The notes under the pieces: generated by a model
Told to the model about the DNA's origin: nothing
The model's input: only the letters and a program-made list of their open reading frames with translations
Databases searched by the model: none
Translations under genes and position numbers: made by a program
IMG/VR virus record: IMGVR_UViG_3300028794_000198
Span: 26,049-90,048 of that record
Reading direction: 5' to 3' (one strand)
From: a virus
Length of the DNA stretch: 64,000 bases
Shown: positions 1-64,000 of the stretch, piece after piece
How the letters are laid out: the number at the start of each line of letters is the position of its first letter
Numbering within the stretch: the first letter of the stretch is position 1

Positions 1-443
1 ATGTCGAGCGGGGACTCCACCGTGATCAGTGGCGGGCAGTCCGGGGTGCCGCAGTCACCCGAGCCGACCGCGAGGTACTCGCGGCCGTACACCAGGGCGT
101 CCAGGTGCGCGAGGGACGACTCGTCGAAGAGGTCGTTGGCGTCGGCGATCTCGTCAAGATCCGACGAGTCGGAACCGTCCTTCCATCGGAACGCCTCCAA
201 GTCGAGGCGCTCCTCCAGGGACTCGACGCCGACCCGAGGCCATCCGATCACCGTATGCAAGCCCTTGAGCTGCGGCGGAATCGAGATACCCAGATCGCGC
301 ACCAGCTGCTCGCCGTTGAAGTACGAGTCCCGCAACTGCAGCGCCCACCGGTCCCGCAGCATGTCCGCGCGCAGCATGTTGATCAGCGCAAGTTCGTCGT
401 CCGACAGATACACCAGCGGCAGTTCAGGGATCGAGACAGTCAC
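1..443 (-). CDS. Phage portal protein, N-terminal part (cut by window edge)
   Basis: The reading frame is open to the left edge, so only about the first 147 residues are present. It begins at a GTG (443-441) that overlaps the terminase stop codon (GTGA), showing translational coupling. The start reads VTVSIPELPLVYLSDDE and continues with a segment rich in acidic and hydrophobic residues that resembles SPP1-type actinophage portals. Portals form the dodecameric ring through which DNA is packaged and to which head and tail attach. The position directly after terL is the main support, since the conserved core lies outside the window. Confidence 0.75.
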   Translation of the reverse strand, partial: MTVSIPELPLVYLSDDELALINMLRADMLRDRWALQLRDSYFNGEQLVRDLGISIPPQLKGLHTVIGWPRVGVESLEERLDLEAFRWKDGSDSSDLDEIADANDLFDESSLAHLDALVYGREYLAVGSGDCGTPDCPPLITVESPLD

Positions 444-2212
444 CGCAACACCACCACCCTGCCTTTACCGCGCACGGTGGAGCGCTTCTGATTCTTCGGA
501 CTGTTCAACACCAGGCGCCGCAGCATGCGGGCGCCGACCATGCACACCGCGAGGTCGATTTTCCGGGCGGACTCGCGGTGCTCCTTGCCGATCGTGATCC
601 CCCAAGCATTCGTCCGCCTGCGGGCATTGATCACATGGGTGCGCATCACCTTGTGGCCGTCGTGGGCCAGGTTCCGCTGCAGCACATCCTCATGCGCGCG
701 CTTCACCGCGTCGGTAAACGTCTCCTGATTGCGGCGGTCACGCATGTCCCAGCGAACCGCGTGCGCCTTCGGGCCGGCCGATACGGCGCGCAGCGTGAGC
801 TTCTTCCCGAATGCCTGCCCCCAGCGGTCCAGGTAGGTGTCCCAGTACATTTCGCCGTCGTCGTCCTTGCCGGAGCCGGGGTCGGCATAGAACGCCAGCA
901 CCCTGAACCGTCCGAACGCGTTGGCCACAACGCCGTCGACGTCCTCGCGCGGCACCTGGTACGGCATATAGCCCGGCGTTTCCGGCGACGGCCAGTTCGG
1001 AGGCCTCTGCCACACGCCCAGCGTCGACACCAGACCGTCCGACATGCGGCAGGCCGCCAGGCCCGTCGCATCGTCCGACTTTGAACCGTCGAAGAAGAGG
1101 ACGACCTCGTCACCGTCTGCCAGCGCCAGATCCTCGCGCTTGCAGGCATCCCACTCGTAGCGGGCCAGCCACGCATCCTCCGCCGCGGCGATCTGGTTGA
1201 ACCAGAAGCGCCGACTGCGGGAAGGCGGGTTGCGGACGTCGAGGATCGACTTGATGATCCGGGGAATGTTCAGCCAGACCGAGTCGCCCCGGACGGCAAG
1301 CAGCACCTTCTCCAGCCACGGCCTGGTGAGCTTCGCCTCGGGCGGCGCCTCCAGCGAGTCGTACAGAATCCCCGTGTCCTCGGCGCGGCCTGCCTCGGCC
1401 GCCTCGTAGGCGTCGCGGGTCTGCTCAGCGACCGAGTCCTCGCCGGGCTCGAACGCGTTGGTGATCGCGAATGTCCGGGCCGAACCGTCCGCCGACTTCG
1501 TAGCGTTGCGCTCGATCGTGGCGGCCATCTCGTGGCCCTGGTTCGACTCGATCCAGTGGTGCGTCTCGTTGAGCAGGGTGAAGGTGGTCCGGCCGCCCTC
1601 AAGGGCGCGCGGCGAAGAGGTCACGGCCTCGATGCGCGCCTGCCCCTTGTGGGCGTAGACGATCTCCTTGCCGACATCGATGCCGAACTCGGCCCTGGCT
1701 TTCGGGGTGAACAGTGACCCGAAGATGATCATTGTGTTGCGGGTCTGATCCTTCGACACCGCAGCCACCTGCACCCACGGCTCCAGGTGGGGCTCGCCGA
1801 CCGCCTGCCCCTCCGGCACGCCACTCTCGTCGTCCGGGCCGGCAATCCGCCCCGACCAGCGGGACGGGCCGACGAACTCGACAGCGCACAACGTAGCGCC
1901 GAACGGATCCTTGCCCCAGCCCTTCAAGCGCTGAAGCACGGCATCTCGGTACGCGAACTCGCCGGTCACTGGATCGAGGGCAAACCACCACAGGACCAAG
2001 CGGACCTGCTCGCTCGTGTACCGCCACCGCTCACCGCGATGCTGAAGATAGGCGCCCGTCCACACGAGAACATGCCAGCCGAGCGTGAACGCCGGCTTGA
2101 TGAACAGGCCGTCCTCGCCGCGCGTCCAGGTCGGCCCGATGACAACGGGCGTGACCTCGTCCGGGACTTCCTCGACCGACTGCTCAGCCACCGAAGGCGG
2201 AGCGGTAGTCAT
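440..2212 (-). CDS. terL: Terminase large subunit
   Basis: This 590-residue protein is the predicted ATPase/nuclease motor that cuts concatemeric phage DNA and drives it into the prohead. A Walker-A-like stretch RLKGWGKDP lies at about residues 95-103. The C-terminal half has an acidic segment starting FFDGSKSDD that fits the first metal ligand of the RNase-H-like nuclease domain. Length and order (small terminase, large terminase, portal) match tailed phages of actinobacteria. Its first 29 nt overlap the 3' end of the small subunit gene and it is coupled to the portal by GTGA. No strong ribosome site precedes the ATG, consistent with coupling. Confidence 0.9.
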   Translation of the reverse strand: MTTAPPSVAEQSVEEVPDEVTPVVIGPTWTRGEDGLFIKPAFTLGWHVLVWTGAYLQHRGERWRYTSEQVRLVLWWFALDPVTGEFAYRDAVLQRLKGWGKDPFGATLCAVEFVGPSRWSGRIAGPDDESGVPEGQAVGEPHLEPWVQVAAVSKDQTRNTMIIFGSLFTPKARAEFGIDVGKEIVYAHKGQARIEAVTSSPRALEGGRTTFTLLNETHHWIESNQGHEMAATIERNATKSADGSARTFAITNAFEPGEDSVAEQTRDAYEAAEAGRAEDTGILYDSLEAPPEAKLTRPWLEKVLLAVRGDSVWLNIPRIIKSILDVRNPPSRSRRFWFNQIAAAEDAWLARYEWDACKREDLALADGDEVVLFFDGSKSDDATGLAACRMSDGLVSTLGVWQRPPNWPSPETPGYMPYQVPREDVDGVVANAFGRFRVLAFYADPGSGKDDDGEMYWDTYLDRWGQAFGKKLTLRAVSAGPKAHAVRWDMRDRRNQETFTDAVKRAHEDVLQRNLAHDGHKVMRTHVINARRRTNAWGITIGKEHRESARKIDLAVCMVGARMLRRLVLNSPKNQKRSTVRGKGRVVVLR

Positions 2213-2624
2213 CGAGCGCCGTCACCTTCGCGCCACCCTGCGAGGCGGGCTTCTTCCGCTCCAGCTCCATGCGAGCCCGACGCCGGTCGCCCTCCGTCGT
2301 CAACAGCGACGACATGACGCTGTTCAGGGCGGCCACCAACTGGCCGTTCGGGCCGCGCTCCGACAGCAGCACCTTCGACATCAGGTCGGCGGCATACCGG
2401 GCCACCGCCCAGTCCGACGGCTGATAGAACGCGGACTGCCCCGACTCGCGCAGCGACAGATACCAGTCGGCGGAGATCGGATGCCACAGCGGATCAGCAT
2501 CCGGCAGATCCGGCAGATCGTCCGGCGCCCCCGACGGGGCCCTCGTGACGGAATCCTGCTCTTCCTTCGAGCGATGGCCCATGCGCTCCTCGGAGCGCTT
2601 ACCGATAGGTCCACGAGCGCCCAT
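2184..2624 (-). CDS. terS: Terminase small subunit
   Basis: A 146-residue protein beginning MGARGPIGKRSEERMGH, the basic N-terminal signature common in actinophage small terminases, followed by an acidic linker and a helical region. Small terminases recognise the packaging site and load the large subunit. The gene overlaps terL by 29 nt, which is the usual pairing. The basic start may contribute to DNA binding. Confidence 0.82.
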   Translation of the reverse strand: MGARGPIGKRSEERMGHRSKEEQDSVTRAPSGAPDDLPDLPDADPLWHPISADWYLSLRESGQSAFYQPSDWAVARYAADLMSKVLLSERGPNGQLVAALNSVMSSLLTTEGDRRRARMELERKKPASQGGAKVTALDDYRSAFGG

Positions 2625-2710
2625 GACGACCTCCAGGGTCAGAGCGCGCCACCAGGGCGCACGGAGGGCTGGAAACGACAGCGCCCCAACTCAGGGACGC
2701 CGCCGGGGCG

Positions 2711-3337
2711 TCAGAGCGAGGCGACCAAACCGGCCGCATCAGGCAGCACGGCAAGACTCAACGGCGTACCCGGAACCCGGTCACCGACGATGATGTAGCG
2801 GCGATCCGAGTACACCTCGAACGCCAACTCCCCCTTGCGGATACGGCGGCCTGCCGGGACGGCGCCGCGGAACCACAGGTGCAGGCCGGTACCGGACCGG
2901 CCGCGTTCCATGTACGTCGGCGGCAACCGGTCCACGATCGCCTGCGCCCACGGAAGGACGCTTCCATCCTCGACCGCATGGTCCAGGTCGACGACCATGA
3001 TGCCGTCGCCGGCCGTGAGGACGAAGCCGATGCCGTCGCCCGTCTTGGATCCGGCGACTGCGGCGTAGTCCGACCAGGACGACGGGTCCTTCACCGAGGC
3101 GAAACGGCCGTCGGTGCGCAGCGGCACCTTGTCCTTGTGCCGCACCCAGCGGGGACGTGAGGTCAGCTCGGCGGGAATACGGGCCTGCTGCTCGGCAGCA
3201 AGGGCTGCGTCACGCTCACGCTTGCGGGCCCGAGCTGCGAGGACGCGATGCGAGTTGGAGCAGTAGCGGCGGTCCGACCGGTGCATGACCGGCAGCTCTC
3301 CCCCGCAGTGCGCGCACCTCTGAAGCGTCTCTGGCAT
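2711..3337 (-). CDS. Primase-polymerase-like protein with N-terminal zinc knuckle
   Basis: The chosen ATG (MPETLQRC) gives 208 residues. Residues ~8-30 hold a CxxC...C zinc-binding motif. The remainder (RPRWVRHKDKVPLRTDGR, then GIGFVLTAGDGIMVVDLDH and a conserved SGTGLHLWFRG block) resembles the catalytic N-terminal domain of bifunctional DNA primase/polymerases: an acidic VVDLDH metal motif and a GxGxHxW(F)RG motif. No helicase part is attached, so it is a stand-alone small PrimPol-like domain. It sits next to the terminases rather than in the replication block, as seen in some actinophages. An upstream in-frame start at 3406 exists but lacks a better ribosome site. Confidence 0.75.
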   Translation of the reverse strand: MPETLQRCAHCGGELPVMHRSDRRYCSNSHRVLAARARKRERDAALAAEQQARIPAELTSRPRWVRHKDKVPLRTDGRFASVKDPSSWSDYAAVAGSKTGDGIGFVLTAGDGIMVVDLDHAVEDGSVLPWAQAIVDRLPPTYMERGRSGTGLHLWFRGAVPAGRRIRKGELAFEVYSDRRYIIVGDRVPGTPLSLAVLPDAAGLVASL

Positions 3338-3562
3338 GCATCCAGGATAGCGCCGCCTGTTAACGACTATAGGCATTTGAGCTGCACTGTTACCGGCCTG
3401 CGACATAGCTCAGCCACCCGAGCGGACTGGACCACTTAGGCATACTCGCAGGTCAGGGGCCTTGGAAACCCGGGGGGGATGTCAGGTGCTATACGGGCCC
3501 GATCCTAAAGGATCATGGGTGGGGGGTACGCCCCCTATGTCCGTTTAGGGTTGGATCAAGGT
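3338..3562. other. Non-coding spacer with G-runs and a small hairpin near the terminases
   Basis: No convincing gene lies here. The segment contains a run of G at about 3471-3477 and the inverted repeat GGGGG-GTACG-CCCCC near 3521-3535. Lying between the HNH nuclease and terminase genes, it is a reasonable place for a cos or pac site, but the termini cannot be recognised from this sequence alone. Confidence 0.4.
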
Positions 3563-3742
3563 TCAGAGATCATCCGGATCAGCCTCGTGCGTCCAGGCGT
3601 GGGCGATCACGTCCGTGAGGTCAGGCTCAACGCTCATGATCAGCATGTTGCCTTCGCGACCTCTCGACGTGATCACTGTCGTGATCGGTACTGCGACGTC
3701 GCACTCGGGACAGTGGACCTGGACCGCACCGACCGCTGCCAC
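3563..3742 (-). CDS. Small zinc-binding-like protein, unknown
   Basis: A 59-residue product starting at a GTG with GGGGAGG upstream. It carries one CPEC pair followed by a hydrophobic strand (VPITTVITS) and ends in an acidic tail. A single Cys pair suggests a half zinc ribbon, but no function can be assigned. Confidence 0.5.
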   Translation of the reverse strand: MAAVGAVQVHCPECDVAVPITTVITSRGREGNMLIMSVEPDLTDVIAHAWTHEADPDDL

Positions 3743-3768
3743 GCTCGCCTCCCCGGTGGCCGACGTAC

Positions 3769-3945
3769 CTACCGGCTGGCCTGCTCCCTGCCGTCGAGGG
3801 AGTGGTGCACCAGCAGCCAGCCCGTCGACCCGTCCTCCTGGGTGGCCGGCCTGACCTCGGGCCCGCACGCGCAGTCGGGCTCGCTGGTGCTGGTGTCGTG
3901 GTCGACCAGGTCGTGCTGTGGTGTGACGTGAAGGGTGTTGGTCAC
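3769..3945 (-). CDS. Small conserved-type protein, unknown
   Basis: A 58-residue protein from a GTG coupled (GTGA) to the gene upstream. It contains a CAC pair and a C-terminal GWLLVHHSLDGRE stretch of the kind seen in short actinobacterial accessory proteins. Function unknown. Confidence 0.5.
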   Translation of the reverse strand: MTNTLHVTPQHDLVDHDTSTSEPDCACGPEVRPATQEDGSTGWLLVHHSLDGREQASR

Positions 3946-4202
3946 CGCCGCTTGGCCCCGCCTCGCAGTGCCTTGGCGTGAGCGCTCGTGCTCATGCCTG
4001 TCGCCGCGATATGCCTCAGCTGGCAGTATCCCTTGGCTCGCGCCCCAAGATGCTTTGACAGGAGTCGGTTGCATCGGGACCAGTCGCCTGGTGTACCCCA
4101 GCGGATCTTGGCCGCCCCGACCCCGTGGGTCCAGTAGTTGCGCAGGGTCTGGGCGTTGCCGCCGCCTTTGCGTCCGCCGTTGCCTTGCCTGCCGCGTGCC
4201 AT
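3942..4202 (-). CDS. Basic small protein, unknown
   Basis: An 86-residue, strongly basic protein (MARGRQGNGGRKGGGNAQ at the start, two Cys in the middle, basic tail). The ATG overlaps the upstream stop (TGATG context). Basic charge and location beside the HNH nuclease suggest nucleic-acid binding, but no family was recognised. Confidence 0.6.
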   Translation of the reverse strand: MARGRQGNGGRKGGGNAQTLRNYWTHGVGAAKIRWGTPGDWSRCNRLLSKHLGARAKGYCQLRHIAATGMSTSAHAKALRGGAKRR

Positions 4203-4411
4203 CACGTGCCACCCTTCTCCAGCGCGGGCCCGCCCTGTGGTGCGTCTACCCGCATGATGCTGCGGATCTGCTCACGGGGTACGGCGAAGCAGGTGCCGGC
4301 TTCGTCTTTGAAGATGGCCCAGTCGGGGGTGAACTCGACGGTGAGTGCGTCGTCTTCGAGGAGGACGTCTTCGCCGCGTCGCTCGTTGTGGACGATGAGG
4401 TAGGCGGGCAT
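4202..4411 (-). CDS. Small acidic protein, unknown
   Basis: A 69-residue product (MPAYLIVHNERRGEDVLL...), predicted beta-rich, with alternating hydrophobic residues. The ATG at 4411 is preferred over the GTG six bases upstream because the AAGG ribosome site is better spaced. It is coupled to the downstream basic gene. Confidence 0.55.
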   Translation of the reverse strand: MPAYLIVHNERRGEDVLLEDDALTVEFTPDWAIFKDEAGTCFAVPREQIRSIMRVDAPQGGPALEKGGT

Positions 4412-4421
4412 AGTCACCGCC

Positions 4422-4715
4422 TTACAGGAGTCCTGGGTGCCGCTCGGGCTGGCGCTTCCGCCCGGGCGGCGGGTTGGCGGCCTTAGCCGCGCGGCCCTCT
4501 GCGCTGGACTTCAACCCATGGCATGTGGCGCAGACGCCTTGAAGTCGATCCTCTGCATGATCGTCAGTCTTGGCCTCGACGTGATCGCAGTGACTGCTCG
4601 GCCGTACCCCGCAGATCTTGCACGTCGGGTCGCGGGCGAGCACCTTGGCACGAATGGTCGACCAGTTCGACGGCAGCCGGCTCTTGCGGTCCGAGTTCTT
4701 CCAGCCTCCGCTCAC
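4422..4715 (-). CDS. HNH endonuclease
   Basis: A 97-residue stand-alone HNH nuclease. CKICG and CATCH supply the zinc-binding Cys pairs, and HCDHVEAK carries the HNH catalytic histidines with the D-H pair. Such proteins sit next to terminase genes in many phages and assist terminase cleavage at cos. Here it lies about 1.8 kb upstream of terS in the direction of transcription. Its 5' end overlaps the previous gene by 4 nt. Confidence 0.85.
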   Translation of the reverse strand: MSGGWKNSDRKSRLPSNWSTIRAKVLARDPTCKICGVRPSSHCDHVEAKTDDHAEDRLQGVCATCHGLKSSAEGRAAKAANPPPGRKRQPERHPGLL

Positions 4716-4987
4716 GGCTGCGCCTCGGCGTTGGGGTCGTCCTTCCGCCCTGGGCGCCAGTCGGTGACGAGGTCGAGGGTGAGCGTGCAGTCGTCGGGGT
4801 TGTAGCCGGTGATGCGGTAGACGACTTGGTCGGCGATGTTGACGTTGCCGCCTTCGATCCTGATGAAGAGGCCGGGGCCCCCAACGGCGTCGACGTCCAT
4901 CTTCGCCCGCTGCGGGGCTTCGTCGACGACGACGCCTTTCCCGAGGTGGCGGCTGATCTGGATGTCTCCGTACTCGGTGCCGCTCAT
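4712..4987 (-). CDS. Hypothetical protein
   Basis: 91 residues from an ATG preceded by AGGAG. It is predicted to be beta-rich, with a middle segment (GGPGLFIRIEGGNVNIADQV) typical of short beta-sandwich proteins. It is coupled to the HNH gene. No function assigned. Confidence 0.55.
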   Translation of the reverse strand: MSGTEYGDIQISRHLGKGVVVDEAPQRAKMDVDAVGGPGLFIRIEGGNVNIADQVVYRITGYNPDDCTLTLDLVTDWRPGRKDDPNAEAQP

Positions 4988-4990
4988 CAC

Positions 4991-5182
4991 CTACTCCTCA
5001 CCGCTGCTGCTGGGTGACCAGCCTGCGAATCCGGCGCGCCGGTCGGCCGGGCTGCTTGCGGTGGCGACGCCGTATAGCCGGATGGCGGTTTCTTCGGCGC
5101 GTCGGAGTGCGTCGTCGGCGCCGCTGATTTCGACGGTGATGTCGCGGGTGCCGTCGGACAGCTTGACTGTCACGTCAGGCAT
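4991..5182 (-). CDS. Hypothetical protein
   Basis: 63 residues starting MPDVTVKLSDGTRDITVEI, a likely two-strand hairpin followed by a helix (ALRRAEETAIRLYG) and an acidic/Ser tail. The start overlaps the end of the upstream gene. Function unknown. Confidence 0.5.
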   Translation of the reverse strand: MPDVTVKLSDGTRDITVEISGADDALRRAEETAIRLYGVATASSPADRRAGFAGWSPSSSGEE

Positions 5183-5381
5183 CGGCGTGGGGCAGCGCGG
5201 CGTTCTCGATGAGGTAGTTACCTGCTTCGACGAGTAGGGCGCCGAGGGCTCGGTAGACGTCTTCTGCGTAGAGCGTGCCGCCACGAGGGGCGACGGCGAG
5301 GGTGCCGATGCGTCCTCCGATTGGGGTGGCTCCGGGGAGGCAGGTGGTGACCTCTACGGGTGCTGTGATCTCTGCAGCCAT
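5175..5381 (-). CDS. Hypothetical protein
   Basis: 68 residues from MAAEITAPVEV, with a glycine-rich middle and a C-terminal amphipathic helix (YRALGALLVEAGNYLIEN). Overlaps the next gene by 8 nt. No family recognised. Confidence 0.5.
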   Translation of the reverse strand: MAAEITAPVEVTTCLPGATPIGGRIGTLAVAPRGGTLYAEDVYRALGALLVEAGNYLIENAALPHADA

Positions 5382-5408
5382 GGCGCTGGCTCCTGTGGTC
5401 GTCAAGGG

Positions 5409-5825
5409 TTACGGCTTCCAGCGACGCCCGAGTAGCGCTTCGGGCACGTCGCTGGTGGTGATGGGCGGGGTGATCCAGTGGGCGAGGCGTGGGCCGGTGC
5501 TCGACTTGCGCTCGGGCGGTGTCGGCTGGTCAAGGCTCGCGAGAATCTCGGCGGTTACGCCTTGGGCGTGCGCGAGGTCGAGCAGTTCGGGGCAGTCGTT
5601 GAGGTTGTCGACGTTCGCCAGATCCATGTCGCTGTAGGTGCCGCAGCCGTGGCAGGCGATCGCGTAGGGGTTCCTCGGGTCGAGCGTGTGCCGGGCGAGG
5701 ATGCGGCGGTCCGCCTCGCAGCGGCGCAGGATGGGCGCGGCTTCGTCGCTCGGAATGCAGTCCTCTTCGATCGACCGCTCAACAGTGTGGACTTGCTGGG
5801 TGATCCAGGCGTGGAGATCCGTCAC
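5409..5825 (-). CDS. DUF6221-like protein
   Basis: 138 residues beginning MTDLHAWITQQVHTVERS and including CEADRRILARH, a pattern I associate with the actinobacterial DUF6221 family, followed by a CHGCG pair. DUF6221 proteins are common in actinophages and have no known function. A second, differently diverged member is at 17828-18289. Coupled to the upstream gene by ATGA-type overlap. Confidence 0.6.
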   Translation of the reverse strand: MTDLHAWITQQVHTVERSIEEDCIPSDEAAPILRRCEADRRILARHTLDPRNPYAIACHGCGTYSDMDLANVDNLNDCPELLDLAHAQGVTAEILASLDQPTPPERKSSTGPRLAHWITPPITTSDVPEALLGRRWKP

Positions 5826-6100
5826 GGCGTCTCCTCGGTGCTGGCGCCTTGCGGGGCCGGGAATCCGGAGAGGTCATCCGTGAGCGCGTTCCACGTCGAC
5901 TCGATGTGGTCTTTCGTGGTGCTCTGCGCGGCGGCTTGGACGTAGGCGCGGATGGCTTCGGCCTGGTCGCGGACGTCGATGGGGATGGCGCTGACGACTG
6001 CGTTGAGGCAGGTCTTGTCGGCACCGTGCTCGTCTTCGTGGTTGAGCATGGCGATAGTCAGGTCCCATACCCATTTGGGCAGGACAGTGTTGGAAGCCAT
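5822..6100 (-). CDS. Hypothetical helical protein
   Basis: 92 residues, predicted all-helical (PKWVWDLTIAMLNHEDEHG..., DQAEAIRAYVQAAAQS). Located between small unknown genes. Function unknown. Confidence 0.55.
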   Translation of the reverse strand: MASNTVLPKWVWDLTIAMLNHEDEHGADKTCLNAVVSAIPIDVRDQAEAIRAYVQAAAQSTTKDHIESTWNALTDDLSGFPAPQGASTEETP

Positions 6101-6121
6101 GGGCGCGGGCCTTCCGTGGGT

Positions 6122-6325
6122 TCAGGCGATGGGCGCGCCGCACCACGTGCAGCGCGGCGCGATGCTGTGCGGGGCGCCGCGTCCGTGGCGTCCGCGCTTG
6201 TGGAGGTATCGCATGCGTGCGGCGTAGGCCCGCGAGTAGACGGCCACGTACAGGCTGTGGAGGCCGCCCGACTCGCGCCTGAAGCTGCGGATGTGGCGGT
6301 AGGCGAACTGCTGCACACCGTTCAC
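6122..6325 (-). CDS. Small basic zinc-motif protein
   Basis: 67 residues starting at a GTG (VNGVQQFAYRHIRS) with GGGAGG six to seven bases upstream. It is rich in Arg/Tyr and ends with a CTWCG knuckle. It follows the glycosyltransferase gene by 13 nt. Unknown function, possibly nucleic-acid binding. Confidence 0.55.
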   Translation of the reverse strand: MNGVQQFAYRHIRSFRRESGGLHSLYVAVYSRAYAARMRYLHKRGRHGRGAPHSIAPRCTWCGAPIA

Positions 6326-6338
6326 GTGGCGCCTCCCG

Positions 6339-7022
6339 TCAGGCGGGGATGGTGGCACGTTCGGTGAGCAGTGCCCGGACCGTATCCGGCTGCCCGGTGG
6401 CGTCGACGTACCGCTGACACAGCTGCCCGTTGGCGACGTGCTGGGGTGTGCCGTGGCCAACCTCGGGCGGGTGCCACAGGTGGGTGATGGTGCCCTGGTG
6501 AGCGACGGTCGAGCCGAGGAGTGCGTCGGCGGCGATGCGGTACGCGGCATCCTCGAAGCCGTAGGCGACGAACCGTTCGTCCATGCCGCCCGCTGCCCAC
6601 CAGCTCGCGGGTTGGATGACGAGGACGCCGCCGGTGGCCCATTGGTGTTCGAGGTCGACCGCACAGTCGGAGGCCGGCGCACCTGCGAGGTAGTCGGCGG
6701 TGCCGTGCCGTGAAAGGCCCCGGTACCAGGTGTACGGCAGGTGCAGCACGCCGTCCGTAGCCGCCTCGATCGCGGCATGCAGGGGCTCGCGCTCGGGGAG
6801 GGTGTCGGCGTCGCAGAGGACGACGACGTCTGCCCCGGCTGCCTGCGCCTGCCGGACGCCTTCGTTGCGGCTTCCAGCGCGGGAGAACGGTGTGTGCCCG
6901 CTGTCGACGTCGAGGGGGATCGCGTCGGGCAGTAGCTGCCGCAGGTGGGCGCGGACGTACTCGTGGTGGGCGTTGCGCTCCGGGGTGCCGGGCCGCCACG
7001 GGATGACGACAGCGACGGTCAC
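6339..7022 (-). CDS. Family-2 type (GT-A) glycosyltransferase
   Basis: 227 residues with the GT-A plan: MTVAVVIPWRPGTPER at the N-terminus for the nucleotide-binding fold, VVLCDADTL as the DxD metal/nucleotide-sugar motif near residue 70, and FVAYGFEDAAYRI as the acceptor/catalytic ED motif. It presumably transfers a sugar from a nucleotide donor. It ends a run of overlapping sugar genes up to 10.7 kb, so the sugars may decorate virion proteins or alter the host surface. Acceptor unknown. Confidence 0.8.
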   Translation of the reverse strand: MTVAVVIPWRPGTPERNAHHEYVRAHLRQLLPDAIPLDVDSGHTPFSRAGSRNEGVRQAQAAGADVVVLCDADTLPEREPLHAAIEAATDGVLHLPYTWYRGLSRHGTADYLAGAPASDCAVDLEHQWATGGVLVIQPASWWAAGGMDERFVAYGFEDAAYRIAADALLGSTVAHQGTITHLWHPPEVGHGTPQHVANGQLCQRYVDATGQPDTVRALLTERATIPA

Positions 7023-7037
7023 GCGCGGCTCCTTCCT

Positions 7038-7436
7038 TCAGAGCCACATCACGGCAGCGGCATTGATCGCCAAGTGCATCGCGTTGTCCGCAATGATCAG
7101 TAGCCAGACGGCCAGCCAGACCGGTCGGTCCTTGTGGTAGCCCGTCGCCGAGCACTCCGACCACGGATGCCAGTAGGAGCGCGGAGCCAGGAAGTTCTTT
7201 GCCCACACGACGTGCCGCGCTAGGCGGTAGTGATCGATGACCGCATGGGTCACGACGATGACCGCGAGCGCGACAGGCGACCGGGTGACGAGCAGGAATG
7301 GCAGGCCGTAAGTAAGCGCGTGCGCCCAGGCTGGCCACCAGCGCTTCGTCTTCTCGTTGGCCATCCAGTCGGATTGCAGGACGTAGTCCCCGAAGAGGTG
7401 GGCGAGGAGTAGGCCGAACGCAACCTCACCGGTCAC
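7038..7436 (-). CDS. DUF3307-like membrane protein
   Basis: 132 residues from a GTG overlapping the upstream stop (GTGA). The sequence LLAHLFGDYVLQSDWMANEKT and THAVIDHYRLAR match the DUF3307 pattern of small integral membrane proteins. Three to four hydrophobic segments are visible. Role unknown; it sits inside the glycan module. Confidence 0.7.
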   Translation of the reverse strand: MTGEVAFGLLLAHLFGDYVLQSDWMANEKTKRWWPAWAHALTYGLPFLLVTRSPVALAVIVVTHAVIDHYRLARHVVWAKNFLAPRSYWHPWSECSATGYHKDRPVWLAVWLLIIADNAMHLAINAAAVMWL

Positions 7437-8023
7437 AGGGCCCGCCACACCGACCATGGCCGGTCGGCTTCGACGCGCTCCATCTTCAGCTTCGCGGCTA
7501 GCTCGTCCTGCCGCTCACGCGCCCAGGTCGTGACGCCGAGCCAGCCGTGCCCGTCCGACGGCTCATCCGACACGGGCCAGTCGAGGGCTAGCAGGCCGCC
7601 CTTCTTCACCACCGCACGCAGGTTGCTGACGAGTTGCTCACCGGTCGCGTAGTCGTGGTGGATGAGCACGGCGAGGCAGTACGCGGCGTCGAACTTGCGG
7701 CGGCCGAGATGCCTCCCGAAGTCGGAGCCGTCGGACTGGAACGTGGTGAGGCCGGGGTCGCGTTCGGCGAGCGCCGCAAGCATGCGCGGAGAGGCGTCGA
7801 CGCCGGTCACGTCGTAGCCCATGGCGCGGAGCGGAATGGCGACGCGGCCGTCTCCGCATCCGAAGTCGAGCACCCGCGCTGCGGCAGGAATATCGGCGGC
7901 GAGGAGGACGGCCTGCGCCCGCCCGGATGCCCGGTAGGCATCCTCGGAGATGCCGCGCGTGGGGTGGATGGCGCCAGCCGCTTCAGGCTGGTCCCACGCC
8001 TTGATGACGTCTTCGGCGCTCAC
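7433..8023 (-). CDS. Class I SAM-dependent methyltransferase
   Basis: 196 residues. Motif I VLDFGCGDGRVAIPL at about residues 50-64 binds SAM, VTGVDASPRML is the acidic loop of motif II, and FDAAYCLAVLIHH is the region of motif IV. It resembles small-molecule or sugar O-/N-methyltransferases. It is coupled to the dehydrogenase upstream and the membrane protein downstream by 4-nt overlaps, so a sugar or glycan substrate is likely by context. Confidence 0.8.
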   Translation of the reverse strand: MSAEDVIKAWDQPEAAGAIHPTRGISEDAYRASGRAQAVLLAADIPAAARVLDFGCGDGRVAIPLRAMGYDVTGVDASPRMLAALAERDPGLTTFQSDGSDFGRHLGRRKFDAAYCLAVLIHHDYATGEQLVSNLRAVVKKGGLLALDWPVSDEPSDGHGWLGVTTWARERQDELAAKLKMERVEADRPWSVWRAL

Positions 8024-9273
8024 GACTTCCTCCCTACGCGGATGGTGGTGACACCCGACTGATCCGGCATGTAGCCGTGAGGGTCGATAACGACCGAGCC
8101 GGGCGGGAGGCGCAAGTGCAGGAACGCATCATGCCGGGTGGCGATCACGATGACGCCGGGCTCGTCGGGGGCGAAGGTGCCACCGCTGTCGACGTGCGGA
8201 TCCCAGTGCTCCACGTCGAGGTCGCGCGCCCGAAGCTGGTGGGCGAGAAGCAGCCCAGCGGAGCCGTTCACGAGGCTGACGTTGGGCTTGTACGCCTTGC
8301 CGAGGATGCAGATCGGCAGGCCGCTCATGCGGTGCCAGTGCTCAACCAGATCGGCCAGCCACGCGGACTGCTGCTCGCGGGCGTCGGAGACGTAACCCAT
8401 CAGGTCGACGGACAGGTCAAGGCGCTGGGCCAGCCAACTCATGGCCTGGTTGTCGCGGGGGTGGCAGGCTCCAGAGTCGCCCATGCCGCCGCGCATGTAG
8501 GCCGGCGAGGTGATGCGGTCGGTGGCGAGTGCGAGCCCATCGGCGACTTGGTCGCAGTCGGCGCCGGTTTTCTGGCAGATCTCCATGACCATGTTCGCGA
8601 ACACGATCTTCATGGAGACGAAGCAGTTGTAGGCAACCTTCGTCAGCTCGGCGGACTCGATCGACACGGCATGCACGGGCCGGTCATGCACGGTGCGGTA
8701 CAGGTCTGCGATGTCGGCGACAGCTCCAGCGTCGTCGCTGCCGAGGAGGACGAACTCGGGGTGGAGGAAGTCCTGCACGGTGGTCGACATGGCAATGAAG
8801 TAGGGCCCGTAGACGAGTCGCACGTTCGGCCCGCACAGCGGGGCGAGGTAGGCGCGGGTAGTGCCGGGCAGCATGGTCGAGATGACGACCAGGGTGATCT
8901 GCTTGTCCTGCGCCTCGGCTGCCTGGGCGACGTCGCGGACGGCTTGAATGAGGTAGCCGTACTCGAAGTCGACCGGCTCGTCGATGATCGGTGTCTCGCC
9001 GCCGTATCGCGGGTCGTGCGGGGTCTGCACGGACACCATGACGATGCCCTCGCTCGCCGCGACCACGTCGGACGGCGAAGGGGCGAGGATCATTCGGGAA
9101 CCGTTGAGGAGTTCCTCAATGCCAGCCTCTTCCGGCGGTGGCACTTGTCGGTTGAGGATCTGTTGCGGCCGGGGCGAAGGGTCGTAGCCGACGATGTGAT
9201 GCCCGCCATGCTTCTCCATGGCGAGCGCACACGTGAGCCCGAGCTTCCCGAGACCGATCCAGCCGAGCCTCAT
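8020..9273 (-). CDS. UDP-glucose/GDP-mannose dehydrogenase family protein
   Basis: 417 residues from the ATG (MRLGWIGLGKLGL) coupled to the upstream stop. A Rossmann GxGxxG begins the protein. ELTKVAYN (Lys212) and SGACHPRDN with Cys270 fit the catalytic Lys and Cys of the UGDH family. The C-terminal domain starts at GKAYKPNV. These NAD-dependent enzymes oxidise a nucleotide sugar twice to the uronic acid. The family GxCFPKD motif is altered to GACHPRD, so the substrate may differ. With neighbouring transferases it suggests phage-directed nucleotide-sugar synthesis. Confidence 0.85.
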   Translation of the reverse strand: MRLGWIGLGKLGLTCALAMEKHGGHHIVGYDPSPRPQQILNRQVPPPEEAGIEELLNGSRMILAPSPSDVVAASEGIVMVSVQTPHDPRYGGETPIIDEPVDFEYGYLIQAVRDVAQAAEAQDKQITLVVISTMLPGTTRAYLAPLCGPNVRLVYGPYFIAMSTTVQDFLHPEFVLLGSDDAGAVADIADLYRTVHDRPVHAVSIESAELTKVAYNCFVSMKIVFANMVMEICQKTGADCDQVADGLALATDRITSPAYMRGGMGDSGACHPRDNQAMSWLAQRLDLSVDLMGYVSDAREQQSAWLADLVEHWHRMSGLPICILGKAYKPNVSLVNGSAGLLLAHQLRARDLDVEHWDPHVDSGGTFAPDEPGVIVIATRHDAFLHLRLPPGSVVIDPHGYMPDQSGVTTIRVGRKS

Positions 9274-10052
9274 CCGGCCGCCTCCTTCTTGCGTAGGACG
9301 GCCGCGAGGTATTGGCCGGTCGGGGTGAGGTATTCGCATCGCTCAACAGCGAACAGGTCGCCGAAGCGCTGTTCCAGACGGTCGCGGCTGTACCAGTCGG
9401 CATATTCCCCGACCTGGTCGAAGTAGCGGACGAAGCGTTCGAAGCCCGGGTCGGTGGTGGCGTCGTCGGGCGGCTCGGTGCCGGTGGCCTGGATCCAGCC
9501 GCGGTCGGAGTAGAGCATCAGCCGGGCGACGCCGTCGGGCCGGAGGATTTGGTGGGCGCGTTCCATGACCTGGCGGGCCCACGGGATGTGGTGGAGGACG
9601 CCGTTGCAGTGGAACACGTCGTAGCTGCCGGGATCGGCTTCGATGTACGGCGGTTCGCCGAGCGCGCGGTAGATCGTCAGCGCGGGCTGTTCGGCGATCC
9701 GGTCGGCGTACAGGCCGAGGACGCGCACGGCGAGGTGCAGGTTGTCGACGCTGATGTCCGCGAGGTCGACGCGGTTCCCGGCGAGGGCGAGCTCCAGGGC
9801 CTCGACGCCGACGCCACAGCCAAAGTCGAGCACATCCTGGCCGCCGGGCTCGTCGAGGCCCATGAGGTCGCGCCATAGGCCGTCATGGTTGCGCCAGCCG
9901 CCGTAGCGGGTGGCGCGCATCTGCTCGACCAGGGCCCGCAGTTCGTCGTCCGGCTTTGCGAGCAGGTCGGCGGCGGGGATGTAGCCGACGTCGTCGACGG
10001 GCGGACGCGACCATGCAGCACGCTGCCGTTCGAGGAAGCCTTCGTCGGTCAC
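9270..10052 (-). CDS. Class I SAM-dependent methyltransferase
   Basis: 260 residues from a GTG overlapping the glycosyltransferase stop. Motif I VLDFGCGVGVEALEL lies at about residues 74-88, and FHCNGVLHHIPWA is the motif IV region. The N-terminal WRNHDGLWRDL helix and C-terminal YFDQVGEYADWYSRDRLE region resemble sugar methyltransferases. Inferred to modify a sugar made or transferred by its neighbours. Confidence 0.8.
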   Translation of the reverse strand: MTDEGFLERQRAAWSRPPVDDVGYIPAADLLAKPDDELRALVEQMRATRYGGWRNHDGLWRDLMGLDEPGGQDVLDFGCGVGVEALELALAGNRVDLADISVDNLHLAVRVLGLYADRIAEQPALTIYRALGEPPYIEADPGSYDVFHCNGVLHHIPWARQVMERAHQILRPDGVARLMLYSDRGWIQATGTEPPDDATTDPGFERFVRYFDQVGEYADWYSRDRLEQRFGDLFAVERCEYLTPTGQYLAAVLRKKEAAG

Positions 10053-10702
10053 CGGGCCTCCGTGGCGATCAGGGCGCGAAGAATCGTGACGTCGGCGGCT
10101 CGGGCGGCTTCCATGGCGGGGCTGCCGTAGTCGGCGGTGCGGTAGCCGGCCAGTGATTCGGCGCGGGTCTGGTCGTCGTGTCCGCCCGTGAGGTCGGCCC
10201 GGTCGTGCAGGATTTCGATGTCGACACGTTCGTGCCGGTCGAGGGACTGACCCAGATATTGGATCCACGAGTCGCAGTGCGGCGACAGGGAGACGTGCCC
10301 GAGGCAGTCGGTCCAGGCTGCGGGCCAGATCGGGAAGGTGTTGCAGGTCGCGATGTCGTTGCTGCGCGGCCACAACGCGCCGGGCTCCTGTTCGCGGACT
10401 GCGGCGTCCCAGCCTGGCGTGAGCATGCGGGCGTCGTCGTTCCACAGCATCAGCCACTCGCCGTCAGCCTGCTCGGCGAGCCGGTTGACGTACTCGTGCA
10501 GCCGCGGATAGCCGAAACGTTCCGGTGCTGTCCAAGTGCTGGCCTGCCACGGGAGTTCGGCGTTCAGTGTGGCCTCGTCGTCGGGGTCTGCGGCGACGAG
10601 GATCTGAATGCTGCCGGGCCGGTCCGCGAGGTCAAGGAGGCTACAGATGGACTCAACGAGGGCCTTCGGCCGGCCGCGGGAAGGCAGCAGGATCGAGATC
10701 AA
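10049..10702 (-). CDS. Family-2 type glycosyltransferase
   Basis: 217 residues. The N-terminus ISILLPSRGRPKALVES is the classic GT2 start, and WLMLWNDDARMLTPGWD supplies the acidic metal motif. The first in-frame start is TTG (10702-10700), which overlaps the stop of a 17-codon reading frame (TTGA), so initiation probably depends on translation of that leader. First gene of the glycan module in transcription order. Confidence 0.78.
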   Translation of the reverse strand: MISILLPSRGRPKALVESICSLLDLADRPGSIQILVAADPDDEATLNAELPWQASTWTAPERFGYPRLHEYVNRLAEQADGEWLMLWNDDARMLTPGWDAAVREQEPGALWPRSNDIATCNTFPIWPAAWTDCLGHVSLSPHCDSWIQYLGQSLDRHERVDIEILHDRADLTGGHDDQTRAESLAGYRTADYGSPAMEAARAADVTILRALIATEAR

Positions 10703-10752
10703 CCGGCCACCGTCCCGCGAGTGGGGATGATGACGAGCAGGTCGTCGGCCAT
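10699..10752 (-). CDS. 17-codon leader ORF coupled to the glycosyltransferase
   Basis: ATG at 10752 is preceded by CTAGGAGG about nine bases upstream, the best ribosome site near the glycosyltransferase. It encodes MADDLLVIIPTRGTVAG and stops at a TGA overlapping the TTG start of the next gene. The peptide itself resembles a GT2 N-terminus (LLVIIPTRG), so it is either a truncated start of the same gene or a coupling leader. Confidence 0.5.
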   Translation of the reverse strand: MADDLLVIIPTRGTVAG

Positions 10753-10764
10753 GGCGCGGGCCTC

Positions 10765-11058
10765 CTAGTAGACGGTGAGGATGCCCGCCCTGTAGACGGG
10801 CGTTTCGGTTCCTGCCGCCCAGGTGATCCACACGCTGTATTCGCCCGCAGTGAGCGCGGTGGTGCCGCCTGCGGGGCCGACGAGGATGCGGGCCCAACTG
10901 GTGGCCCATTCGCCGTTGAACCAGTCGCTGGTGCCCGGGTTGCCGCTGGTGGCCATGAACGCGAACTTGGGGGCGACGGCCACGTTGATGAGGCTGCCGG
11001 ACAGGCGGGAGCTGGCGGAGATCCGCACATATTCGGTGCTGGTGGCGGCTATCTCCAT
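10765..11058 (-). CDS. Tail-fibre-associated beta protein (paralogue of 12310-12594)
   Basis: 97 residues from MEIAATSTEYVRI. The same pattern (AATSTEYVRIS..., GEWATSWARILVGP, LTAGEYSVWI, AGILTVY) recurs in the gene at 12310-12594, showing an ancient duplication. Beta-rich composition and the position among tail-fibre-like genes suggest a small structural or fibre-tip component. Confidence 0.65.
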   Translation of the reverse strand: MEIAATSTEYVRISASSRLSGSLINVAVAPKFAFMATSGNPGTSDWFNGEWATSWARILVGPAGGTTALTAGEYSVWITWAAGTETPVYRAGILTVY

Positions 11059-11897
11059 GGCCTGCTCACCGCCCATCCGCTGACGGGGTGCCCGAGTTGC
11101 ACGTCGACGTCGATGGTGGCGCCGACAAGAGCGGCGGTGAGCGTCGAGCCGCCGGTGAGGGCTGCGCCGGTCATGGCGGTGATGGCGGGGGCCGCAGCGC
11201 CGAGTGCGGCGTCGGCGGTGAGGTCCGCTGTGACGATGGTCCGTGCGGTGGCGGCGGCGGCGAGGGTGGTGTCGCTGGTGAGGGCGGCGGTGGCGAAGAA
11301 GGTGGCGGCGGCCGTCGTGGCCGTGTTGACGTTGTCGAACTCGGTGAAGTTCGTGGTGCCGTTGTTGCGGTAGGAGTACAGGTCAAGGGCGCACGTGTTG
11401 CGGGTGGTTCCGGCGGTGATCCATGCGGGGGTGGCGAGGGTGCGCCGGTTCGTCCACGTGCTGCCGTCGGTGCTGGTGTCCCAGTACACGTTGGTTCCGT
11501 CTTCACGGAAGCGGAGCCACAGGTGTGTGACGGCGCTGTAGGTGAGGACGGTGGCGCCCGCATCGGAGTAGGCGACGTTGGATTCGAGGCGCAGCGTCCC
11601 GGCAACGGTGTTGATGTTGAACGCGAGGTTGGTGCCGTCGGTGACGTTGATGACGGAGAACGCAGTCTGGGCTTCGACGGTGGCACTGGCCGCGGCTGCC
11701 GCGGTGGGGACTTGCAGGTAGACGCTGCTTCCGGCGAGGGTCCACACCTTGGCGGTCTGGTAGCCGGAGTAGTTGCCTGCAATGCAGGGGATGTGGGCGC
11801 GTCCGCCGGTTTCGGTGCAGCCGCCGTAGGCGTTGCCCCAGTCGGGTCCGATGATGTTGTCGTTGAAGTTGTCTACGAGGGTGGCGATGAGTGCCAT
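11049..11897 (-). CDS. Minor tail/fibre-like protein with concanavalin-type N-domain
   Basis: 282 residues. The N-terminal ~190 residues (LVDNFNDNIIGPDW..., LWLRFREDGTNVYWDTSTDG) look like a LamG/concanavalin-type jelly roll, as in phage fibres and carbohydrate-binding proteins. Then comes a short Ala/Thr-rich repeat tract (AALTSDTTLAAAATA...) and the ending DVDVQLGHPVSGWAVSRP. Same architecture as 12591-14270 but with far fewer repeats. Likely a virion appendage. Confidence 0.7.
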   Translation of the reverse strand: MALIATLVDNFNDNIIGPDWGNAYGGCTETGGRAHIPCIAGNYSGYQTAKVWTLAGSSVYLQVPTAAAAASATVEAQTAFSVINVTDGTNLAFNINTVAGTLRLESNVAYSDAGATVLTYSAVTHLWLRFREDGTNVYWDTSTDGSTWTNRRTLATPAWITAGTTRNTCALDLYSYRNNGTTNFTEFDNVNTATTAAATFFATAALTSDTTLAAAATARTIVTADLTADAALGAAAPAITAMTGAALTGGSTLTAALVGATIDVDVQLGHPVSGWAVSRPWR

Positions 11898-11910
11898 GCC
11901 GCCTCCTCAG

Positions 11911-12303
11911 CTACGCGAGGGCGAGCGTGAGGGTGCCTGCGGCGATGCGCAGTTCGTCGCCCGCTGCGACGGTGCGGCTGGTGCCGACGGCCCCGTACCA
12001 GAAGCGGATGGGGGTGCCTGCGGAGTCCCAGATTTCTACGCCCACGACAGTGCAGGCGGGCATGCCGGTCCAGGAGAGGTCAGCACTGTTGGAGGTGGCT
12101 CCGCTGCTGGCGGCGGCGACGGTGAGGGTCTTGCGGGCGTAGGAGCCGCCGGTGACCTCGGTGCCTGCGGTCGCGTCGTTGCCGTTCGCGGTGACGAGCG
12201 CGACCTTGAGGGGGGCGGTGGGGGCGGTGGTGGTGTTGCCCATGAGCCAGTCGAGAGCCCTGTTCTCGGCTGTATTTGAAAGGTTGTCGCTGATGAGACT
12301 CGC
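11911..12303 (-). CDS. Tail-fibre-like protein whose expected start codon is GCG
   Basis: The clear coding frame runs past the first ATG (12243) upstream as SLISDNLSNTAENRALDWLM, an N-terminal helix typical of this fibre family (compare LVSNLLNTLRAAG in 14292-14690). The codon before SLI is GCG at 12303-12301, with AAGGGG directly before it, exactly where a GTG is expected. A single T-to-C change would explain it. If initiation must use the ATG, the product is 110 residues without its first helix. The body (GGSYARKTLTV, SADLSWTGMPACTVVGVEI) is beta-rich. Confidence 0.65.
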   Translation of the reverse strand, partial: ASLISDNLSNTAENRALDWLMGNTTTAPTAPLKVALVTANGNDATAGTEVTGGSYARKTLTVAAASSGATSNSADLSWTGMPACTVVGVEIWDSAGTPIRFWYGAVGTSRTVAAGDELRIAAGTLTLALA

Positions 12304-12309
12304 CCCCTT

Positions 12310-12594
12310 TCAGGTGACGGAGAGGATTCCGGCTTTGCGGACGACGTTTTCGGCGCCGGGCGGATCGAGGTTGATCCACACCCGGTAGTCGCCTGCCGCA
12401 AGTTCGAGGCTGCTGTCGGGGCCGACGAGGATGCGGGCGGCGCCGCTCACCCAGTCCGCGGCATGCCATTCACCGTCGGCGGGATCACTGCGGTGGGCGA
12501 CGACGGCGATCCGCACCGGAGTACTTCCGGTGTCGACGCCGGCCGGGAGGGTCGCAGGCACGTGCAGGTATTCGGTGGAGGAGGCGGGGATCAC
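12310..12594 (-). CDS. Tail-fibre-associated beta protein (paralogue of 10765-11058)
   Basis: 94 residues from a GTG coupled (GTGA) to the repeat protein upstream. The sequence VIPASSTEYLHVP..., ARILVGPDSSLELAAGDYRVWI and KAGILSVT parallels the 10765-11058 product throughout. Each copy sits just downstream of a large LamG-like protein, so the pair has been duplicated as a cassette. Confidence 0.65.
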   Translation of the reverse strand: MIPASSTEYLHVPATLPAGVDTGSTPVRIAVVAHRSDPADGEWHAADWVSGAARILVGPDSSLELAAGDYRVWINLDPPGAENVVRKAGILSVT

Positions 12595-14270
12595 CACGTT
12601 GCGCCCACCTTCCAGCCGGTGTCCTGCGGCTCGGCGGCGACCCACGGGTCGCCGTGCGGTATCCCTGCCGCCCAAGGGCTATAGGGGGCGCCGACGGTGA
12701 CGTCGATGTCGTCGTGGGTGGAGATCAGCGTCCCGCTGGCCGTGAGCGTCGCGGTGGCGGCGAGCGCCGTACTGCCGATAGAGGCTTTGACCCCTGACGC
12801 CGCCAGTACCGCTGCGATGTCCAGGACGGTTCCCGCGACTGCCGCGCGGCTGCCTGCCGCCGCGAGAGTGACCGTGGCGCTCAGGGCGGCGTCTGCGAGT
12901 ACGGGTGGAGTGCCCGTGACTCCGTCGGCCGTCAGGGCGGCCGTGACTGCGAGGGCGGCTGTACCGGTGCGGCCGGCCTGCCCTTGTGCGGCCAGACCTG
13001 CTGTGACGGCGAGGCCGGTGTCGGCGGTGGCGCCTCGCTGTCCGGCCGCGGTGAGGGATGCTGTGGTGCTGAGGGTGGCGTCGCCGATGGATGCTGTCTG
13101 CCCGGCGGCGGTCAGGCCCGCGGTTGCGGGAAGCGCCGCGTCTGCCTGGGTGGCGCGCATTCCGTCCGCGTCGAGCCCCGCTGACGTGGTGAGTGCGGCC
13201 TGCCCTGGGTGATCGACCAGCCCGGCGGCGGCCAGGTTCGCGCTCGCGGTGAGCGCAGCGCCGCCGACTGCGGTTGTTGCGCCGTCTGCGGCGAGGCCTG
13301 CCGTGATGGCGAGGCTTGCCGCTGCGGAGGCGCCGCAGGTCCCAGCTGCCGTCAGGGTCGCGGCGGGCGCGAGGCTCACATCGCCGGTCGTTGCCCGTAG
13401 GCCTGCTGCGGTGAGGGTGGCTGCGGGTGCCAGCGCCGCGGCGCCTGCTGTGGCGCGAGTGCCGTCCGCCGTCAGGGCCGCCGAGGATGGCAGGGTTGCG
13501 GCGCCGGTTGTGGCCCGTACTCCGCCCGCCGACACGCCGGCTGTGGCAGCCAGGCCCGCGTCTCCGGCCGTAGCCCGAAGGCCACCGGCCGTCAGAGCGG
13601 CGGCGGAGGCCAAGGTCGCGCTACCGGTAGCGGCCCGGACTCCAGCAGCGGTCAGGCCCGCCGTGGCCGCCTGTGCCGCGCCGCCGGTGGTGGCCCGCAG
13701 ACCGGCCGCGGACAGTGTTGCCGTGTTGGCCAGTGCCGCGTCGCCTGTGGTGCCGGAGGTGACGTCGGCTCCGGTGAAGTTGTCGAAGCGGAGCGAGTTA
13801 CTCGACTCGGCGCGGATGCCGACGCTCGTGCCGCTGGTGACGGCCGTGTTGGTGACGGAGACGCGCGAGATCCCGTTGACGAAGCCTTGGATCGTCGACC
13901 CGACGGCCTGCACTTTCGCCACATCGCCCGCGACGGCTGCCGCGGTGTAGCTGCCGATGGATACAAAGGATCCGCCGACGACGGAGAAGAGGGTCCACGT
14001 GGTGCCGTCGTTGCGCCACAGGTAGCCCTGGGTGATCGTCGTGTTGCCGCGACACCAGACGCCGTGACTGAGCGCTGCGGTCGCGGTGATCGTGATCTGG
14101 GCGGAGTTGTCGTTGGTGGCCATCGCGCCGGTCGCGCGGATGACGATGGTGCCGCCCGCGGATCCCGATGAGAGTTGGCTGGAGACGATCGACCAAGTGC
14201 CGGACACCGCAGTCCAGTTGGCGCCCGGGCTTCCGTCGGCCCGGTTGAAGTCGTCGCTGAAGCTGGTCAC
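12591..14270 (-). CDS. Large fibre-like protein with LamG-type domain and Ala-rich repeats
   Basis: 559 residues. Residues 1-~170 form a jelly-roll-type domain (MTSFSDDFNRADGSPGANW..., RFDNFTGADV). Residues ~175-515 are about fifteen degenerate copies of a ~23-residue unit whose core is LTAxGxRATxGxAxL. The tail (IDVTVGAPYSPWAAGIPHGDPW) resembles the end of the 11049-11897 protein. The repeat region probably makes an elongated spacer, and unit number is expected to vary by recombination. No catalytic motif seen. Confidence 0.72.
   Translation of the reverse strand: MTSFSDDFNRADGSPGANWTAVSGTWSIVSSQLSSGSAGGTIVIRATGAMATNDNSAQITITATAALSHGVWCRGNTTITQGYLWRNDGTTWTLFSVVGGSFVSIGSYTAAAVAGDVAKVQAVGSTIQGFVNGISRVSVTNTAVTSGTSVGIRAESSNSLRFDNFTGADVTSGTTGDAALANTATLSAAGLRATTGGAAQAATAGLTAAGVRAATGSATLASAAALTAGGLRATAGDAGLAATAGVSAGGVRATTGAATLPSSAALTADGTRATAGAAALAPAATLTAAGLRATTGDVSLAPAATLTAAGTCGASAAASLAITAGLAADGATTAVGGAALTASANLAAAGLVDHPGQAALTTSAGLDADGMRATQADAALPATAGLTAAGQTASIGDATLSTTASLTAAGQRGATADTGLAVTAGLAAQGQAGRTGTAALAVTAALTADGVTGTPPVLADAALSATVTLAAAGSRAAVAGTVLDIAAVLAASGVKASIGSTALAATATLTASGTLISTHDDIDVTVGAPYSPWAAGIPHGDPWVAAEPQDTGWKVGATW
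12760..13745 (-). repeat. Degenerate ~69-nt coding repeats in the fibre gene
   Basis: About fifteen imperfect tandem units, each coding roughly 23 residues with the core LTAxGxRATxG. They are diverged at the nucleotide level, so the tract is old rather than a recent slippage expansion. Confidence 0.75.
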
Positions 14271-14291
14271 GACGGCCTCCCCGTCAGGGCG

Positions 14292-14690
14292 TTACGCGGC
14301 CTGCGGGCTTAGCGAGACGGAATGGCTCGTCAATGTGAAGGTATCGGCGGACGCCCACGCCTTCGAGGCGGTGAGCTGCACCGAGTACAGGAACGTTCCG
14401 CCGGTCACGGCGGTCCACACGGAGATGTCCGTGATCGTTTCCGAGGTGCCGCCGTTGGTCCACGCCGGGTTGGTGCCGGTCAGCGCGAGGGCGGATCCGG
14501 CCGACGATGCGGCGTGCGTGAAGATGACGCGGGTCGCGGAGCCTGCGCTGATCGCCGTCGTCCCGGCCGCGCCCGGGTTGGCGGTGTGGAGCTGCGCGTA
14601 CTCGGCTGCGACCGGGCCGAAGGCAGCACCCGCCGCGCGCAAGGTGTTGAGCAGGTTGGAGACCAGGGTGGTGGAGAGTCCTTCAGCCAT
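14292..14690 (-). CDS. Tail-fibre family protein
   Basis: 132 residues starting MAEGLSTTLVSNLLNTLRAAGAAF, then YAQLHTANPGAAG and a beta-rich body with a TDISVWTAVTGGTFLYSVQL stretch. This N-helix plus LHTANPG-type strand is the plan of short phage tail-fibre proteins and matches the 11911-12303 gene. The ATG overlaps the end of the 39-residue gene upstream. Confidence 0.7.
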   Translation of the reverse strand: MAEGLSTTLVSNLLNTLRAAGAAFGPVAAEYAQLHTANPGAAGTTAISAGSATRVIFTHAASSAGSALALTGTNPAWTNGGTSETITDISVWTAVTGGTFLYSVQLTASKAWASADTFTLTSHSVSLSPQAA

Positions 14691-14802
14691 CGGTCAGTTC
14701 CTCGTCTTCCGTGGCGGGCTCGACGGCGTCGGGCTGCTGGGGTGCGGGCGTGACTTCGCCGGATGCTTCGACGGTGAGGGTGATGACGTGTTCGTCGGCC
14801 AC
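14683..14802 (-). CDS. Small acidic protein (39 aa)
   Basis: GTG start with AAGGAG eight bases upstream. It encodes MADEHVITLTVEASGEV followed by a Pro/Asp/Glu-rich tail and ends within the fibre gene (8-nt overlap). The ribosome site and overlap make it a likely real gene; function unknown. Confidence 0.55.
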   Translation of the reverse strand: MADEHVITLTVEASGEVTPAPQQPDAVEPATEDEELTDG

Positions 14803-14812
14803 GGCGGTCTCC

Positions 14813-14938
14813 TTACGGGTGGGCGCCGTGTGGCGCGTCGACTGCGGGCTGGGGTGCGACGGGCCCGTCGGCGATGTAGGCGACCGGGCCGACCATCCAG
14901 GCGAGGACGAACAGCACGGTGATGACGGCCCGCCGCAT
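14813..14938 (-). CDS. Small membrane or secreted peptide (41 aa)
   Basis: ATG start preceded by AGGGGG. MRRAVITVLFVLAWMVGP is a basic start plus hydrophobic core, like a signal peptide or single membrane anchor, followed by a Pro/Ala-rich tail. Eleven bases before the next gene start. Confidence 0.5.
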   Translation of the reverse strand: MRRAVITVLFVLAWMVGPVAYIADGPVAPQPAVDAPHGAHP

Positions 14939-15024
14939 AGCGCCCCCTGAGGTCAAGTCCCGCCGCCCGGCGTAGGGGTGGACGACGGGACGTTCGGGGC
15001 TCGAAGTGAGCGGCCAGCCCCGGC

Positions 15025-15285
15025 TCAGGCGGTTTCCATGAGGTGCCAGACGAGTTGGCCGCCGGGTGCGAGCGCGGTGCCGACGTGGTCCAGGTTGTCG
15101 GGCATCGACTGTCCGGTGCCGTAGACACGGAAGCTGCGAATGTCGGACGCCCCGTCGGCGTGGCGGGCCCAGACTTCGACGGCGTGGACGTTCCGGCAGT
15201 CGACGTGCACGATCTCGCCGGAGAGCTGCAACGGATGCCAGCGGTCGTCGACGGGGATCTCGTACCGCCAGATCGCGTCTGCCAC
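15025..15285 (-). CDS. DUF7352-like protein
   Basis: 86 residues from a GTG with GGAGG upstream. AIWRYEIPVDDRWHPLQL and FRVYGTGQSMPD...GGQLVWHLME fit the small phage family DUF7352 of unknown function. Likely a compact beta protein. Confidence 0.65.
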   Translation of the reverse strand: MADAIWRYEIPVDDRWHPLQLSGEIVHVDCRNVHAVEVWARHADGASDIRSFRVYGTGQSMPDNLDHVGTALAPGGQLVWHLMETA

Positions 15286-15307
15286 CGCTGCCTCCGTCCG
15301 GGTTGTT

Positions 15308-15340
15308 GCCCGCACGGCCCCCACGCGAGGCCGTGCGGGC
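15308..15340 (-). terminator. Hairpin terminator
   Basis: Twelve-base perfect stem GCCCGCACGGCC / GGCCGTGCGGGC with a 9-nt loop, between the HTH gene and the DUF7352-like gene. No T-run, so it may be a weak or factor-assisted terminator. Confidence 0.6.
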
Positions 15341-15406
15341 TGGTTGGGCCGAGCGCTGAGCGCTTCAAGGCCCGCCCTGCGCAGCTGCCACCGCGCGCAG
15401 GGGGCT

Positions 15407-15646
15407 TCAGGCGGCGAGTAACGTCGTCTGCCGCTGAGGAAGTGGTGGCGGCGGGGTTGGCGTGATCAGCTCGCGAGTGTCCGGGTCTCGCTTGGCGGGG
15501 TCGATCTCCATGAGGTCGTAGCGGGCGTTCTTGCCCTTGCCGTAGACGGAGATGCGGCCTTCGGATGCCCAGCGCCAGATGGTGCCGATGGGGCGTCCGG
15601 TCCAGTAGGCCATGTCGGCTGCGGTGACGAGTGCGGTGGAGGGCAT
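15407..15646 (-). CDS. Excisionase/MerR-type HTH protein
   Basis: 79 residues from MPSTALVTAADMAYWTGR. TAADMAYWTGRPIGTIWRWASEGRI is a helix-turn-helix of the winged helix_17/excisionase class, followed by a short wing (GKGKNARYDLMEID). A DNA-binding regulator or recombination directionality factor is possible, but no integrase is visible in the window. Confidence 0.65.
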   Translation of the reverse strand: MPSTALVTAADMAYWTGRPIGTIWRWASEGRISVYGKGKNARYDLMEIDPAKRDPDTRELITPTPPPPLPQRQTTLLAA

Positions 15647-15666
15647 GGTCACCTCCGGGAACGACG

Positions 15667-15692
15667 AAGGCCACCCGGTGGGGGGTGGCCTT
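15667..15692 (-). terminator. Hairpin terminator
   Basis: AAGGCCACCC / GGGTGGCCTT, a ten-base perfect stem with a six-base loop, located between the GIY-YIG-like gene and the HTH gene. Confidence 0.65.
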
Positions 15693-15771
15693 AGCGCGAG
15701 ACTTGAGCGATCTAAGCAGATGATCGCTTCGGTTACCGACGATTGTCAACCTCGTCGGCCACAACTAACGC

Positions 15772-16545
15772 TTACGTCGCGCTACGCCCTCCGCTCGCAA
15801 GGGACTTCAGATCCGACAGGAAGTACAACTGGACGCCGTTCTCGTCACGGAGGACGTGATCGAGCTTCTTCCGGTGGATCCACACGCGCGCCGTTCCGAG
15901 TCGAATGCCGAGTTGGCGCGTCCCGACTTCCAGGGTGACGAGGTGCGCGGTGAGGGGGAGTTCAGGGAGTCGAGCGCGACTGGGGCGTTGCCGGAGGTTC
16001 TGAAGCGTGGGCCACGCCGGGTCCGGGGCCCCGAACTCCTCACGGACCTGGGCAATGTGCGCGTCGAGCGTGGCGTGGCGAGTGAAGTATTCGGCAGCGT
16101 TGCTGAGCCTGAGGTTGCTGAACTGCTGGTGCCGATCGGCCTCTTCCGGGCGTCCACCCGGCTCCCAGGCAAGGATCTCGTCAGGGAGGAGTCCCGCGAA
16201 TCGCTTGCGCGGCTTCGCGGTGTAGCCGATCTTTACCAGCCTCCCCCGTCGTGCGTAGTACACGATCGATGAGGGGATGCGGCTGGGACGTCGATCCTCT
16301 TCGTCTTGAAGGTGCTGCGCATACTTCCGTCGACCGTCGGCGATCGCCTGACCTATCGACTCGGCGTCGAGGTCTCCGCCTGTTCGCCGGATCCGCTGGA
16401 GTTCGGCGGCGATGAGAATGAAGGCGGGTTCACTCTGATCGACCGTCTCCACCAGGGCCTGAACGCTAGGGCGGACTCCGGACGACTCTTCGCGCGCAAG
16501 CCCGTAGGGCCTAGCGATCGGGATCTTGTGGTTACTCTGGACCAT
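15772..16545 (-). CDS. T5orf172/GIY-YIG-like protein with C-terminal HTH
   Basis: 257 residues, ATG with AAGGAG upstream. The central part SIVYYARRGRLVKIGYTAKPRKRFAG resembles the T5orf172 branch of the GIY-YIG nuclease superfamily (Y...KIGxT...R). The C-terminal segment ROLGIRLGTARVWIHRK-type (RQLGIRLGTARVWIHRKKL) looks like a helix-turn-helix. Role could be DNA nicking or regulation. A related domain with an N-terminal winged helix is at 33651-34352. Confidence 0.65.
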   Translation of the reverse strand: MVQSNHKIPIARPYGLAREESSGVRPSVQALVETVDQSEPAFILIAAELQRIRRTGGDLDAESIGQAIADGRRKYAQHLQDEEDRRPSRIPSSIVYYARRGRLVKIGYTAKPRKRFAGLLPDEILAWEPGGRPEEADRHQQFSNLRLSNAAEYFTRHATLDAHIAQVREEFGAPDPAWPTLQNLRQRPSRARLPELPLTAHLVTLEVGTRQLGIRLGTARVWIHRKKLDHVLRDENGVQLYFLSDLKSLASGGRSAT

Positions 16546-16659
16546 GTTGGCGCTCCTTCGTAGCGTCGGCCACGCCCCGGGACCGGTCGCACGGTCGCCG
16601 GGGTCTCAACTGCCCCAATTCTACCGGCTTTTGGATCTATTCGCGGGCCTTTGCGCAGG

Positions 16660-16968
16660 TCAGTGACGCAATCCTGCGACGATGCCGGAGGCGAGGTACA
16701 CGACCAGCCCCACGATCACCAGCGGCCAGACGAGCGCGAAGGCGGCGGCCAGCAGGGCGTGTGAGAGTCCGTGCCCGTTCGTGGGTGCGCCTTTGGTGAG
16801 CACCATGTTGACCGCCCACAGTGCGAGTCCGATGCAGAGGTAGACAGCGACGCCGAGCTTGGGCGGGCCGGACGCCGCGAAGGCGACCGCGACGACCATG
16901 GCGGCGCCGATGAGCCAGGCGGCAGCGTAGATCCTGAACAGGCCCTGGTTGGGGCTCGCTTCGTTCAT
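16660..16968 (-). CDS. Membrane protein, three or four helices
   Basis: 102 residues from MNEASPNQGL. Hydrophobic stretches at about 12-30, 36-52 and 68-95 span a membrane. The ATG overlaps the stop of the Cys-rich gene upstream. Function unknown. Confidence 0.6.
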   Translation of the reverse strand: MNEASPNQGLFRIYAAAWLIGAAMVVAVAFAASGPPKLGVAVYLCIGLALWAVNMVLTKGAPTNGHGLSHALLAAAFALVWPLVIVGLVVYLASGIVAGLRH

Positions 16969-17165
16969 GGCGTGTGTCCGTGCTTCTCGTGCGGTTCGAC
17001 ACGGCAGACCGTGCACTGTAGGCAGATGCAGTAGCCCGGCTCCCCGCGCGGGATGCGAGGGTCAGCGCAACGGACGCAGTGGCATACGCATTCAACGTCC
17101 ATCGCGGGCGGGTGGCCGCACTTGCTGTTCGCCTGATCAGGGCTAGCGAGGCTCGTCTCGTTCAC
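16965..17165 (-). CDS. Cys-rich small zinc-binding protein
   Basis: 66 residues with eight or more Cys (CVCHCVRCAD, CICLQCTVCR), a double zinc-ribbon-like arrangement. It overlaps both neighbours by 4 nt. Likely binds zinc; partner unknown. Confidence 0.6.
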   Translation of the reverse strand: MNETSLASPDQANSKCGHPPAMDVECVCHCVRCADPRIPRGEPGYCICLQCTVCRVEPHEKHGHTP

Positions 17166-17383
17166 GTCGCCTGCCCTTCCGTGTCCGGGTCGACCCGGAA
17201 CTCCTCGACGTCACACGCCGGAGCGCCCCACTGGGTGGCGTTCCCTTCGCGGACTCTGCGGGCGTGCTCGGCGCGTCTGGCTTCAATCCACGCGTCCGCC
17301 TTCTGCCGGGTACTGAACACGCCACGGACGACGAGGCCGACGTCGTATCCAGTGTCTTCCGTGACGACATACACATCGCTCAC
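17162..17383 (-). CDS. Hypothetical protein
   Basis: 73 residues from GTG (VSDVYVVTEDTGYDVG) in a GTGA overlap. VYVVTE...VRGVFSTRQKADAWIEAR matches the compact strand-helix plan of small actinobacterial proteins that report on external state. No function known. Confidence 0.55.
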   Translation of the reverse strand: MSDVYVVTEDTGYDVGLVVRGVFSTRQKADAWIEARRAEHARRVREGNATQWGAPACDVEEFRVDPDTEGQAT

Positions 17384-17604
17384 GGCGTCTCCTCGTGCCA
17401 CTCTTCGAGCATCGCCTCGATGCGCCTGAGGGTCTGCGCATGGTCCAGGACCACGGTCCCGTCCGGCTGGGTGACGTCCTCCGGAACGCATTTCCCATTG
17501 TCGACTCCTGCGGCGAGGAAGCCGATCGCGTCCTCGATGTCCTCGCAGGGCATTTCGTGGAGCCGGTGGTACTGGTAGTAGCGGGCTCCGAAGTCGTCGC
17601 TCAT
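17380..17604 (-). CDS. Hypothetical protein
   Basis: 74 residues, acidic, helical (MSDDFGARYYQYHRLHEM..., QTLRRIEAMLEEWHEE). Coupled on both sides. Unknown function. Confidence 0.55.
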   Translation of the reverse strand: MSDDFGARYYQYHRLHEMPCEDIEDAIGFLAAGVDNGKCVPEDVTQPDGTVVLDHAQTLRRIEAMLEEWHEETP

Positions 17605-17831
17605 GTGGTCTCCTCGCCCGCGTCGCCGATGCCGAGTTCACGTTCGAGCCGGGCGATCTTCGCACGGTCGGGGCGTGGTCGGGGACGCCGCCAGTCGTGT
17701 GCAATCAGGTTCCAGACGGGATGGGGCCACCGTAGCCACAGGGGTGCGCCCGGCTCGGCGCCGTAGATGCCGCAGAGGCCGGTATAGGTGACGGCGAACA
17801 GGCTCAAGATGACCGCCAAGACATCGTTCAC
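17601..17831 (-). CDS. Small membrane protein
   Basis: 76 residues from GTG (VNDVLAVILSLFAVTY...). One N-terminal membrane helix, then a basic PRPRPDRAKIARLERELG tail with a short coiled coil. Unknown function. Confidence 0.55.
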   Translation of the reverse strand: MNDVLAVILSLFAVTYTGLCGIYGAEPGAPLWLRWPHPVWNLIAHDWRRPRPRPDRAKIARLERELGIGDAGEETT

Positions 17832-18289
17832 GGCGCCCACTCTTCACCCTTGTGCTCCGGATGCCCGACGAACGGCTGGGCAAGAATGCCGAGTCGCCGG
17901 TTGACTCGCTCGTCGCGTCCACAGTCACACGGACTGCCGATCCGAGCATCGTGGCAGGTCTCTCCACCGTCGCGCTCTTCGGTGGCCGCCGCGCATGTCC
18001 ACCAGCAGTCCTCGACGACCTGATGCCGTTCGGCGAGCAAGTCGTCGACGAGCGCGAGCTTGGCGTCGAGGTCGGCGAGGACGCCCGGGTCGGCGGCGGA
18101 CTCGCCGTACTTCTCGAAGAACTCGTCCATGCCGATCCGGTGGAACTCGCCGAGCATGACGTGCGGATCGTCCTGGCTGTAGACGGCTGTCCACTGGAAC
18201 GGCAGGTCGCCCCGAACCGACTGCTTCCGTGTCTCCTTGTCCCGCGCTTCCGTGTACCTGGCGCGCAGAAACTCGGCGATCTCGCTCAC
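17828..18289 (-). CDS. DUF6221 family protein
   Basis: 153 residues with the typical DUF6221 plan: LADLDAKLALVDDLLAER in the middle, several Cys, and a C-terminal HPEHKGEEW ending. Known only as an actinobacterial/actinophage family of unknown role. A second member is at 5409-5825. Confidence 0.75.
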   Translation of the reverse strand: MSEIAEFLRARYTEARDKETRKQSVRGDLPFQWTAVYSQDDPHVMLGEFHRIGMDEFFEKYGESAADPGVLADLDAKLALVDDLLAERHQVVEDCWWTCAAATEERDGGETCHDARIGSPCDCGRDERVNRRLGILAQPFVGHPEHKGEEWAP

Positions 18290-18480
18290 GGCACATCCCT
18301 CTCACTCTGTCGCCCCGCGAAGGCCATGAAGATGGCACCCGCGCTGCCGAGAATCGCCAGACCTCCTGGGGCGATGTACCTGAGTCCGGCGGTCGTCACC
18401 CAGATCCCGGTACACAGCCCCGCGAGGCCAAGGATGAGCAGCGTCGAGGTGTAGATGGCGTTCTCCTTCCGAACGTTCAC
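18286..18480 (-). CDS. Small two-helix membrane protein
   Basis: 64 residues from GTG (VNVRKENAIYTST). Hydrophobic helices TLLILGLAGLCTGIWV and GGLAILGSAGAIFMAFA. Overlaps both neighbours by 4 nt. Confidence 0.55.
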   Translation of the reverse strand: MNVRKENAIYTSTLLILGLAGLCTGIWVTTAGLRYIAPGGLAILGSAGAIFMAFAGRQSERDVP

Positions 18481-19283
18481 GCCGCGACTCCTGCCGCTTC
18501 GGCGAGCACGGCTTCCTGTGCGGCCCGGAGTTCCCGCCACTCCCCGATCGTCTCCCACTTCGCGTTGCATCCGCCGCAACGCACCCGGTGGCTGGCTGCG
18601 GACGCGGTGAGCGGCGTCCAGCACGGCCCGTCGTCGAGGCGCACGGGACAGTTGCCGATCTGCACCCGGCCGGGCCGCCGCTCGTCGTTGACGATGGCCG
18701 TGCACTCGCCGTGCAGCTTGCCGATCTCGTCGATGTCCTGGCCGACCTCCTCGTAACTGCCGCACGCCCACAGCAGGTTGTTCGCGAGGAAGGCGGTGCG
18801 ACGCTGCACAGCGTCCGCCGCATGGTCGGCACGCCAGTACGGGTAGACGCGATCCTCGCGCACTGCCTCACCGACACGTCGGGCCCCGCCCTTGTCGCGC
18901 CAGACCGGATAGACGGTGCGAGGTGCAGTGGGCGGCGGGGTGGGCCAGCCGAGCGCTTGCCGCCACGAGTCCTCAATCGCCTGAAGCCTGGCCGCAACAC
19001 CGCCGGACCCGACGAGGGCGAGGACTTCGAGCCGGAGCGGGACAGGTGCGGTGCGGCTACTGGATGAGCTGCCGCCGGGCTGGCGGGCGCCACGCATGAG
19101 AGCGGCCGTGGTGTCGAGCTTCCGGAACAGGACGGGGAGTTCAGCGATGCGGGCCAGGGTGACGTCGCCGCAGGGCCGGCACGCCCACCGGTCGAGCTCG
19201 TCGGCCCACAACTGCCGTCCGCAGCGAGGGGTGACGCATGTCGGCCATTCGTAGCTGTCGTCGTCGGGGGTGTGGTCGCGCAT
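18477..19283 (-). CDS. Zinc-ribbon protein, unknown
   Basis: 268 residues, ATG (MRDHTPDDDSYEWPT) with GGAGG upstream. An N-terminal zinc ribbon (CVTPRCG...CRPCG) and a C-terminal CGGCNAKW knuckle flank a helical middle (FLANNLLWACGSYEEVGQD). Similar two-ribbon proteins are common in Streptomyces phages and plasmids without known function. Confidence 0.65.
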   Translation of the reverse strand: MRDHTPDDDSYEWPTCVTPRCGRQLWADELDRWACRPCGDVTLARIAELPVLFRKLDTTAALMRGARQPGGSSSSSRTAPVPLRLEVLALVGSGGVAARLQAIEDSWRQALGWPTPPPTAPRTVYPVWRDKGGARRVGEAVREDRVYPYWRADHAADAVQRRTAFLANNLLWACGSYEEVGQDIDEIGKLHGECTAIVNDERRPGRVQIGNCPVRLDDGPCWTPLTASAASHRVRCGGCNAKWETIGEWRELRAAQEAVLAEAAGVAA

Positions 19284-19373
19284 GGTGCAGTCCTCCGGCG
19301 GTGGTACGGGGAACGGGGGCACTACTGAGCCAATGATGCTCTACGTGATTGACACGGCGGGCCATTGGCACAG

Positions 19374-19592
19374 TCAGGTGCCGCACTCCACAGCCCGCAC
19401 GCATCCCCGGCATTCCCCGACCGCCCCGACGACGTACCCGCTGGCGAGCAGCCCGCTCTTCCCGCAGGCGGCGTGCAGCAGCTCCCACCACCGCTGCTCC
19501 TCGGGCCGGCGGACGCGATGCCGGGTGCGGCCGTTGACGAACCGGACGCGCGCCGGGTATTCGTCGGCGATCGACGGGGCGGGGGCGGTCAC
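19374..19592 (-). CDS. Small zinc-motif protein
   Basis: 72 residues from GTG (VTAPAPSIADEYPARVRF). RWWELLHAACGKSG and CRGCVRAVEC suggest a small zinc site. Coupled to the gene upstream. Confidence 0.5.
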   Translation of the reverse strand: MTAPAPSIADEYPARVRFVNGRTRHRVRRPEEQRWWELLHAACGKSGLLASGYVVGAVGECRGCVRAVECGT

Positions 19593-19828
19593 GGAACGGC
19601 TCGGACGGGGATCGTCGCGGTCGACGACCACCAGGTCTCGCGGGTCTCCGGGTTGCCCGGGCCGGTGCGACGAGAGAAGTCCTCGCCCGCAGTCACCCGG
19701 TACTCGTAGCTGCCGTCAGGCCACGGGCCCTTCACCTCGCGGACGGTGGCGGTCCCGGCGCGGGCGGCGGCCCACTGCTGGCCGTAATGCCGGACGCGGG
19801 TGCCGACGCGGACGGGGTGGGTGCTCAT
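19589..19828 (-). CDS. KOW/SH3-like small protein
   Basis: 79 residues. MSTHPVRVGTRVRHYGQQW and TATVREVKGPWPDGSYEYRV have the V-G-x-V-R-H...A-T-V pattern of small SH3/KOW-type barrels. Could bind nucleic acid or protein; unproved. Confidence 0.5.
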   Translation of the reverse strand: MSTHPVRVGTRVRHYGQQWAAARAGTATVREVKGPWPDGSYEYRVTAGEDFSRRTGPGNPETRETWWSSTATIPVRAVP

Positions 19829-20118
19829 CGCGTCTCCTTGCGTGTCGCCCGCCGTTCCCAGGCGAGCAGCCCGGCAACAGCGGCCTTCTGGATGGTGGCT
19901 TCGACCGGGTTGCGGGTGCGCCCACCATCGGCGAACCACCAGTTCCACCCGTTGCGGCCCGTGCGCGACGTCCCGCCGTAGGACGGTTCGACGACGACCA
20001 ACACCCGACCGCCGGAGACGACATGCCAGTTGCGGGTGTCCGCCCAGTCGGGGGCTTTCACGATCTCAGCGGCGTCGATGACGGCGCGGGCCGCTTTCGC
20101 GGACAGGGGGCGGGTCAT
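19825..20118 (-). CDS. Hypothetical protein
   Basis: 97 residues. Helix AKAARAVIDAAEIV, a Trp/Gly-rich middle (GRNGWNWWFADGG), and a C-terminal basic helix. Coupled both sides. Unknown. Confidence 0.5.
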   Translation of the reverse strand: MTRPLSAKAARAVIDAAEIVKAPDWADTRNWHVVSGGRVLVVVEPSYGGTSRTGRNGWNWWFADGGRTRNPVEATIQKAAVAGLLAWERRATRKETR

Positions 20119-20411
20119 GCCGTCTCCTTGCCGGCTCGGTCGGCGAGTCGCGCGAGCGCCGCTGTGGTGTCGGGCGCGTTCCCGGCGTATCCGCCACCGG
20201 GTCCGTAGGCGGTGGGCATCTGGCCCGCGCGGGTGGGAATGTTGATGGCTCCGATGAACGTCTCATCGGTCGGCTGGTCGCCTTTGAACAGCCACAGGTA
20301 GGCGGTTCCGAAGGTGTCGGTGCCGATCGCGATGCTGTGGCCGGGTGGGGTGGTGTCGTCGACACCGTGCCAGTTGATCGCGCAGTGGGCGGCCAGGAAC
20401 TTGGCGGGCAT
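20115..20411 (-). CDS. Hypothetical protein
   Basis: 98 residues from MPAKFLAAHCAINWHG. Contains GTAYLWLFKGDQPTDE and a C-terminal helix ALARLADRAGKE. Unknown function. Confidence 0.5.
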   Translation of the reverse strand: MPAKFLAAHCAINWHGVDDTTPPGHSIAIGTDTFGTAYLWLFKGDQPTDETFIGAINIPTRAGQMPTAYGPGGGYAGNAPDTTAALARLADRAGKETA

Positions 20412-20413
20412 GG

Positions 20414-20560
20414 TCAGTCCTCGTCTCGGTTGATGTCGCGGTCGCCCCACCAGCGGTCGAAGCGGGCGGCTTCGGCCGGGGTCTCGTCCCACTCCCGCGC
20501 CCCGGGTTCGGTCAGCGGCTCCGGCATGGGCGCCGGGGCAGGCTCGGGCGGGGCGGTCAC
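20414..20560 (-). CDS. Small Pro-rich acidic protein
   Basis: 48 residues from GTG in a GTGA overlap: a Pro/Glu-rich start and an EAARFDRWWGDRDINRDED ending. Real by coupling and codon context; function unknown. Confidence 0.45.
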   Translation of the reverse strand: MTAPPEPAPAPMPEPLTEPGAREWDETPAEAARFDRWWGDRDINRDED

Positions 20561-20844
20561 GGCTGGTCGTCGCAGACGCACGCCTCGTGCGGGAACCAGC
20601 ACGGCCTGGGGTGGGCCTTTGAGGCGTCGCGGACGGCGATGATGGCGCCGATCTCGTCGTTGCTGAGGCCTTTGGCGAGGCGGTAGCTCTCGCGCCAGCC
20701 GTCGGCCTCCGCGTACTGCTCGTCGTTGTCGGCGAGGAGCCGCAGCGCTATGTCTCGCGCTTCCTGCACGGTCAAGGCGGGGTCGTTCAGGCGCTTGCGG
20801 ATCTGGTCGATCTCGTCGTTGGTGAGCGGCTGGTGGGTGGTCAT
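20557..20844 (-). CDS. Hypothetical protein
   Basis: 95 residues starting MTTHQPLTNDEIDQIRKRLN. Helical, acidic, with a C-terminal CWFPHEACVC cluster that may bind metal. Coupled both sides. Confidence 0.5.
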   Translation of the reverse strand: MTTHQPLTNDEIDQIRKRLNDPALTVQEARDIALRLLADNDEQYAEADGWRESYRLAKGLSNDEIGAIIAVRDASKAHPRPCWFPHEACVCDDQP

Positions 20845-21386
20845 CGGGGCTCCTCGCCTTCGGCCGGGTTGGTGACGGTGACGCCGTCGCGGGTGCGGGA
20901 CAGGACGCGGTCGTACTCGCGCTTGGGGTCGTCCCAGCCGCCTCCACCGCCATCGAGGGTGAGGGTTTTGGCGTTGGCGCGCTTCACCTTGTAGGTGCTG
21001 GTGACGGCGAGGTCGCGCCGGAAGTCGCGGACCTTGACGATGTCGCCGGGCTGGAAGTCGGAGCGCTGCCACGGCCGGGAGCGCGTCGCTTCGACTGCCG
21101 CAAGGTCCGCTACGTCTTTCGCCTGGCTCGCTTTCTGCTGCGCCCGGGCGGCCATCTCGCGGGCTTCGATGGCGCGGCGGGTGGCGTTGTCGGCGCGGTC
21201 GCGGTCGCGGACTGCGGACCGGTAGGAGTGGTGGCCGACGAGGAGCGGCTGCCCGCCGGCGAACCGGCCGTACATGCCGGATGCGTGGTCGCTCATCTGG
21301 TCGGCGGTCTTCTTGAGTTCGTCCGCTCGCCGTTGAAGACGCTCGGCGTCGCGCTGTTCGGGGTTTTCGTTCGCGGCGTCCACCAC
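20841..21386 (-). CDS. DUF3560-like coiled-coil protein
   Basis: 181 residues from a GTG with AGGAG upstream. RRADELKKTADQMSDHA then GGQPLLVGHHSYRSAVRDRDR is the signature of the DUF3560 family, followed by a long coiled coil and a C-terminal SH3-like part (FQPGDIVKVRDFRRDLA). DUF3560 proteins are frequent on mobile elements; function unknown. Confidence 0.7.
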   Translation of the reverse strand: MVDAANENPEQRDAERLQRRADELKKTADQMSDHASGMYGRFAGGQPLLVGHHSYRSAVRDRDRADNATRRAIEAREMAARAQQKASQAKDVADLAAVEATRSRPWQRSDFQPGDIVKVRDFRRDLAVTSTYKVKRANAKTLTLDGGGGGWDDPKREYDRVLSRTRDGVTVTNPAEGEEPR

Positions 21387-21392
21387 GTGCTC

Positions 21393-21653
21393 CTATCGGT
21401 TGAGGCCGGGCAGGTCGCCCCAGCCGTGTACGAGCCCCGGGTTGTGGGCGGCCAGTACCTTGGTGGCGGCAGCGATCCGGGCGAGCGCCGCCTGCCGACC
21501 TTCCTCATAGCGGGGCTGTCGGCAGAGGGAGAGGTGGACGCAGGCTTCCCAGGATTCGCGGCGCGCGTCCCGGATGTGGGGCGGGAGTTGCCGGGCGGCT
21601 AGGTCGGCGACTGCATCCGGGACGGGGACGGTGTACGGCGGGCGGGCGATCAC
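21393..21653 (-). CDS. Hypothetical protein
   Basis: 86 residues from GTG. Helical, with paired Cys/His (SWEACVHLSLCRQPR). Coupled to the gene upstream. Confidence 0.5.
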   Translation of the reverse strand: MIARPPYTVPVPDAVADLAARQLPPHIRDARRESWEACVHLSLCRQPRYEEGRQAALARIAAATKVLAAHNPGLVHGWGDLPGLNR

Positions 21654-21886
21654 GGCTTCCGCTCCCCCAGCGCCCCGATGGCCGCGATGACGTCGGCGAC
21701 GCCCCGGTTGTAGGCCTCGTCGGTTTCGTCGCCGGTCGCGTCGGTGAGGTACTCGCCGCGCGCCGCCTCAATGGCCTTGGCCAACTGGAGGGCGTCGTGC
21801 TCGGCGAGGATGCTTTCGGCTTCTGCGCGTTCGGTGCATCCGCTGACCGTGATCGCGCCGATGATGTACTCGGTCGGGTTCTGCAT
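21650..21886 (-). CDS. Hypothetical acidic protein
   Basis: 78 residues from MQNPTEYIIGAITVSGC. The remainder is an acidic helix pair (AEAESILAEHDALQLAKAIE). Unknown function. Confidence 0.5.
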   Translation of the reverse strand: MQNPTEYIIGAITVSGCTERAEAESILAEHDALQLAKAIEAARGEYLTDATGDETDEAYNRGVADVIAAIGALGERKP

Positions 21887-21931
21887 GTCGATCTCCTCAG
21901 GCGGCAAGTCGGGCGACGGTTCGGTGGTGGA

Positions 21932-21953
21932 GCCCGGCCTCGAAAGGCCGGGC
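21932..21953 (-). terminator. Hairpin terminator
   Basis: GCCCGGCCT-CGAA-AGGCCGGGC, a nine-base stem with a CGAA tetraloop, eight bases downstream of the 21962-22285 gene. Confidence 0.7.
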
Positions 21954-21961
21954 GGGGCGGG

Positions 21962-22285
21962 TCAGGACAGTTCGGTGAAGCACAGCCAGGCGGCCCGGTC
22001 CCGGCCGCTGTAGCCGAGGGCCTGGATCGCGTGCGCGAGTTGGACGTCCCAGCCGGCCTGCTGCTCCGGGGAGATGCCCGCCGCGCTCCGGTACTCGCCG
22101 GGCTCGACCTCCTTGCTGTAGGCGACCAGGAAGATCTGCTCACCCTGGTTGGAGCCGCCGGCCGCAGAGTGCACGTCGGGGCACCGGTCCTTGATCGTGT
22201 CCAGGACTTCGTCGATCCGTTCGGCCTCATCGGCGTCGGAGCCGACGTGCAGGCCGTAGGCGAGGAATGCGGTGTTCGTGTCCAC
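21962..22285 (-). CDS. Hypothetical protein
   Basis: 107 residues from GTG (VDTNTAFLAYGLHVGSD). DRCPDVHSAAGGSNQGEQIFLVAY is followed by a C-terminal helix ending ALGYSGRDRAAWLCF. It is alone between two strong hairpins, so it forms its own short unit. Unknown function. Confidence 0.6.
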   Translation of the reverse strand: MDTNTAFLAYGLHVGSDADEAERIDEVLDTIKDRCPDVHSAAGGSNQGEQIFLVAYSKEVEPGEYRSAAGISPEQQAGWDVQLAHAIQALGYSGRDRAAWLCFTELS

Positions 22286-22341
22286 GGGGAGACCTTTCGT
22301 CGCGGGGCCGGACTGATTCGGGCGCAAGGGTGTTGCGTTGC

Positions 22342-22373
22342 GTAGGGGGCCCGGGTTGTCCCGGGCCCCCTAC
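22342..22373 (-). terminator. Strong hairpin terminator
   Basis: Fourteen-base perfect stem GTAGGGGGCCCGGG / CCCGGGCCCCCTAC with a TTGT loop, nine bases after the stop of the 22382-22573 gene. Confidence 0.8.
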
Positions 22374-22381
22374 GGTTCGAT

Positions 22382-22573
22382 CTAGCCCATCATCCGGCGC
22401 CACACCGAGACGGTCTCCTCGTCGCCGCTGATGTTGAATTCGACCTTCCCGTTGTCTTGGATCTTGGTCGATACGCTGAGCCCGCCCTCCCGGAGTGCGT
22501 CGCGGTTCTCCTTGAGGGTGGTGCCGCGCAGGTCTTCGGTCGTGCGGGTGAAGCTGAACCGGCTCTTCGCCAT
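22382..22573 (-). CDS. Small protein divergent from the HTH regulator
   Basis: 63 residues (MAKSRFSFTRTTEDLRG). Compact, charged, with a possible strand pair (KIQDNGKVEFNISGDEE). A ribosome site CAGGGAG lies upstream, and the promoter region overlaps the 22624-22679 palindromes, so it is probably controlled by the divergent regulator. Unknown function. Confidence 0.6.
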   Translation of the reverse strand: MAKSRFSFTRTTEDLRGTTLKENRDALREGGLSVSTKIQDNGKVEFNISGDEETVSVWRRMMG

Positions 22574-22623
22574 GTGAACTCCCTGTTGAGGTGTCGTTCC
22601 GTCTTGCGATACCTCAAATATAG

Positions 22624-22679
22624 TGGGTACCCATCAATACGTCAAGTGGGTACCCACTAGATCTTTTCATGGGTACCCA
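22624..22679. promoter_or_regulatory. Three TGGGTACCCA operators at 23-bp spacing
   Basis: Perfect ten-base palindromes TGGGTACCCA lie at 22624-22633, 22647-22656 and 22670-22679; centres are exactly 23 bp apart, close to two helical turns. The middle copy extends to AGTGGGTACCCACT. They lie between divergent genes; a TATATT-like -10 faces left (about 22613-22618) and TACACT (22681-22686) faces right. The plus-strand HTH protein is the obvious binder. Confidence 0.85.
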
Positions 22680-22692
22680 CTACACTCGACAC

Positions 22693-22968
22693 ATGGACAC
22701 TCCACCCAAGCCGTTTCAGCAGCTCACCGCCCTCGCCGGCTCCGAGAGCATCGAGCGCGCCCAGGCCCTGACCGAGGCGTTGAAGGCCATCCCTGACCTT
22801 CAACACTGGCTGCGGGAGCAGCGCCAGCACGTCGTCCGCACCCTCCATGAGCGGGACGGAATCAGCTACACCGACATGGCGCCCGCCCTCGGGGTCAAGC
22901 CTGAGCGCGTGTCAGGCATTGCCCGTGGCCACAGCCGTTCATCAAGGAAGGGCAGCGCCGAGGGCTGA
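22693..22968 (+). CDS. HTH regulator, probably autoregulated
   Basis: 91 residues from ATG 22693. WLREQRQHVVRTLHERDG, then YTDMAPALGVKPERVSGIARGH is a helix-turn-helix like those of plasmid and phage repressors, with a basic tail. No ribosome site precedes the ATG, and the putative -10 (22681-22686) is so close that the mRNA may be leaderless. The three TGGGTACCCA sites just upstream are its likely operators. Confidence 0.7.
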   Translation: MDTPPKPFQQLTALAGSESIERAQALTEALKAIPDLQHWLREQRQHVVRTLHERDGISYTDMAPALGVKPERVSGIARGHSRSSRKGSAEG

Positions 22969-23006
22969 CCGGCGCCCGGTGGATGGCCCGCGCCGCACCC
23001 GACACG

Positions 23007-23042
23007 CAAGCCCCGACCGGAGACGATCCCGGTCGGGGCTTG
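23007..23042. terminator. Bidirectional hairpin terminator
   Basis: CAAGCCCCGACCGG...CCGGTCGGGGCTTG, a long near-perfect stem between convergent genes ending at 22968 and 23059. Confidence 0.8.
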
Positions 23043-23058
23043 CGAGTGCCCGGGCAGG

Positions 23059-23598
23059 TCACCGCTGGTTGATGTTCTTGACCCAGACGGCCCGGGTGTT
23101 GGTGGTGCGGTGCTCGTGATATTCGGGCCCGTTGTGGTGGTGCACGTCGGGCACGACAGCCCGCTTGGCCTTGCCGATGGCACCCCCGACGGCGGTCACG
23201 ACCATGGCGAAACCGGCGAACGGGAGGGCAACGGTCAGAACACCGGCCAGGGTCACGGTGGACAGGCTGTGGATAACCGACGACAGGCCCTTGCAGGCGA
23301 GCCAGACCGCACAGCCGAGGCCGATGGATCCGACACCGACTCCGATGGAGCCGACGGCGATTCCGAGCGCCCAGGCGGGCACGATCCGGCTGTCGGGCTG
23401 CGGGACGGGCGGGGTGGTGCCAACGCGAGGCCCGTCCTCGAATGACGGGATGCTCTCGTCGTCGACGCGGACGGCGGTGGGCTTGTCGGTGCCGATCTCG
23501 TCGAGGGCTGCGAAGAGGCGGCGGATGTTGTCGCGGTCGGCTTGCGTGGCCTGCCCGGCCGCGGCGGCGGTGGGCGTCGGCTCGGGCAGGTCGAGCAT
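23059..23598 (-). CDS. DUF6251-like membrane protein
   Basis: 179 residues from MLDLPEPTPTA. Two hydrophobic segments (ALGIAVGSIGVGVGSIGLG, VTLAGVLTVALPFAGFAMVV) precede a basic, His-rich tail ending NTRAVWVKNINQR. This plan matches a Streptomyces plasmid-borne family (DUF6251) found among transfer/spread genes. It starts the transfer-like module at its downstream end. Confidence 0.65.
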   Translation of the reverse strand: MLDLPEPTPTAAAAGQATQADRDNIRRLFAALDEIGTDKPTAVRVDDESIPSFEDGPRVGTTPPVPQPDSRIVPAWALGIAVGSIGVGVGSIGLGCAVWLACKGLSSVIHSLSTVTLAGVLTVALPFAGFAMVVTAVGGAIGKAKRAVVPDVHHHNGPEYHEHRTTNTRAVWVKNINQR

Positions 23599-23624
23599 GG
23601 GGTGAGGTCTCCTTCGGGTAGTGG

Positions 23625-24272
23625 TTACGGGGTGGCAGCCTTGGCGGTCGCCTTGGCCGGCTTCTTGCGGGTGCTGGTCTTGGGTGCGGGTGTGGGCGGC
23701 GACGGGGCCATGGCGGCTGCGGCGGTCTGCTGCGCGTACCACTTGCCGCCGACGCTCGCCCCGCCGTGCACCTGCTTCTCGTGGGCCCGCAAGGCGCTGG
23801 TGGCCTTCTTGGCGTCCTGGAAGCGGGGCTTCACCTTCTTGCCGCAGGGGCAGCTCCAGCCGATCAGGCCGGAGCCTTTGTCGGCACCGAACCGGCTCGC
23901 CTTGTAGACGGCCCACTTGCTGGCCGTGGCCTTGGTGCCCTTCGCGGGGCAGGGCTTGGATCCGGTGAGGGTTCCGTCCTTGGCCCGGGTGGCGATCTGT
24001 CCGTTGCCGTGGCAGGTGGTGCAGTTCTCGTGGGTGATGCGGCGGATGGCCGCGGCCTTGCGGGAGGTGGTCACGTCGCGGTGGGTGTCGACCATGGGGG
24101 CGATGACCCGCAGCACCAGCCAGGTGCCGAGGCGGGCGTGGAGCGGGCCGCTGCGCGGGATTTTGACCCGCCGGGCGGGATGCGTGCGCCGGACGGCGGT
24201 CGCGGTGGTGCGGCGGCGCGCCGGGGCCTTGCGGCGGGCGGTCGGCCGCCTTGCGGAACGCTTCGCTGCCAT
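23625..24272 (-). CDS. Basic zinc-finger protein
   Basis: 215 residues. A very basic N-terminus (AAKRSARRPTARRKAPARRR), a CTTCHGNGQ knuckle near residue 84, a C2H2-type finger (CPCGKKVKPRFQDAKKATSALRAHEKQVH begins near residue 140) and a Lys/Ala/Pro tail. Likely DNA-binding. Similar proteins accompany Streptomyces conjugative plasmid genes. It sits next to the iteron array at 24320-24461, which makes it a candidate binder of those repeats. Confidence 0.65.
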   Translation of the reverse strand: MAAKRSARRPTARRKAPARRRTTATAVRRTHPARRVKIPRSGPLHARLGTWLVLRVIAPMVDTHRDVTTSRKAAAIRRITHENCTTCHGNGQIATRAKDGTLTGSKPCPAKGTKATASKWAVYKASRFGADKGSGLIGWSCPCGKKVKPRFQDAKKATSALRAHEKQVHGGASVGGKWYAQQTAAAAMAPSPPTPAPKTSTRKKPAKATAKAATP

Positions 24273-24319
24273 GATCGGGACTCCTTCTCAAGAACTTCAC
24301 ATATGTGGATCAATAGGGT

Positions 24320-24461
24320 GTCTATGGGCCGTCTTTGGCCCGACTAAGGCCCGTCTATGGCCCGGCTACCTGCGGTTCCTCTTGATCGCCCAGTCGGGCC
24401 ATAGACGGGGTGAAGACGGGGGTTAGGCGGCCCGTAGACGGGCCATAGTCGGGCCCAACAG
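24320..24461. repeat. Two opposed arrays of 11-bp iterons (consensus GWCTATGGCCC)
   Basis: Plus-strand units are contiguous at 24320-24330 GTCTATGGGCC, 24331-24341 GTCTTTGGCCC, 24342-24352 GACTAAGGCCC and 24353-24363 GTCTATGGCCC. On the minus strand, in exact 11-bp register, are 24450-24440 GACTATGGCCC, 24439-24429 GTCTACGGGCC, 24428-24418 GCCTAACCCCC, 24417-24407 GTCTTCACCCC and 24406-24396 GTCTATGGCCC. A ~30-bp unrelated segment separates the arrays. They overlap the last codons of the translocase gene. Iterons of this kind mark plasmid origins or transfer (clt/oriT-like) loci. Confidence 0.85.
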
Positions 24462-26522
24462 GCCTGCGGCGGCCTGCTCAACAGACTCTCGGGACCAGCC
24501 GCGGACCTGCGCCCGGCCATCCCACTCCTGACGGATCGCCGTCACCGACGGGGCATGCTTCCGAAGCAGCTGAGAGAGGCCGTTGGCGTCCATCTGCACG
24601 CCCGCCTCGCCGAGCGCGGGGAGCAGTTCCTCGGTCGTCGGCAGGAACGTCTTCGCGCCGAACGCCCGCAGCAGAACGGCGACCGTCGCCGCATCCTCCA
24701 CACCGCCCTGCTCGTCGAGAGCGACGAGGCGGTCGGCCAGGGACGCTTCGCCCGCCGCACCATCGCGGCGGATCACGTGCAGCAGGTTGGCGGCGGCGAG
24801 GCTGGCGTGGTCGAACCAGGGACGTCCGGCGTCCTTGCGGTCCTTGACGGCCTGCCGAATCTGGTCACGCTCGAACCGGTTCCACCGCCACAGCACGGGC
24901 CGGTCGAAGCCAGGGCCAGCGATGTAGAACTTGCCGGCGTCGTAGACCCGCTCGTCGTCGACGGCCGGACGCAGCCGGTCGGGACGGTATCCCGCCGCGG
25001 AGGCCCCCTTACCCAGGACAAGGGGGATGTCCTCGCTGCGCGCGGCGAGCATCACCCGGTAGGTGACGGCGCTGGCGATGGCGTCACCGAGGGAGTCTTG
25101 TGTGGCTTCCTGGGCGGCGAAGAGGAGGTAGACGCCGGTCTCGCGGCCGATGCGGAGGATCTCGATGGCGAGTTCCTTGGCTTCCTTGGGTAGGAAGATG
25201 AACTCGTCGATCAGGCCGAAGATGGCGGGCTCTTCGGGGGTGGGCTCCCACAGGTCGCCCATCTCCTTGGCCGACTTGACCTGATTGCGGGCCGAGGCGA
25301 TGTCGCGCAGCCAGCGCAGCTTCTCCGTGCACTCCTTCGGTCCACGGATCGGCGGCAGCGCCATGACCTCGGAGAACTCGCGGATTCCGTCCTTGACCGG
25401 GTCCATCTCGATGGCGATGGCGTCCCGGCATGCGGTGATGACCTCGGCGAGGCAGCGCAGCGCCCCCTTCGTCTTCGCCGACCCGGACGAACCGATGACC
25501 ATCATGAACATTCCGCGCAGGCGCATCTCCAGCAAGGTGCCGTCCATGCAGCGGCCGTACACCACCGCATCCTTCACCGACAGGCTGTTCGGCGAGTGCA
25601 CCGACGGCCGGGGCATGTCGGCGAACGGATCCGACTGCACGAGACGCAGCGTGAGGTGGGAGTTGTCCTCCGGGTCCGGCTCGCACAGGGTCTGCCCCTT
25701 GCCGATGCCGAAGTGGGAGTCCAGCTTGCTCATTACGGCGTTGACCTGCTCCGGCGCCGCCCCCTTGAGGACGACGTCGATCTCCCAGCCCCAGCCACGG
25801 TAGCCGAGCACGCGCACCGCGCGGGTGTCGATGCCCTCCCAGGCGAGCGCCCGGGTGACGCACTGCTCGACCTTGTCCGGCGACTGCGCAACCGCGAGCG
25901 GGAACGGCTCGTCGCTGGTCGGGTCGTCCTGCTCGGCGACGATCTGCTCGGGCGCAAGGCCGGTGTTGTTGAGCCGGTAGCGCCCGTACCAGGTGACGGC
26001 GGAGGCCACGGACAGGGCGAGCACGCCTGGCGTGATCCACCACGAGTCCGCGGCGGTCATGCCCGCTTCGGCGACGAGCGCCCACCAGCCGGCGAGGTTG
26101 AGTGCGGCCAGCGCGCCGGCGCCCCAGCCGAGGAACTTCCAGCGCCGGTGGCGGATCTCGGTGTTGCGGCGCCAGTCGGTCGACGAGGTGACGCCGCCGA
26201 TCGCCTCCTGATAGTCGTGGGAGCGCAGGTACCGCCAGCCGAGGAAGGAGACAGCGCCGGCGCCGGCGCCGAACCAGCGAGCCGCCGTCCAACTGCCGCG
26301 CACCGACAGGCCGACAGCGCGCCCGGTGGTCTTGGCGACGACCATGGCCGCGCTGCCGGTCTTCCGCAGTACCGGGTAGGCCGGCTCGTAGGGCAGGAGG
26401 ACGCCAGGCGCGATGTCGTCGTCGAGTTCCCCGGACAGGTCGTCGGGGACTTCGAGCTCGCCCGGGATCACCTTCGTCAGGTCCCAGCCGGGCGGGAGTT
26501 CCGGGTTCATCTCGAGGCTCAT
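24423..26522 (-). CDS. FtsK/SpoIIIE-type DNA translocase (TraB/TraSA-like)
   Basis: 699 residues. Two to three membrane segments at about 130-180, Walker A VIGSSGSAKTKG at 343-353, Walker B FGLIDEF near 430, and a C-terminal helical domain of DNA-contact size. This is the layout of Streptomyces conjugative translocases that move double-stranded DNA from plasmid to recipient, and of FtsK. The 3' end contains 11-bp iterons, and the stop is followed by more, recalling plasmids where the transfer locus adjoins tra. Overlaps the SpdB-like gene by 4 nt. Confidence 0.82.
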   Translation of the reverse strand: MSLEMNPELPPGWDLTKVIPGELEVPDDLSGELDDDIAPGVLLPYEPAYPVLRKTGSAAMVVAKTTGRAVGLSVRGSWTAARWFGAGAGAVSFLGWRYLRSHDYQEAIGGVTSSTDWRRNTEIRHRRWKFLGWGAGALAALNLAGWWALVAEAGMTAADSWWITPGVLALSVASAVTWYGRYRLNNTGLAPEQIVAEQDDPTSDEPFPLAVAQSPDKVEQCVTRALAWEGIDTRAVRVLGYRGWGWEIDVVLKGAAPEQVNAVMSKLDSHFGIGKGQTLCEPDPEDNSHLTLRLVQSDPFADMPRPSVHSPNSLSVKDAVVYGRCMDGTLLEMRLRGMFMMVIGSSGSAKTKGALRCLAEVITACRDAIAIEMDPVKDGIREFSEVMALPPIRGPKECTEKLRWLRDIASARNQVKSAKEMGDLWEPTPEEPAIFGLIDEFIFLPKEAKELAIEILRIGRETGVYLLFAAQEATQDSLGDAIASAVTYRVMLAARSEDIPLVLGKGASAAGYRPDRLRPAVDDERVYDAGKFYIAGPGFDRPVLWRWNRFERDQIRQAVKDRKDAGRPWFDHASLAAANLLHVIRRDGAAGEASLADRLVALDEQGGVEDAATVAVLLRAFGAKTFLPTTEELLPALGEAGVQMDANGLSQLLRKHAPSVTAIRQEWDGRAQVRGWSRESVEQAAAGLLGPTMARLRAA

Positions 26523-27820
26523 GACGGGTCCTTCTGGGTGCTCTGCTCAAGGCGTGCCTGAGTGCGGGCGATAGGGCTGGGCGGCTGGCTGTCGCCGGCC
26601 CGTCGGACGGGCGGAGTGCCGCCGTTGTTGCGGCGCCCGTCGGGGGCGTTCGGGTCACGCTTGGAGCGGGGACCCTTTTGGGATTCGATCAGCGAGAACT
26701 CGCCGAAAACGGGCGCTTCAGTGACGGTCCGCATGTGGGCCTGTGCGGCGCGCGACTGAGCTTCGATTTCGGGACGGATTCCGACCGTCTTGCAGCCGGT
26801 AACGAGGAACCAGGACTCGGCCCAGATCTGGTCCGTGACGAACCTGGAACCGCGCGCGGAACGGATCGCGTCAGCGACCTGCCACACGTCGCCGTGCGTC
26901 GCCTCGCGGTCGGCGTCCTTGCGGGTCTGCTCCTCCTCGGCGGCCTTCTCGCGGGCCACCCTCTCGGCTGCCGCTTTCGTATCGGCAGCCTGCTTCTCGG
27001 CGCGCGCCTTCTCGCGGGCGGCGTCCGCCTGGGCCTTGGCGCGCTCGGCAGCCCGGCGCTCACGGCCGGATGGGATCCCGTCGACCTTCTGCGCGATGCC
27101 GTGCTCGTAGGTCATCAGCACGATCGGTCCACCGAGGGAAGCGATCGCGCCGATGATGCCGGCGTTGAGGCCGATCGCCGGGTCGGTCATGCCGCCGTAC
27201 AGGTTGACGGCTGCGGCGATCACGGCGCCAACCATGATGCCGACGCGGTAGGGGCGAACGTCGCGCCGGTGGGCAACCGCCCATGCGGCGCCGAACGCGA
27301 GGACGAGGGCGAAGCCTTCGAGCAGTGCCGGGGCAGCGATGAGGAACTTGCGGTGCGGGTCCCAGAAGTGCATGAACTGCACCGGCGCTGCGATCACCAA
27401 GCCGACGGCATAGATGCCGCGGGCGCCCCACTTCCACCAGCGCTCCGAACGCTTCTGCTCCTTGGCGATCCGCACCTCCAGAGCTTCCGCCTCAGCCTCG
27501 GCCGCGTCTGCCTTCTCCCGATCCGCTTCGGCCTTGGCGGCTTCGGCGGCCTTCTTGGCGAGGTAGACGTCGTGGTCGGCCTGCTTCCTCTCCTGGGCCA
27601 GGCGGGCTCGCTCGTTGGTGAGCCGTTCTTTTTCGGCTTGTTCGGCGGCGAGGATCTCGGCAGCCTTCGCCTCGCCTTCAGCCTTGATGCGTAGCGCGTC
27701 GGCTTCAGCAGCAGCCCGGGTGCGGATCGCCTCCGCCTCGGCCAGCGCGCGCGGGTCGAACCGCGGCTCGGGCGAGGCCAGCGGCGAGCCGTTGACCTTC
27801 TTCTCGACGGAGGTTGTCAC
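26519..27820 (-). CDS. DUF2637/SpdB-like membrane coiled-coil protein
   Basis: 433 residues. A long Ala/Glu/Lys coiled coil (about 25-125), four hydrophobic segments between ~135 and 240 (IYAVGLVIAAPVQFMHFW onward) typical of DUF2637, a second coiled coil (~255-310), and a polar tail. DUF2637/SpdB proteins work in intramycelial spread of Streptomyces plasmids. Directly upstream of and coupled to the translocase gene. Confidence 0.75.
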   Translation of the reverse strand: MTTSVEKKVNGSPLASPEPRFDPRALAEAEAIRTRAAAEADALRIKAEGEAKAAEILAAEQAEKERLTNERARLAQERKQADHDVYLAKKAAEAAKAEADREKADAAEAEAEALEVRIAKEQKRSERWWKWGARGIYAVGLVIAAPVQFMHFWDPHRKFLIAAPALLEGFALVLAFGAAWAVAHRRDVRPYRVGIMVGAVIAAAVNLYGGMTDPAIGLNAGIIGAIASLGGPIVLMTYEHGIAQKVDGIPSGRERRAAERAKAQADAAREKARAEKQAADTKAAAERVAREKAAEEEQTRKDADREATHGDVWQVADAIRSARGSRFVTDQIWAESWFLVTGCKTVGIRPEIEAQSRAAQAHMRTVTEAPVFGEFSLIESQKGPRSKRDPNAPDGRRNNGGTPPVRRAGDSQPPSPIARTQARLEQSTQKDPS

Positions 27821-27838
27821 GATCGGGTCCTTTCGGAT

Positions 27839-28042
27839 TCAGCCGCGCGGGGCGGCGCGGTGGGCGATGAACGTTGCGGTGGCGTTGGCCGCGCTGTAGG
27901 CGGTCGCGTAGAACACGGCGACAGCTGCGGCGACCGTGACGACGGTGGGGGCGCCGAGCGTGCTGACGGCGGTCAAGGTGACGGAGGCGACCAGGGCGGA
28001 TGCGACGCCGATCGCAACCAGGACGAGACGGTTCAGGCACAT
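27839..28042 (-). CDS. Small membrane protein (spread-type)
   Basis: 67 residues from MCLNRLVLVAIGVASALV, with two hydrophobic helices covering most of the chain. Short membrane proteins of this kind accompany spd genes on Streptomyces plasmids. Exact role unknown. Confidence 0.55.
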   Translation of the reverse strand: MCLNRLVLVAIGVASALVASVTLTAVSTLGAPTVVTVAAAVAVFYATAYSAANATATFIAHRAAPRG

Positions 28043-28043
28043 G

Positions 28044-28241
28044 TCAGCCCCTCCCCCGCCGGGTCGTCTTGCGCCAGCCGAAGCCGCCGGGGAGGTTCCA
28101 CGACGTGGTACGACGGCCGGTCGAACTGCGGGTGTAGTGCGGCGTGTTCTTGCCGCCCAACGTGATCGACCAGCTGTGCAGGCCGATGTTGACGCGGACA
28201 CCGGGCAGGACCCGGAAGGACTTGCGGAAGGTGATCGGCAT
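28044..28241 (-). CDS. DUF4236-like protein
   Basis: 65 residues. FRKSFRVLPGVRVNIGLHSWSITLGG and the RRTTSWNLPGGFGWR ending match the DUF4236 pattern (F-R-x-S-F...G-V-R-x-N). Family function unknown; common on actinobacterial mobile DNA. Confidence 0.72.
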   Translation of the reverse strand: MPITFRKSFRVLPGVRVNIGLHSWSITLGGKNTPHYTRSSTGRRTTSWNLPGGFGWRKTTRRGRG

Positions 28242-28519
28242 CAGACCGTCTCCGATCCGAGCGGCACCGGCGTGAAGCCGACCTCGCCGTCCACCTTGTC
28301 CGGGAAGTCAGGGCCCGCGACCTGGTGCGATCGCATCCGGTAAGGGCGCTGCAGCCGCCACACCATCGGCGTGTAGTCGAAGGCCACGGTGTAACCGTCG
28401 GCGGTCGGCCAGTCCAGTTCGGAGGCGGCGCGGACTGCGTCGGTCGGGTCGGCGGCGCGAACCCACTCGGTGTAGACGCCGGACGGGCGGGTCGGCCAGG
28501 TCACGCTGTACTTCTTCAT
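28241..28519 (-). CDS. Hypothetical protein
   Basis: 92 residues from MKKYSVTWPTRPSGVYTEW. The VRAADPTDAVRAASEL region resembles small DUF3085-like or sensory proteins, but no family is certain. One-base overlap with the DUF4236-like gene. Confidence 0.5.
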   Translation of the reverse strand: MKKYSVTWPTRPSGVYTEWVRAADPTDAVRAASELDWPTADGYTVAFDYTPMVWRLQRPYRMRSHQVAGPDFPDKVDGEVGFTPVPLGSETV

Positions 28520-28554
28520 GCGGTGCTCCTCTCAGGGGTGGGGTCGGGGGCCGC

Positions 28555-28728
28555 TCAGCCGCCGATTTCCTTCAGGTAGGCCTTGGCCTCGCTCTTCGAG
28601 ACCTCCAGGCAGGTGGCGACGATCGTTGCGTCGGCGTCGGGGTTGACCTCCCGGATCGCCTCGATGCGGCGGATGTGCTCGTCGTGCCGGACCGGGTTCT
28701 GCGGCACGTTGCGGTTGAACAGGCCCAT
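28555..28728 (-). CDS. Small helical protein (57 aa)
   Basis: ATG start with AGGAACC upstream. MGLFNRNVPQNPVRHDEHI, then RIEAIREVNPDADATIVA and CLEVSKSEAKAYLKEI resemble a short HTH-like helical protein. Function unknown. Confidence 0.55.
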   Translation of the reverse strand: MGLFNRNVPQNPVRHDEHIRRIEAIREVNPDADATIVATCLEVSKSEAKAYLKEIGG

Positions 28729-28740
28729 ATCGGGTTCCTC

Positions 28741-29037
28741 TCAGGCGGGCGCGCCGGTGCGCGCCTTGTGGAATTCGCGGATGAACTCGTCGGTGAGCCC
28801 GGCGCCGAGTGCGGCCCCGACCGGGCCGATCCCGGTCACGTCAGCGGCCCACAGCTCCAGCCACGCCATACGGGTGGCGGCGTAGTTGATGACCGGGCGC
28901 ATGCAGCGGATCGCGAACACGACCGCCCCGAGCGCGCACATGACGGTCAGGGCGAGGGCCCGCAGCGCCCACCGGCCCGCGAACCGGGCAGCGAGATGCA
29001 GCCGACCGGGCTTCGCGGTGATCAGGTACGGGCGCAT
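28741..29037 (-). CDS. Membrane-anchored small protein
   Basis: 98 residues from MRPYLITAKPGRLHLA. One strong membrane helix (LRALALTVMCALGAVVFAI) and a C-terminal amphipathic part. Part of the transfer-like operon. Unknown function. Confidence 0.55.
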   Translation of the reverse strand: MRPYLITAKPGRLHLAARFAGRWALRALALTVMCALGAVVFAIRCMRPVINYAATRMAWLELWAADVTGIGPVGAALGAGLTDEFIREFHKARTGAPA

Positions 29038-29054
29038 GCGGACTCCTCTCGGGG

Positions 29055-29567
29055 TCAGGCGATGGTGTGGATGGGTGCGCGCCGGGCCACACGAACGGGT
29101 CCGGCGGCGGGGTTGAGGTGGGCGGCGAGGCGCTCCAGTTCGCAGGCCTGGGCTTCGCCGTCGTCCCACTGCGCGTCGTACTGCTCCAGCTCGGCGGCCG
29201 GGAGCCGGGACAAGGCTTCTTCGGTGCGGAACTTTTCGACCCGCCGCACGCCCGGTCGCAGCATCTGCGCGGCGTGCACGAGTTCGTGAATGACGGTCTT
29301 GTCGACCTCGGACGCGTCGTAGAGGTGGGCTTGGGCGTTGACGACGGCGAGGACCCGGTCGAGGCCGTACAAGGTGCAGCCGTACAGGCCGTCGTCGTCA
29401 CCGGCGAGGAGGCGGGTGAAGTAGGTGCCGGTGACGAGGAGTTCCACCCCGAGCAGGCGCACACCCATCTCGCTCTCGACGAGCGCGGCGGCCTGGTCGG
29501 CAATGGCGCACACCCGGTCCAGGACTGGGCGTCGGGCCGGGCCGATGGCGTAGGCGTTGACCTGCAC
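29055..29567 (-). CDS. Zincin-like metalloprotease-fold protein
   Basis: 170 residues. KTVIHELVHAAQML contains HExxH at about residue 94-98, as in gluzincin/zincin metallopeptidases of the small DUF-type class found on actinobacterial elements. A third metal ligand is not obvious. It could be an active protease or a binding remnant; substrate unknown. Confidence 0.6.
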   Translation of the reverse strand: MQVNAYAIGPARRPVLDRVCAIADQAAALVESEMGVRLLGVELLVTGTYFTRLLAGDDDGLYGCTLYGLDRVLAVVNAQAHLYDASEVDKTVIHELVHAAQMLRPGVRRVEKFRTEEALSRLPAAELEQYDAQWDDGEAQACELERLAAHLNPAAGPVRVARRAPIHTIA

Positions 29568-29596
29568 GGGGGGCTCCTCTCGGGGTTGGGGGTCGG

Positions 29597-29782
29597 TCAG
29601 TTGCCGGGCTTGAGCTCGTCGGCGGTGTAGCCGCGGTAGCCGAGGACGGCCTCCTTGACGCGCCCGTCGATGCCCTTGACGGCGAGTTCACCGCCGGACT
29701 TGGAGCCGTCGTCGACGACCGTGCCGGTCTTGCCCTTCGCGTCGCCGGTGGTGACGGTGACCTTGTCGCCCTTGCGGAACAT
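29597..29782 (-). CDS. KOW-like small basic protein
   Basis: 61 residues from MFRKGDKVTVTTGDAKGKTGTVVDD. This K-G-D-x-V-x-V...G-K-x-G-x-V is the KOW/SH3 barrel signature seen in ribosomal and NusG proteins. Possible nucleic-acid binder. Confidence 0.6.
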   Translation of the reverse strand: MFRKGDKVTVTTGDAKGKTGTVVDDGSKSGGELAVKGIDGRVKEAVLGYRGYTADELKPGN

Positions 29783-29882
29783 GCGGGACTCCTTCGGTTC
29801 GGTGAATGGATGTGCTGGTGCCGGTCGTGCTGGGCGCCGCACCGTGGGGGCGATGCGGTCCCCGGCAGGACCAGGGGGTGGA

Positions 29883-29927
29883 GCCGTGGCGGCGAGGCCG
29901 CGGGGGAACGAATCCCACCGCCACGGC
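29883..29927 (-). terminator. Hairpin after the 29941-30087 gene
   Basis: GCCGTGGCGG / CCGCCACGGC, ten perfect pairs with a 25-nt loop. A very similar CCACGGCGG-type stem recurs at 30856-30899. Confidence 0.55.
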
Positions 29928-29940
29928 GATCAGGGGCCGC

Positions 29941-30087
29941 TCACCAGTACTTGGCGTCGGCGGGGTCGATCTTCGGCAGCTTCCGGGCCGTCTTGCGCAG
30001 GGCGTCCGCTTCACGCTTGGCGCGGGCGACTGCGGCGGGGTCGGGCTTCCGTGGCGGGGGCGCGTCGTCGCGCTTGCGGCCGAACAT
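29941..30087 (-). CDS. Small basic protein (48 aa)
   Basis: MFGRKRDDAPPPRKPDPAA followed by a basic helix (ARAKREADALRKTARKLPK). The ATG overlaps the stop of the FtsK-gamma-like gene. Unknown function. Confidence 0.5.
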   Translation of the reverse strand: MFGRKRDDAPPPRKPDPAAVARAKREADALRKTARKLPKIDPADAKYW

Positions 30088-30305
30088 CACAGGTAGCTCC
30101 CCGGGTCGGCCGCGACGAGCACCTCGCGCGACAGGTCACCCTGGGCCGGGCCGACCACACTGTCCGCCTCCAGCAGATCCAGCAGCCGGCAGGCCGTCTG
30201 GTAGCCGACTCGGAGACGCCGCTGCAGGCTCGTCACCGACGCGGACTGGAAGTAGATGACGTGGGTGCGGGCCTCGGCCAGCAGCTCCGGTGTCACGGCG
30301 GCCAT
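30087..30305 (-). CDS. Stand-alone FtsK-gamma-like winged helix
   Basis: 72 residues. ASVTSLQRRLRVGYQTACRLL, then VVGPAQGDLSREVLV closely follow the C-terminal gamma domain of FtsK/SpoIIIE (LQRRLRIGYxRAxRLxDxLExxGxVGP...). That domain reads directional sequences (KOPS/SRS) and steers the motor. Here it is a separate gene about 3.6 kb upstream of the translocase gene, whose own protein lacks an obvious gamma domain. Confidence 0.78.
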   Translation of the reverse strand: MAAVTPELLAEARTHVIYFQSASVTSLQRRLRVGYQTACRLLDLLEADSVVGPAQGDLSREVLVAADPGSYL

Positions 30306-30514
30306 CAGGCAGCTGCCGGGTAGTTGAAGCCGTCGAGCTCGGCAAGCAGGTCGGCGTCGGCGGCGAGCCGGATCTCCGCCCGACGGGCCTTGCTGGCGGC
30401 GGCGTACTCGGTGAACACGTCGGAGATCGACAGGACCGTCGGGACGAGCACCAGGGCGCGGTCGGCGCCGCCCGTCAACGTGGCGTGATCGGCGGAGAGC
30501 AGGAAGGGGGACAT
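30305..30514 (-). CDS. Hypothetical protein
   Basis: 69 residues from MSPFLLSADHATLTGG. Acidic, helical C-terminal half. Overlaps the gamma-domain gene by one base. Unknown. Confidence 0.5.
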   Translation of the reverse strand: MSPFLLSADHATLTGGADRALVLVPTVLSISDVFTEYAAASKARRAEIRLAADADLLAELDGFNYPAAA

Positions 30515-30561
30515 GGCGGGGGACCTTTCAGGTCGCAGAGAACGTGGAAGGGGGGCGGGGG

Positions 30562-30822
30562 TCAGGCGGTGCGGCGGCTGGGCAGCCACAGGCGGCGCTT
30601 GGGCTCGGGCTCGACGGGCGCGACCGCCTTCGGCTGCTGCAAGGCGTCGGCGATCCGGGCGAGCTGGATGTTGGTGGCCTGCTGCTCGGAGACCAGCGCG
30701 AGCAGGGCGTACAGGACGGCCTGCTGCTCGCCTTCCGTGCTGGTGATGCGGAGGCCATGACCGTCCCTGCCGTCGAGGCGGCGCCGCACGGTGGTCAGGT
30801 GCTGCTCGGTGGTTCCGGACAT
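30562..30822 (-). CDS. Hypothetical helical protein
   Basis: 86 residues. HLTTVRRRLDGRDGH and a long helix (EQQAVLYALLALVSEQQATN) with a Pro-rich tail. Unknown function. Confidence 0.5.
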   Translation of the reverse strand: MSGTTEQHLTTVRRRLDGRDGHGLRITSTEGEQQAVLYALLALVSEQQATNIQLARIADALQQPKAVAPVEPEPKRRLWLPSRRTA

Positions 30823-30855
30823 GAGGGGACTCCCATTGGTGGGGCGAAGGTGGAT

Positions 30856-30899
30856 GCCACGGCGGCGGGACGGGGGGATTGTCGAACCGCCGCCGTGGC
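30856..30899 (-). terminator. Strong hairpin terminator or attenuator
   Basis: Thirteen perfect pairs, GCCACGGCGGCGG / CCGCCGCCGTGGC, between the genes ending at 30910 and starting at 30822. Confidence 0.6.
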
Positions 30900-30909
30900 G
30901 GTCTAGGGG

Positions 30910-30990
30910 TTAGGCCTTCGGCCGGGTCTCGGACTCCCGGTTGGCCTTGGCGACCTTCCGGGAGAGTTCGGCGCGCTCTGAGTCAGTCAC
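30910..30990 (-). CDS. Tiny basic peptide (26 aa)
   Basis: GTG start overlapping the end of the upstream gene. MTDSERAELSRKVAKAN then a polar tail. Kept because of the coupling; could be spurious. Confidence 0.35.
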   Translation of the reverse strand: MTDSERAELSRKVAKANRESETRPKA

Positions 30991-31162
30991 CGGACTCACC
31001 GTCCGGCAGGAACTTGCCGCCGTCGCGGTGCGCATAGCTGACGTAGACGCCTTTTACGAGTGGGGCGCGGACGATGGCCATCAAGTCATCAGGCCAATAG
31101 CCGAGGAACACCTCGTCCACGCTGGCCGCCAACTCCTCCTCCGGCGACGGGTCGGCAGTCAC
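30983..31162 (-). CDS. Small acidic protein (59 aa)
   Basis: GTG start in a GTGA overlap. VTADPSPEEELAASVDE, then FLGYWPDDLMAIVRAPLVKG and a C-terminal Asp-rich end. Unknown. Confidence 0.5.
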   Translation of the reverse strand: MTADPSPEEELAASVDEVFLGYWPDDLMAIVRAPLVKGVYVSYAHRDGGKFLPDGESGD

Positions 31163-31353
31163 GGCGCCACCACCGTCAACTGCGGGGTGCCAACCTTGTA
31201 GGCGACGAAGCCGGTGGCGAGCCGCTGCCCGGTCGCAGCGTCGGCGACCGCGATCCGCAGCAGCGGGCCGCCGTCGAGAGGCTCGGCAATCGCGCCGATC
31301 ACCTCGTCGGCCTTCGCCTGCGCCGCCGTCAGGCGTGCCAGGTCGGCGGTCAC
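31159..31353 (-). CDS. Hypothetical protein (64 aa)
   Basis: VTADLARLTAAQAKADEVIG followed by a beta-rich half (PLLRIAVADAATGQRLATG). Coupled on both sides. Confidence 0.5.
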   Translation of the reverse strand: MTADLARLTAAQAKADEVIGAIAEPLDGGPLLRIAVADAATGQRLATGFVAYKVGTPQLTVVAP

Positions 31354-31523
31354 GACTCGGCCTCGACGTCCGGGACGACGACCAGGAAGCGGTCGGTACG
31401 GATGTCCTGCACGACGGTCGCCGGGACGCCCTGGTCGCGGAACTGCTTCGCCTGCTCCTCCGCGGGCCAGGAGCCGCGCGGGTGGGAGGCCGGCGAGGTG
31501 GCGAGAACCTTGCGGCCGGTCAC
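31350..31523 (-). CDS. Hypothetical protein (57 aa)
   Basis: VTGRKVLATSPASHPRGSW, then a helix (EEQAKQFRDQG) and two strands. Coupled to both neighbours; unknown. Confidence 0.5.
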   Translation of the reverse strand: MTGRKVLATSPASHPRGSWPAEEQAKQFRDQGVPATVVQDIRTDRFLVVVPDVEAES

Positions 31524-31720
31524 GACGCACCGTCCTCGGTGAGGATGAACGTCGCGGACTTGAGGTCACCGAACGCGCTGGCCCGCTCGCGGCCGAGCTG
31601 CGTGTGCTCAGCCGCCGTAGTGGCGGACTCGGTTCGATCGGCGATGTCGGTGATGCGACCGCGGGCATCGGCCTGAAGCGTGGCCGCGGCGGCGATGTCC
31701 TTCTTGCTGAAGCAGCCCAT
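31520..31720 (-). CDS. Hypothetical protein (66 aa)
   Basis: MGCFSKKDIAAAATLQADAR; mostly one charged helix. The MGC start could be a lipidation-like context but no signal peptide is present. Coupled both sides. Confidence 0.5.
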   Translation of the reverse strand: MGCFSKKDIAAAATLQADARGRITDIADRTESATTAAEHTQLGRERASAFGDLKSATFILTEDGAS

Positions 31721-32085
31721 CACGCACCTGCCGTCTGCGGGTGCGGGCCGCGGGGACGCTGCGGGAGGCGCGGCTCGTTCGCTTTGGCGTGGTCGTCGGA
31801 GGCGACGAGGTGCAGCAGACCGGCGTCGGCGAGGGTAGCGCGGGAGCCGGCCATCAGCTCCTCGGCGAACTCCCACGAACGGACATCCAGCGCGGGCAGA
31901 CCGTTGCCGGTTGCAGCCTTCGCCGCCAGCTCGGCAGCGTGCAGGGCGGCCGACTCGTAGCGGGTCACCGCATCGACAACCGGCTTCGGGAAGGCGAGAC
32001 GCAACTCCAGGCGGGCCGGAGTGGGGACGGCCGGAGTGGGGAGCGGTGCGGTGGGGGTGTGCGGGGAAGTGCTGGTGGCGGCCAT
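31720..32085 (-). CDS. Hypothetical protein, first gene of the transfer-like operon
   Basis: 121 residues from MAATSTSPHTPTAP. After a Pro/Thr-rich start it has a helical core (KPVVDAVTRYESAALHAAEL). It is transcribed away from the divergent GntR gene, so the 32086-32263 region should hold its promoter. Confidence 0.55.
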   Translation of the reverse strand: MAATSTSPHTPTAPLPTPAVPTPARLELRLAFPKPVVDAVTRYESAALHAAELAAKAATGNGLPALDVRSWEFAEELMAGSRATLADAGLLHLVASDDHAKANEPRLPQRPRGPHPQTAGA

Positions 32086-32174
32086 GAGCGGTGTTCCTTC
32101 CTCTGGTCGTAAGTCGCACAAAACGGTGTGGCCGCCATTTCGTCGGCCTTCCGGCGATGCGATACTGACGGTAG

Positions 32175-32205
32175 ACCGGTGGTCCACCGGTGTCAACCAG
32201 TTGAC
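32175..32205. promoter_or_regulatory. Paired palindromic operators between the transfer-like operon and the GntR gene
   Basis: ACCGGTGG-T-CCACCGGT (32175-32191) is a perfect eight-base inverted repeat. Immediately next is GTCAAC-CA-GTTGAC (32192-32205). They sit in the divergent region, 60-90 bases before the GntR start. Probable binding sites of that regulator. Confidence 0.7.
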
Positions 32206-32263
32206 CGGAGGGAGAACCGTCCCTATGGTCAAGAGACATCCAGCGAAAGGAGAGGAAGGAGCG

Positions 32264-32983
32264 ATGCTTGGATACGCCGAAATCGCCGCACACTTCAGGA
32301 GGCAGATCACCGACGGGGAGCTCAATCCCGGAGATGCGATGCCGTCCTATACGGAGGCCTCCGACCAGTTCGGGGTGAACCGAACGACGGTGGTCCGCGC
32401 CTACGACATCCTCAAATCCGAAGGACTGGTCGCCAGTCGACCCGGAAAGGGAACGACCGTCGCCGCCCGCCCCAGCGTCATCATCAGCGGCGTCGACCGG
32501 CTTGACCGACTGAGCCGGACTGGTCGACGTTATGGGCCCGGAGAGGACTCGACAGGCCACCGTGTGATGTGGCGATCGGCGTATGACGTCGACGTGTGCC
32601 GCGCTCTTGAGATCGAACCGGGCGACGAGGTCGTGATCCGCATCCGCACGTTCCGACAGGACGGACGGGCGACAAGTGTCGGCATCTCGGTCTACCTGCC
32701 GCGAACTGTCGCCGAGGTCCAAGAGCTCGCCGAGAGCGAACGGATGGGGCGCTTCTTCGGTGAGATCTACACCGAACGCACCGGACGCGAAGTCACCAAG
32801 GGGCAGCGCACAGCCCATGCTCGGCAAGCCTCGCAGGACGAGATCGATGCCCTGCAACTCAACGTGCCCGCCCACATGGCGGTGTCCGTCCTCGTCACGA
32901 ACGTGACCTTCCACGACGAGGAGGGCCCACTCGCCTACTGGGAAGACGTCTACGCGCCGGGGGAGAAAATCCCGACCGCGTAG
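32264..32983 (+). CDS. GntR-family regulator (UTRA type, KorSA-like)
   Basis: 239 residues from ATG 32264, preceded by GGAAGGAG. The N-terminal winged helix (YAEIAAHFRRQITDGELNPG, ...FGVNRTTVVRAYDILKSEGL) is classic GntR, followed by a ~150-residue ligand-binding UTRA-type domain (GDEVVIRIRTFRQDGRATSV). KorSA-like GntR proteins repress transfer functions in Streptomyces conjugative elements; the divergent position before the transfer-like operon fits that role. Likely autoregulatory through 32175-32205. Confidence 0.85.
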   Translation: MLGYAEIAAHFRRQITDGELNPGDAMPSYTEASDQFGVNRTTVVRAYDILKSEGLVASRPGKGTTVAARPSVIISGVDRLDRLSRTGRRYGPGEDSTGHRVMWRSAYDVDVCRALEIEPGDEVVIRIRTFRQDGRATSVGISVYLPRTVAEVQELAESERMGRFFGEIYTERTGREVTKGQRTAHARQASQDEIDALQLNVPAHMAVSVLVTNVTFHDEEGPLAYWEDVYAPGEKIPTA

Positions 32984-32987
32984 AACG

Positions 32988-33024
32988 CGAAAGGCCGAGC
33001 GGTTGCACCCGCCCGGCCGTTTCG
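32988..33024 (+). terminator. Hairpin terminator after the GntR gene
   Basis: CGAAAGGCCG and CGGCCGTTTCG can pair with one bulge, enclosing a G/C-rich loop, five bases after the stop codon. Confidence 0.55.
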
Positions 33025-33081
33025 ACCAGCGAGTTGCTGCTCGCTGATCTTCAACCGTCACTCGCCAGAGAGAAGGTCTCG

Positions 33082-33558
33082 ATGACCACTGTACTGCCCG
33101 CCCAGGCCTCTGCCCCCGCGACGTCTGTCACTCCCCCGCCCCGGACGTGGTCGTTCGTCGACCGCCGCACCGGTGAGGCCGTCGAGTATCGATGCATGGA
33201 CAACTGCACCCTGGATCATGGCCGCGAGGTGGGGCGCGCCATCTTCCGTGAGGACGTGTGGTGCTGGACGTGGGCCGAGTCCATGACTCTGCCAGTCAAC
33301 GAGAACGGAACGCCGGAGGAGATGGCCGTCCTCTCCACCGTCATCAAGGTCGAGCCGTTCTCCCGAACGATCTCCCAGCGCCTGCCGTATGCGGTCGTCG
33401 AGCTGGTCGAGGACCAGTTCATCGAGAACCTCGACCCCGACGGCTACGAGACGCTCATCCGCACACTGTCCGACCGCCTCGACCAGATGCGCGCCACGCA
33501 CCGCCGGCTCGTTGGGATCCGCGCCGCATACATGGCCCGGCAGGTGCGCGCCGCCTAG
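33082..33558 (+). CDS. Hypothetical protein, DUF6907-like
   Basis: 158 residues, ATG after GAGAAGG. CMDNCTLDHG near the start, a beta-rich middle and a C-terminal helix (LDQMRATHRRLVGIRAAYM). The arrangement recalls DUF6907-type proteins of Streptomyces mobile elements, but the match is uncertain. Confidence 0.5.
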   Translation: MTTVLPAQASAPATSVTPPPRTWSFVDRRTGEAVEYRCMDNCTLDHGREVGRAIFREDVWCWTWAESMTLPVNENGTPEEMAVLSTVIKVEPFSRTISQRLPYAVVELVEDQFIENLDPDGYETLIRTLSDRLDQMRATHRRLVGIRAAYMARQVRAA

Positions 33559-33650
33559 CGCCTTCAGTCCTCCCGCAACCAACCCGCAGGCGGCCCGGCG
33601 AGTTCCCATCGTCGGGCCCCGCGTCATCCGCAAACCTGGAGCATAGGTAC

Positions 33651-34352
33651 ATGCTGATTCACCGCAGGCCAGACCCCGCCGAAGCTGAGGCCGCCCAACG
33701 AGCTCTTCTGTTGGATGGGCGTCTGAGCCTTCTGACCGTCGGCGTTCTGATGAAGATTCTCAATCGCGCCCCCGAGTGGCAGATCAACGCCAAAACATTC
33801 CATGCAATGTGCGAGGAGGGGCGTGGCATCGGCGCCGAATCAGCACGCAGCATTCGGATGGCGTTCCGCGAGCTCGAAACGATCGGCTACATGCGCCGCA
33901 CCAAGGGCAAGAAGTCCAACGGCGACTTCTACACGTGGCTTGAGGTGTCCGATGTTCCGCACCAGTTCGCACCCTTCAGCCTGGCGGAACAACCGTCGGA
34001 GCCGGTCGCAGGCTACGAGCACGGAACGATGCCGACCGAAGGCTTCGTCTACATAATCAGCCCGGCAGAAAGTCGCGTCGTGAAAATCGGCACGACTGTG
34101 GATGTGTCGACTCGACTGCGGAGCATGCAGACGTCCAACCCTCAACTGCTCGTCGCCCGATGGTCGTGCCTAGGGAACGTCGAGCTGGAAAGCTTCCTTC
34201 ATCGCCGATTCGACCCCATCCGCGTCAAGGGTGAGTGGTTCGATTTCGGCGACGGGGATCCCATCGCCGAAGTTTCCGCAGCGGCGGAGTACTTCTACGA
34301 GTTGCCGTTTGGCTCCCTGAGTGAACCGGCAGTCGCGACCGAGCCGATCTGA
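33651..34352 (+). CDS. Winged-helix plus T5orf172/GIY-YIG-like protein
   Basis: 233 residues. The first ~110 look like a replication-initiator-type winged helix (LSLLTVGVLMKILNRAPEW, ...IRMAFRELETIGYM). From ~125 onward GFVYIISPAESRVVKIGTTVDVSTRLR and ELESFLHRRFDPIRVKGEWF match the T5orf172 (GIY-YIG) domain, including the Y, KIG, R and E positions. A DNA-targeted nickase or regulator is possible. Compare 15772-16545. Confidence 0.72.
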   Translation: MLIHRRPDPAEAEAAQRALLLDGRLSLLTVGVLMKILNRAPEWQINAKTFHAMCEEGRGIGAESARSIRMAFRELETIGYMRRTKGKKSNGDFYTWLEVSDVPHQFAPFSLAEQPSEPVAGYEHGTMPTEGFVYIISPAESRVVKIGTTVDVSTRLRSMQTSNPQLLVARWSCLGNVELESFLHRRFDPIRVKGEWFDFGDGDPIAEVSAAAEYFYELPFGSLSEPAVATEPI

Positions 34353-34496
34353 CGCTCAACACTTCGGCTCCCGCCTCCATCGTTAATACGCGGGGCCGCA
34401 GGCCCGGCCTTAGTGCGTGCGTGCGCGAGGCGGAAGCGGCAGGCGGGCAAGCCTGTCGATCATCGACGACGACCACATTTCAACGAGAGGTTCACT

Positions 34497-34724
34497 GTGG
34501 GACTGACGAAGGAGCAGATCGGCAGGCTCGAAGCCGACACCAGGATCGACGGGTCGGACCGCCGGCTGCTGATGTCGCTGTGCGACTACGACCCGGGGGA
34601 CGGCTCGGACGACAGTGGATGGGGCGGACTCCGGGTGATGTTCCGAAAGCTGGAGGCCGCCGGATACCTGACGATCGACGGACTCCACGTTCACGTCCGA
34701 GTACTTGAAACGGAGGCGCGATGA
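34497..34724 (+). CDS. Hypothetical small protein
   Basis: 75 residues from GTG with AGAGG upstream. LTKEQIGRLEADTRIDGSDRR and a C-terminal winged-helix-like RKLEAAGYLTIDGLHV. Possibly DNA-binding. Overlaps the RraB-like gene by 4 nt. Confidence 0.5.
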   Translation: MGLTKEQIGRLEADTRIDGSDRRLLMSLCDYDPGDGSDDSGWGGLRVMFRKLEAAGYLTIDGLHVHVRVLETEAR

Positions 34725-35026
34725 GCAACATCCCGTACACCCACTGGTCGTACTTCCCAGACGAGGCCACCGCGCGCCGCTGCGCCCAGGATCTCGCCGA
34801 CTACATAACCCGCGTCCGTGAGCCGCTGCCGGACAGCACCGACTGGCTGCTGCTGGCGGGCCGGGACGTCAGCATCGACCACCTCGTAGCGCGCCACCGG
34901 GAGGTCGCCGCGATCGTCGAGCGGCACGGCGGCCGGTACGACGGCGGGGAGGCGGCCTACCTCGGAACGGGCCGGCCGGTCGCGGACCCGATGCTGATCG
35001 AGGACGACGACGGGGCCACTACGTGA
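34721..35026 (+). CDS. RraB-like protein
   Basis: 101 residues. WSYFPDEATARRCAQDL, then VARHREVAAIVERHGGRYDGGEA resembles the RraB (ribonuclease E inhibitor) fold family. The similarity is to the fold pattern only, and RNase inhibition is not shown. Coupled to the NUDIX gene by a 4-nt overlap. Confidence 0.6.
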   Translation: MSNIPYTHWSYFPDEATARRCAQDLADYITRVREPLPDSTDWLLLAGRDVSIDHLVARHREVAAIVERHGGRYDGGEAAYLGTGRPVADPMLIEDDDGATT

Positions 35027-35406
35027 TCGCCGCCGCGGTCATCACCCACGCGGCCCGCGTCCTCCTCATCCGCCGCACAACCCCGGAGGCCGCCCTTCTG
35101 TGGTCGTTCCCTGCGGGCAAGCTGCACCCCGACGAGTCCCCTGTCGAGGCCGCTGTCCGCGAGGCCCTGGAAGAGGCGGGCGTGACGGTGGCCCCGCTCC
35201 AACTGCTGGGTGAGCGCACGCATCCGGTGACGGGCCTACGCGTCGTCTACATCGCCTGCGAGCTGGTCGGTGGCACGGCGCATGCGGCGTCGCCTCGCGA
35301 GGTGGCAGAAGTCCGCTGGGCGCGCCTCAGTGAGCTGCCAGGGCTGATCCCTGGCGGCATCTACGCACCGGTGCAGGCCTTCCTCGAAGGAGTCCTACCG
35401 CCGTAG
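35023..35406 (+). CDS. NUDIX hydrolase
   Basis: 127 residues from GTG. The NUDIX box GxxxxxExxxxxxxREAxEEAG is present from GKLHPDES through REALEEAGV, with all catalytic Glu and Arg residues. NUDIX enzymes cleave nucleoside diphosphates linked to other moieties; the substrate cannot be read from sequence. Confidence 0.85.
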   Translation: MIAAAVITHAARVLLIRRTTPEAALLWSFPAGKLHPDESPVEAAVREALEEAGVTVAPLQLLGERTHPVTGLRVVYIACELVGGTAHAASPREVAEVRWARLSELPGLIPGGIYAPVQAFLEGVLPP

Positions 35407-35499
35407 CTCTCCGCCTCGCCCGCACCATCAGCCCTTCCGTCCCTCACCCATCCACCCACCCCTAAACTGACCCGGCCGCCGCCGAAAGGACCCTCCCGT

Positions 35500-35889
35500 A
35501 TGCGCCCCGCCGACTACCGCGACTACCTCGTCGACCTGCTCAAGAACAGCTCTGACGTGCAGCGAGTGCAGGTCATCGACTCCGGCAAGCATCCTTACGC
35601 CCTGGCCGCGACGGTGGCGGGCAAGGAGCGCCGCTGGCAGGTGATCGGCCAGCTGGCGGACGGCGCAAAGCACGCGACTCCGACGGCGCCGGTGCACTCA
35701 GGCCCGCCCGCGTACACAGCGGCGCCCGCCACTGGCGCGCCGGATGCGTGGCTGGCCGGTGTGATCGGTGCTGCGGAGCCTGCGGACACGGAGCGGCTTG
35801 AGGTGTGGTCGACACGCAAGAAGACGGGCGAGCCCGGGGTGACCGTGCATTTTCACAACGGCGAGCGCGCCTTCGTGCGCCTCATCTGA
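35500..35889 (+). CDS. Hypothetical protein
   Basis: 129 residues. RDYLVDLLKNSSDVQRVQ then a beta strand region, a Pro/Ala-rich linker, and a C-terminal strand pair (GEPGVTVHFHNGERAFVRL). Upstream GAAAGGA. Unknown function. Confidence 0.55.
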   Translation: MRPADYRDYLVDLLKNSSDVQRVQVIDSGKHPYALAATVAGKERRWQVIGQLADGAKHATPTAPVHSGPPAYTAAPATGAPDAWLAGVIGAAEPADTERLEVWSTRKKTGEPGVTVHFHNGERAFVRLI

Positions 35890-35966
35890 GCCCTTCCTGC
35901 GACTGGCCGGCTGCCGCATCGTGGGTCGCGCAGGAAGCACCTCCGCCCGTTGAAGGAGATCTGCTC

Positions 35967-36116
35967 ATGCGCAACCGTGTCGACCCCACCCAGTGCTCGG
36001 CCTCCTGTCCCGTCTGCGGCGCCTACGGCAGCGCAGAGCCCGGCCAGCCGACAGCTCAGCATCAGGCTCAGGGCAGCCGCGAGATGTGTCCTGGCAGCGG
36101 CCAGCCGGCCGTCTGA
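35967..36116 (+). CDS. Small Cys-rich protein (49 aa)
   Basis: ATG with GAAGGAG upstream. Contains CSASCPVCG plus a distal C, resembling a compact zinc ribbon with a Gln-rich middle. Last gene before the terminator. Confidence 0.55.
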   Translation: MRNRVDPTQCSASCPVCGAYGSAEPGQPTAQHQAQGSREMCPGSGQPAV

Positions 36117-36132
36117 GCGCGCACGCGAAAAA

Positions 36133-36156
36133 GCCCCGCACCATCAGGTGCGGGGC
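36133..36156. terminator. Bidirectional hairpin terminator
   Basis: GCCCCGCACC-ATCA-GGTGCGGGGC preceded by AAAAA on the plus strand, between convergent transcription units ending at 36116 and 36179. Confidence 0.88.
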
Positions 36157-36178
36157 TTCGCCGTGTCCCGGTTGCCCC

Positions 36179-36457
36179 TCAGTCCTCTTCCGCCGCGTGC
36201 GCCAGTTCGTTGGCGAGCCGCTTCAGCGCCCGGTCCGCATTGGCGGGCACTTCGCGCATGTCTTCGTCGCCGTCTGCAGTGGCTGCTTCGAGGAGGGCGC
36301 GGATCGGTGCCCGGAGTTCGAGGACGGCTTCCCGGAGTTCCAGGAGGATCTCCTGCGCGCTGTCGGCGTCCGCGGGCAGGTCGGTGACGTCGAGTTTGGC
36401 GGCGGCGGCGCGGATCTGGGCGGCGAGTTCCTTGCTGAGACGGACGTTGCGGGGCAT
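36179..36457 (-). CDS. Hypothetical helical protein
   Basis: 92 residues. RNVRLSKELAAQIRAAAAKL suggests a ribbon-helix-helix-like start, followed by an acidic region and a C-terminal helix. Possible DNA binder; unproved. Confidence 0.5.
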   Translation of the reverse strand: MPRNVRLSKELAAQIRAAAAKLDVTDLPADADSAQEILLELREAVLELRAPIRALLEAATADGDEDMREVPANADRALKRLANELAHAAEED

Positions 36458-36472
36458 CAGGGCTTCTGTCGG

Positions 36473-36622
36473 TCAGAGGATGTGCAGGAGGGTCCACAGC
36501 GCGGCCTTGAGTACCCAGTTGACGAGCGTGAGCATCCCGAGCGCGGCAACGATCAGGGCGGCGCCTCGCGGGACGCGGACCTCTTCGTTCAGCCAGTGCG
36601 GGTCGCGGTCGGTCACGCTCAC
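36473..36622 (-). CDS. Small membrane protein (49 aa)
   Basis: GTG start in a GTGA overlap (VSVTDRDPHWLNEEVRVP), then one membrane helix (AALIVAALGMLTLVNWVL). Unknown. Confidence 0.5.
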   Translation of the reverse strand: MSVTDRDPHWLNEEVRVPRGAALIVAALGMLTLVNWVLKAALWTLLHIL

Positions 36623-37077
36623 CGCCGCCGCCGCGCCGGCCCATGCGACGGCTGCCAGGCGGGCCGGTCGCGTGGTCGGGGCGGCTTGCCGCAGTCGTCG
36701 CACCCGACGGCCTCGGGTAGGTGCCGGAAGGCTTCTTTGATCTGCCTGAACTGGTCGGCGACGCGTTGGAGCAGCGGCTGGAACGCGGCACGGAGACTCT
36801 CCTGCATCTCGGCCAGGACCGCTTGCGCTTCGATGGCCGCGAGATCCGCGTGCGGGCCAGGTCGTCCGAGTTCGGCGGCGATGACGGCTGCCTGGGCTTC
36901 GGCCGGGGTGAGGTCATGCCGTTCGATGAGCCGGCCGATGAGGACGTTGGCCCCGTTCATCCGTGGGCGCACAGCCGGTGGGGGCGGCAGGTCGGGCGCC
37001 CACCGCATGGCGCCGCCGCTGACGTCCCAGTCGTCGAGGGCGGTGTCGATCTGGCCGAGGACGTCGTCGGTGCGCAT
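36619..37077 (-). CDS. Hypothetical coiled-coil protein
   Basis: 152 residues. LTPAEAQAAVIAAELGRPG and a long coiled coil (EAQAVLAEMQESLRAAFQPL), ending in a CDDCG zinc pair and a basic tail. Unknown. Confidence 0.55.
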   Translation of the reverse strand: MRTDDVLGQIDTALDDWDVSGGAMRWAPDLPPPPAVRPRMNGANVLIGRLIERHDLTPAEAQAAVIAAELGRPGPHADLAAIEAQAVLAEMQESLRAAFQPLLQRVADQFRQIKEAFRHLPEAVGCDDCGKPPRPRDRPAWQPSHGPARRRR

Positions 37078-37078
37078 C

Positions 37079-37336
37079 TCAGGTCTCCTTCTGGTGGTGC
37101 GGGCAGCTGCACGGCGCCATGTCCTGCTTGCGGGTGAGCCGACAGGAGGCGTGCTGCCGTCCGGCCCACAGCAGGAGTTCGTCGGCCATGTCGGGGCGCC
37201 GTAGGCCGGCTACTTCGAGGGCGCGGGCCATCTGGCAGGCGGTGGAGTCGTAGGGGCCGAGGTCGACGACGGCGAGGAGGTGGTCGGGGAGTTTGTCGCG
37301 GTCGCTGCCGGGCGGCGGCGGGGTCCAATCGGTCAC
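37079..37336 (-). CDS. Hypothetical Cys-containing protein
   Basis: 85 residues; helical middle with QMARALEVAGLRRPDMADEL and a C-terminal CSCPHH metal-like motif. Coupled upstream. Confidence 0.5.
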   Translation of the reverse strand: MTDWTPPPPGSDRDKLPDHLLAVVDLGPYDSTACQMARALEVAGLRRPDMADELLLWAGRQHASCRLTRKQDMAPCSCPHHQKET

Positions 37337-37554
37337 TGCTGCTCCTTCTGCCGGTCGAGCTGGTCGATGAGCTGCGCCGCCCCGTCGCTGAAGCTGCGCT
37401 CCGGCGCTCCAGCAGGGCAGTCGTGTCCGCAGAGCGGGCAGATCCGGGCGTTGATGGCGTCCCGTATCCAGCGCCTGGCGGTGTGGGCGGCGGCATACGC
37501 CGAGGGTCCGAGGATGATGCCGACGGCGAGCGCGATCCAGTTGGCGGTACTCAC
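37333..37554 (-). CDS. Small membrane protein with zinc knuckle
   Basis: 73 residues from GTG. Membrane helix ANWIALAVGIILGPSAYAAA, then CPLCGHDC and an acidic tail ending EQQ. Overlaps both neighbours by 4 nt. Confidence 0.55.
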   Translation of the reverse strand: MSTANWIALAVGIILGPSAYAAAHTARRWIRDAINARICPLCGHDCPAGAPERSFSDGAAQLIDQLDRQKEQQ

Positions 37555-37769
37555 TTGCCGCCTTGTCCGGCTCGGTGCCCGTTCTTCTCGTGGCGTTCTG
37601 CTGCGGCGATGAGGACGGCGAGGGACGGGATGTCGTCGTTGGTGTCCCAGGTGCCGACGTCGCCGACGCCGATCAGGTTGTTGTTGCAGGCGTCGCAGGT
37701 GAGGGCGACGGTTGGGTGTCCGCCGGTGGGGTCGTCGCCGGTGACGTGGTACTCGTCGAGATTGACCAT
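37551..37769 (-). CDS. Small zinc-binding-like protein
   Basis: 72 residues. LTCDACNNNLIGVGDVGTW has one Cys pair; the rest is a helix (LAVLIAAAERHEKNGH) with His residues, like a degenerate zinc finger. ATGA coupled. Confidence 0.55.
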   Translation of the reverse strand: MVNLDEYHVTGDDPTGGHPTVALTCDACNNNLIGVGDVGTWDTNDDIPSLAVLIAAAERHEKNGHRAGQGGK

Positions 37770-38359
37770 CACTCGCCCTCGCTTTCCAGCGGCCAGCGCA
37801 GGTCGTCGCTGCTGGTCGGCGAGTTGTCCGCCCCGTTGTCCACCGACTCGCACGCCCTGACCTGCACGTTCGCGATTGTGGGCCCGTTTTTGTCCGCCGG
37901 AATGTCCGCAGCGGTGTCCGTGGGTCCGTCGAGTGCGGCAAGGGTGTCGCGCGCCTGGTCGATGGCCTGCACGCGGACCGAGGAGGCGATGGTCATCTCG
38001 CAAAGGCGGCGCACGCGGGCGATGGCAGCTTCGGCGCGTTCGGCCCGCTGCTTCTGTTCGTTGGCGTAGGCGACGGCCTCGGCCCGTTGCCCGACAGCCG
38101 TCACCTTCTCGGTGATCTTGACGGCGAACTCGCGCATCGCCGCGTACCCGATGTGGTGGCCACAGAAGACGAACGCCCCATGCTGCCGGGCGTCGGCGAT
38201 GTCGCCGATCAGTTCGTTGACGAGATCGGGGCGCGGGCAGTCCATGAGCGTGCAGACGATCCGACTGTCGTCGCCGAGGCGCAGGGTGGGGTTTCCGCAG
38301 GCGGGGCAGAAGCCGTGGACGTCGCGGGCGTGGATCGAGGGCAGGGGCCGGCTGGTCAT
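37769..38359 (-). CDS. DUF6085-like zinc protein
   Basis: 196 residues from MTSRPLPSIHARD. VHGFCPACGNPTLRLGDDSRIVC fits the actinobacterial DUF6085 start (zinc ribbon plus CP.P). A long coiled coil (AYANEQKQRAERAEAAIARV) follows. Unknown function; frequent in Streptomyces phages. Confidence 0.68.
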   Translation of the reverse strand: MTSRPLPSIHARDVHGFCPACGNPTLRLGDDSRIVCTLMDCPRPDLVNELIGDIADARQHGAFVFCGHHIGYAAMREFAVKITEKVTAVGQRAEAVAYANEQKQRAERAEAAIARVRRLCEMTIASSVRVQAIDQARDTLAALDGPTDTAADIPADKNGPTIANVQVRACESVDNGADNSPTSSDDLRWPLESEGE

Positions 38360-38529
38360 GTAGTCCTCCTCCGTGCTGCGCGTCGTGTCTCCCGGTTGGC
38401 GGGTGGTGGTGGGGCGAGTTCCTCGTCGTCGTCTTCGACCACGGTCTCGCTGGGTCGGACGATGACGGTCTCCCAGTCGCGGCCTCGCTTGCCGGCGTGT
38501 TCGCGGCGGGGGTTGGATGGGCCGGTCAC
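38356..38529 (-). CDS. Small basic/acidic protein (57 aa)
   Basis: GTG start in a GTGA overlap. VTGPSNPRREHAGKRGRDWE, then an acidic patch and an Arg-rich end. Unknown. Confidence 0.45.
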   Translation of the reverse strand: MTGPSNPRREHAGKRGRDWETVIVRPSETVVEDDDEELAPPPPANRETRRAARRRTT

Positions 38530-38813
38530 GGCTGGCCTCCGGTGTTGATGGCCCGCGCGATGGCAAGAGTTTCGGGTCCGCCGACGCGGTTGAGGAGGTC
38601 GGGGTCGAGTTCGCCGATGCGCGCCCATGCTTCGAAGACGTCGGCGAGGAGTGTGCCGACGTGGGGGTCCATGGCTGCCGGGTCGGGGCGCACGTTTCCG
38701 AAGAGGTCGCGGGTGCCTTTGCGGATCACGGCGCCGATCCCCTGTCCGGCTCGTTGGGCACGCTCACGCAACCGGGTTGCTGCGGCTCGGAGTTCGTCGC
38801 TGGGGCTGGTCAC
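38526..38813 (-). CDS. Hypothetical protein
   Basis: 95 residues from GTG. SDELRAAATRLRERAQRAG (helix) and VGTLLADVFEAWARIGEL. Recalls small actinophage helical proteins. Coupled both sides. Confidence 0.5.
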   Translation of the reverse strand: MTSPSDELRAAATRLRERAQRAGQGIGAVIRKGTRDLFGNVRPDPAAMDPHVGTLLADVFEAWARIGELDPDLLNRVGGPETLAIARAINTGGQP

Positions 38814-38989
38814 AGGTACTCCCTACGGTTGATCGTGATGTCGCTGATGGCGCGGAGCCGTTCTTCGGTGAGCAGTTCGCCGTGGCGTCCTTGTCCGCGT
38901 AGGTCTTGGAGGCGGGGGTCGACGGGTGTGGGAGCCCAGTCGGCTTCGTCGTCCTGCCAGAGGGGCTCGCAGTCGACGGGCGCGGTCAC
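38810..38989 (-). CDS. Hypothetical protein (59 aa)
   Basis: GTG start VTAPVDCEPLWQDDEADW. The C-terminal LRAISDITINRREYL is followed by the next gene in a 4-nt overlap. It overlaps the frame of the next upstream gene over its whole length; see 38823-39206. Confidence 0.55.
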   Translation of the reverse strand: MTAPVDCEPLWQDDEADWAPTPVDPRLQDLRGQGRHGELLTEERLRAISDITINRREYL

Positions 38990-39206
38990 GGCTGCTGCTC
39001 GGGGCGATGTGGTCGGCGGCGTTGAGCGCGGACAGCATGGTGACGTTGCCGGGCTTCTTCGGGTCGTGGGCGTTCCAGGCTGCGCGGATGCGTTCGGCGA
39101 GGTGGTGGGCGTGCTCGTCGAGGACGGCTTGCAGTAGCTGTTCGTCGTAGGCGCCGGTGACACCGAACTCGGCGGCGAAGCGGTCGCGTGCGGGGTGGTC
39201 GGTCAT
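38823..39206 (-). CDS. Hypothetical protein, probably frameshifted near its 3' end
   Basis: ATG 39206 coupled to the upstream stop; MTDHPARDRFAAEFGVTGAY... through NAADHIAP (about 67 residues) has normal composition. After that the open frame continues 60 residues with Arg/Pro-rich, shadow-like composition on top of the 38810-38989 gene. Adding one base near 39000 would give IAPEQQP and a TGA overlapping the GTG of the next gene, as in all neighbouring junctions. A one-base deletion or a sequencing error is the simplest explanation. Confidence 0.5.
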   Translation of the reverse strand: MTDHPARDRFAAEFGVTGAYDEQLLQAVLDEHAHHLAERIRAAWNAHDPKKPGNVTMLSALNAADHIAPSSSRDRARRLRAPLAGRRSRLGSHTRRPPPPRPTRTRTPRRTAHRRTAPRHQRHHDQP

Positions 39207-39472
39207 GGTGCCTCGATGCCGGGGATGTCGCGGTCTGCTTCTTGCCGGATGTTGTTGATCTCGGCGTCGTACTGGGTGATGGCGGTGTGGACTTGGGTCC
39301 AGAGGGTGCGCAGCGGGGTGCCTGGCTCGGGCGCCCATTGGTCGAGGACGTCGCGGACGTTCTGGACGCGTGAGCCCTGGTAGTCGCCGATGCGGGCGTT
39401 GAGGTGCTGCCGTTTGAGTTCGGCGTTCCTGCCTTCGACGAGGGCCAGGACGGCGGGCGGGATGTCGGTCAC
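39203..39472 (-). CDS. Hypothetical helical protein
   Basis: 89 residues from GTG. VTDIPPAVLALVEGRNAELK, then a helix pair (VRDVLDQWAPEPGTPLRTLW). Coupled both sides. Unknown function. Confidence 0.55.
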   Translation of the reverse strand: MTDIPPAVLALVEGRNAELKRQHLNARIGDYQGSRVQNVRDVLDQWAPEPGTPLRTLWTQVHTAITQYDAEINNIRQEADRDIPGIEAP

Positions 39473-39843
39473 TGGCCGTTCCTGTCGTGTAGGCCGAGGG
39501 CGTGGCGCACTCCTGGGTAGCGGTCGTTGGCGTAGGACTGGCGCTGGATCTGGAAGTCGACGGGAAGCCCGGTGCGCTGCCGGGCGAGTTCGCTGATGGC
39601 TGCACAGAGCAGGTCCCAGCGCCCGTCGGGCTGGCCGTCGGCGACCGGCGGGAACAGGTCGGCGAACTCGTGGTCCGGAAGGATCAGCCGGACATCGACG
39701 TCGCGCCACTGCTTGCCGACGGCGGCGGAGCCGACGAGGTAGGGCAGGTGCCCGAACGCCGCGTCGACCTCGCGGCCGAACGCGTCGAGGTGGAGGGCGG
39801 CGGGCATACCGACGCCGATCATGGGTCTGGACTGCTCGGTCAT
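39469..39843 (-). CDS. Nucleotidyltransferase-fold protein
   Basis: 124 residues. VGSAAVGKQWRDVDVRLIL has the GS...G...DVD pattern of the Pol-beta nucleotidyltransferase superfamily, near residues 38-56. A third acidic residue could be in the PVDFQIQR segment. Stand-alone NTases act as antitoxin partners, AMPylases or RNA modifiers; here there is no HEPN partner next door. Role unknown. Confidence 0.65.
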   Translation of the reverse strand: MTEQSRPMIGVGMPAALHLDAFGREVDAAFGHLPYLVGSAAVGKQWRDVDVRLILPDHEFADLFPPVADGQPDGRWDLLCAAISELARQRTGLPVDFQIQRQSYANDRYPGVRHALGLHDRNGQ

Positions 39844-40163
39844 GCGGCTTCCTCAATCTCGGTCCGGTCATCGGTGTCGCCGCGCGCCCAGCTCGGCCCT
39901 GGACGCCCTGTGGGCGGCTCTGCGGGCTCAGGGGCCGCCCGGAGGTCGCCCGGGAGCCCTGAACCCCCCTCAGCCCCTCCAGCGGGCGCCCAGATACCGC
40001 GAACGGCCTGCCACGCCCACCGGCAGCCGCACCACGCCACAACACCCGCCGCGTACACGGCCAGCCCCGCCACCCCGCACAGCAGGAACACCCACACCGC
40101 ACCCGCACGCAGCAGGACGGGGATCGTGTCGACGGCCTCGGCGAAGAGCTGCGCGGTGGTCAT
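39840..40163 (-). CDS. Membrane protein
   Basis: 107 residues. Two membrane helices (VWVFLLCGVAGLAVYAAGVVAW) and a long polar Pro/Glu-rich tail. Coupled upstream and downstream. Confidence 0.55.
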   Translation of the reverse strand: MTTAQLFAEAVDTIPVLLRAGAVWVFLLCGVAGLAVYAAGVVAWCGCRWAWQAVRGIWAPAGGAEGGSGLPGDLRAAPEPAEPPTGRPGPSWARGDTDDRTEIEEAA

Positions 40164-40606
40164 GAGCCGGACTCCTCAGCCGCCGGGTGGTACGGCAGCC
40201 GGAGCGGCTCTGGCATGAGTCCGACGCTCGGAACATGCTCGGCCTCAACGGTGTAGCTGGTGTCCGCCCGGACCAACCGGAACGCCCACTGGTCGCCGTA
40301 CCGGGTGACGACGCCGTCATAGTCCTCGCGCGCCTCGTCCCGGTCGTGACGGTCGGCGAGCCAGCGCTGCCAGACACCGCGCCGGTAGGTCTGGATCGTC
40401 CAGGCACTGTCGGGTGGGAACGGCTGCACGGCGGCCCTGAGGCGGAGTTCGGCTGCGCGCTTCCGTGTGTCCTCGGCGACGGGGCAGTGGCAGATCGTCC
40501 ACGCATCGTCCTGGGTGCCGTGGTCTGGGCAGCGAGCTTCGATGTTGGCGGCCTGGGCGTCCATGACTGCTGCGTGGTCCGAGAGCGAAGGGAGTCCGTC
40601 GGCCAT
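40160..40606 (-). CDS. Hypothetical protein
   Basis: 148 residues from MADGLPSLSDHAAVMDAQ. A CPDHG...CHC cluster in the first third suggests metal binding; the middle is Trp-rich (YRRGVWQRWLADRHDRDE). Unknown function. Confidence 0.55.
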   Translation of the reverse strand: MADGLPSLSDHAAVMDAQAANIEARCPDHGTQDDAWTICHCPVAEDTRKRAAELRLRAAVQPFPPDSAWTIQTYRRGVWQRWLADRHDRDEAREDYDGVVTRYGDQWAFRLVRADTSYTVEAEHVPSVGLMPEPLRLPYHPAAEESGS

Positions 40607-40607
40607 G

Positions 40608-42248
40608 TCAGTGCTCCTTGCCGGGCTGAGACGCGGCGGCGCGGTCTTCGATCGCCCGGACAACAGCCCGGTACCGGCGCGCCTTGGCCACGGCCTCGTC
40701 GTTCCAGCCGTGTTGCTGCTGCATCTCCTCCAGCGTGCCGTGCATGCACGTCTCGTCGTGGACGGCCTGTTCGCAGTCCCAGCCGCAGAGGACGGCCCAC
40801 AGCCATGCGTCGACGCGGTAGGTGCCCCAGTCGCGGCTGCTGGTGGCGAGGAGGGTGTGCAGACCCTCGAACATGGCGGCGAGCGTCTGCGTCTCGTCTG
40901 CCGGTTCCTCGCCAGCCCCGGCCGGGACAACGGTGGGCTGCGCGTCGTCGGCCACCTGGCGCAGCGCTTCTTTGCGCGCGCGGTCGAGGCGCTGCTCCGC
41001 CAGTCGACGCAGCCACGAAACAATCACCGGGCGAACCTCATACGGGACCGGGCCGATAGCGGCACCAACGTCCATGTGCTCGGCCGCAGACCGGAGAGCC
41101 TCCATGGCGCCTTCATGGCGGGCTCGGGTAACGCGCTGCTGATGCATGGTCTCCTCGGGCTGCCGCGTGGCGGTGACTGTGCAGCAGGAGCACGACGGCG
41201 GGCACGGACACTCGCCGTCGTAGCCGTCCGGGTGGACGCACACGCCTGCCGACTGCTGCGTCTCGTCGGCCAGGCGGCGCAGCTCGGCGGCGTCCGCGAG
41301 GATCACGTCCCGCGCGCTTGGCGACGCGTCAGCCGCCTGGCGGGCCAGGTGGTCAGCGGTTTCGTTGAGCACGGCGGCCCGGCCGTCGGATGCGGCGGCC
41401 TCCATCTGCCGGACGTGGGCTTCGGTCAGCCCCTGGACCTCGGCCGTCAGGTCTTCGGCCCGGTCGCGGATCGCCTCCCAGTTGGCTGCTGTGCCGAGGC
41501 CGAGGGCGGTCGACAGGGCGAGCCGGTACGCCTCCTCGGCGGCGGAGTCGGCTGGCGGCGGCAACACGGCAGCGAGTGCAGCCACGGCGATGTTCCTCGG
41601 GTCGTCTTCGACGCAACTGCCGTTGTCGCTGCGCCCGCACTGCTCCCACACGGCGGAGGCGATCGCCTCCAACTGCGGATGGCCGTCGGTCCAGTCGACG
41701 GCGGCCAGCCCGTTGCGGATCTCGTCCCGCAGTTCACAGCCCGCGCAGCCCAGGTTCACGCCGAGATTGTCGTGCCGGGCGACGGAGCCGTGGAGTGCGG
41801 AGAGGTAGGCCTCGGTACGGCGCAGCAGGTCGGCGCTTCGTGTGGTGTGTGCTGCCTGCCCGACAGACGAGACAGCAGACGCGGCAGCGGGCGGGCTCGG
41901 GTCCGCGTCGTAGGCGGCCAGGTTCTCCCGCGCGGCGGCCAGCCGGGCGCAGTGCTCGCACGGCTTACCGGAGGTGTCCCACACGCCGGGGCGTTCGTGG
42001 GCGTGGCGGGGGCTCCGGTAACCGAGCACGTACCGGAGGTCTTCCGCGAGCGCGGCGATCCGGTCCCGTAGTGCGGTCTCTGCGGACTGCGCGACAGCAG
42101 ACGAGGCGGTGAGGCGCTGGACCTGCTCGCGGAGGACGACGACCTGGCCTATCAGCCAGACAGCGCCGCCGGACGTCACCCCGCCGGTCTCGGCGTACTC
42201 GGCACGTAGGTCATCAAGCTGGTAGTCGTCGTGCGGGTTGGTGGTCAC
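40608..42248 (-). CDS. Large multi-segment protein, unknown
   Basis: 546 residues from GTG (VTTNPHDDYQLDDLRAEY). It has several helical segments, a CEHCARL zinc pair (about residue 98), CGRSDNGSCVEDDPRNIAVAAL in the middle, and a Cys cluster (CPCPPSCSCC) near residue 365. The second half has WLRRLAEQRLDRARKEAL coiled coil and a C-terminal LCGWDCEQAVHDE. The repeated Streptomyces-type segments (VWEQCGRSDNG..., ALRQVADDAQ...) suggest a fusion of small mobile-element modules. No catalytic site recognised. Confidence 0.6.
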   Translation of the reverse strand: MTTNPHDDYQLDDLRAEYAETGGVTSGGAVWLIGQVVVLREQVQRLTASSAVAQSAETALRDRIAALAEDLRYVLGYRSPRHAHERPGVWDTSGKPCEHCARLAAARENLAAYDADPSPPAAASAVSSVGQAAHTTRSADLLRRTEAYLSALHGSVARHDNLGVNLGCAGCELRDEIRNGLAAVDWTDGHPQLEAIASAVWEQCGRSDNGSCVEDDPRNIAVAALAAVLPPPADSAAEEAYRLALSTALGLGTAANWEAIRDRAEDLTAEVQGLTEAHVRQMEAAASDGRAAVLNETADHLARQAADASPSARDVILADAAELRRLADETQQSAGVCVHPDGYDGECPCPPSCSCCTVTATRQPEETMHQQRVTRARHEGAMEALRSAAEHMDVGAAIGPVPYEVRPVIVSWLRRLAEQRLDRARKEALRQVADDAQPTVVPAGAGEEPADETQTLAAMFEGLHTLLATSSRDWGTYRVDAWLWAVLCGWDCEQAVHDETCMHGTLEEMQQQHGWNDEAVAKARRYRAVVRAIEDRAAASQPGKEH

Positions 42249-42307
42249 GGTGCTGCTCCTTCGGGTGGGGCCGGCCGCCGCCGGGAAGACGACGGCAGGG
42301 GCGGGGG

Positions 42308-42754
42308 TCAGAACAGCTCGGCGGCGATCGCCTCGCCCGAGCCGGTGATGAAGGCCCGGCGGGCGTCGTCGGGCATGTCGGCGGGGAATGCGAAGTGGAC
42401 GCGCACGATGGGCCGTTCGTCGCCCTTGAAGGTCAGGCAGTCGCTGGTCGGCTGGAGTCCGTCGGCGCCGAGGTCCACGGCCCACTCGGACAGGTCGACC
42501 GCCCCGTTGATGAGCTTGTCGAAGCTGCGCTGAGCGGCGTCCCAGGTGTCGTCGTCAAGCTGGTCCCAGGTGCGGCCGGTCACCGGTTCGGTACCGGTCT
42601 CCGGGTCGGGGTCGACGACGGTGGAGTCGATGGAGGCGCCCTCCATCTGCTCGCCGATGCCCATGAAGTCGGGGTCCTGCTGGGCTCCGAAGAGCTGGCG
42701 GGCCGCCTCCGCGCGGAGGTCGTTGTCGGTGTACGGGCGGTCGGTGGTGGTCAT
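42308..42754 (-). CDS. Hypothetical acidic protein
   Basis: 148 residues, acidic throughout (MTTTDRPYTDNDLRAEAARQ). Beta-rich C-terminal half (RPIVRVHFAFPADMP). Unknown. Confidence 0.55.
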   Translation of the reverse strand: MTTTDRPYTDNDLRAEAARQLFGAQQDPDFMGIGEQMEGASIDSTVVDPDPETGTEPVTGRTWDQLDDDTWDAAQRSFDKLINGAVDLSEWAVDLGADGLQPTSDCLTFKGDERPIVRVHFAFPADMPDDARRAFITGSGEAIAAELF

Positions 42755-42888
42755 GTCGGGTCTCCTGTCGGTGAGGTGGTTGCGGTTTCAGATCGGGGCT
42801 GGAAGCTCACAGGCGGCCCTAGGAGCCGTCAGGAGCGTCCGGGAGGACGCGGGGGGCCTCGACGGGCTGCACGGCGCTCCTGACCCCG

Positions 42889-43107
42889 CTACGGCGGCAC
42901 GGACGGGGCATCGACGGCCACCGGCACGATGTGCGCACCACCGCAACGCCCGCACGCCACCACGTCCCGCCGCCACCCCGACGCGAACGCCGACGTGATC
43001 TCCGCCTGCGACGCCACCCCCACCGACGCGAACCTCGGCAGGCCAGTGGGGCAGGCAGTGGCGGGGCGCAGGACGGCTGGCGGATGACGCAGCCACGGGC
43101 GCGGCAT
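42889..43107 (-). CDS. Small zinc-motif protein
   Basis: 72 residues from MPRPWLRHPPAV. DVVACGRCGGAHIVPV is a single zinc pair in a small beta context. Overlaps the upstream gene by one base. Confidence 0.5.
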   Translation of the reverse strand: MPRPWLRHPPAVLRPATACPTGLPRFASVGVASQAEITSAFASGWRRDVVACGRCGGAHIVPVAVDAPSVPP

Positions 43108-43316
43108 CAGGCACCGTCCTTCGACCGCGACTTGCCCGGCTTCGCCGTCAGCAGCCCGTCCCGCACCGCCATCAGGCGCACCGCCCGCTCCAGCACCGCA
43201 GCCAGGACCTGCCCCGGGTAGCAGTCGGCGATGATCCGCTCGGCGTCCGGCGTCAAGTACTTGCGGGTCGACGGGCGGCGGCGGGGAGGCGGGGTGGGGG
43301 TCGTGCGGTCGGGCAT
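43107..43316 (-). CDS. Small DNA-binding-like protein
   Basis: 69 residues. A basic, Pro-rich start and RKYLTPDAERIIADCYPGQ followed by a helix (VLERAVRLMAVRDGL); resembles ribbon-helix-helix or small HTH proteins. Uncertain. Confidence 0.45.
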   Translation of the reverse strand: MPDRTTPTPPPRRRPSTRKYLTPDAERIIADCYPGQVLAAVLERAVRLMAVRDGLLTAKPGKSRSKDGA

Positions 43317-43388
43317 CAGGTGCTCCCTTGCGGCTGGATAGGGTTCGGGGCAGACCCGGGCCGCTACAGACGGCCCGGGTCGCTGCGT

Positions 43389-44261
43389 TCACGGGGCGGT
43401 GCAGGAGGCGCGCGGCCGACCGCAGTTCGCGCAGTTCGCCAGACGGTGCTCCGCCTCGCTCTCGCCCCGGTACGCCTTCTCGTAGCCGGGGCAGCCGCGC
43501 TCACGGACGTCGGCATCGCGCTCCAACGTGGAAGCGGCGTCGTCGGCCCACTCGCCGTCGTAGGTGTCGCGAACGAACTCGCCGCAGCGGCGCATGATCT
43601 GGGCCTCGCGACTGGCCAGCACCTGAGCCGCTTCGTCCTTCGGCGCCTCAACCCCGACGGTCACCCGCGAGATCAAGTGCAGAGCACCGAGCGCGTTGCT
43701 GCCGGGGTCCTCCAGGTCGTAGCAGAGGGCGGCCAGAGCGGCGCGGGCCTCGACTGCCGGGCCCTCCAACTCGGCGACGCGGGCGCGGAGCTTGTCCACG
43801 TCGGCCTTCGGCGTGATCAGCTCGAAGGCGTTAGTCCACGGGCAGTTCATCGACGAGTGCTCGCCGATCACTTCCTCCGGGGCGACGGCGTAGGCCAGCT
43901 TGTCGGCGATCTCCTGCGCCCGGTCGCGGTCGTCGATGGTGTCGGTGAGCATGCGGTCCAGATCGGTGATGTGCCGCACGGCGATCGCCTTCGCACCCTC
44001 GGTTCCGATCCGGTAGGCCTGGTAGTTCTCGCGCTCCTGGGCAAGCTCGGCGCGGAGGCGGTTGACCTCGACGGTCAACTCCTCGTTGCCGGGAGCCCAC
44101 CCGGCGGCGCGCAATGCGGCGACGTACCAGCCACGGCAACGCTCGCAGTCGGGGCAGACGCGGTCACCGGGCTCGGAGCCGCAGTCTCCGCAGATGGCTC
44201 CGGCGTCGGACAGGGCCTGGATGGCGATGTCATCGATCGGTTGGACGGGCGGGTTGCTCAT
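43389..44261 (-). CDS. Zinc-ribbon coiled-coil protein
   Basis: 290 residues. N-terminal CGDCG...CPDCERC zinc ribbon, a coiled coil (VEVNRLRAELAQERENYQAY), a helical middle, and a C-terminal CANCGRPRASC knuckle. The repeated zinc ribbons recall actinophage early proteins of unknown role. Confidence 0.6.
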   Translation of the reverse strand: MSNPPVQPIDDIAIQALSDAGAICGDCGSEPGDRVCPDCERCRGWYVAALRAAGWAPGNEELTVEVNRLRAELAQERENYQAYRIGTEGAKAIAVRHITDLDRMLTDTIDDRDRAQEIADKLAYAVAPEEVIGEHSSMNCPWTNAFELITPKADVDKLRARVAELEGPAVEARAALAALCYDLEDPGSNALGALHLISRVTVGVEAPKDEAAQVLASREAQIMRRCGEFVRDTYDGEWADDAASTLERDADVRERGCPGYEKAYRGESEAEHRLANCANCGRPRASCTAP

Positions 44262-44328
44262 CGGATCTCTCCTTCGGTGGGTGGTCAGGCGGCGGTGCTG
44301 TCGCGGTGCGGGGCGGGGGTGGCGGGGG

Positions 44329-44520
44329 TTAGGCGGCCCTCCCGTGTCGGCGCTGCTCGCGGGCGCGGTGGATTTCGGAGTACGCGGACAGGAGGCGGCT
44401 GGTGGCCCAGCAGTGGCCGCAGGCCGGGCACTGGTAGCCGTGAACGATCGAGTCGTTGCGGCGTCGGGCGGCGGCCGGATTCACGCCGCGCTCGCAGCAG
44501 TTGGGGCAGGAGTCGGTCAC
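44329..44520 (-). CDS. Small zinc-ribbon protein
   Basis: 63 residues from GTG. CPNCCERG and CPACGHCW make a four-Cys ribbon, followed by a basic helix. Next to the DnaB gene (10 nt downstream of its stop). Unknown. Confidence 0.55.
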   Translation of the reverse strand: MTDSCPNCCERGVNPAAARRRNDSIVHGYQCPACGHCWATSRLLSAYSEIHRAREQRRHGRAA

Positions 44521-44530
44521 GGCGCCGGCC

Positions 44531-45895
44531 CTAGCTCTGCGCCATGTCGACGAAGCGCGAGTAGTGCCCTTGGAAGGCGGTCGTGATCGTCGCCGTGGGG
44601 CCGCCGCGGTTCTTGGCGACGATGAAGTCGGCTTCGCCGGCCCGCGGCGAGAGCTTTTCGTAGGCGTCTTCGCGGTGCAGAAGGATGACCATGTTGGCGT
44701 CCTGCTCGATGGCGCCGGATTCGCGGAGGTCGGACAGCAGCGGCTTCTTGTCTGCACGCTGCTCGGCGCCGCGGTTCAGCTGCGACATGGCGATCACGGG
44801 GACGTGGAGCTCCGCGGCGAGCTTCTTCAGGCTGCGGCTGATCTTCGCGACTTCCTGCTGCCGGTTCTCGGTGCGGCCGGACAGTTCGCCTTCCATGAGC
44901 TGCAGGTAGTCGATGACGACAAGTCGCAGGTCTCGCTTGCGCTTGATGCGCCGGCAGTGGGAGCGGATCTTCGTGAGCGTCAGCCCGGCGTCGTCGACGA
45001 TGTCGAGCGGCGCATCGTTGATCATCGGCCAGACCTTGGCGAGGCGGGCCCAGTCGTCGTCGGTCATGCCGTTCTGGCTCTGCATGTGGTGCAGCGGGAC
45101 GCGTGCCTGCGCTGACGCGATCTTCATCTTCAGTTCGGTTCGGGACATCTCCAGGCTGAAGAACACGGCGGGCAGGCCCTCGACGATCGTCGCGTGGCGG
45201 ACGATGTCGGTGCCGAGCGTGGACTTGCCGACGGCGGGCCTAGCCGCAATGACGATCAACTGGCCGGGCTGCAGGCCGTTGGTCAGCGAGTCGAAGTCGG
45301 TGAAGCCGGTCTTGACGCCCCGGGCCGGCCCGTCCTTCTGAAGGACTTCCAGCTGCTCAAGGAAGTCTTCGCCGTCGGCGCCGATGAGGGTGTCTTCGTC
45401 GCCGCGGCTGGTGTCGTCGACGATGCCGTCGACGTCGGCGCGAAGGTCATCGAGGAGCTCACCGGTGTCGCCGGTTCCGTCGGCAATCTGCCGGAGGGTG
45501 CGACTACAGGCCGACTGCAGGTCCCGTAGTACCGCCCTTTCGTGGATGATCTCGGCGTAGTGCTGGGCGTGGGCGACGCTGGCGACCTGCTGGACAAGAT
45601 GGCTCAGGTAGGCGATGCCGCCGATGCGGTCGATGTCGCCGCTCTTGATCAGGTCGTCGTTGACGACGATGGGGTCGATGGGCGCGCCGGCGTTGTAGCG
45701 GGCGACGATCGCCCGGAAGATCGTCTGGTGGGCGGGCCGGTAAAACTCTTCCGCGTTCTTGACGACCTCGGTGATGTCGGCGACCGCGTCGCGGGACAGC
45801 AGCATCGATCCGAGGCCGCCCGCTTCGGCGCCAATGTCGTGCGGGGCCCGCATGTCGCGCGGGGGCTCGTCGTCGTAGTCGTCGTCGTGGGTCAC
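44531..45895 (-). CDS. dnaB: Replicative DNA helicase (DnaB-like)
   Basis: 454 residues from a GTG in a GTGA overlap with the loader gene. The N-terminal helical domain (MLLSRDAVADITEVV..., IDPIVVNDDLIKSGD) matches DnaB-N. The RecA-like domain has Walker A ARPAVGKST (218-226), Walker B LVVIDYLQLM near 330 and a MSQLNRG motif near 370. Hexameric helicase that unwinds the fork for element replication. Lies downstream of the loader- and initiator-like genes, forming a compact replication unit. Confidence 0.92.
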   Translation of the reverse strand: MTHDDDYDDEPPRDMRAPHDIGAEAGGLGSMLLSRDAVADITEVVKNAEEFYRPAHQTIFRAIVARYNAGAPIDPIVVNDDLIKSGDIDRIGGIAYLSHLVQQVASVAHAQHYAEIIHERAVLRDLQSACSRTLRQIADGTGDTGELLDDLRADVDGIVDDTSRGDEDTLIGADGEDFLEQLEVLQKDGPARGVKTGFTDFDSLTNGLQPGQLIVIAARPAVGKSTLGTDIVRHATIVEGLPAVFFSLEMSRTELKMKIASAQARVPLHHMQSQNGMTDDDWARLAKVWPMINDAPLDIVDDAGLTLTKIRSHCRRIKRKRDLRLVVIDYLQLMEGELSGRTENRQQEVAKISRSLKKLAAELHVPVIAMSQLNRGAEQRADKKPLLSDLRESGAIEQDANMVILLHREDAYEKLSPRAGEADFIVAKNRGGPTATITTAFQGHYSRFVDMAQS

Positions 45896-46488
45896 TTGTT
45901 GCCGCCCTTCCTGCGGTCGGCGCCGGTGAAGTGGGCGATGGTGGCGCCGTCGCCGAGGCGGGAGGACGCGCGGTCGCCCAGGACGTCGCGGATCTCGGGG
46001 GGCGTCAGGTTGGTGGCGATGAGCGTGGGGCGGCGCTTCTGCCAGCGGTTGTCGATGAGTTCGCTGATGGCGTCGGCGGTCCAGTCGTTGACGGCTCGCG
46101 CACCGAGATCGTCGATGGCGTACACGTCTGCCTCGCGCCAGGCGGTGAGCTGCTCGTGATCGAGGGGCCGGTCCGTTGCGAGCTTGACGTCGTAGGTGGT
46201 GGCGATGCGGAACTGGCCTGCCCAGCCGGAGCGGATCAGCGTCTCGTTGAGCTTCCACAGGTGCCACGTCTTCGTGGTGCCGATCTCGCCGGTGAGGATC
46301 AACGATCCGTGGCGGCCGGCAAGGAAGTTGTTCATCCAGGCGCGGACGTCGGGGCGCAGCTCACCGGAGTCGGCGAAGGCGGCGGGACGGCGAGCCAGGA
46401 AGGCGTCCAGCCGGAAGGCGACGGCTTCGGCTTGGGCCTCTGCGCGCCAGGAGGCGTGGTCGTGGGGGTCGTAGGCGGTTGTGTTCAT
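45892..46488 (-). CDS. DnaC/IstB-like helicase loader ATPase
   Basis: 198 residues from MNTTAYDPHDHASWRA. Walker A GEIGTTKTW, Walker B VYAIDDLGA, and sensor TLIATNLTPPEI fit the AAA+ loader family. It probably loads the DnaB-like helicase encoded next. Coupled to both neighbours by 4-nt overlaps. Confidence 0.88.
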   Translation of the reverse strand: MNTTAYDPHDHASWRAEAQAEAVAFRLDAFLARRPAAFADSGELRPDVRAWMNNFLAGRHGSLILTGEIGTTKTWHLWKLNETLIRSGWAGQFRIATTYDVKLATDRPLDHEQLTAWREADVYAIDDLGARAVNDWTADAISELIDNRWQKRRPTLIATNLTPPEIRDVLGDRASSRLGDGATIAHFTGADRRKGGNK

Positions 46489-47420
46489 GATGCGAACAGG
46501 TCCTCCACTGATGAGTTCGTGTAGTCGTCTGCGGTGTGCGTGTTGGCGCGGGATCCGGTGCCTTGGCGGCGGGAGCTGGCGGGGCCGGGGGTGTTTCGCT
46601 GCTCGCGGTCGCGGGCTCTCTTGGCCGAGTCGGCGATCCACTTCTGCCAGGCGTCGTGCCAGTTGCGCTTACGGCGGCCTTCGGCCCGCCAGTAGCGGAT
46701 GAACTGCTCGGTCTCGAAGTCGGGATCGAGGTTCGGATAGAGCGCGACGACCCAGCGGCGCATCGTGTCGTTGAGGTAGAAGTCGTCGGGGATTTCGTGG
46801 GAGCCGTCAGGCTCGACGGCGCGCACTACACGACCCGCGCTCTCTCCATCTACAGCAACCACAGATATGGGGTACGGGTCGGGTCGGGTCGGGGCGCTGT
46901 TAGTAACGCCGTGACGAAGCTCGATGACCTGCGAGTCTTCATCTGAAACGGCACGTTTTGAAGTCGCCGTCGTGTCGCCGTCGTGCTGCGTTCGTGTCGC
47001 CGTCGTGTCGCCGTCGTGCGTTTCGTCGTCATGCGTAACGCCGTTACTGACGCCGTTACTTGACCCATCCGGCGGCGCCGGCTTGCCGTTCTTGCGGCGG
47101 CGGAAGCGCTCCTGTCGCTCGGCGTTCCTCTTCCGCTCCAAGAGCACCTGCTCGCGGCTCGGGTTGTAGTCGAGGTAGTCGTGGATCAGCCACCCCTCGT
47201 CGGTGCGATCCCAGACGCCGGCCTCTTCCAGCTGCTTGGCGGTCGCCTTGATGGCGCGGATGTTGGCGACGAGCGTGAGTTCGCGGTCGCTGATGTGCCC
47301 GTCCGTGAGGTTTTCGGCGCACCAGCAGATCGCGGAGACGTGCAGCCGGAAGGCCCGATCGGACAACAGCGCAACCTTCCGATGGGAAGGGAAGCGGTCG
47401 TCGAGCTTGACCCAGGGCAT
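46485..47420 (-). CDS. Replication initiator-like winged-helix protein
   Basis: 311 residues. MPWVKLDDRFPSHRKVALLSD..., ANIRAIKATAKQLEEAGVW is the N-terminal winged helix of phage replisome organisers. The middle is a low-complexity His/Asp/Thr linker, followed by a C-terminal helical segment (FIRYWRAEGRRKRNWHDAW). Together with the loader and DnaB it would open the origin. Upstream sequence contains a good AGGTG start. Confidence 0.75.
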   Translation of the reverse strand: MPWVKLDDRFPSHRKVALLSDRAFRLHVSAICWCAENLTDGHISDRELTLVANIRAIKATAKQLEEAGVWDRTDEGWLIHDYLDYNPSREQVLLERKRNAERQERFRRRKNGKPAPPDGSSNGVSNGVTHDDETHDGDTTATRTQHDGDTTATSKRAVSDEDSQVIELRHGVTNSAPTRPDPYPISVVAVDGESAGRVVRAVEPDGSHEIPDDFYLNDTMRRWVVALYPNLDPDFETEQFIRYWRAEGRRKRNWHDAWQKWIADSAKRARDREQRNTPGPASSRRQGTGSRANTHTADDYTNSSVEDLFAS

Positions 47421-47505
47421 TGGAGCTTCTTTCGGGAGGTGTGGTCAGGGGCTGTGGGCGCACGGAACCAGGGCGCTTACGGAGGCCTGTTCAACCCCTC
47501 CCCGC

Positions 47506-47548
47506 CATAGCTATGATAGCTAAGAACGCTAAGAAATCGATAGCTAAG
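47506..47548 (+). promoter_or_regulatory. Operator-like repeats before the antitoxin-like gene
   Basis: CATAGCTATG (47506-47515) is a perfect palindrome. GATAGCTAAG is repeated at 47515-47524 and 47539-47548, with GAACGCTAAG between them. Such repeats near the start are typical of autorepressing Phd/YefM antitoxins. TATGAT at 47512-47517 could act as the -10. Confidence 0.65.
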
Positions 47549-47557
47549 GGAGCCACC

Positions 47558-47878
47558 ATGACTGTCATGGCCATCAGCGGTTACGCTGTGCCTATGAGCG
47601 ACCGGCCGACCGTGCACCAAAACCAGATCGCCGAGGCGCGCAACGTCCTCGGCCAGGTGATCGCGCGCGCCCGCTTCGGCGGCGAGCCGACGGTCCTCAT
47701 CAACCGCGGCCAGAAGGCCGGCGCGATCGTCAGCTACGAAGACTTCGCGACCCTCTGGGAACTCCGCGCCTACCTGGAGGAGTTGGAGGCCGACGACCGG
47801 CCGAGCGGCAGGGTCAACGCCCGTGCTCTCCGTGAAGCGCTCGATATCGCGAAGCGCCGCGCTCTCGACTCGTCCTGA
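47558..47878 (+). CDS. Phd/YefM-like antitoxin (no toxin found)
   Basis: 106 residues from ATG 47558 with AAGGGAG upstream; MSDRPTVHQNQIAEARN (47594) is an alternative start. NQIAEARNVLGQVIARARFGGEPTVLINRG and KAGAIVSYEDFATL match the Phd family. No RelE/Doc-like ORF follows on the plus strand before the next minus-strand gene, so it appears to be alone. It is the only plus-strand gene in the replication block. Confidence 0.75.
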   Translation: MTVMAISGYAVPMSDRPTVHQNQIAEARNVLGQVIARARFGGEPTVLINRGQKAGAIVSYEDFATLWELRAYLEELEADDRPSGRVNARALREALDIAKRRALDSS

Positions 47879-47932
47879 CACTTCCCCTCCTCTCGTCTCG
47901 GCCTCGCCCTTGCGGGGCCGCTGCTGTTTCCG

Positions 47933-49111
47933 CTAGCTGGCGTTCCGGTACCTGCTCGGCTGGTGGTCGTCGCACAGCCAGCCAGCCGGATACAGGCGCG
48001 CAGACTGGCCGCACTTGACGCGCCCGGCCTCGCAGACGCCGGGAACCGGGCGCCGGATCGCTGGCGCCACCAGTTCGGATGCCGCGGTGACGCCCCGCAG
48101 GGGTTCGGGCAGGTTGACGGCCTGAAGGCGCATCTCTTCCAGCTCCGCTTCCTTCGCCTGGGAGTGGCCGCCGGGTTCGCCCTTCCGGGTCCGCACCCCC
48201 TCGGCCGCCGCTCCGTCGGTCTGCGGCGCGGCCGGGCTGGCTATGTAGGCGAGGTACTGGCCATACGAGGCCATGTCGGTCCAGAAGAACCTGGGCGCCC
48301 GGATCACCCTGGCGTCGACAACGGGCATGTAGGCGCCGATGGGTGCACCGCGAAGAACGTCGTCCAACTGGCCGGCCGTGACCTGCCCGCGGGCGTGGGG
48401 CTTGCCGCAGCCGCTGAACTTGCCGTTCGGGCACTCGTGGCCGCTGCGCACCGTGCAGGTGTAGATCTCTATGCGGTAGACACCACCGCGGAACTCGTGC
48501 CGGTAGTTGGGATTCACGATCACCTTCGGCGGCAGGTCACCGTCGGTGCGCAGGATCGGCACCTGGCCGCGCACCTTGTCGCTGGTGGAGTGCCACATCG
48601 CCGTTCGCCCGACCGCGGCAGCAAGGCGTGTCCGCTCGGGTGCGCTGTACCGGCCGTTGGCGCTGAACGGGGAGTGCTGGTGTTCGTAGGCGATCGTCAA
48701 CGTTCCCGTGAGGAGCACGTCGGCGCGGGTCTTCATGTTCGGCGCCCACGCTTCCCGGCGCGGCTTGTAGCCTTCGGCCTCGCCGATGGTGAACGCGCGG
48801 TCGTTCCACGCCCGGTGCTCCGGCGTTTCGACGGGCTCGTAGTCGTGGTCGGGCCGCGCCTCGCCCGGCTGGTGGCTGCAAACGGGCGTGCCCTTGGCGG
48901 TGCTGTACGTCTTCAGCCACTGGACTTCGCCGTACAGCTCCCAGCATTTGGCGCACTGGACGAGCTTGGCCTTGGGTGAGTTGACGTTCCGTCCGCGCAG
49001 CTCCGTCCACTCGTCGCTGGTGAGTCCCGCCGCGTCGACGACGCCCTTGTCATTGCGTGCAGCGCGGGCGCAGACGCTGCCGTCGGTGATGACGATCTGG
49101 TTGTTCAGCAC
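47933..49111 (-). CDS. Large Cys-rich conserved-type protein, unknown
   Basis: 392 residues from GTG with GAAAGGAA upstream. VQCAKCWELYGEVQWLKTY, a His/Cys pair near CSHQPG, FSGCGKPHARGQ in the middle and a terminal CGQ...LCDDH zinc pair. Such multi-zinc proteins occur in Streptomyces phages; a nuclease or CoiA-like role cannot be excluded, but no catalytic signature was secure. Confidence 0.55.
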   Translation of the reverse strand: MLNNQIVITDGSVCARAARNDKGVVDAAGLTSDEWTELRGRNVNSPKAKLVQCAKCWELYGEVQWLKTYSTAKGTPVCSHQPGEARPDHDYEPVETPEHRAWNDRAFTIGEAEGYKPRREAWAPNMKTRADVLLTGTLTIAYEHQHSPFSANGRYSAPERTRLAAAVGRTAMWHSTSDKVRGQVPILRTDGDLPPKVIVNPNYRHEFRGGVYRIEIYTCTVRSGHECPNGKFSGCGKPHARGQVTAGQLDDVLRGAPIGAYMPVVDARVIRAPRFFWTDMASYGQYLAYIASPAAPQTDGAAAEGVRTRKGEPGGHSQAKEAELEEMRLQAVNLPEPLRGVTAASELVAPAIRRPVPGVCEAGRVKCGQSARLYPAGWLCDDHQPSRYRNAS

Positions 49112-49210
49112 AGCCGCGGGTTCCTTTCGAGTGGGTGCGGGCCCCGCCACGGCGGGGCTTCGCTATGTCCTGCCTTGGGGTGCATGTCCGGCTGGTGTGC
49201 GGGATGGGTG

Positions 49211-49423
49211 TCAGGGCCCGGCGCGCGGGCGGGCGTGGTCGGGGCACAGGTCGCGCCCGTCCCGGGTCCATCGCCAGCCGCGGCCTTTGAGCAGTCGCCG
49301 GAGTTCGCGGTGGATGTGCGGCTCGAACCGGACGGGCCAGCTGCCTTCCGCTCCACAGCGGCCGTCGGATTCGGTCTGGTCTGCCGCGTCGCAGCGGAGG
49401 ACGAGGTAGGCGTCGGCGGTCAT
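49211..49423 (-). CDS. Small zinc-motif protein
   Basis: 70 residues from MTADAYLVLRCDAADQTE. One CxxxxxxC and a C-terminal LCPDHAR motif typical of short actinobacterial zinc proteins. ATGA coupled to the methyltransferase gene. Confidence 0.5.
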   Translation of the reverse strand: MTADAYLVLRCDAADQTESDGRCGAEGSWPVRFEPHIHRELRRLLKGRGWRWTRDGRDLCPDHARPRAGP

Positions 49424-50472
49424 GCGGCGGCCTCGCCTTCGTCGGCTGCACGCATGGGGATGCCGAAGGCGGCTGAGATGACGTGTTCGGCCAGAAGGCA
49501 CGGGACCGCGTTGCCGATCTGCTCGTAGCGCTTCGTCTGGCTCCCCTGGAACGGGTGGCCCACCGGGAAGCTCTGCACCAGCGCGGCGTCTTCCGGCGTG
49601 ACGCGGATGGTGTCCCGCCGTCCCCCGCGGTAGGCGGGGAGCTGGTCGGCGTCGACGATGCGCCTGCAGTCGATCCACCGGCCGGCGTCGCGTTCGCCGT
49701 ACAACGTGGCGCGGGCGCCGGAGCCTCCGACACAGGAGGGGTCGGGTCCGCCGGCCGCGGTGCCGACGGCGATGGTGAGTGCGGGCCGGTGGGTCATGCC
49801 CCAGCCGATGGCGTCGGCCATGGAGATCCACGGCTTGAGTCCGAAGGCTTCCTGTACCTGGGTCTCGCCCCTGCGATAGCGGTGGTGGGTGGGCTGCGGG
49901 AGCCGTGCTTCGCCGTTGAGGGTGGCGACGAGGAAGGCGCGGCTGCGGGTCTGCGGTACGCCGTACTCCTCGGCGGACAGGCGCCCGGTGGCGACGCTGT
50001 ATCCCTCGGCGCGCAGGTGTCCGGCGAAGGCTTCCCAGACGGGGAGCACGGTGGGCACCTGCTCCAGCAGGATCGTGCGGTACGGGCGTCCGGCGTCCTT
50101 CGCTTCCAGCGCCCAGCGCAGCGGCTCCAAGACGAGCCCGGTCCGCTCGTCGTCAAAGCCCTTCAGTGCCAGGGCGATGCTCTGCCGGGCGGTAAGCAGC
50201 TGCGCCAGGTCGAGGACGGTGTCGAGCGCCTTCCGCCCTCCACCCTTCCCTCCGACAGAGAATGGCTGACAAGGCGGAGAGCCGATCGCGGTGGTGGCGT
50301 CGGGGAAGTCGGCGGGCCCGTAGTCGCGGACGTCGCCTTCGACGGTTCCAAGCCCGGCCGCGCGCCGCGTCTCGCATGCGGCGTGGTCGCGTTCGATGCC
50401 GGTCACGTCCAGGCCGAGCCGGGTGGCGCCCACGTCCCAGCCGCCCGGCCCGGCGAAGAGGTCCACGATCAT
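49420..50472 (-). CDS. C5-cytosine DNA methyltransferase
   Basis: 350 residues. Motif I DLFAGPGGWDVG at the start binds SAM; GSPPCQPFS carries the catalytic Cys (motif IV); RTILLEQVPTV is in the motif VI region; YEQIGNAVPC is motif X. Transfers methyl to C5 of cytosine. Phages use these to escape host restriction. Coupled to the related gene upstream. Confidence 0.92.
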   Translation of the reverse strand: MIVDLFAGPGGWDVGATRLGLDVTGIERDHAACETRRAAGLGTVEGDVRDYGPADFPDATTAIGSPPCQPFSVGGKGGGRKALDTVLDLAQLLTARQSIALALKGFDDERTGLVLEPLRWALEAKDAGRPYRTILLEQVPTVLPVWEAFAGHLRAEGYSVATGRLSAEEYGVPQTRSRAFLVATLNGEARLPQPTHHRYRRGETQVQEAFGLKPWISMADAIGWGMTHRPALTIAVGTAAGGPDPSCVGGSGARATLYGERDAGRWIDCRRIVDADQLPAYRGGRRDTIRVTPEDAALVQSFPVGHPFQGSQTKRYEQIGNAVPCLLAEHVISAAFGIPMRAADEGEAAA

Positions 50473-51905
50473 GCCGCCGCCTCCTCGGTCTCGCCGTAGT
50501 GGCGTGCGACGAGGGGCTGCCAGTCGATGCCGGTTGCGGCGCCGACGACTGCTGCTGCGGCGCGGGGGCACCAGGCGTTGCCGACCTGCTCGAACTGCTT
50601 GGTCCTGGTGCCCTGCCACGGGTAGTCGGCGGGGAATGACTGGAGGACTGCCGCCTCAGTAACGGTGATGCGCACGGTGTCGGGGCTGGCGAACTGGGAC
50701 TCGCCGTCGCTTGAGCGGTCACGGTGGCCGGGCGGGGCGATCCTGTCGGTGGCGCACACGGTGGTGGCTGGTCGAGTATTGGTCCACTCGTACTCGTTGC
50801 GGGCGTTCCCGAACGCGAGGGTTGCGGCCGGCTCGTCCACCGTGCGTACCGTGGCGTTGGCGCGGGCGTTGTGCTTGAGCATCCACTGACTGCCGGATTG
50901 GACTGTAAAGGCAGGTGCGGGTGCGGTGTGCGGGTTGATCGTCTGCCTGGTGCCGTCCGGCTGCTGATGGCGGTTGGTGTGCAGGATCCAGGAGCGGGCC
51001 TTCTCGGTGAGAGCCCACGATGGCTCGTCGACGCCGAAGTTGTTGCCGCCCGGCGTCTTGCGGTCGCCGCGGGTGTTGACCACGTCGGATGCTTCCAGGT
51101 TGAGCGCCTGGGCCATGGACACCCACGGCTTCAGGCAGTCACCGAACAGGTCGTGTGCCGGATCCTCATCGTGGGTGGCATCGGGTGCGGCGACGCGGCG
51201 GACGCTGGACGCGATGAGTACGGCGCGTTTCCGTGTCTGCGGCACCCCGTAGTTGGCGGCGTTGAGGATGCCCGTCCATACCGACCAGCCGAGGCGGCGC
51301 AGTTCTTCGGCGTACACCTTCCACAGCGGGAGGACGCCGGGCACCTGCTCGAATGCCGCCCATTCCAGGGGTATGCCGCCGCTGGCGTCGCCGGTGATCA
51401 GAGCGTGCAGGTAGCGGGCGGGTTCGAGGATGAGGACGGTGACGAACGCGTCGTCGCGGGCCGCGGCCTCTACCTTGTCCTGCGTCCACGGCTTGCGGCG
51501 CTTGGCGTTGGCCGCCTGCTGCTCGGCGAGGGCGGCCGGGTAGATCTGGTCGCGGAGTTCCCGGCGGCAGTCATCGCCACGGAACATGCGCTGGATGCCG
51601 CTGGCGAGCAGACCCATGACCTTCAGGCCGAACTGCTTGCCGGCGGCGGAGAACTTGGTGCAGGGCGGGGAGAAGACGGCGCCCCAGACGCGGCCGACGA
51701 GCGGCGCCAGGACGAAGGAGGACACGTCGACGCGCACGGTCAGGTGCCCGGCGGCGGCCCGGGTCTTGCAGGCCGCCTCATCCCATTCGAGGCCGACGTC
51801 CTGGAGGCCGAGCATGCGGAGGCCTTCCGACCAGCCACCAGGACCCGCGAAGAGGTCGAGGATGATGCCCTTCTGCTGCGGGGCCCACGCGATGTTGAAA
51901 CTCAC
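50469..51905 (-). CDS. C5-cytosine DNA methyltransferase, longer variant
   Basis: 478 residues from GTG. Motif I DLFAGPGGWSEGL, catalytic FSPPCTKFSAAGK, EWAAFEQVPGV in the motif VI region and QVGNAWCPRAA as a modified motif X (GNAV replaced by GNAW). The ~130-residue insert between motifs VIII and X suggests a longer target-recognition domain, so specificity probably differs from its neighbour. Confidence 0.88.
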   Translation of the reverse strand: MSFNIAWAPQQKGIILDLFAGPGGWSEGLRMLGLQDVGLEWDEAACKTRAAAGHLTVRVDVSSFVLAPLVGRVWGAVFSPPCTKFSAAGKQFGLKVMGLLASGIQRMFRGDDCRRELRDQIYPAALAEQQAANAKRRKPWTQDKVEAAARDDAFVTVLILEPARYLHALITGDASGGIPLEWAAFEQVPGVLPLWKVYAEELRRLGWSVWTGILNAANYGVPQTRKRAVLIASSVRRVAAPDATHDEDPAHDLFGDCLKPWVSMAQALNLEASDVVNTRGDRKTPGGNNFGVDEPSWALTEKARSWILHTNRHQQPDGTRQTINPHTAPAPAFTVQSGSQWMLKHNARANATVRTVDEPAATLAFGNARNEYEWTNTRPATTVCATDRIAPPGHRDRSSDGESQFASPDTVRITVTEAAVLQSFPADYPWQGTRTKQFEQVGNAWCPRAAAAVVGAATGIDWQPLVARHYGETEEAAA

Positions 51906-52780
51906 GCGGCAGCCCCCAGCCCGGCCTTGGCCGTCTTCTCTTGCTGGGGGCGGACGCGCTTCTGTCCGCTGCGCCATTCCTGGACGATCTGGCGGACGGT
52001 GGAGATGGACACCTCGTTGTCGAGGCGGGCGAGGATCTGCTCAGGGGTGTCGCCGTGCCAGGCGAAGTGGATGATTTCTTCGCGGCGGAGTTCGGCCCGC
52101 TCGTGGAAGTTGAGCTGGACGGCTGGTGCGTCTGGCTCACAGTCGGGGTTGTCTATGTCGTCCCAGGCGCCGGGTGGCGCCCAGCCTTCGCGGGCGGCCC
52201 GTCGTTCGTTCTTCCAGTTGGTGCCGCGCTGGTGGACGAGTTGCCGGTAGGTCTCGGCGAGGGCGGTGGCCGCTTTGTTGTCGATGACGTTCCAGCGGGC
52301 TTCGGCGAGGAGGCTGATGCTGGCGATGCTGAGCCCGCTGCGTGTGGAGATGTCGGCGCGCCCGTGGCCGAGGCTGTAGAGGGCGCGGACGCGTCGGATG
52401 GATCCGATGGCGGGGCGTTCGGCGTTGCCGTCGAAGCGGTGTGGCCGGACGGTGAGGATCCGGCGGGCCACGTCCGCCTGGCAGGTTTTGTTGCGGCCGG
52501 TGGTGACGTAGGAGATGGCGGACTGGGCGACGCCGGCCTCTCGGGCGATCATGGTTTGGCTCATGCCGGTCGCACGCAGCATCAGGATGTGCGGCAGGAC
52601 TTCGGCGACGGGAACGAGGCTGCGTTCGCCGCGCTGGCGGCGGAGTTCCCGTTCCAGGTCGGCGCGCCGGTGGCCGCGCTGGCACAGCTTGCACCGGCAG
52701 GGCGGCCGGGTGCCGGTGCGGTTGCCCTTGTAGCGGGCATCGGTGCCGTGTTCGGGGATGGCGTTGGCTGCGGTGGTCAT
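51902..52780 (-). CDS. HTH DNA-binding protein
   Basis: 292 residues from MTTAANAIPEHGTDARYKGN. An N-terminal CRCKLCQRGH zinc site, then AREAGVAQSAISYVTTGRNK (HTH), a second possible HTH (ISTRSGLSIASISLLAEA) and a third near ISTVRQIVQEWRSG. Multiple HTHs suggest a repressor or origin binder. Coupled to the methyltransferase pair, so it may control them. Confidence 0.68.
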   Translation of the reverse strand: MTTAANAIPEHGTDARYKGNRTGTRPPCRCKLCQRGHRRADLERELRRQRGERSLVPVAEVLPHILMLRATGMSQTMIAREAGVAQSAISYVTTGRNKTCQADVARRILTVRPHRFDGNAERPAIGSIRRVRALYSLGHGRADISTRSGLSIASISLLAEARWNVIDNKAATALAETYRQLVHQRGTNWKNERRAAREGWAPPGAWDDIDNPDCEPDAPAVQLNFHERAELRREEIIHFAWHGDTPEQILARLDNEVSISTVRQIVQEWRSGQKRVRPQQEKTAKAGLGAAA

Positions 52781-53124
52781 GGCTGCGGCTTCTCCTTCCG
52801 GGTCTGCTCGGTGGCGTCGAGGATGTTCTGGCAGGTGATGAGGTCGTTGATGTGGCTGCCGGGTGCGGTTTCGCGCTGGGGCGGGTCGGTGCACAGTTGT
52901 CGCCAGGCGGCGGTCCGGTCGCGGCGTTCGTCGCGCCGGTCGCGGAGCCAGCCGACGAGGTGGAGCGCGGCCCCGATGCCGCACAAGAGGGCGATGAGTC
53001 CGCCGAGCTGCCAGACGAGGACGACGGGCAGTCCCCACTCGTCGATCTGGAGCAGGTACCAGTCGGCGGCGGCGTGCAGGTTGTGGCCTGCGGTGCGGTA
53101 GGCGTCGTACAGCTCGGTGCTCAC
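52777..53124 (-). CDS. Membrane protein
   Basis: 115 residues from GTG. VVLVWQLGGLIALLCGIGAAL forms a strong membrane helix; the rest is basic/polar. Coupled on both sides. Confidence 0.55.
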   Translation of the reverse strand: MSTELYDAYRTAGHNLHAAADWYLLQIDEWGLPVVLVWQLGGLIALLCGIGAALHLVGWLRDRRDERRDRTAAWRQLCTDPPQRETAPGSHINDLITCQNILDATEQTRKEKPQP

Positions 53125-53207
53125 GTCCGCCTCCCGACGGCCCATTCGATGGCGGCCCAGGCGGCGCCGACGATGACGGCGATCACGAAGAGGAGGCCGA
53201 GATTCAT
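53121..53207 (-). CDS. Single-span membrane peptide (28 aa)
   Basis: MNLGLLFVIAVIVGAAWAAI then EWAVGRRT. ATG overlaps the upstream stop and the TGA overlaps the next GTG, so it is a real coupled mini-gene rather than noise. Confidence 0.5.
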   Translation of the reverse strand: MNLGLLFVIAVIVGAAWAAIEWAVGRRT

Positions 53208-53560
53208 GCCGCCCTCCGCTCGCTGCGGGCGGCGATGGCGTTGAGCCGTTCGGCCGACAACGTGTAGACCTTGATCGGCTTCCCGTGGGTGGACGCGGCC
53301 GTCGACGGTTCCTCACCGACGACGACCACCTGCCGGGGGCTGCGACGGCGGACCAGCGAGTGGAAGAACAGGCCGGCCGTACCGTGGGCGAGTTCGGGCA
53401 GCACGGCCCGCAGGTCGTTGGCACTGAACGGCCTACCGTCGCCACCGATTGCGTCGATGGCCTGGTTGAGGAGGGCCTCGTCCCAGTCGGTGACGTTGGC
53501 GTAGAGGGTGGCGAGGGTGGTGTTCGCCTGCTCGCGGGCCTCGGCGGGGGTGATGGTCAT
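53204..53560 (-). CDS. Hypothetical helical protein
   Basis: 118 residues from MTITPAEAREQANTTLATL. Helical, possible winged helix (NDLRAVLPELAHGTAGLFFH). Upstream of the membrane peptide. Unknown. Confidence 0.55.
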   Translation of the reverse strand: MTITPAEAREQANTTLATLYANVTDWDEALLNQAIDAIGGDGRPFSANDLRAVLPELAHGTAGLFFHSLVRRRSPRQVVVVGEEPSTAASTHGKPIKVYTLSAERLNAIAARSERRAA

Positions 53561-53994
53561 GAGGTGGCCTCCTCGTCGGCGATCTCGGCGTCCTGCGCGG
53601 GCGTGACGGCTTCCAGCTCGGCGTCCGACATCAGCCAGTGCGGGAGCCGGCCGGTGTTGAGCACGACTCGGATGTCCTTGGCGGCGCGGGAGATCTGGGC
53701 GGCGCGGGAGATCTGGGCGGCGCGCGCCCGGCCGACGTCGGTGGTGGCCTTGGCGGCGATCTCCTCGTACCGCTCGGCGAGCGTGTTGAGGGCGGACAGG
53801 GTGGCGCTGGGGTCGTCTCCGCCGCCGTCCCATCCGTTGGCGACGTGCCGCAGGACGTAGGCGGCGCCTTCCTTGCCCATGCCGTTGGCGACGGCCTCGA
53901 TTTCGACGCCGCCCTCGGTCTTGCCGGGCCGGATGATGACGAAGGCGAGGGCGTCCGTGCCGTCGACGGCGGTGATGGTCGTGTTGGCGGTCAT
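53557..53994 (-). CDS. Hypothetical protein with a short internal duplication
   Basis: 145 residues. Beta-rich first half (TDALAFVIIRPGKTEGG), then a helix containing the hexapeptide AAQISR twice, from an exact 18-bp tandem repeat at 53681-53716. Acidic C-terminus. Unknown function. Confidence 0.55.
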   Translation of the reverse strand: MTANTTITAVDGTDALAFVIIRPGKTEGGVEIEAVANGMGKEGAAYVLRHVANGWDGGGDDPSATLSALNTLAERYEEIAAKATTDVGRARAAQISRAAQISRAAKDIRVVLNTGRLPHWLMSDAELEAVTPAQDAEIADEEATS

Positions 53995-54013
53995 TCGTGG
54001 TCTCCTGAGTGAG

Positions 54014-54050
54014 CCGGGGCCCCGCTTGTTTGCGGCGAGCGGGACCCCGG
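54014..54050 (-). terminator. Hairpin after the RecT gene
   Basis: CCGGGGCCCCGCT and AGCGGGACCCCGG pair with one C/A mismatch, twelve bases downstream of the recT stop. Confidence 0.6.
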
Positions 54051-54060
54051 GATGGCGGAT

Positions 54061-54882
54061 CTACTGGGTGGGCGGTTGTGCGGTCTCGGGCCAGCCGCCG
54101 ACGGGCTCAAGCTCGGCCTCGACCGGGACGTCTTCCACGTCGGGGTCCGCAGCTTCGAGGACCCCGGCTGTGGAGCCGGCGGGCAGCGGCATGTCGGTGC
54201 GCTCGATGACGGCGCTGCGCTTCTCTGCGGAGGTGGGCACCCACTTGCCGAGGCGGCGGGCTGCGGTCTTCAGCCACATCGACTCTTCGTCGGTGCGCCA
54301 CGGCGAGTACTCACTGTCGGCGCCGTCGGACTTGGCCTTAGCCCGGTTGATGTGGGTGCGGCTGAGGACGACGACCTTGGAGGTCGCGCCGCCCTGCATG
54401 ACGGCGTAGGCGTACACGCCGACGAGATCGCCGCGCTCCCCGAACCAGTCGACGGTGTGAACGGGCCGTTCGTGGAGGCCGGGCACGTAGTTGAACTGGT
54501 CGCCCGCTCGGACGACTTCGACGACGACGGACGATGAGGCGCCCGCGTTGTAGATGAGTTCGACGATGCCCTGGTAGCCGACGATGCCCTGCACTTCGAG
54601 CTGGCCCTTGCGCTTGATGGGGCGCAGGTAGAACTGCTCGGTGCCGGGTTCGAGGCCGAGGCGGGCGGCGGTCATGAGGGCGCTCATGAGGCTGCCCGGG
54701 TTGGCCTGGGCGGCCTGGGCGAGCTTCGGGTTCTGGCGGAGGACGCCGACGGCGAGGCGGGCGAACGTGTCGACCCTGACGTGGCTGGCGGCGACGAGGG
54801 CGAGTTCGGGCTTGTACTGCTCAATGACGGAGGCGGGGCCTTCGTCGCGCTTCTCGATGGCGTTGCCGATGGGGCTGTTCAT
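54061..54882 (-). CDS. recT: RecT single-strand annealing protein
   Basis: 273 residues. ARLAVGVLRQNPKLAQA, then LMTAARLGLEPGTEQFYLRPIK, IVGYQGIVELIYNAGA and RTDEESMWLKTAARRL match the RecT core. RecT anneals complementary strands during phage recombination. It is coupled to the YqaJ exonuclease upstream, the usual pair that makes and uses ssDNA tails. Confidence 0.9.
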   Translation of the reverse strand: MNSPIGNAIEKRDEGPASVIEQYKPELALVAASHVRVDTFARLAVGVLRQNPKLAQAAQANPGSLMSALMTAARLGLEPGTEQFYLRPIKRKGQLEVQGIVGYQGIVELIYNAGASSSVVVEVVRAGDQFNYVPGLHERPVHTVDWFGERGDLVGVYAYAVMQGGATSKVVVLSRTHINRAKAKSDGADSEYSPWRTDEESMWLKTAARRLGKWVPTSAEKRSAVIERTDMPLPAGSTAGVLEAADPDVEDVPVEAELEPVGGWPETAQPPTQ

Positions 54883-55823
54883 GCTGCTTCCTTCTGCTGG
54901 TACGGGCTGAGGGACTTGGTGGTGCCGTCCGCTTTGGGGATGCGGTAGGCGATGCGGCGTTTGCCGACGACGGCCCGCTTGCCGGTGCCGATGTGGTCGA
55001 GGACGACGCCCTTCGCGGCGGCGAGTTCGACGGCGGCGGCCTTAGATGCGGCCTGCGCGTTTTGGTAGCGGTCCGCGTCGACGACAGGGATTTCGACGTC
55101 GACGTCTTCGAAGCCGTCGGGCTGAACCCGGATCGTCTGGTAGGTGTCGTCGGCGCCGTCGATCGGCGGCCGAACACCGTCACGGACTTCGTCGAGGAAC
55201 TTGACGGCGGCGTCGCGGAGGATCTGCGCTTCGGCCTCGTCGTAGTCGACGGTGTATTCGCGGTAGTCGTGGCCGGAGATGAGGACCGCGAACTGGGTGC
55301 GGCGCAGGCCGAGCGTGTCCATCTGCCAGATGACCTGGCAGCGGTACCAGAGCGGCACCCCGTCATCGGCGCCGGACGGGCCCCAGTCGTCTCCGAACGG
55401 GGACGTCTTCACCTCCAGCAGTTCCTCGGCCTGGTCCGACACCTCGAACTCGCCTGCGGGCTGCGGGTAGATGAGCCGGTCGGGGGTGGCGCGCTGCCAT
55501 TCCCGCTCCCGGTTGAACCAGGTGCCAGCCGGGGCGGCGAGTCGGCCCGGGTGCTCGTCCTCCCACTTCTGCGCGACCGGGTCTTCGAGCCGGCTCCCCC
55601 ACTCGATCCCCGACGTCATCTCGAACGGGGCGACGGCCAGGCCCGACTTCTTGTGCCACAGCGTGAAGCGCGACATCCACGGCGACAGGCCGACCACAGC
55701 GGCGATCTCGGTGGCGGTGATGGTGAGTCCGGCGCGGGCCGCATCCCACGCCTCTGTGCCGGGCGTGAGGTGCCCGATGAGGACGCCGTCAGGGGCGGGA
55801 TAGGGGTGTTGTGTGGTGCTCAC
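54879..55823 (-). CDS. YqaJ/RecB-type viral exonuclease
   Basis: 314 residues. GLTITATEIAAVVGLSPWMSRF, EWGSRLEDPVAQKW (family motif), LLEVKTSPFG supplying the E-x-K catalytic pair, and QVIWQMDTLG are characteristic of the YqaJ recombinase nuclease. It degrades one strand to create substrate for RecT. Confidence 0.88.
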   Translation of the reverse strand: MSTTQHPYPAPDGVLIGHLTPGTEAWDAARAGLTITATEIAAVVGLSPWMSRFTLWHKKSGLAVAPFEMTSGIEWGSRLEDPVAQKWEDEHPGRLAAPAGTWFNREREWQRATPDRLIYPQPAGEFEVSDQAEELLEVKTSPFGDDWGPSGADDGVPLWYRCQVIWQMDTLGLRRTQFAVLISGHDYREYTVDYDEAEAQILRDAAVKFLDEVRDGVRPPIDGADDTYQTIRVQPDGFEDVDVEIPVVDADRYQNAQAASKAAAVELAAAKGVVLDHIGTGKRAVVGKRRIAYRIPKADGTTKSLSPYQQKEAA

Positions 55824-55884
55824 TTCTGGTGCTCCTGTTCGCTTCTGAGCTGCGTGTTCGGCGTGAAATGGGTGTCGAATGCCG

Positions 55885-55928
55885 GGCCTCGCCGCCCGCG
55901 ACCGGGGGGTGGTTGGGGCGGCGAGGCC
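55885..55928 (-). terminator. Strong hairpin terminator
   Basis: GGCCTCGCCGCCC / GGGCGGCGAGGCC, thirteen perfect pairs with an 18-nt loop, between the clamp-like gene stop and the exonuclease start. Confidence 0.65.
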
Positions 55929-55993
55929 TCGGCTGGCGTCCGGAGCGGCTTGGGGGAAGCGCGCTCAACGGGCGCCGTCTGTGGGGTTGTTGG

Positions 55994-57190
55994 TCAGGCG
56001 GTGGCGTCAGCCGTGGCGGTCTCGGCGGGCTGCGGCTTGATGGCCTTCCACTCGCTGGCTTCGGCGTCGAACGTGACGTGCGGGTTGTCGTCGACGCGGA
56101 AGCCGATCCCGGCGTCCTTCGCGTCGTTCAGCGCGAGCGCCAACCGGACCGCCCACTTGCGGGGCTCCTCGGCGTACTGCTTGGCGAGGCGGGCTTCGTA
56201 GTCGTCGTTCCACTGCTTGGGGTTGAAGCCGGACTGTTCGGCCATGTCGTAGGCCCACTCGCCGAGTTCGCCGGAGTCGAGCTGTTCGGCGGTGTCCTCG
56301 ACGACGGCGCGGGCGGCGCGCGGGTCGACCTGGTGGAGGGCGTCGAGGTAGCGGTAGGCCATCCAGTCGGAGACGCCGGAGCGGATGTGCGCGAACCAGG
56401 CGTCCTGGTCGTCGTCGAAGGACGTGTTGTAGACGTTCGACGTCGAGTCGAGGACCCCCTTGAGCAGGTTGGCGGCGGTCTCGTCGATGCTGCGGGTGGC
56501 CCACAAGCGGGACGGCTCCGGGAGCGGCAGGCTGGCCATGTCGACGTCGGCGGCCCCGGCGGCCAACGTCCACAGCCACAGGCTGTGTGCGGAGTCGAAG
56601 GTCTGCTCCTTGGTCGGGCCGATGCTGCCGCCACCGGACGGCATCTGTGCGCCGATGAAGTCCTCGCCGAAGAACAGGACGGCCTTCCGGTCGGCGGTGA
56701 TGCGGGTGCGGAGGCTCTGCTCGGCGGCCGACCACTTGCGGAAGAGGTCGGAGTTGAGGGCCGGGAACGGTTCGCCGTCGACGGTCTGGGCGGCGATGGT
56801 GCGGAGCAGGCCGCGCCAGTCGGGGAACTCCAGGCTGAGGCTGACGGCGACGTTGAGGTCGGAGAGCGGGCCATCGAAGACCAGCCGGGCTTCCTCGGTG
56901 GCGCTGATGGTGATGTAGCTGGCGCCCTTCATCGCACCGACCCACTCGCGGAGGGCGGGCACGATGTCGCCGGGGATGGTGGCCGCCCACGGCTCCTGGT
57001 TCTGGTCGCCGCTGTCGAGGCGGAAGCGGGCGGCGGCGATCGTGAACCGATCCGTGGCGACGGCGTACAGGTACTGGCTGTCGACGTCGAGGCGGATGCC
57101 GTACAGGGGCTCGAAGCCGTCGTGGCCCATGTGGGCGGCCGTCTTGTCGAGGAGGAGCTTCAGCTGATGGGCGTTGATCGTGACGGACAC
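55994..57190 (-). CDS. Sliding-clamp-like (DnaN-type) protein
   Basis: 398 residues from GTG with AGGAGA upstream. The N-terminus VSVTINAHQLKLLLDKTAAH and LYAVATDRFTIAAARF, then SLSLEFPDWRGLL and DFIGAQMP follow DnaN domains I and II (aTDr, FPdw, mP motifs). The C-terminal ~150 residues (DQVDPRAARAVVEDTAEQL...) replace the third clamp domain with an acidic helical region. No polymerase gene is seen here, so it may hijack the host polymerase or act in recombination. Confidence 0.72.
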   Translation of the reverse strand: MSVTINAHQLKLLLDKTAAHMGHDGFEPLYGIRLDVDSQYLYAVATDRFTIAAARFRLDSGDQNQEPWAATIPGDIVPALREWVGAMKGASYITISATEEARLVFDGPLSDLNVAVSLSLEFPDWRGLLRTIAAQTVDGEPFPALNSDLFRKWSAAEQSLRTRITADRKAVLFFGEDFIGAQMPSGGGSIGPTKEQTFDSAHSLWLWTLAAGAADVDMASLPLPEPSRLWATRSIDETAANLLKGVLDSTSNVYNTSFDDDQDAWFAHIRSGVSDWMAYRYLDALHQVDPRAARAVVEDTAEQLDSGELGEWAYDMAEQSGFNPKQWNDDYEARLAKQYAEEPRKWAVRLALALNDAKDAGIGFRVDDNPHVTFDAEASEWKAIKPQPAETATADATA

Positions 57191-57258
57191 GTCTTCTCCT
57201 GAGAGAGTGGTGGTGGACTCCCGCCGACTTCGCCTCGGCGGGGTTCTTGCGTTGGGCG

Positions 57259-57291
57259 CCGGCTGGCCGGGAGGGTGCACCGGCCAGCCGG
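57259..57291 (-). terminator. Hairpin terminator
   Basis: CCGGCTGGCCGG / CCGGCCAGCCGG, a perfect twelve-base stem with a 9-nt loop, five bases after the coiled-coil gene stop. Confidence 0.75.
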
Positions 57292-57295
57292 ACGT

Positions 57296-57817
57296 TCAGT
57301 GGGTGGTGGCCGGGTCCGGCTCGACGACGGGCACGGGCGCGGTGTCGTCTTCGCTCCGCGCCCAAGCTGGCGGCACACGCCCGGGGTCGGTGACGGCGGC
57401 GGTCGGCCCGACACCGAGGGCGTCCCACAGCGTCTGCACGTAGATCGGCCCGGTCGCCTGGTCCTCGACGGCGCTGGTGTCGCGCACCATCGGCGGCACG
57501 GTGACCCGGTTGGCGTTGTCTTCTGCGGCGATCTGGGCGCCGAAGCGGGCCCGCAGGGCGAGGGCCTCATCCCGCCATCCGTCGCGGTCGGCGGCGAGGT
57601 CTTCGAGGTCGGCCTGCTGCTGGATGACCAGTTCCTCGGCCGCGCCCTGCTTGGCCTTCGTCTCGGCGAGTTCCTGGCGGAGGATCATGAACGCGTCGTC
57701 TGACCCGGCGACGATGGTGAGCAGGCGCCGGTTCTCGTCGCGGAGTTCGGCCACCTTGTCGACGGCCCGGCGGCTGCCGTTGCCGCGAAGTGCGGGAATC
57801 AGGTCGGTGAGGGTCAC
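57296..57817 (-). CDS. Coiled-coil protein
   Basis: 173 residues. Basic start (LIPALRGNGSRRAVDKVAEL), a long coiled coil to ~residue 95, then a Pro/Asp-rich tail with a short helix. Upstream coupled. Possibly a scaffold for replication partners; unknown. Confidence 0.55.
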   Translation of the reverse strand: MTLTDLIPALRGNGSRRAVDKVAELRDENRRLLTIVAGSDDAFMILRQELAETKAKQGAAEELVIQQQADLEDLAADRDGWRDEALALRARFGAQIAAEDNANRVTVPPMVRDTSAVEDQATGPIYVQTLWDALGVGPTAAVTDPGRVPPAWARSEDDTAPVPVVEPDPATTH

Positions 57818-58032
57818 TGCTGCTCCAGTCCGGTGCGGTCGATGTATCCGGCGGCCTCGCTGTCGGCGAAGTCCCGGGCGGTGGCTTCGGCGCGGCTGAG
57901 TTCGGTGGCCGCGGCGAGGACCGCTTCCAGCTCGCGGATATGGGCGTCTAGGCCGCGGATCGCATGCCGGGCCATCGCGTTGACGAAGCCGGCGGTCGGC
58001 GACCGGTACGGGGATTCGGCGGGGGCGGTCAC
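57814..58032 (-). CDS. Hypothetical helical protein
   Basis: 72 residues from GTG. AIRGLDAHIRELEAVLAAATE is a coiled-coil helix with an acidic end. Coupled both sides. Confidence 0.5.
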   Translation of the reverse strand: MTAPAESPYRSPTAGFVNAMARHAIRGLDAHIRELEAVLAAATELSRAEATARDFADSEAAGYIDRTGLEQQ

Positions 58033-58145
58033 TGCTCCCCCTCGTCGAGTTCGGCGGCGGCGCGCTGTGCGGCGTTGATGCGGGCGTCGCGGGCTGCTGC
58101 CCACAGCAGGAGCGCGGCGGCGGCGAGGCCTACGGCGATGCTCAC
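58029..58145 (-). CDS. Small membrane peptide (38 aa)
   Basis: GTG start in a GTGA overlap. VSIAVGLAAAALLLWAAARD is a membrane helix with a charged tail. Unknown. Confidence 0.5.
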   Translation of the reverse strand: MSIAVGLAAAALLLWAAARDARINAAQRAAAELDEGEQ

Positions 58146-58462
58146 GACGTCACCGCCTTGCCTGCGGCCCCGTGCAGCGCGGCCAGCACCTCGGCCTGCG
58201 TGCGCCCGGCCTTCCGCTCCCAGTCGCCGGCCCACTCGCATTCGAGGTGCAGGCAGAGCAGGTCCCAGGCGGCGAGCGTGACCGCCTCCGCCTTCACCCC
58301 GCCCTTGCCGGGCGTGTAGCCGACCGCCCGGTCGATGGCACCCATGAGCGGGTTGCGGAGCGGATGCCACTTCTCCCGGGAGAGGAGGTTGGCGGCGGCG
58401 ATCAGCGCGGTGGCTGCGCGGGTGACGTCGGTGGCGCGCGGGCGGGTCTTCAGGGCGGTCAT
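58142..58462 (-). CDS. Hypothetical helical protein
   Basis: 106 residues from MTALKTRPRATDVTRA. LIAAANLLSREKWHPLRNPLMG then CLHLECEWAGDWERKAGR. Several actinophages carry similar small helical early proteins; no function. Confidence 0.5.
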   Translation of the reverse strand: MTALKTRPRATDVTRAATALIAAANLLSREKWHPLRNPLMGAIDRAVGYTPGKGGVKAEAVTLAAWDLLCLHLECEWAGDWERKAGRTQAEVLAALHGAAGKAVTS

Positions 58463-58632
58463 CACGCCACCACCTGCGGGTCGCAGCGGACGGCGTGGAG
58501 CCGCAGGTCGTATTCGCGGGTCTGGCCGGTCGTCCACGTCAGTTCGTCGGGTCCGAACTCGCGGTGGGCTTCCGTCCACACGCGGGCGAGGGCCTCCTCA
58601 ACGGCGCCGTCGTACTGGGTTGTGGTCGCCAT
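58459..58632 (-). CDS. Hypothetical protein (57 aa)
   Basis: ATG start after CTGAC. MATTTQYDGAVEEALARVW, Trp/Glu rich, ends VRCDPQVVA and overlaps the next ATG by 4 nt. Unknown. Confidence 0.5.
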
Positions 58633-58633
58633 G

Positions 58634-58984
58634 TCAGGCCACCTGCTTCTCGGCGACGGGCCCGGTCAGGTATTCCTCGGCGATGCGCAGCGACTGCCCG
58701 GTCCAGCCGACGATCCGGTCCGCCGCCTCGGGCATGCCCTCCAGTCGCAGTCGGCCGGCGAGGTCGCCGACGAACTCGCGCAGCAGCGGGTCGACCGCCA
58801 CCTTCGGCTTCGGTGTGGCCTTCTCCGCCTCCAGCGAGTCGAGGAGGGCCTGCAGGACGGTCGTCAGCCAGCCGTAGGCGAACACCATGTCCAGCGGGTT
58901 GTGCGCGTCCTGCTCCAAGGCCAGAACCAGGTACTTGCGGGCTGTGGCCTCGGAGTGGCGCAGCGGGGCGATGTGCTTGGTCAC
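58634..58984 (-). CDS. Hypothetical helical protein
   Basis: 116 residues from GTG. YLVLALEQDAHNPLDMVFAYGW and REFVGDLAGRLRLEG. All-helical, no motif. Early-gene cluster. Confidence 0.5.
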   Translation of the reverse strand: MTKHIAPLRHSEATARKYLVLALEQDAHNPLDMVFAYGWLTTVLQALLDSLEAEKATPKPKVAVDPLLREFVGDLAGRLRLEGMPEAADRIVGWTGQSLRIAEEYLTGPVAEKQVA

Positions 58985-59178
58985 GAGATCTCCTGAGGCG
59001 GGCAGGTGCAGTTCTCGGGGTGGGTGCAGGCGAGCAGGTCGAAGACCTGCTCGTACCAGGCGTCCGGCTGCGGGGCGCCGGTGTGACCGGCTGGCGGGGC
59101 GGCCAGGAGCTGGTTCAGGGCGACACCGGACTCGACGACCGGCAGCGACACGTCCAGGCGGTGGATGGGGACGGTCAT
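58981..59178 (-). CDS. Small zinc-motif protein (65 aa)
   Basis: MTVPIHRLDVSLPVVESG then a C-terminal CTHPENCTCP cluster. Coupled both sides. Unknown. Confidence 0.5.
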   Translation of the reverse strand: MTVPIHRLDVSLPVVESGVALNQLLAAPPAGHTGAPQPDAWYEQVFDLLACTHPENCTCPPQEIS

Positions 59179-59558
59179 GACGTCGCCGCCGTCCGCTGCT
59201 CGCCGGGGTGGGTCTGGTTGCGGACGGGCTTCCACGGCGCCTTGCCGGAGCCGGGGCACGGCTCGGACCAGTTCTTGCCGTTCCACCGGTGCAGGCCCAT
59301 GACGCCGTCCTTCATGGCCCGGTCCTTCATGCAGTGCTTGCACCAGCCGCGCGGCCGGACCGGCTCGGCGACGGCCGGGTAGACGATGCGGTAGCAGGGG
59401 TGGCCGATGGTGCGGCGCTTCTCGCCGTCGATGCGGAAGCGGAGATAGCCACCCCCGGCGCCGATGATCGTGGCGGGCTGGCCGTCGAACTCGATGCGCA
59501 TGCCGTGCCGGGCCGGGACGTCGTAGGTTCGGCGGATCCACTCCATCGTGCTGGTCAT
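59175..59558 (-). CDS. Hypothetical protein with CxxC
   Basis: 127 residues from MTSTMEWIRRTYDVPARHGM. Beta-rich start (RIEFDGQPATIIGAGGGYLRF), WCKHCMKD zinc pair, and a basic tail. Unknown. Confidence 0.55.
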   Translation of the reverse strand: MTSTMEWIRRTYDVPARHGMRIEFDGQPATIIGAGGGYLRFRIDGEKRRTIGHPCYRIVYPAVAEPVRPRGWCKHCMKDRAMKDGVMGLHRWNGKNWSEPCPGSGKAPWKPVRNQTHPGEQRTAATS

Positions 59559-59986
59559 GCCGTCACCGCCTTGGCGTGCTCGCAGGGCCAGGGGTTGCCG
59601 CACGCGCACCAGTGGCATCCGTCCAGCGGGTCCGGCGTCTTGTCGAAGTGCTGCGGCGCGGGGGCCTCCGGCGCAGGCCAAGCGACGGGCAGACCCAACT
59701 GTTCGGCGAGCTGCCGCCGGGATTCGGCGTGGCCCTGCCAGCGGTCGTAGTCGTGGCCGTTGTCCGGGTGGCAGTTACGGATCGCGGTGATGTATCCGGC
59801 GCGGTCGGCCACGAACTCCTCGACGATCGCCACCTGCTCGCGGAGGCGTGCAGCCTCCTCGGCCTCCTCGACGAGCAGGAGCATCGACTCCTTCGCCCGG
59901 CTGCTGTAGAAGGCGATGGAGGACTCGAACTTGAGCAAGTCCTTGATCTCGGCGATGCGCTCCGGCGTCATCTGGGTGTCGCTCAT
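59555..59986 (-). CDS. Hypothetical helical protein with Cys cluster
   Basis: 143 residues from MSDTQMTPERIAEIKDLLK. Coiled coil (LLVEEAEEAARLREQVAIV), then a C-terminal GCHWCACGNPWPCEH site like those of actinophage early proteins. Unknown. Confidence 0.55.
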   Translation of the reverse strand: MSDTQMTPERIAEIKDLLKFESSIAFYSSRAKESMLLLVEEAEEAARLREQVAIVEEFVADRAGYITAIRNCHPDNGHDYDRWQGHAESRRQLAEQLGLPVAWPAPEAPAPQHFDKTPDPLDGCHWCACGNPWPCEHAKAVTA

Positions 59987-60222
59987 GCCGCACCACCGAG
60001 CGTGATGCCGAGGCGGCGGGCGAACTCCACGAACGGCGGGTGGTCTTCGGCGCGGGCGGCGAGAGTGCCGGCCTCGATCAGGCTGGCCACGTGAATCACG
60101 TCGATCTCGACGTGCGAGACACCCGCCTCGTCCGTATAGGGGATGGTGTTGATGCCGAGCTCGGCACACAGGTGCTTGATCACGGCGGTGGTGTCGTCCG
60201 ACGCGGGGGTCTGGTCGCTCAT
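59983..60222 (-). CDS. Hypothetical protein (79 aa)
   Basis: ATG 60222 coupled to the RAMP gene stop by a 4-nt overlap. MSDQTPASDDTTAVIKHLC, beta strands (HVEIDVIHVAS) and a C-terminal helix. Because it is translationally linked to the Cas7-like gene it could belong to the same system, but nothing in the sequence shows a function. Confidence 0.5.
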   Translation of the reverse strand: MSDQTPASDDTTAVIKHLCAELGINTIPYTDEAGVSHVEIDVIHVASLIEAGTLAARAEDHPPFVEFARRLGITLGGAA

Positions 60223-60890
60223 GCGGTGGCCTCCCACTTGATGACCTCGTACCTGCCGAAGCCCTGCGAGCGGGAAGCGCCGACGCCCTGCTGTTCGCCG
60301 GTGAGCCAGAGCATGGCCCACTCTTCGTCGGTGAACGCGTAGTCGGAGATGACCGTGAAGTCGAACTCGGCGGTCTCGATGAACTCCGTGTACTGGATGC
60401 CGGTTTGGCCGGTGCGCGGGTTCTTCGGGAAGGACTGGAGGACGCCGGTGGGCTCGGTGACGCCGAGGTGGAGCTTGTCCTCGACGACCATGATGTGTTC
60501 GGCGACGAAGCCTTGGACGCCCTTGTTGGTGGAGCCCCAGCGGGACTTCAGCTTGTCGACGGAGCGGGCGACGGACGCGGCTTCCTTGATCGCGGCCTTC
60601 AACTGGCGGCCTTCGATGTACAAGCCGTCCTCGTCGCGACGGAAGCCGTTGAGGTGCTTGTTGGTGTCGACGAGCTTCGCGGCCTCGTCGGCGGTGACGC
60701 CTCGGTCGACCATGGTCTGGGCGACCATCTCGCGGATCAGGTCGTCCTTGTCGGCGAGTTTGGTTCGCAGCCAGCCCTCGGCGACCTTCGGGTCAGTCGG
60801 CGTGCCGCCTGCGATGTTCTTCACGCGGATGGTGCCGTGGAAGCGGTGGGGCCACGCCTTGTCGGTGAAGCTGGCGAAGATGCTGGTCAT
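60219..60890 (-). CDS. Stand-alone RAMP-superfamily (Cas7-like) protein
   Basis: 223 residues. After a first strand (FHGTIRVKNIAGG) comes a helical insert, then DEDGLYIEGRQLKAAIKEAA (85-104), which resembles the small-residue/helix motif of Cas7/Csm3-type RAMPs (IPGSSLKGALR-like). The C-terminal GVGASRSQGFGRYEV (202-216) is a textbook RAMP glycine-rich loop. RAMP proteins bind repeat RNA or guide RNA, and some cleave it. The ATG has AAAGGA upstream and lies at the 3' end of a degenerate repeat array on the same strand (60905-61647). No other cas gene is in the window. I infer an RNA-guided or RNA-processing role; family placement is by motif only. Confidence 0.78.
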   Translation of the reverse strand: MTSIFASFTDKAWPHRFHGTIRVKNIAGGTPTDPKVAEGWLRTKLADKDDLIREMVAQTMVDRGVTADEAAKLVDTNKHLNGFRRDEDGLYIEGRQLKAAIKEAASVARSVDKLKSRWGSTNKGVQGFVAEHIMVVEDKLHLGVTEPTGVLQSFPKNPRTGQTGIQYTEFIETAEFDFTVISDYAFTDEEWAMLWLTGEQQGVGASRSQGFGRYEVIKWEATA

Positions 60891-60904
60891 GTGGTGAGTT
60901 CCTT

Positions 60905-61647
60905 TCGGTGACCTGGGCGGTCGTGTGGGCTGCGGCGGAGTGGGCTGAGTTGGAATGGGTAGTCGGCTAGGCCTGGCCTGCGGAGGGTTGGCAAGTCGTC
61001 ATGGGACGGTGGGCGCCGAGGCGAGACGGGAAGAGCAGTCGTTGCGGGCGGGCTCGGGTCGAGGCGGATCGAGATGGCATGTCGGTTGGAGCGAGTCGTG
61101 ATGTGTGGCGAGGTGGCGAGCCGGACCGGGTAGTCGGTCGGAGCTGGGCCGGGGTGGCTGGTCCAGGCCGGGGCGGGGGTGTCGGAGGGCTTGGCTCGGA
61201 CTGTGCGGCGACGAGCCGGATTGGGAAGTCGGCACGGGATGGGGTGGGTGGCCGGGCCTCGTGTCGGGCAGTCGGTACGGCGTGGTGAGGGTGGGCTTGG
61301 CACGTCGACGCGAGTCAGAGCGGGCTGGTTGGTGAAGCGACGGATAGTCGGCATGGGTAGCGCTGAACTGCGCGGGGCAGGAGGGGGCAGAAAAGTCGGC
61401 TGGGTGGGGCGGCAGCGGGAAGCCCTGCGTAGGGGCGCGTAGTCGACGAGGGGCGGGAAGTAACGGCCCGGGTTGATCCGTCGGCATGGGGTGTGGAGGC
61501 TGGCGCGGTGGCGAAAAGAAAAGTCGGCAAGAGTTGGGATGAGGTGCGGTCGCGTGGCGTCGGGAAGTCGTTCCGAGTGGGGTGGAAACGCCTGGGCGTG
61601 AATAGTCGAGGAGGTGTGAGGCGCGGTGTGTCGGCCGGTGCTCTTCG
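60905..61647 (-). repeat. Array of ~16 short degenerate repeats upstream of the RAMP gene
   Basis: On the minus strand the core (C)CGAC(T) recurs with its first base complementary to a plus-strand GTCG at 60962, 60995, 61038, 61081, 61133, 61181, 61228, 61271, 61304, 61347, 61395, 61442, 61480, 61523, 61567, 61605 and possibly 61630. Steps are 33, 43, 43, 52, 48, 47, 43, 33, 43, 48, 47, 38, 43, 44 and 38 nt. AGTCG itself appears 13 times on the plus strand in this region. An extended unit near CCCNTGCCGACTNCCC is visible in several copies. Segments between are unlike one another. The motif occurs in all three frames, so it is not a protein repeat. The minus strand is C-rich (61141-61200: 34 G and 13 C on the plus strand). 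It ends ~50 nt before the RAMP start. Confidence 0.8.
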
Positions 61648-62208
61648 TCATGCCGCTGCTCGCGGCATCGCTCGCGGTCCCTGCTGGGTGACGGAGCGGT
61701 ACATCTCCAGGTACTGCGCCTCTGTGAAGACCTCGCCGACCAACTGGCCGCCGATCTTCTTGCCGACCGCCCGGTGGAACGCCGCCTCCAACTTCGAGAT
61801 CCGCGCCGCGTCCTCGTACTTCGAGGCGACGAACCGGCAGTCGTCGGCGGTCATGTTCGCCACCGTCCGACGGGTGTTGTCCTCGTCGACCACGTACTCG
61901 GCGGCGAAGGGGTGCAACGCCGTGACGTCACCACCGGCGAAACTGCGGGCCGCCTCGGCGAACGCCCTGCGCGGGGCGCCGATCCGGGCCGCCTGCCGCT
62001 TGCTGTTCGACCTGCGGGCCACGACGTCCGCGAGGATCACCGCCGCCTTCAAGTCCAGCCACCCGGCCAGCAGTTCCGGGTCCTGCGCCCTCAGGTGCTC
62101 CACGAGGTCGGCGGCAACCATCGACGCCACGTAGTCACCTGCGGGAATCGCACCCTCGACCGCCTCGGCCATCTCGGTGATGAAGTCGCGGTCTGTCACA
62201 CTGGACAC
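61648..62208 (-). CDS. Hypothetical early protein upstream of the repeat array
   Basis: 186 residues from GTG 62208, chosen because AAAGGAGG lies seven bases upstream. Acidic helical start (FITEMAEAVEGAIPAGDYV), YVASMVAADLVEHLRAQ, a basic ARRSNSKRQAARIG patch, and a helical end. The stop is at the start of the array. No motif recognised; a role with the array is possible only by position. Confidence 0.6.
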   Translation of the reverse strand: MSSVTDRDFITEMAEAVEGAIPAGDYVASMVAADLVEHLRAQDPELLAGWLDLKAAVILADVVARRSNSKRQAARIGAPRRAFAEAARSFAGGDVTALHPFAAEYVVDEDNTRRTVANMTADDCRFVASKYEDAARISKLEAAFHRAVGKKIGGQLVGEVFTEAQYLEMYRSVTQQGPRAMPRAAA

Positions 62209-62288
62209 GCGGCCCCTCCTTTCTTGTGGTGAGTTCAGGTGGGTCGCTTCGGCCGGTCGCCTCTGGTGGCCGGCCTTCTCCTTGCCGG

Positions 62289-62552
62289 TCATGCGGCGGC
62301 GCGGGCCGGCTTGTTGAACGGCTGGACCGTGAACTGCTCCGTGATCGCCCGGATGTTGAGCCCGGAGAACCAGATCTTGTTGCCGTTGTTCACGTGGGGG
62401 ATTTCGCGGGCGAACGCCTTCAGGGCGAGCTGGCGAGCGCTGAAGGGGAGCCAGAGCGCAGCCTCAGTGGGCTGGTAGTGGAAGAGCTCGCCCTCGGGAC
62501 TGCTGGGTGCGGGAAGGTTCTCCCGGACCGGGGGAAGCTTGCGGGGGGCCAC
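62289..62552 (-). CDS. Small HTH-like protein
   Basis: 87 residues from GTG with AGGAG upstream. LWLPFSARQLALKAFAREIP and NKIWFSGLNIRAITEQF have the look of a small helix-turn-helix or excisionase/Cro-like protein. It lies directly after the Xre gene in the same direction, as a cro/xis-type gene would. Confidence 0.55.
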   Translation of the reverse strand: MAPRKLPPVRENLPAPSSPEGELFHYQPTEAALWLPFSARQLALKAFAREIPHVNNGNKIWFSGLNIRAITEQFTVQPFNKPARAAA

Positions 62553-62554
62553 GG

Positions 62555-62755
62555 TTACTCCTGGTGGGTGATGTCGTTGGGGGTGACACCCAGTGCGTCC
62601 GCGACTTTCTCGATGTTCTTGTCGCTCAGGCCGACGAGTCCGCGTTCGACTCGGGAGAGGTGCGACTTGTGGATCCCCGTCTTGACGGAGAGCGTGGGCA
62701 GGCTCATTTTTAGAGCCCTCCTTCTGAAGCGGATAGCGCTGGAGTGCGGTCTCAC
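62555..62755 (-). CDS. Xre-family HTH protein (Cro-like)
   Basis: 66 residues from a GTG. FRRRALKMSLPTLSVKTGIHKSHLSRVERG is a full Xre HTH (helix 2 to recognition helix SHLSRVERG), then NIEKVADALGVTPNDI. The longer start is used because it supplies helix 1. Divergent from the 62972-63496 regulator, it resembles a lambda-type Cro/CI pair. Confidence 0.78.
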   Translation of the reverse strand: MRPHSSAIRFRRRALKMSLPTLSVKTGIHKSHLSRVERGLVGLSDKNIEKVADALGVTPNDITHQE

Positions 62756-62971
62756 GCCTCAAAAGCTAGCCCCTGTGAGTGCTTTGGGCAAGCCTTGCGA
62801 GTGCCTTGATAGCACTTTTTTAGTGCCCACGGTGGGCCATCTGTCGCTCACGTGGCGTTACGCGTAACACGCCCCATGCAACCCAAACGCTCTTTTTGTG
62901 CGCTCAGTCGCAGGTCAAAAGGCCTGAACCCGGCTAGGTGGTTGCATGGAGGTAGGGCAAGATGGGGAGAC
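62756..62971. promoter_or_regulatory. Divergent promoter/operator region of the Xre switch
   Basis: Contains GTTACGCGTAAC (62857-62868), a perfect twelve-base palindrome, and several AGTGC/GCACT elements between 62775 and 62830, including GCACT-TTTTT-AGTGC. Both flanking genes are Xre regulators transcribed away from it. This is the likely lysogeny/lysis or copy-control switch. Confidence 0.68.
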
Positions 62972-63496
62972 ATGGAGTCAGAGCGAGACTGGGAACGCCT
63001 GGGTGCGGCGTTCGCCGAAGCGCGCAAAGCGGCCGACCTCACGCAGGTCGAGGTCGCCACACGCCTGTCTGTGACCCGCACACCCATCCAGGCCATCGAG
63101 CGGGGCAAGCAGCCCAATGGCAATCCCTACGGCAAGGTCACCAGCACTATGCGGGCCTACGCTCGACTCGTCGGCTGGACCGAGGACTCCCCTGCCCGAA
63201 TCCTGCGCGGCGAGGAGCCAGAACCGGCCACCCAGCCCGTTTCCGAGTGGGATGCCGACCCTAAGTCGGACCTGCCGGCGGCCGTCGACCGGGAACTCCG
63301 CTCCGGCAAGACCCTCGACCACGCCGTCGTGAATCTCGGCGGCGAGAACGACGACGACACCCGGTTGATCGTTCTCCTCAAGGGGTCCGAGGATCTCAGC
63401 GAAGAGCAACTCGACGAGCTCTGGCAGAAGTGGCGGAAGATGCGCCGCCAGTTGCAGGCAATCCCCGGCGAATCAGACACCCCACAAGAATCCTGA
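62972..63496 (+). CDS. Xre-family repressor-like regulator
   Basis: 174 residues from ATG 62972 with GGGGAGA upstream. FAEARKAADLTQVEVATRLSVTRTPIQAIERGKQP is an Xre HTH; the C-terminal part is acidic with a helix (SEEQLDELWQKWRKMRRQL) suited to dimerisation. Probably the main repressor facing the early operon. Confidence 0.8.
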   Translation: MESERDWERLGAAFAEARKAADLTQVEVATRLSVTRTPIQAIERGKQPNGNPYGKVTSTMRAYARLVGWTEDSPARILRGEEPEPATQPVSEWDADPKSDLPAAVDRELRSGKTLDHAVVNLGGENDDDTRLIVLLKGSEDLSEEQLDELWQKWRKMRRQLQAIPGESDTPQES

Positions 63497-63595
63497 CCCA
63501 TATCCGGTCTCAGACGGTCGACGGTGACTCAAAACTGTGCTTCGATGCACGGACCGTCACCGAGGGGGGGCACTGCTCGGATCGGGGAATTGAGC

Positions 63596-64000
63596 ATGTG
63601 GGTCATGGAAGTTGAGCGCGTCCAAGGTGACTACATAGCGCCAGAGATCGTGGATCTCGAAGGCGGCTGCCTGTTCAGAATCCACGCGGACGACATCAGC
63701 GAAGACGGGCCGAAGATGCTCGCCGAGCTCCTCACCGAGCAGGCGCAGCGCTGGGCCCCCCGCCCTCCCGGATCACCCCTCGGCCCCGTCATCCCAGTGC
63801 GCTGGATGTGCGTACCCGACCTGCCCGACCCCTTCGCCATAGGGGTCGACGACGGCCCCGACGCGATCACATACACCATCGACTCGTCGATCCTCAGCCA
63901 GCGCGCCGGCGACTTCCTCGGCCATCTCGACACTGAGCGATCTCCGTACTGGCAGCGTGTACCCAAGGGCTACCACGACGGCGAAACCGGCGCCGAGTAG
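63596..64000 (+). CDS. Hypothetical protein ending at the window edge
   Basis: 134 residues from ATG 63596 (MWVMEVERVQGDYIAPEIV; inner Met at 63605 also possible). Acidic, with HADDISEDGPKMLAELLTEQ and a Tyr/His-rich end. Stop codon lies at the last three bases of the window. Similar short proteins follow Xre regulators in Streptomyces; unknown function. Confidence 0.6.
   Translation: MWVMEVERVQGDYIAPEIVDLEGGCLFRIHADDISEDGPKMLAELLTEQAQRWAPRPPGSPLGPVIPVRWMCVPDLPDPFAIGVDDGPDAITYTIDSSILSQRAGDFLGHLDTERSPYWQRVPKGYHDGETGAE

Follow-up and report, generated by a model that had tools for sequence, protein, structure and literature searches.

Viral Interference Programmable Repeat (VIPR) systems have been described in Escherichia phage SUSP1 and in Pseudomonas fulva (bioRxiv 2026.04.26.720920, PMC13142463). 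According to this 2026 preprint, an ancestral phage RAMP works with a guide RNA built of YNNGG pentamers, which reads its target as NN dinucleotides with one skipped base, and Vipr proteins are reported to coat the pentanucleotide-repeat guide RNA like a Cas7 backbone (PMC13142463). The published system binds dsDNA, with targets on both strands, and is proposed both as an ancestor of CRISPR and as a phage weapon against rival phages. The preprint also gives GGY/NN as the consensus of type II, allows 'a related consensus' for other types, mentions seven types and staggered arrays, and describes a structured 3′ tail on each guide RNA of the SUSP1 clade (PMC13142463). We located the SUSP1 locus in KT454805, where YNNGG tracts are visible in the flanks of vipr.

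Here we describe a phage locus in which a vap-like gene, a guide array and vipr (RAMP) follow one another in this order and very probably make up an RNA-guided system of the VIPR type. It lies in a stretch of 64,000 nucleotides, hereafter the window, which is part of a 90,048-base IMG/VR record; in the first 25 kb, the nucleotide matches to deposited phages are all to Streptomyces phages. The features are as follows.

60219..60890, minus strand: vipr-like gene for a 223-aa Cas7-like RAMP with G-loop GVGASRSQGFGR (ORF, homologues, AlphaFold2 model, Foldseek)
60927..61642, minus strand: guide array, 716 nt, non-coding, with 15 NNRCCGAC motifs and 102 NN-N-Y-C pentamers (block model)
61353..61394, minus strand: guide u7, TT TG CC TG CG AG AG TA AT, between CAGCCGAC and ATGCCGAC; decodes to YLLRHGHK codons of an integrase
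61651..62292, minus strand: vap-like accessory gene, 213 aa, of no named family; conserved neighbour
62555..62755, minus strand: Cro/CI-type HTH regulator (Pfam HTH_3, E 6e-10), upstream of the VIPR locus and co-directional with it

As in VIPR, cas genes are absent, and a small phage RAMP is flanked by non-coding tandem pentanucleotide repeats, in which NN is hypervariable, and has an accessory gene next to it. Also alike are the reading of targets with a 1-nt skip at the wobble position of codons (here by computation) and the location of targets in competing phages and other VIPR loci. However, the window family has the consensus NN-N-Y-C (GRS/NN on the other strand) instead of GGY/NN, and its units are chained head to tail by NNRCCGAC, often 10–40 per locus. 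No conserved structured tail was found in the window family, unlike the SUSP1 clade, and its strong targets are mostly antisense to genes, whereas those reported for SUSP1 lie on both strands. Because the preprint allows 'a related consensus', NN-N-Y-C excludes type II and not VIPR as a whole. We place the locus in VIPR, broadly defined, as a variant that differs in consensus, array form and target orientation. It may be one of the seven published types, and since related consensuses, seven types and staggered arrays are all mentioned in the preprint, we do not claim a new type.

Cas7/Csm3 backbones of types III and VII have in common with the window protein the RRM/RAMP fold and the glycine-rich loop, and a periodic register on the guide is likely for the window RAMP as well. 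In contrast to these systems, the locus has a single RAMP, no cas operon, no palindromic CRISPR repeat and a period of 5 nt rather than 6 nt. It also departs from class 1 CRISPR-Cas in that its neighbours are phage genes and its array motifs are degenerate, 8 nt long and without fold. In TIGR-Tas, too, a single protein goes with a tandem guide array encoded by a phage; however, mining that started from a Cas9 RNA-interaction domain reportedly uncovered the Tas proteins (PMC12045711), whereas the window protein has a RAMP fold.

The RAMP protein and its gene neighbourhood

The vipr-like ORF starts with the ATG at 60890 and its stop ends at 60219, on the minus strand. The original prediction had placed a Cas7-like RAMP of 223 residues at exactly these coordinates, and the two motifs that it quoted, GRQLKAAIKEAA and GVGASRSQGFGRYEV, are both present in the protein. 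It had proposed structure prediction as the check, and the fold agrees with its assignment. The AlphaFold2 model (pLDDT 79, pTM 0.74) gave 126 matches at E<0.001 in a Foldseek search of the PDB, headed by type VII Cas7 and type III Csm3-type chains (E 1.4e-7, probability 1.00, TM ~0.5). Each of the 50 PDB matches listed is a chain from a complex that contains Cas7 (type III Csm/Cmr, type VII and Cas7-11), with E from 1e-7 to 5e-5, and Cas6 is not among them. Three matches in a viral structure library were significant, one of them named 'Cas system-associated RAMP superfamily protein'. The model supports a single small RAMP with an RRM core and a G-loop.

A Pfam search with the protein gave no match, and the profile matches below threshold, which agree with a RAMP, comprise the Cas6 G-loop (PADLOC, E 0.004), Csm3 (E 0.011) and NCBIfam Cas6 (E 0.018; TIGR01877, 15.5 bits against a curated cut-off of 58.65). 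The sole PHROG match, to phrog_4652, is weak (E 0.057); the relative L041 reaches 0.0023 with the same family and SUSP1 Vipr itself 1.4e-96. Direct similarity to SUSP1 Vipr is weak at the sequence level, with a collinear hhalign alignment of 12% probability (P 0.0024).

Relatives of the RAMP were found in about 40 IMG/VR loci at 31–100% identity, and Microcystis phage Mae-JY09 (PP395641) is the only deposited phage with one, 32% identical. Retention of the gene in these contigs and in Mae-JY09 indicates more than a chance ORF. In an alignment of 34 homologues (32–93% identity to the window protein), residues G202, G204, R207, S208, G212, K98, A99, K102 and E103 are invariant, and conservation peaks in the G-loop and the GLYIEGRQLKAAIKE segment. 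A tblastn search of plasmids gave no match, and a profile scan seeded with a pattern, of incomplete sensitivity, found no relatives in 84,980 genomes.

Pfam and PHROG annotation of the window showed phage genes and no cas genes near the RAMP. Its description as stand-alone is correct in this respect, but the gene is accompanied by an RNA array of its own and by an accessory gene that is conserved. The predicted phage early-operon setting is also seen, with HTH regulators and RecE/RecT around the RAMP gene; the RecT-like and RecE-like genes lie downstream in the same operon (54061-57280), together with a protein weakly matching RusA and a DNA polymerase processivity factor. At 49420-51977, two adjoining minus-strand ORFs resemble, by eye, DNA cytosine methyltransferases (DLFAGPGG...). 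The accessory factor is probably encoded by the vap-like gene. Homologues (E<=1e-8) adjoin the array or vipr in 23 of the 40 family loci searched, and in one locus (L034) the gene comes after vipr. Its protein matches nothing in Pfam or PHROG and, as a further difference from VIPR, has no detectable similarity to SUSP1 vap1.

Grammar and distribution of the guide arrays

The array starts 8 bases past the vap stop and ends 36 bases ahead of the vipr start, and the whole region between the stop of the 62292-61651 gene and the RAMP start is C-rich and G-poor. Its block score is 189.5, compared with at most 19.9 in 1000 local shuffles and a threshold of 18 for the block model, and its C autocorrelation at lag 5 has a z of 7.1. 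By these two measures, nothing comparable occurs elsewhere in the window. Consecutive CCGAC motifs are often 33, 38, 43, 48, 53 or 58 bases apart, which is 3 modulo 5. Among 144 motif copies from 19 loci, positions 4, 9, 14, 19, 24, 29 and 34 after the motif start are C in at least 83%, and each fifth base counted backward from a CCGAC-type motif is likewise mostly C. C periodicity on both sides of the motif, with a phase reset, thus defines the grammar as NNRCCGAC followed by NN-N-Y-C pentamers, and the units lead straight into the next NNRCCGAC. The whole array is no more folded than its shuffles (z +0.97), and a search of the region against Rfam gave nothing meaningful, the match to a frameshift element (E 0.89) being chance.

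About 35 related contigs have arrays beside the RAMP gene, among them those of relatives with 31% identity and that of Mae-JY09. Nearly all relatives with enough flanking sequence carry one; most arrays score 40–330 and a few are near the threshold. In Mae-JY09, the array is unannotated, has nine motifs and directly follows the RAMP gene (20719-21081 of the locus L010; about 38467-38829 of the record). Across ~2.05 Mb of relatives' contigs, clear arrays were confined to the vipr locus with one exception. This second array-like region, in G022 (145411-149658, or L107:5411-9658), extends over 4.2 kb with 83 motifs and looser pentamers (often NNGTC or NNNTC); it is some 40 kb away from vipr, and no second vipr was detected nearby.

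Arrays of relatives can precede or follow vipr, and in two loci they are on the opposite strand; the array is therefore not simply a 5′ leader. In 30 of 42 cases, the array is co-directional with both flanking genes; one array in L034 is opposite to both neighbours. The flanking genes suggest that the C-rich strand, which is that of vipr, is transcribed, and the GGY-like look of the opposite strand (GRS/NN) counts against this.

Dinucleotide code and targets

Pentamer positions 0 and 1 are nearly even in base composition in the close clade of the window, and position 4 is 90–98% C in all clades. Between related phages, 32 orthologous units showed 12 changes in NN compared with 39 at positions 2-3 (p 2e-4).

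Targets were searched with the NN series of each unit, with 0–3 skipped bases, in the relatives' contigs with arrays masked (248 guides). Skip 1 gave matches of 18/18 (E 1.4e-5), 19/20 and 17/18, and skips of 0, 2 or 3 gave no comparable match in this set. The matches start directly after CCGAC and end at the NN of the following motif, and these borders define the extent of a guide. The 18/18 match of a relative's guide falls in a terminase large subunit (phrog_9). IMG/VR has 44 contigs with the skip-1 pattern of this guide, which in about 40 falls on PLCGFFEVY or PLCGFFDVY codons, compared with two contigs for the skip-2 control; the 44 count as one event because they represent one gene family. 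One of them, L204, shares its sample of origin with the guide-carrying phage. The 19/20 and 17/18 matches are between guides of G032 and the VIPR locus of its relative G031, in a vap-like gene (named by eye) and a small ORF. The homologous vap-like site of G032 itself has about five mismatches in 20 NN bases, by eye from the alignment.

At E<0.1, 8 of 13 matches are antisense to the gene and have the skipped base in the third codon position, whereas 40 permutations averaged 2.2 and did not exceed 6; at E<0.01, the count is 4 of 5 compared with 0.28. This count rests on codon-model gene calls, and becomes 10 of 13 when long spurious antisense ORFs are taken as genes. Nearly all targets of at least 18 bases, read on the vipr strand, are antisense to a gene, and there were no sense-strand wobble matches among them.

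Several further observations were made in relatives. The related phages G031 and G032 (L048/L049) each have three arrays around vipr, and a G031 guide matches G032 at 17/20. One or more G032 guides also match, more weakly, the vipr gene of G031, and the carrier's own sites differ where checked. G014 and G011 (L096/L085) share an orthologous guide, AT TT TG CC CG TC A.., with changed scaffold bases and most NN kept, and both copies match the same G026 gene, by eye a glycosyltransferase. In L037 and L080, guides match inside the carrier's own contig.

In the window, guide u7 has the skip-1 pattern TTxTGxCCxTGxCGxAGxAGxTAxAT, which matches Streptomyces prophage integrases at 18/18 bases and is antisense to the integrase gene (phrog_1, E 5.6e-25). 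The pattern occurs in two IMG/VR contigs, both at the same integrase motif MYLLRHGHK, and 12 times in 84,980 GTDB genomes. All four Streptomyces matches are in this integrase, with differing synonymous bases at the skipped positions, and the remaining eight are in unrelated taxa and genes without consistent phase. Since they belong to one gene family, the Streptomyces matches count as one event, for which our own GC-adjusted estimate of the chance expectation in Streptomyces is ~0.02, before a mobile-element gene, antisense orientation and wobble register are required. With up to two mismatches, u7 had five matches in 121 Streptomyces genomes, including two more integrases, compared with seven for the reversed-pattern control. 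Searches with u12a, u12b, u6 and u8 gave no convincing target, so that u7 is so far the one window guide of about 15 with such a target.

Mechanism, alternatives and significance

The fold, the array grammar, its linkage to the gene, the NN constraint, the skip-1 code and the target genes were computed; for transcription, processing, RNA binding, stoichiometry and repression, the following scheme draws on VIPR and Cas7 biology. The array would be transcribed, probably inside the minus-strand early operon, and the unit between two CCGAC motifs would be cut out as one guide. In each pentamer, NN would carry the information and N-Y-C would form a scaffold gripped by the protein. The RAMP may multimerise on the guide RNA with one subunit per pentamer, as a Cas7-like backbone in a 5-nt instead of a 6-nt register. 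Coating of a pentanucleotide-repeat guide RNA, as reported for Vipr proteins, is its most likely role, and is favoured over Cas6-like processing because of the adjacent array. The complex would then read its target as NN dinucleotides with one skipped base, usually at the codon wobble position, and repress genes of competing elements; u7 points at a Streptomyces prophage integrase.

The same RAMP and array may instead act on mRNA rather than on dsDNA, the C-rich transcript pairing antisense as in the Cas7 backbones of types III and VII. We regard this as possible, at well below even odds. The antisense orientation of nearly all targets of at least 18 bases and of u7 allows such a version, provided that the C-rich strand is the transcript, which the 30 co-directional arrays favour; the nearest folds, moreover, are RNA-targeting type III and VII backbones. 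However, published VIPR binds dsDNA and has both strands as targets (PMC13142463), the targets found here are few, and a guide from the G-rich strand would be sense to its target and could act on DNA only.

That the array is a protein-binding or regulatory element, such as a Rho-type leader rich in C or a site through which the RAMP regulates itself, is very improbable. Its C-rich, G-poor composition and its place in the operon directly ahead of the vipr start would suit such a role, but arrays also occur downstream or on the other strand, NN is constrained between relatives, and decoded targets exceed permuted controls and keep guide borders. More improbable still is that the protein works alone as a Cas6-like nuclease on CRISPR RNA from the host or other elements, to which the weak Cas6 profile matches over the G-loop could point, since the match spans 46 residues and falls far short of its cut-off, the fold matches are to Cas7/Csm3, and a dedicated pentamer array accompanies the gene.

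As a VIPR-type system, the locus provides independent computational support for the noncontiguous code of VIPR, from a divergent family whose repeats have another consensus. The window family adds decodable natural guides with named targets, namely a prophage integrase, a phage terminase and rival VIPR genes, and raises the strand question of whether the target is RNA or DNA. No annotation covers such arrays, and hence they are easily missed; a simple block model detects them from sequence alone. More tentatively, and somewhat less probable in our view than action on mRNA as such, the family could represent a branch of VIPR that has gone unreported and is common in high-GC phages. Its pentamer code would be based on C, and its multi-guide arrays, delimited by CCGAC, would be cut into short tail-less guides that act antisense on transcripts. 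If so, noncontiguous reading would serve RNA targeting besides the published DNA targeting.
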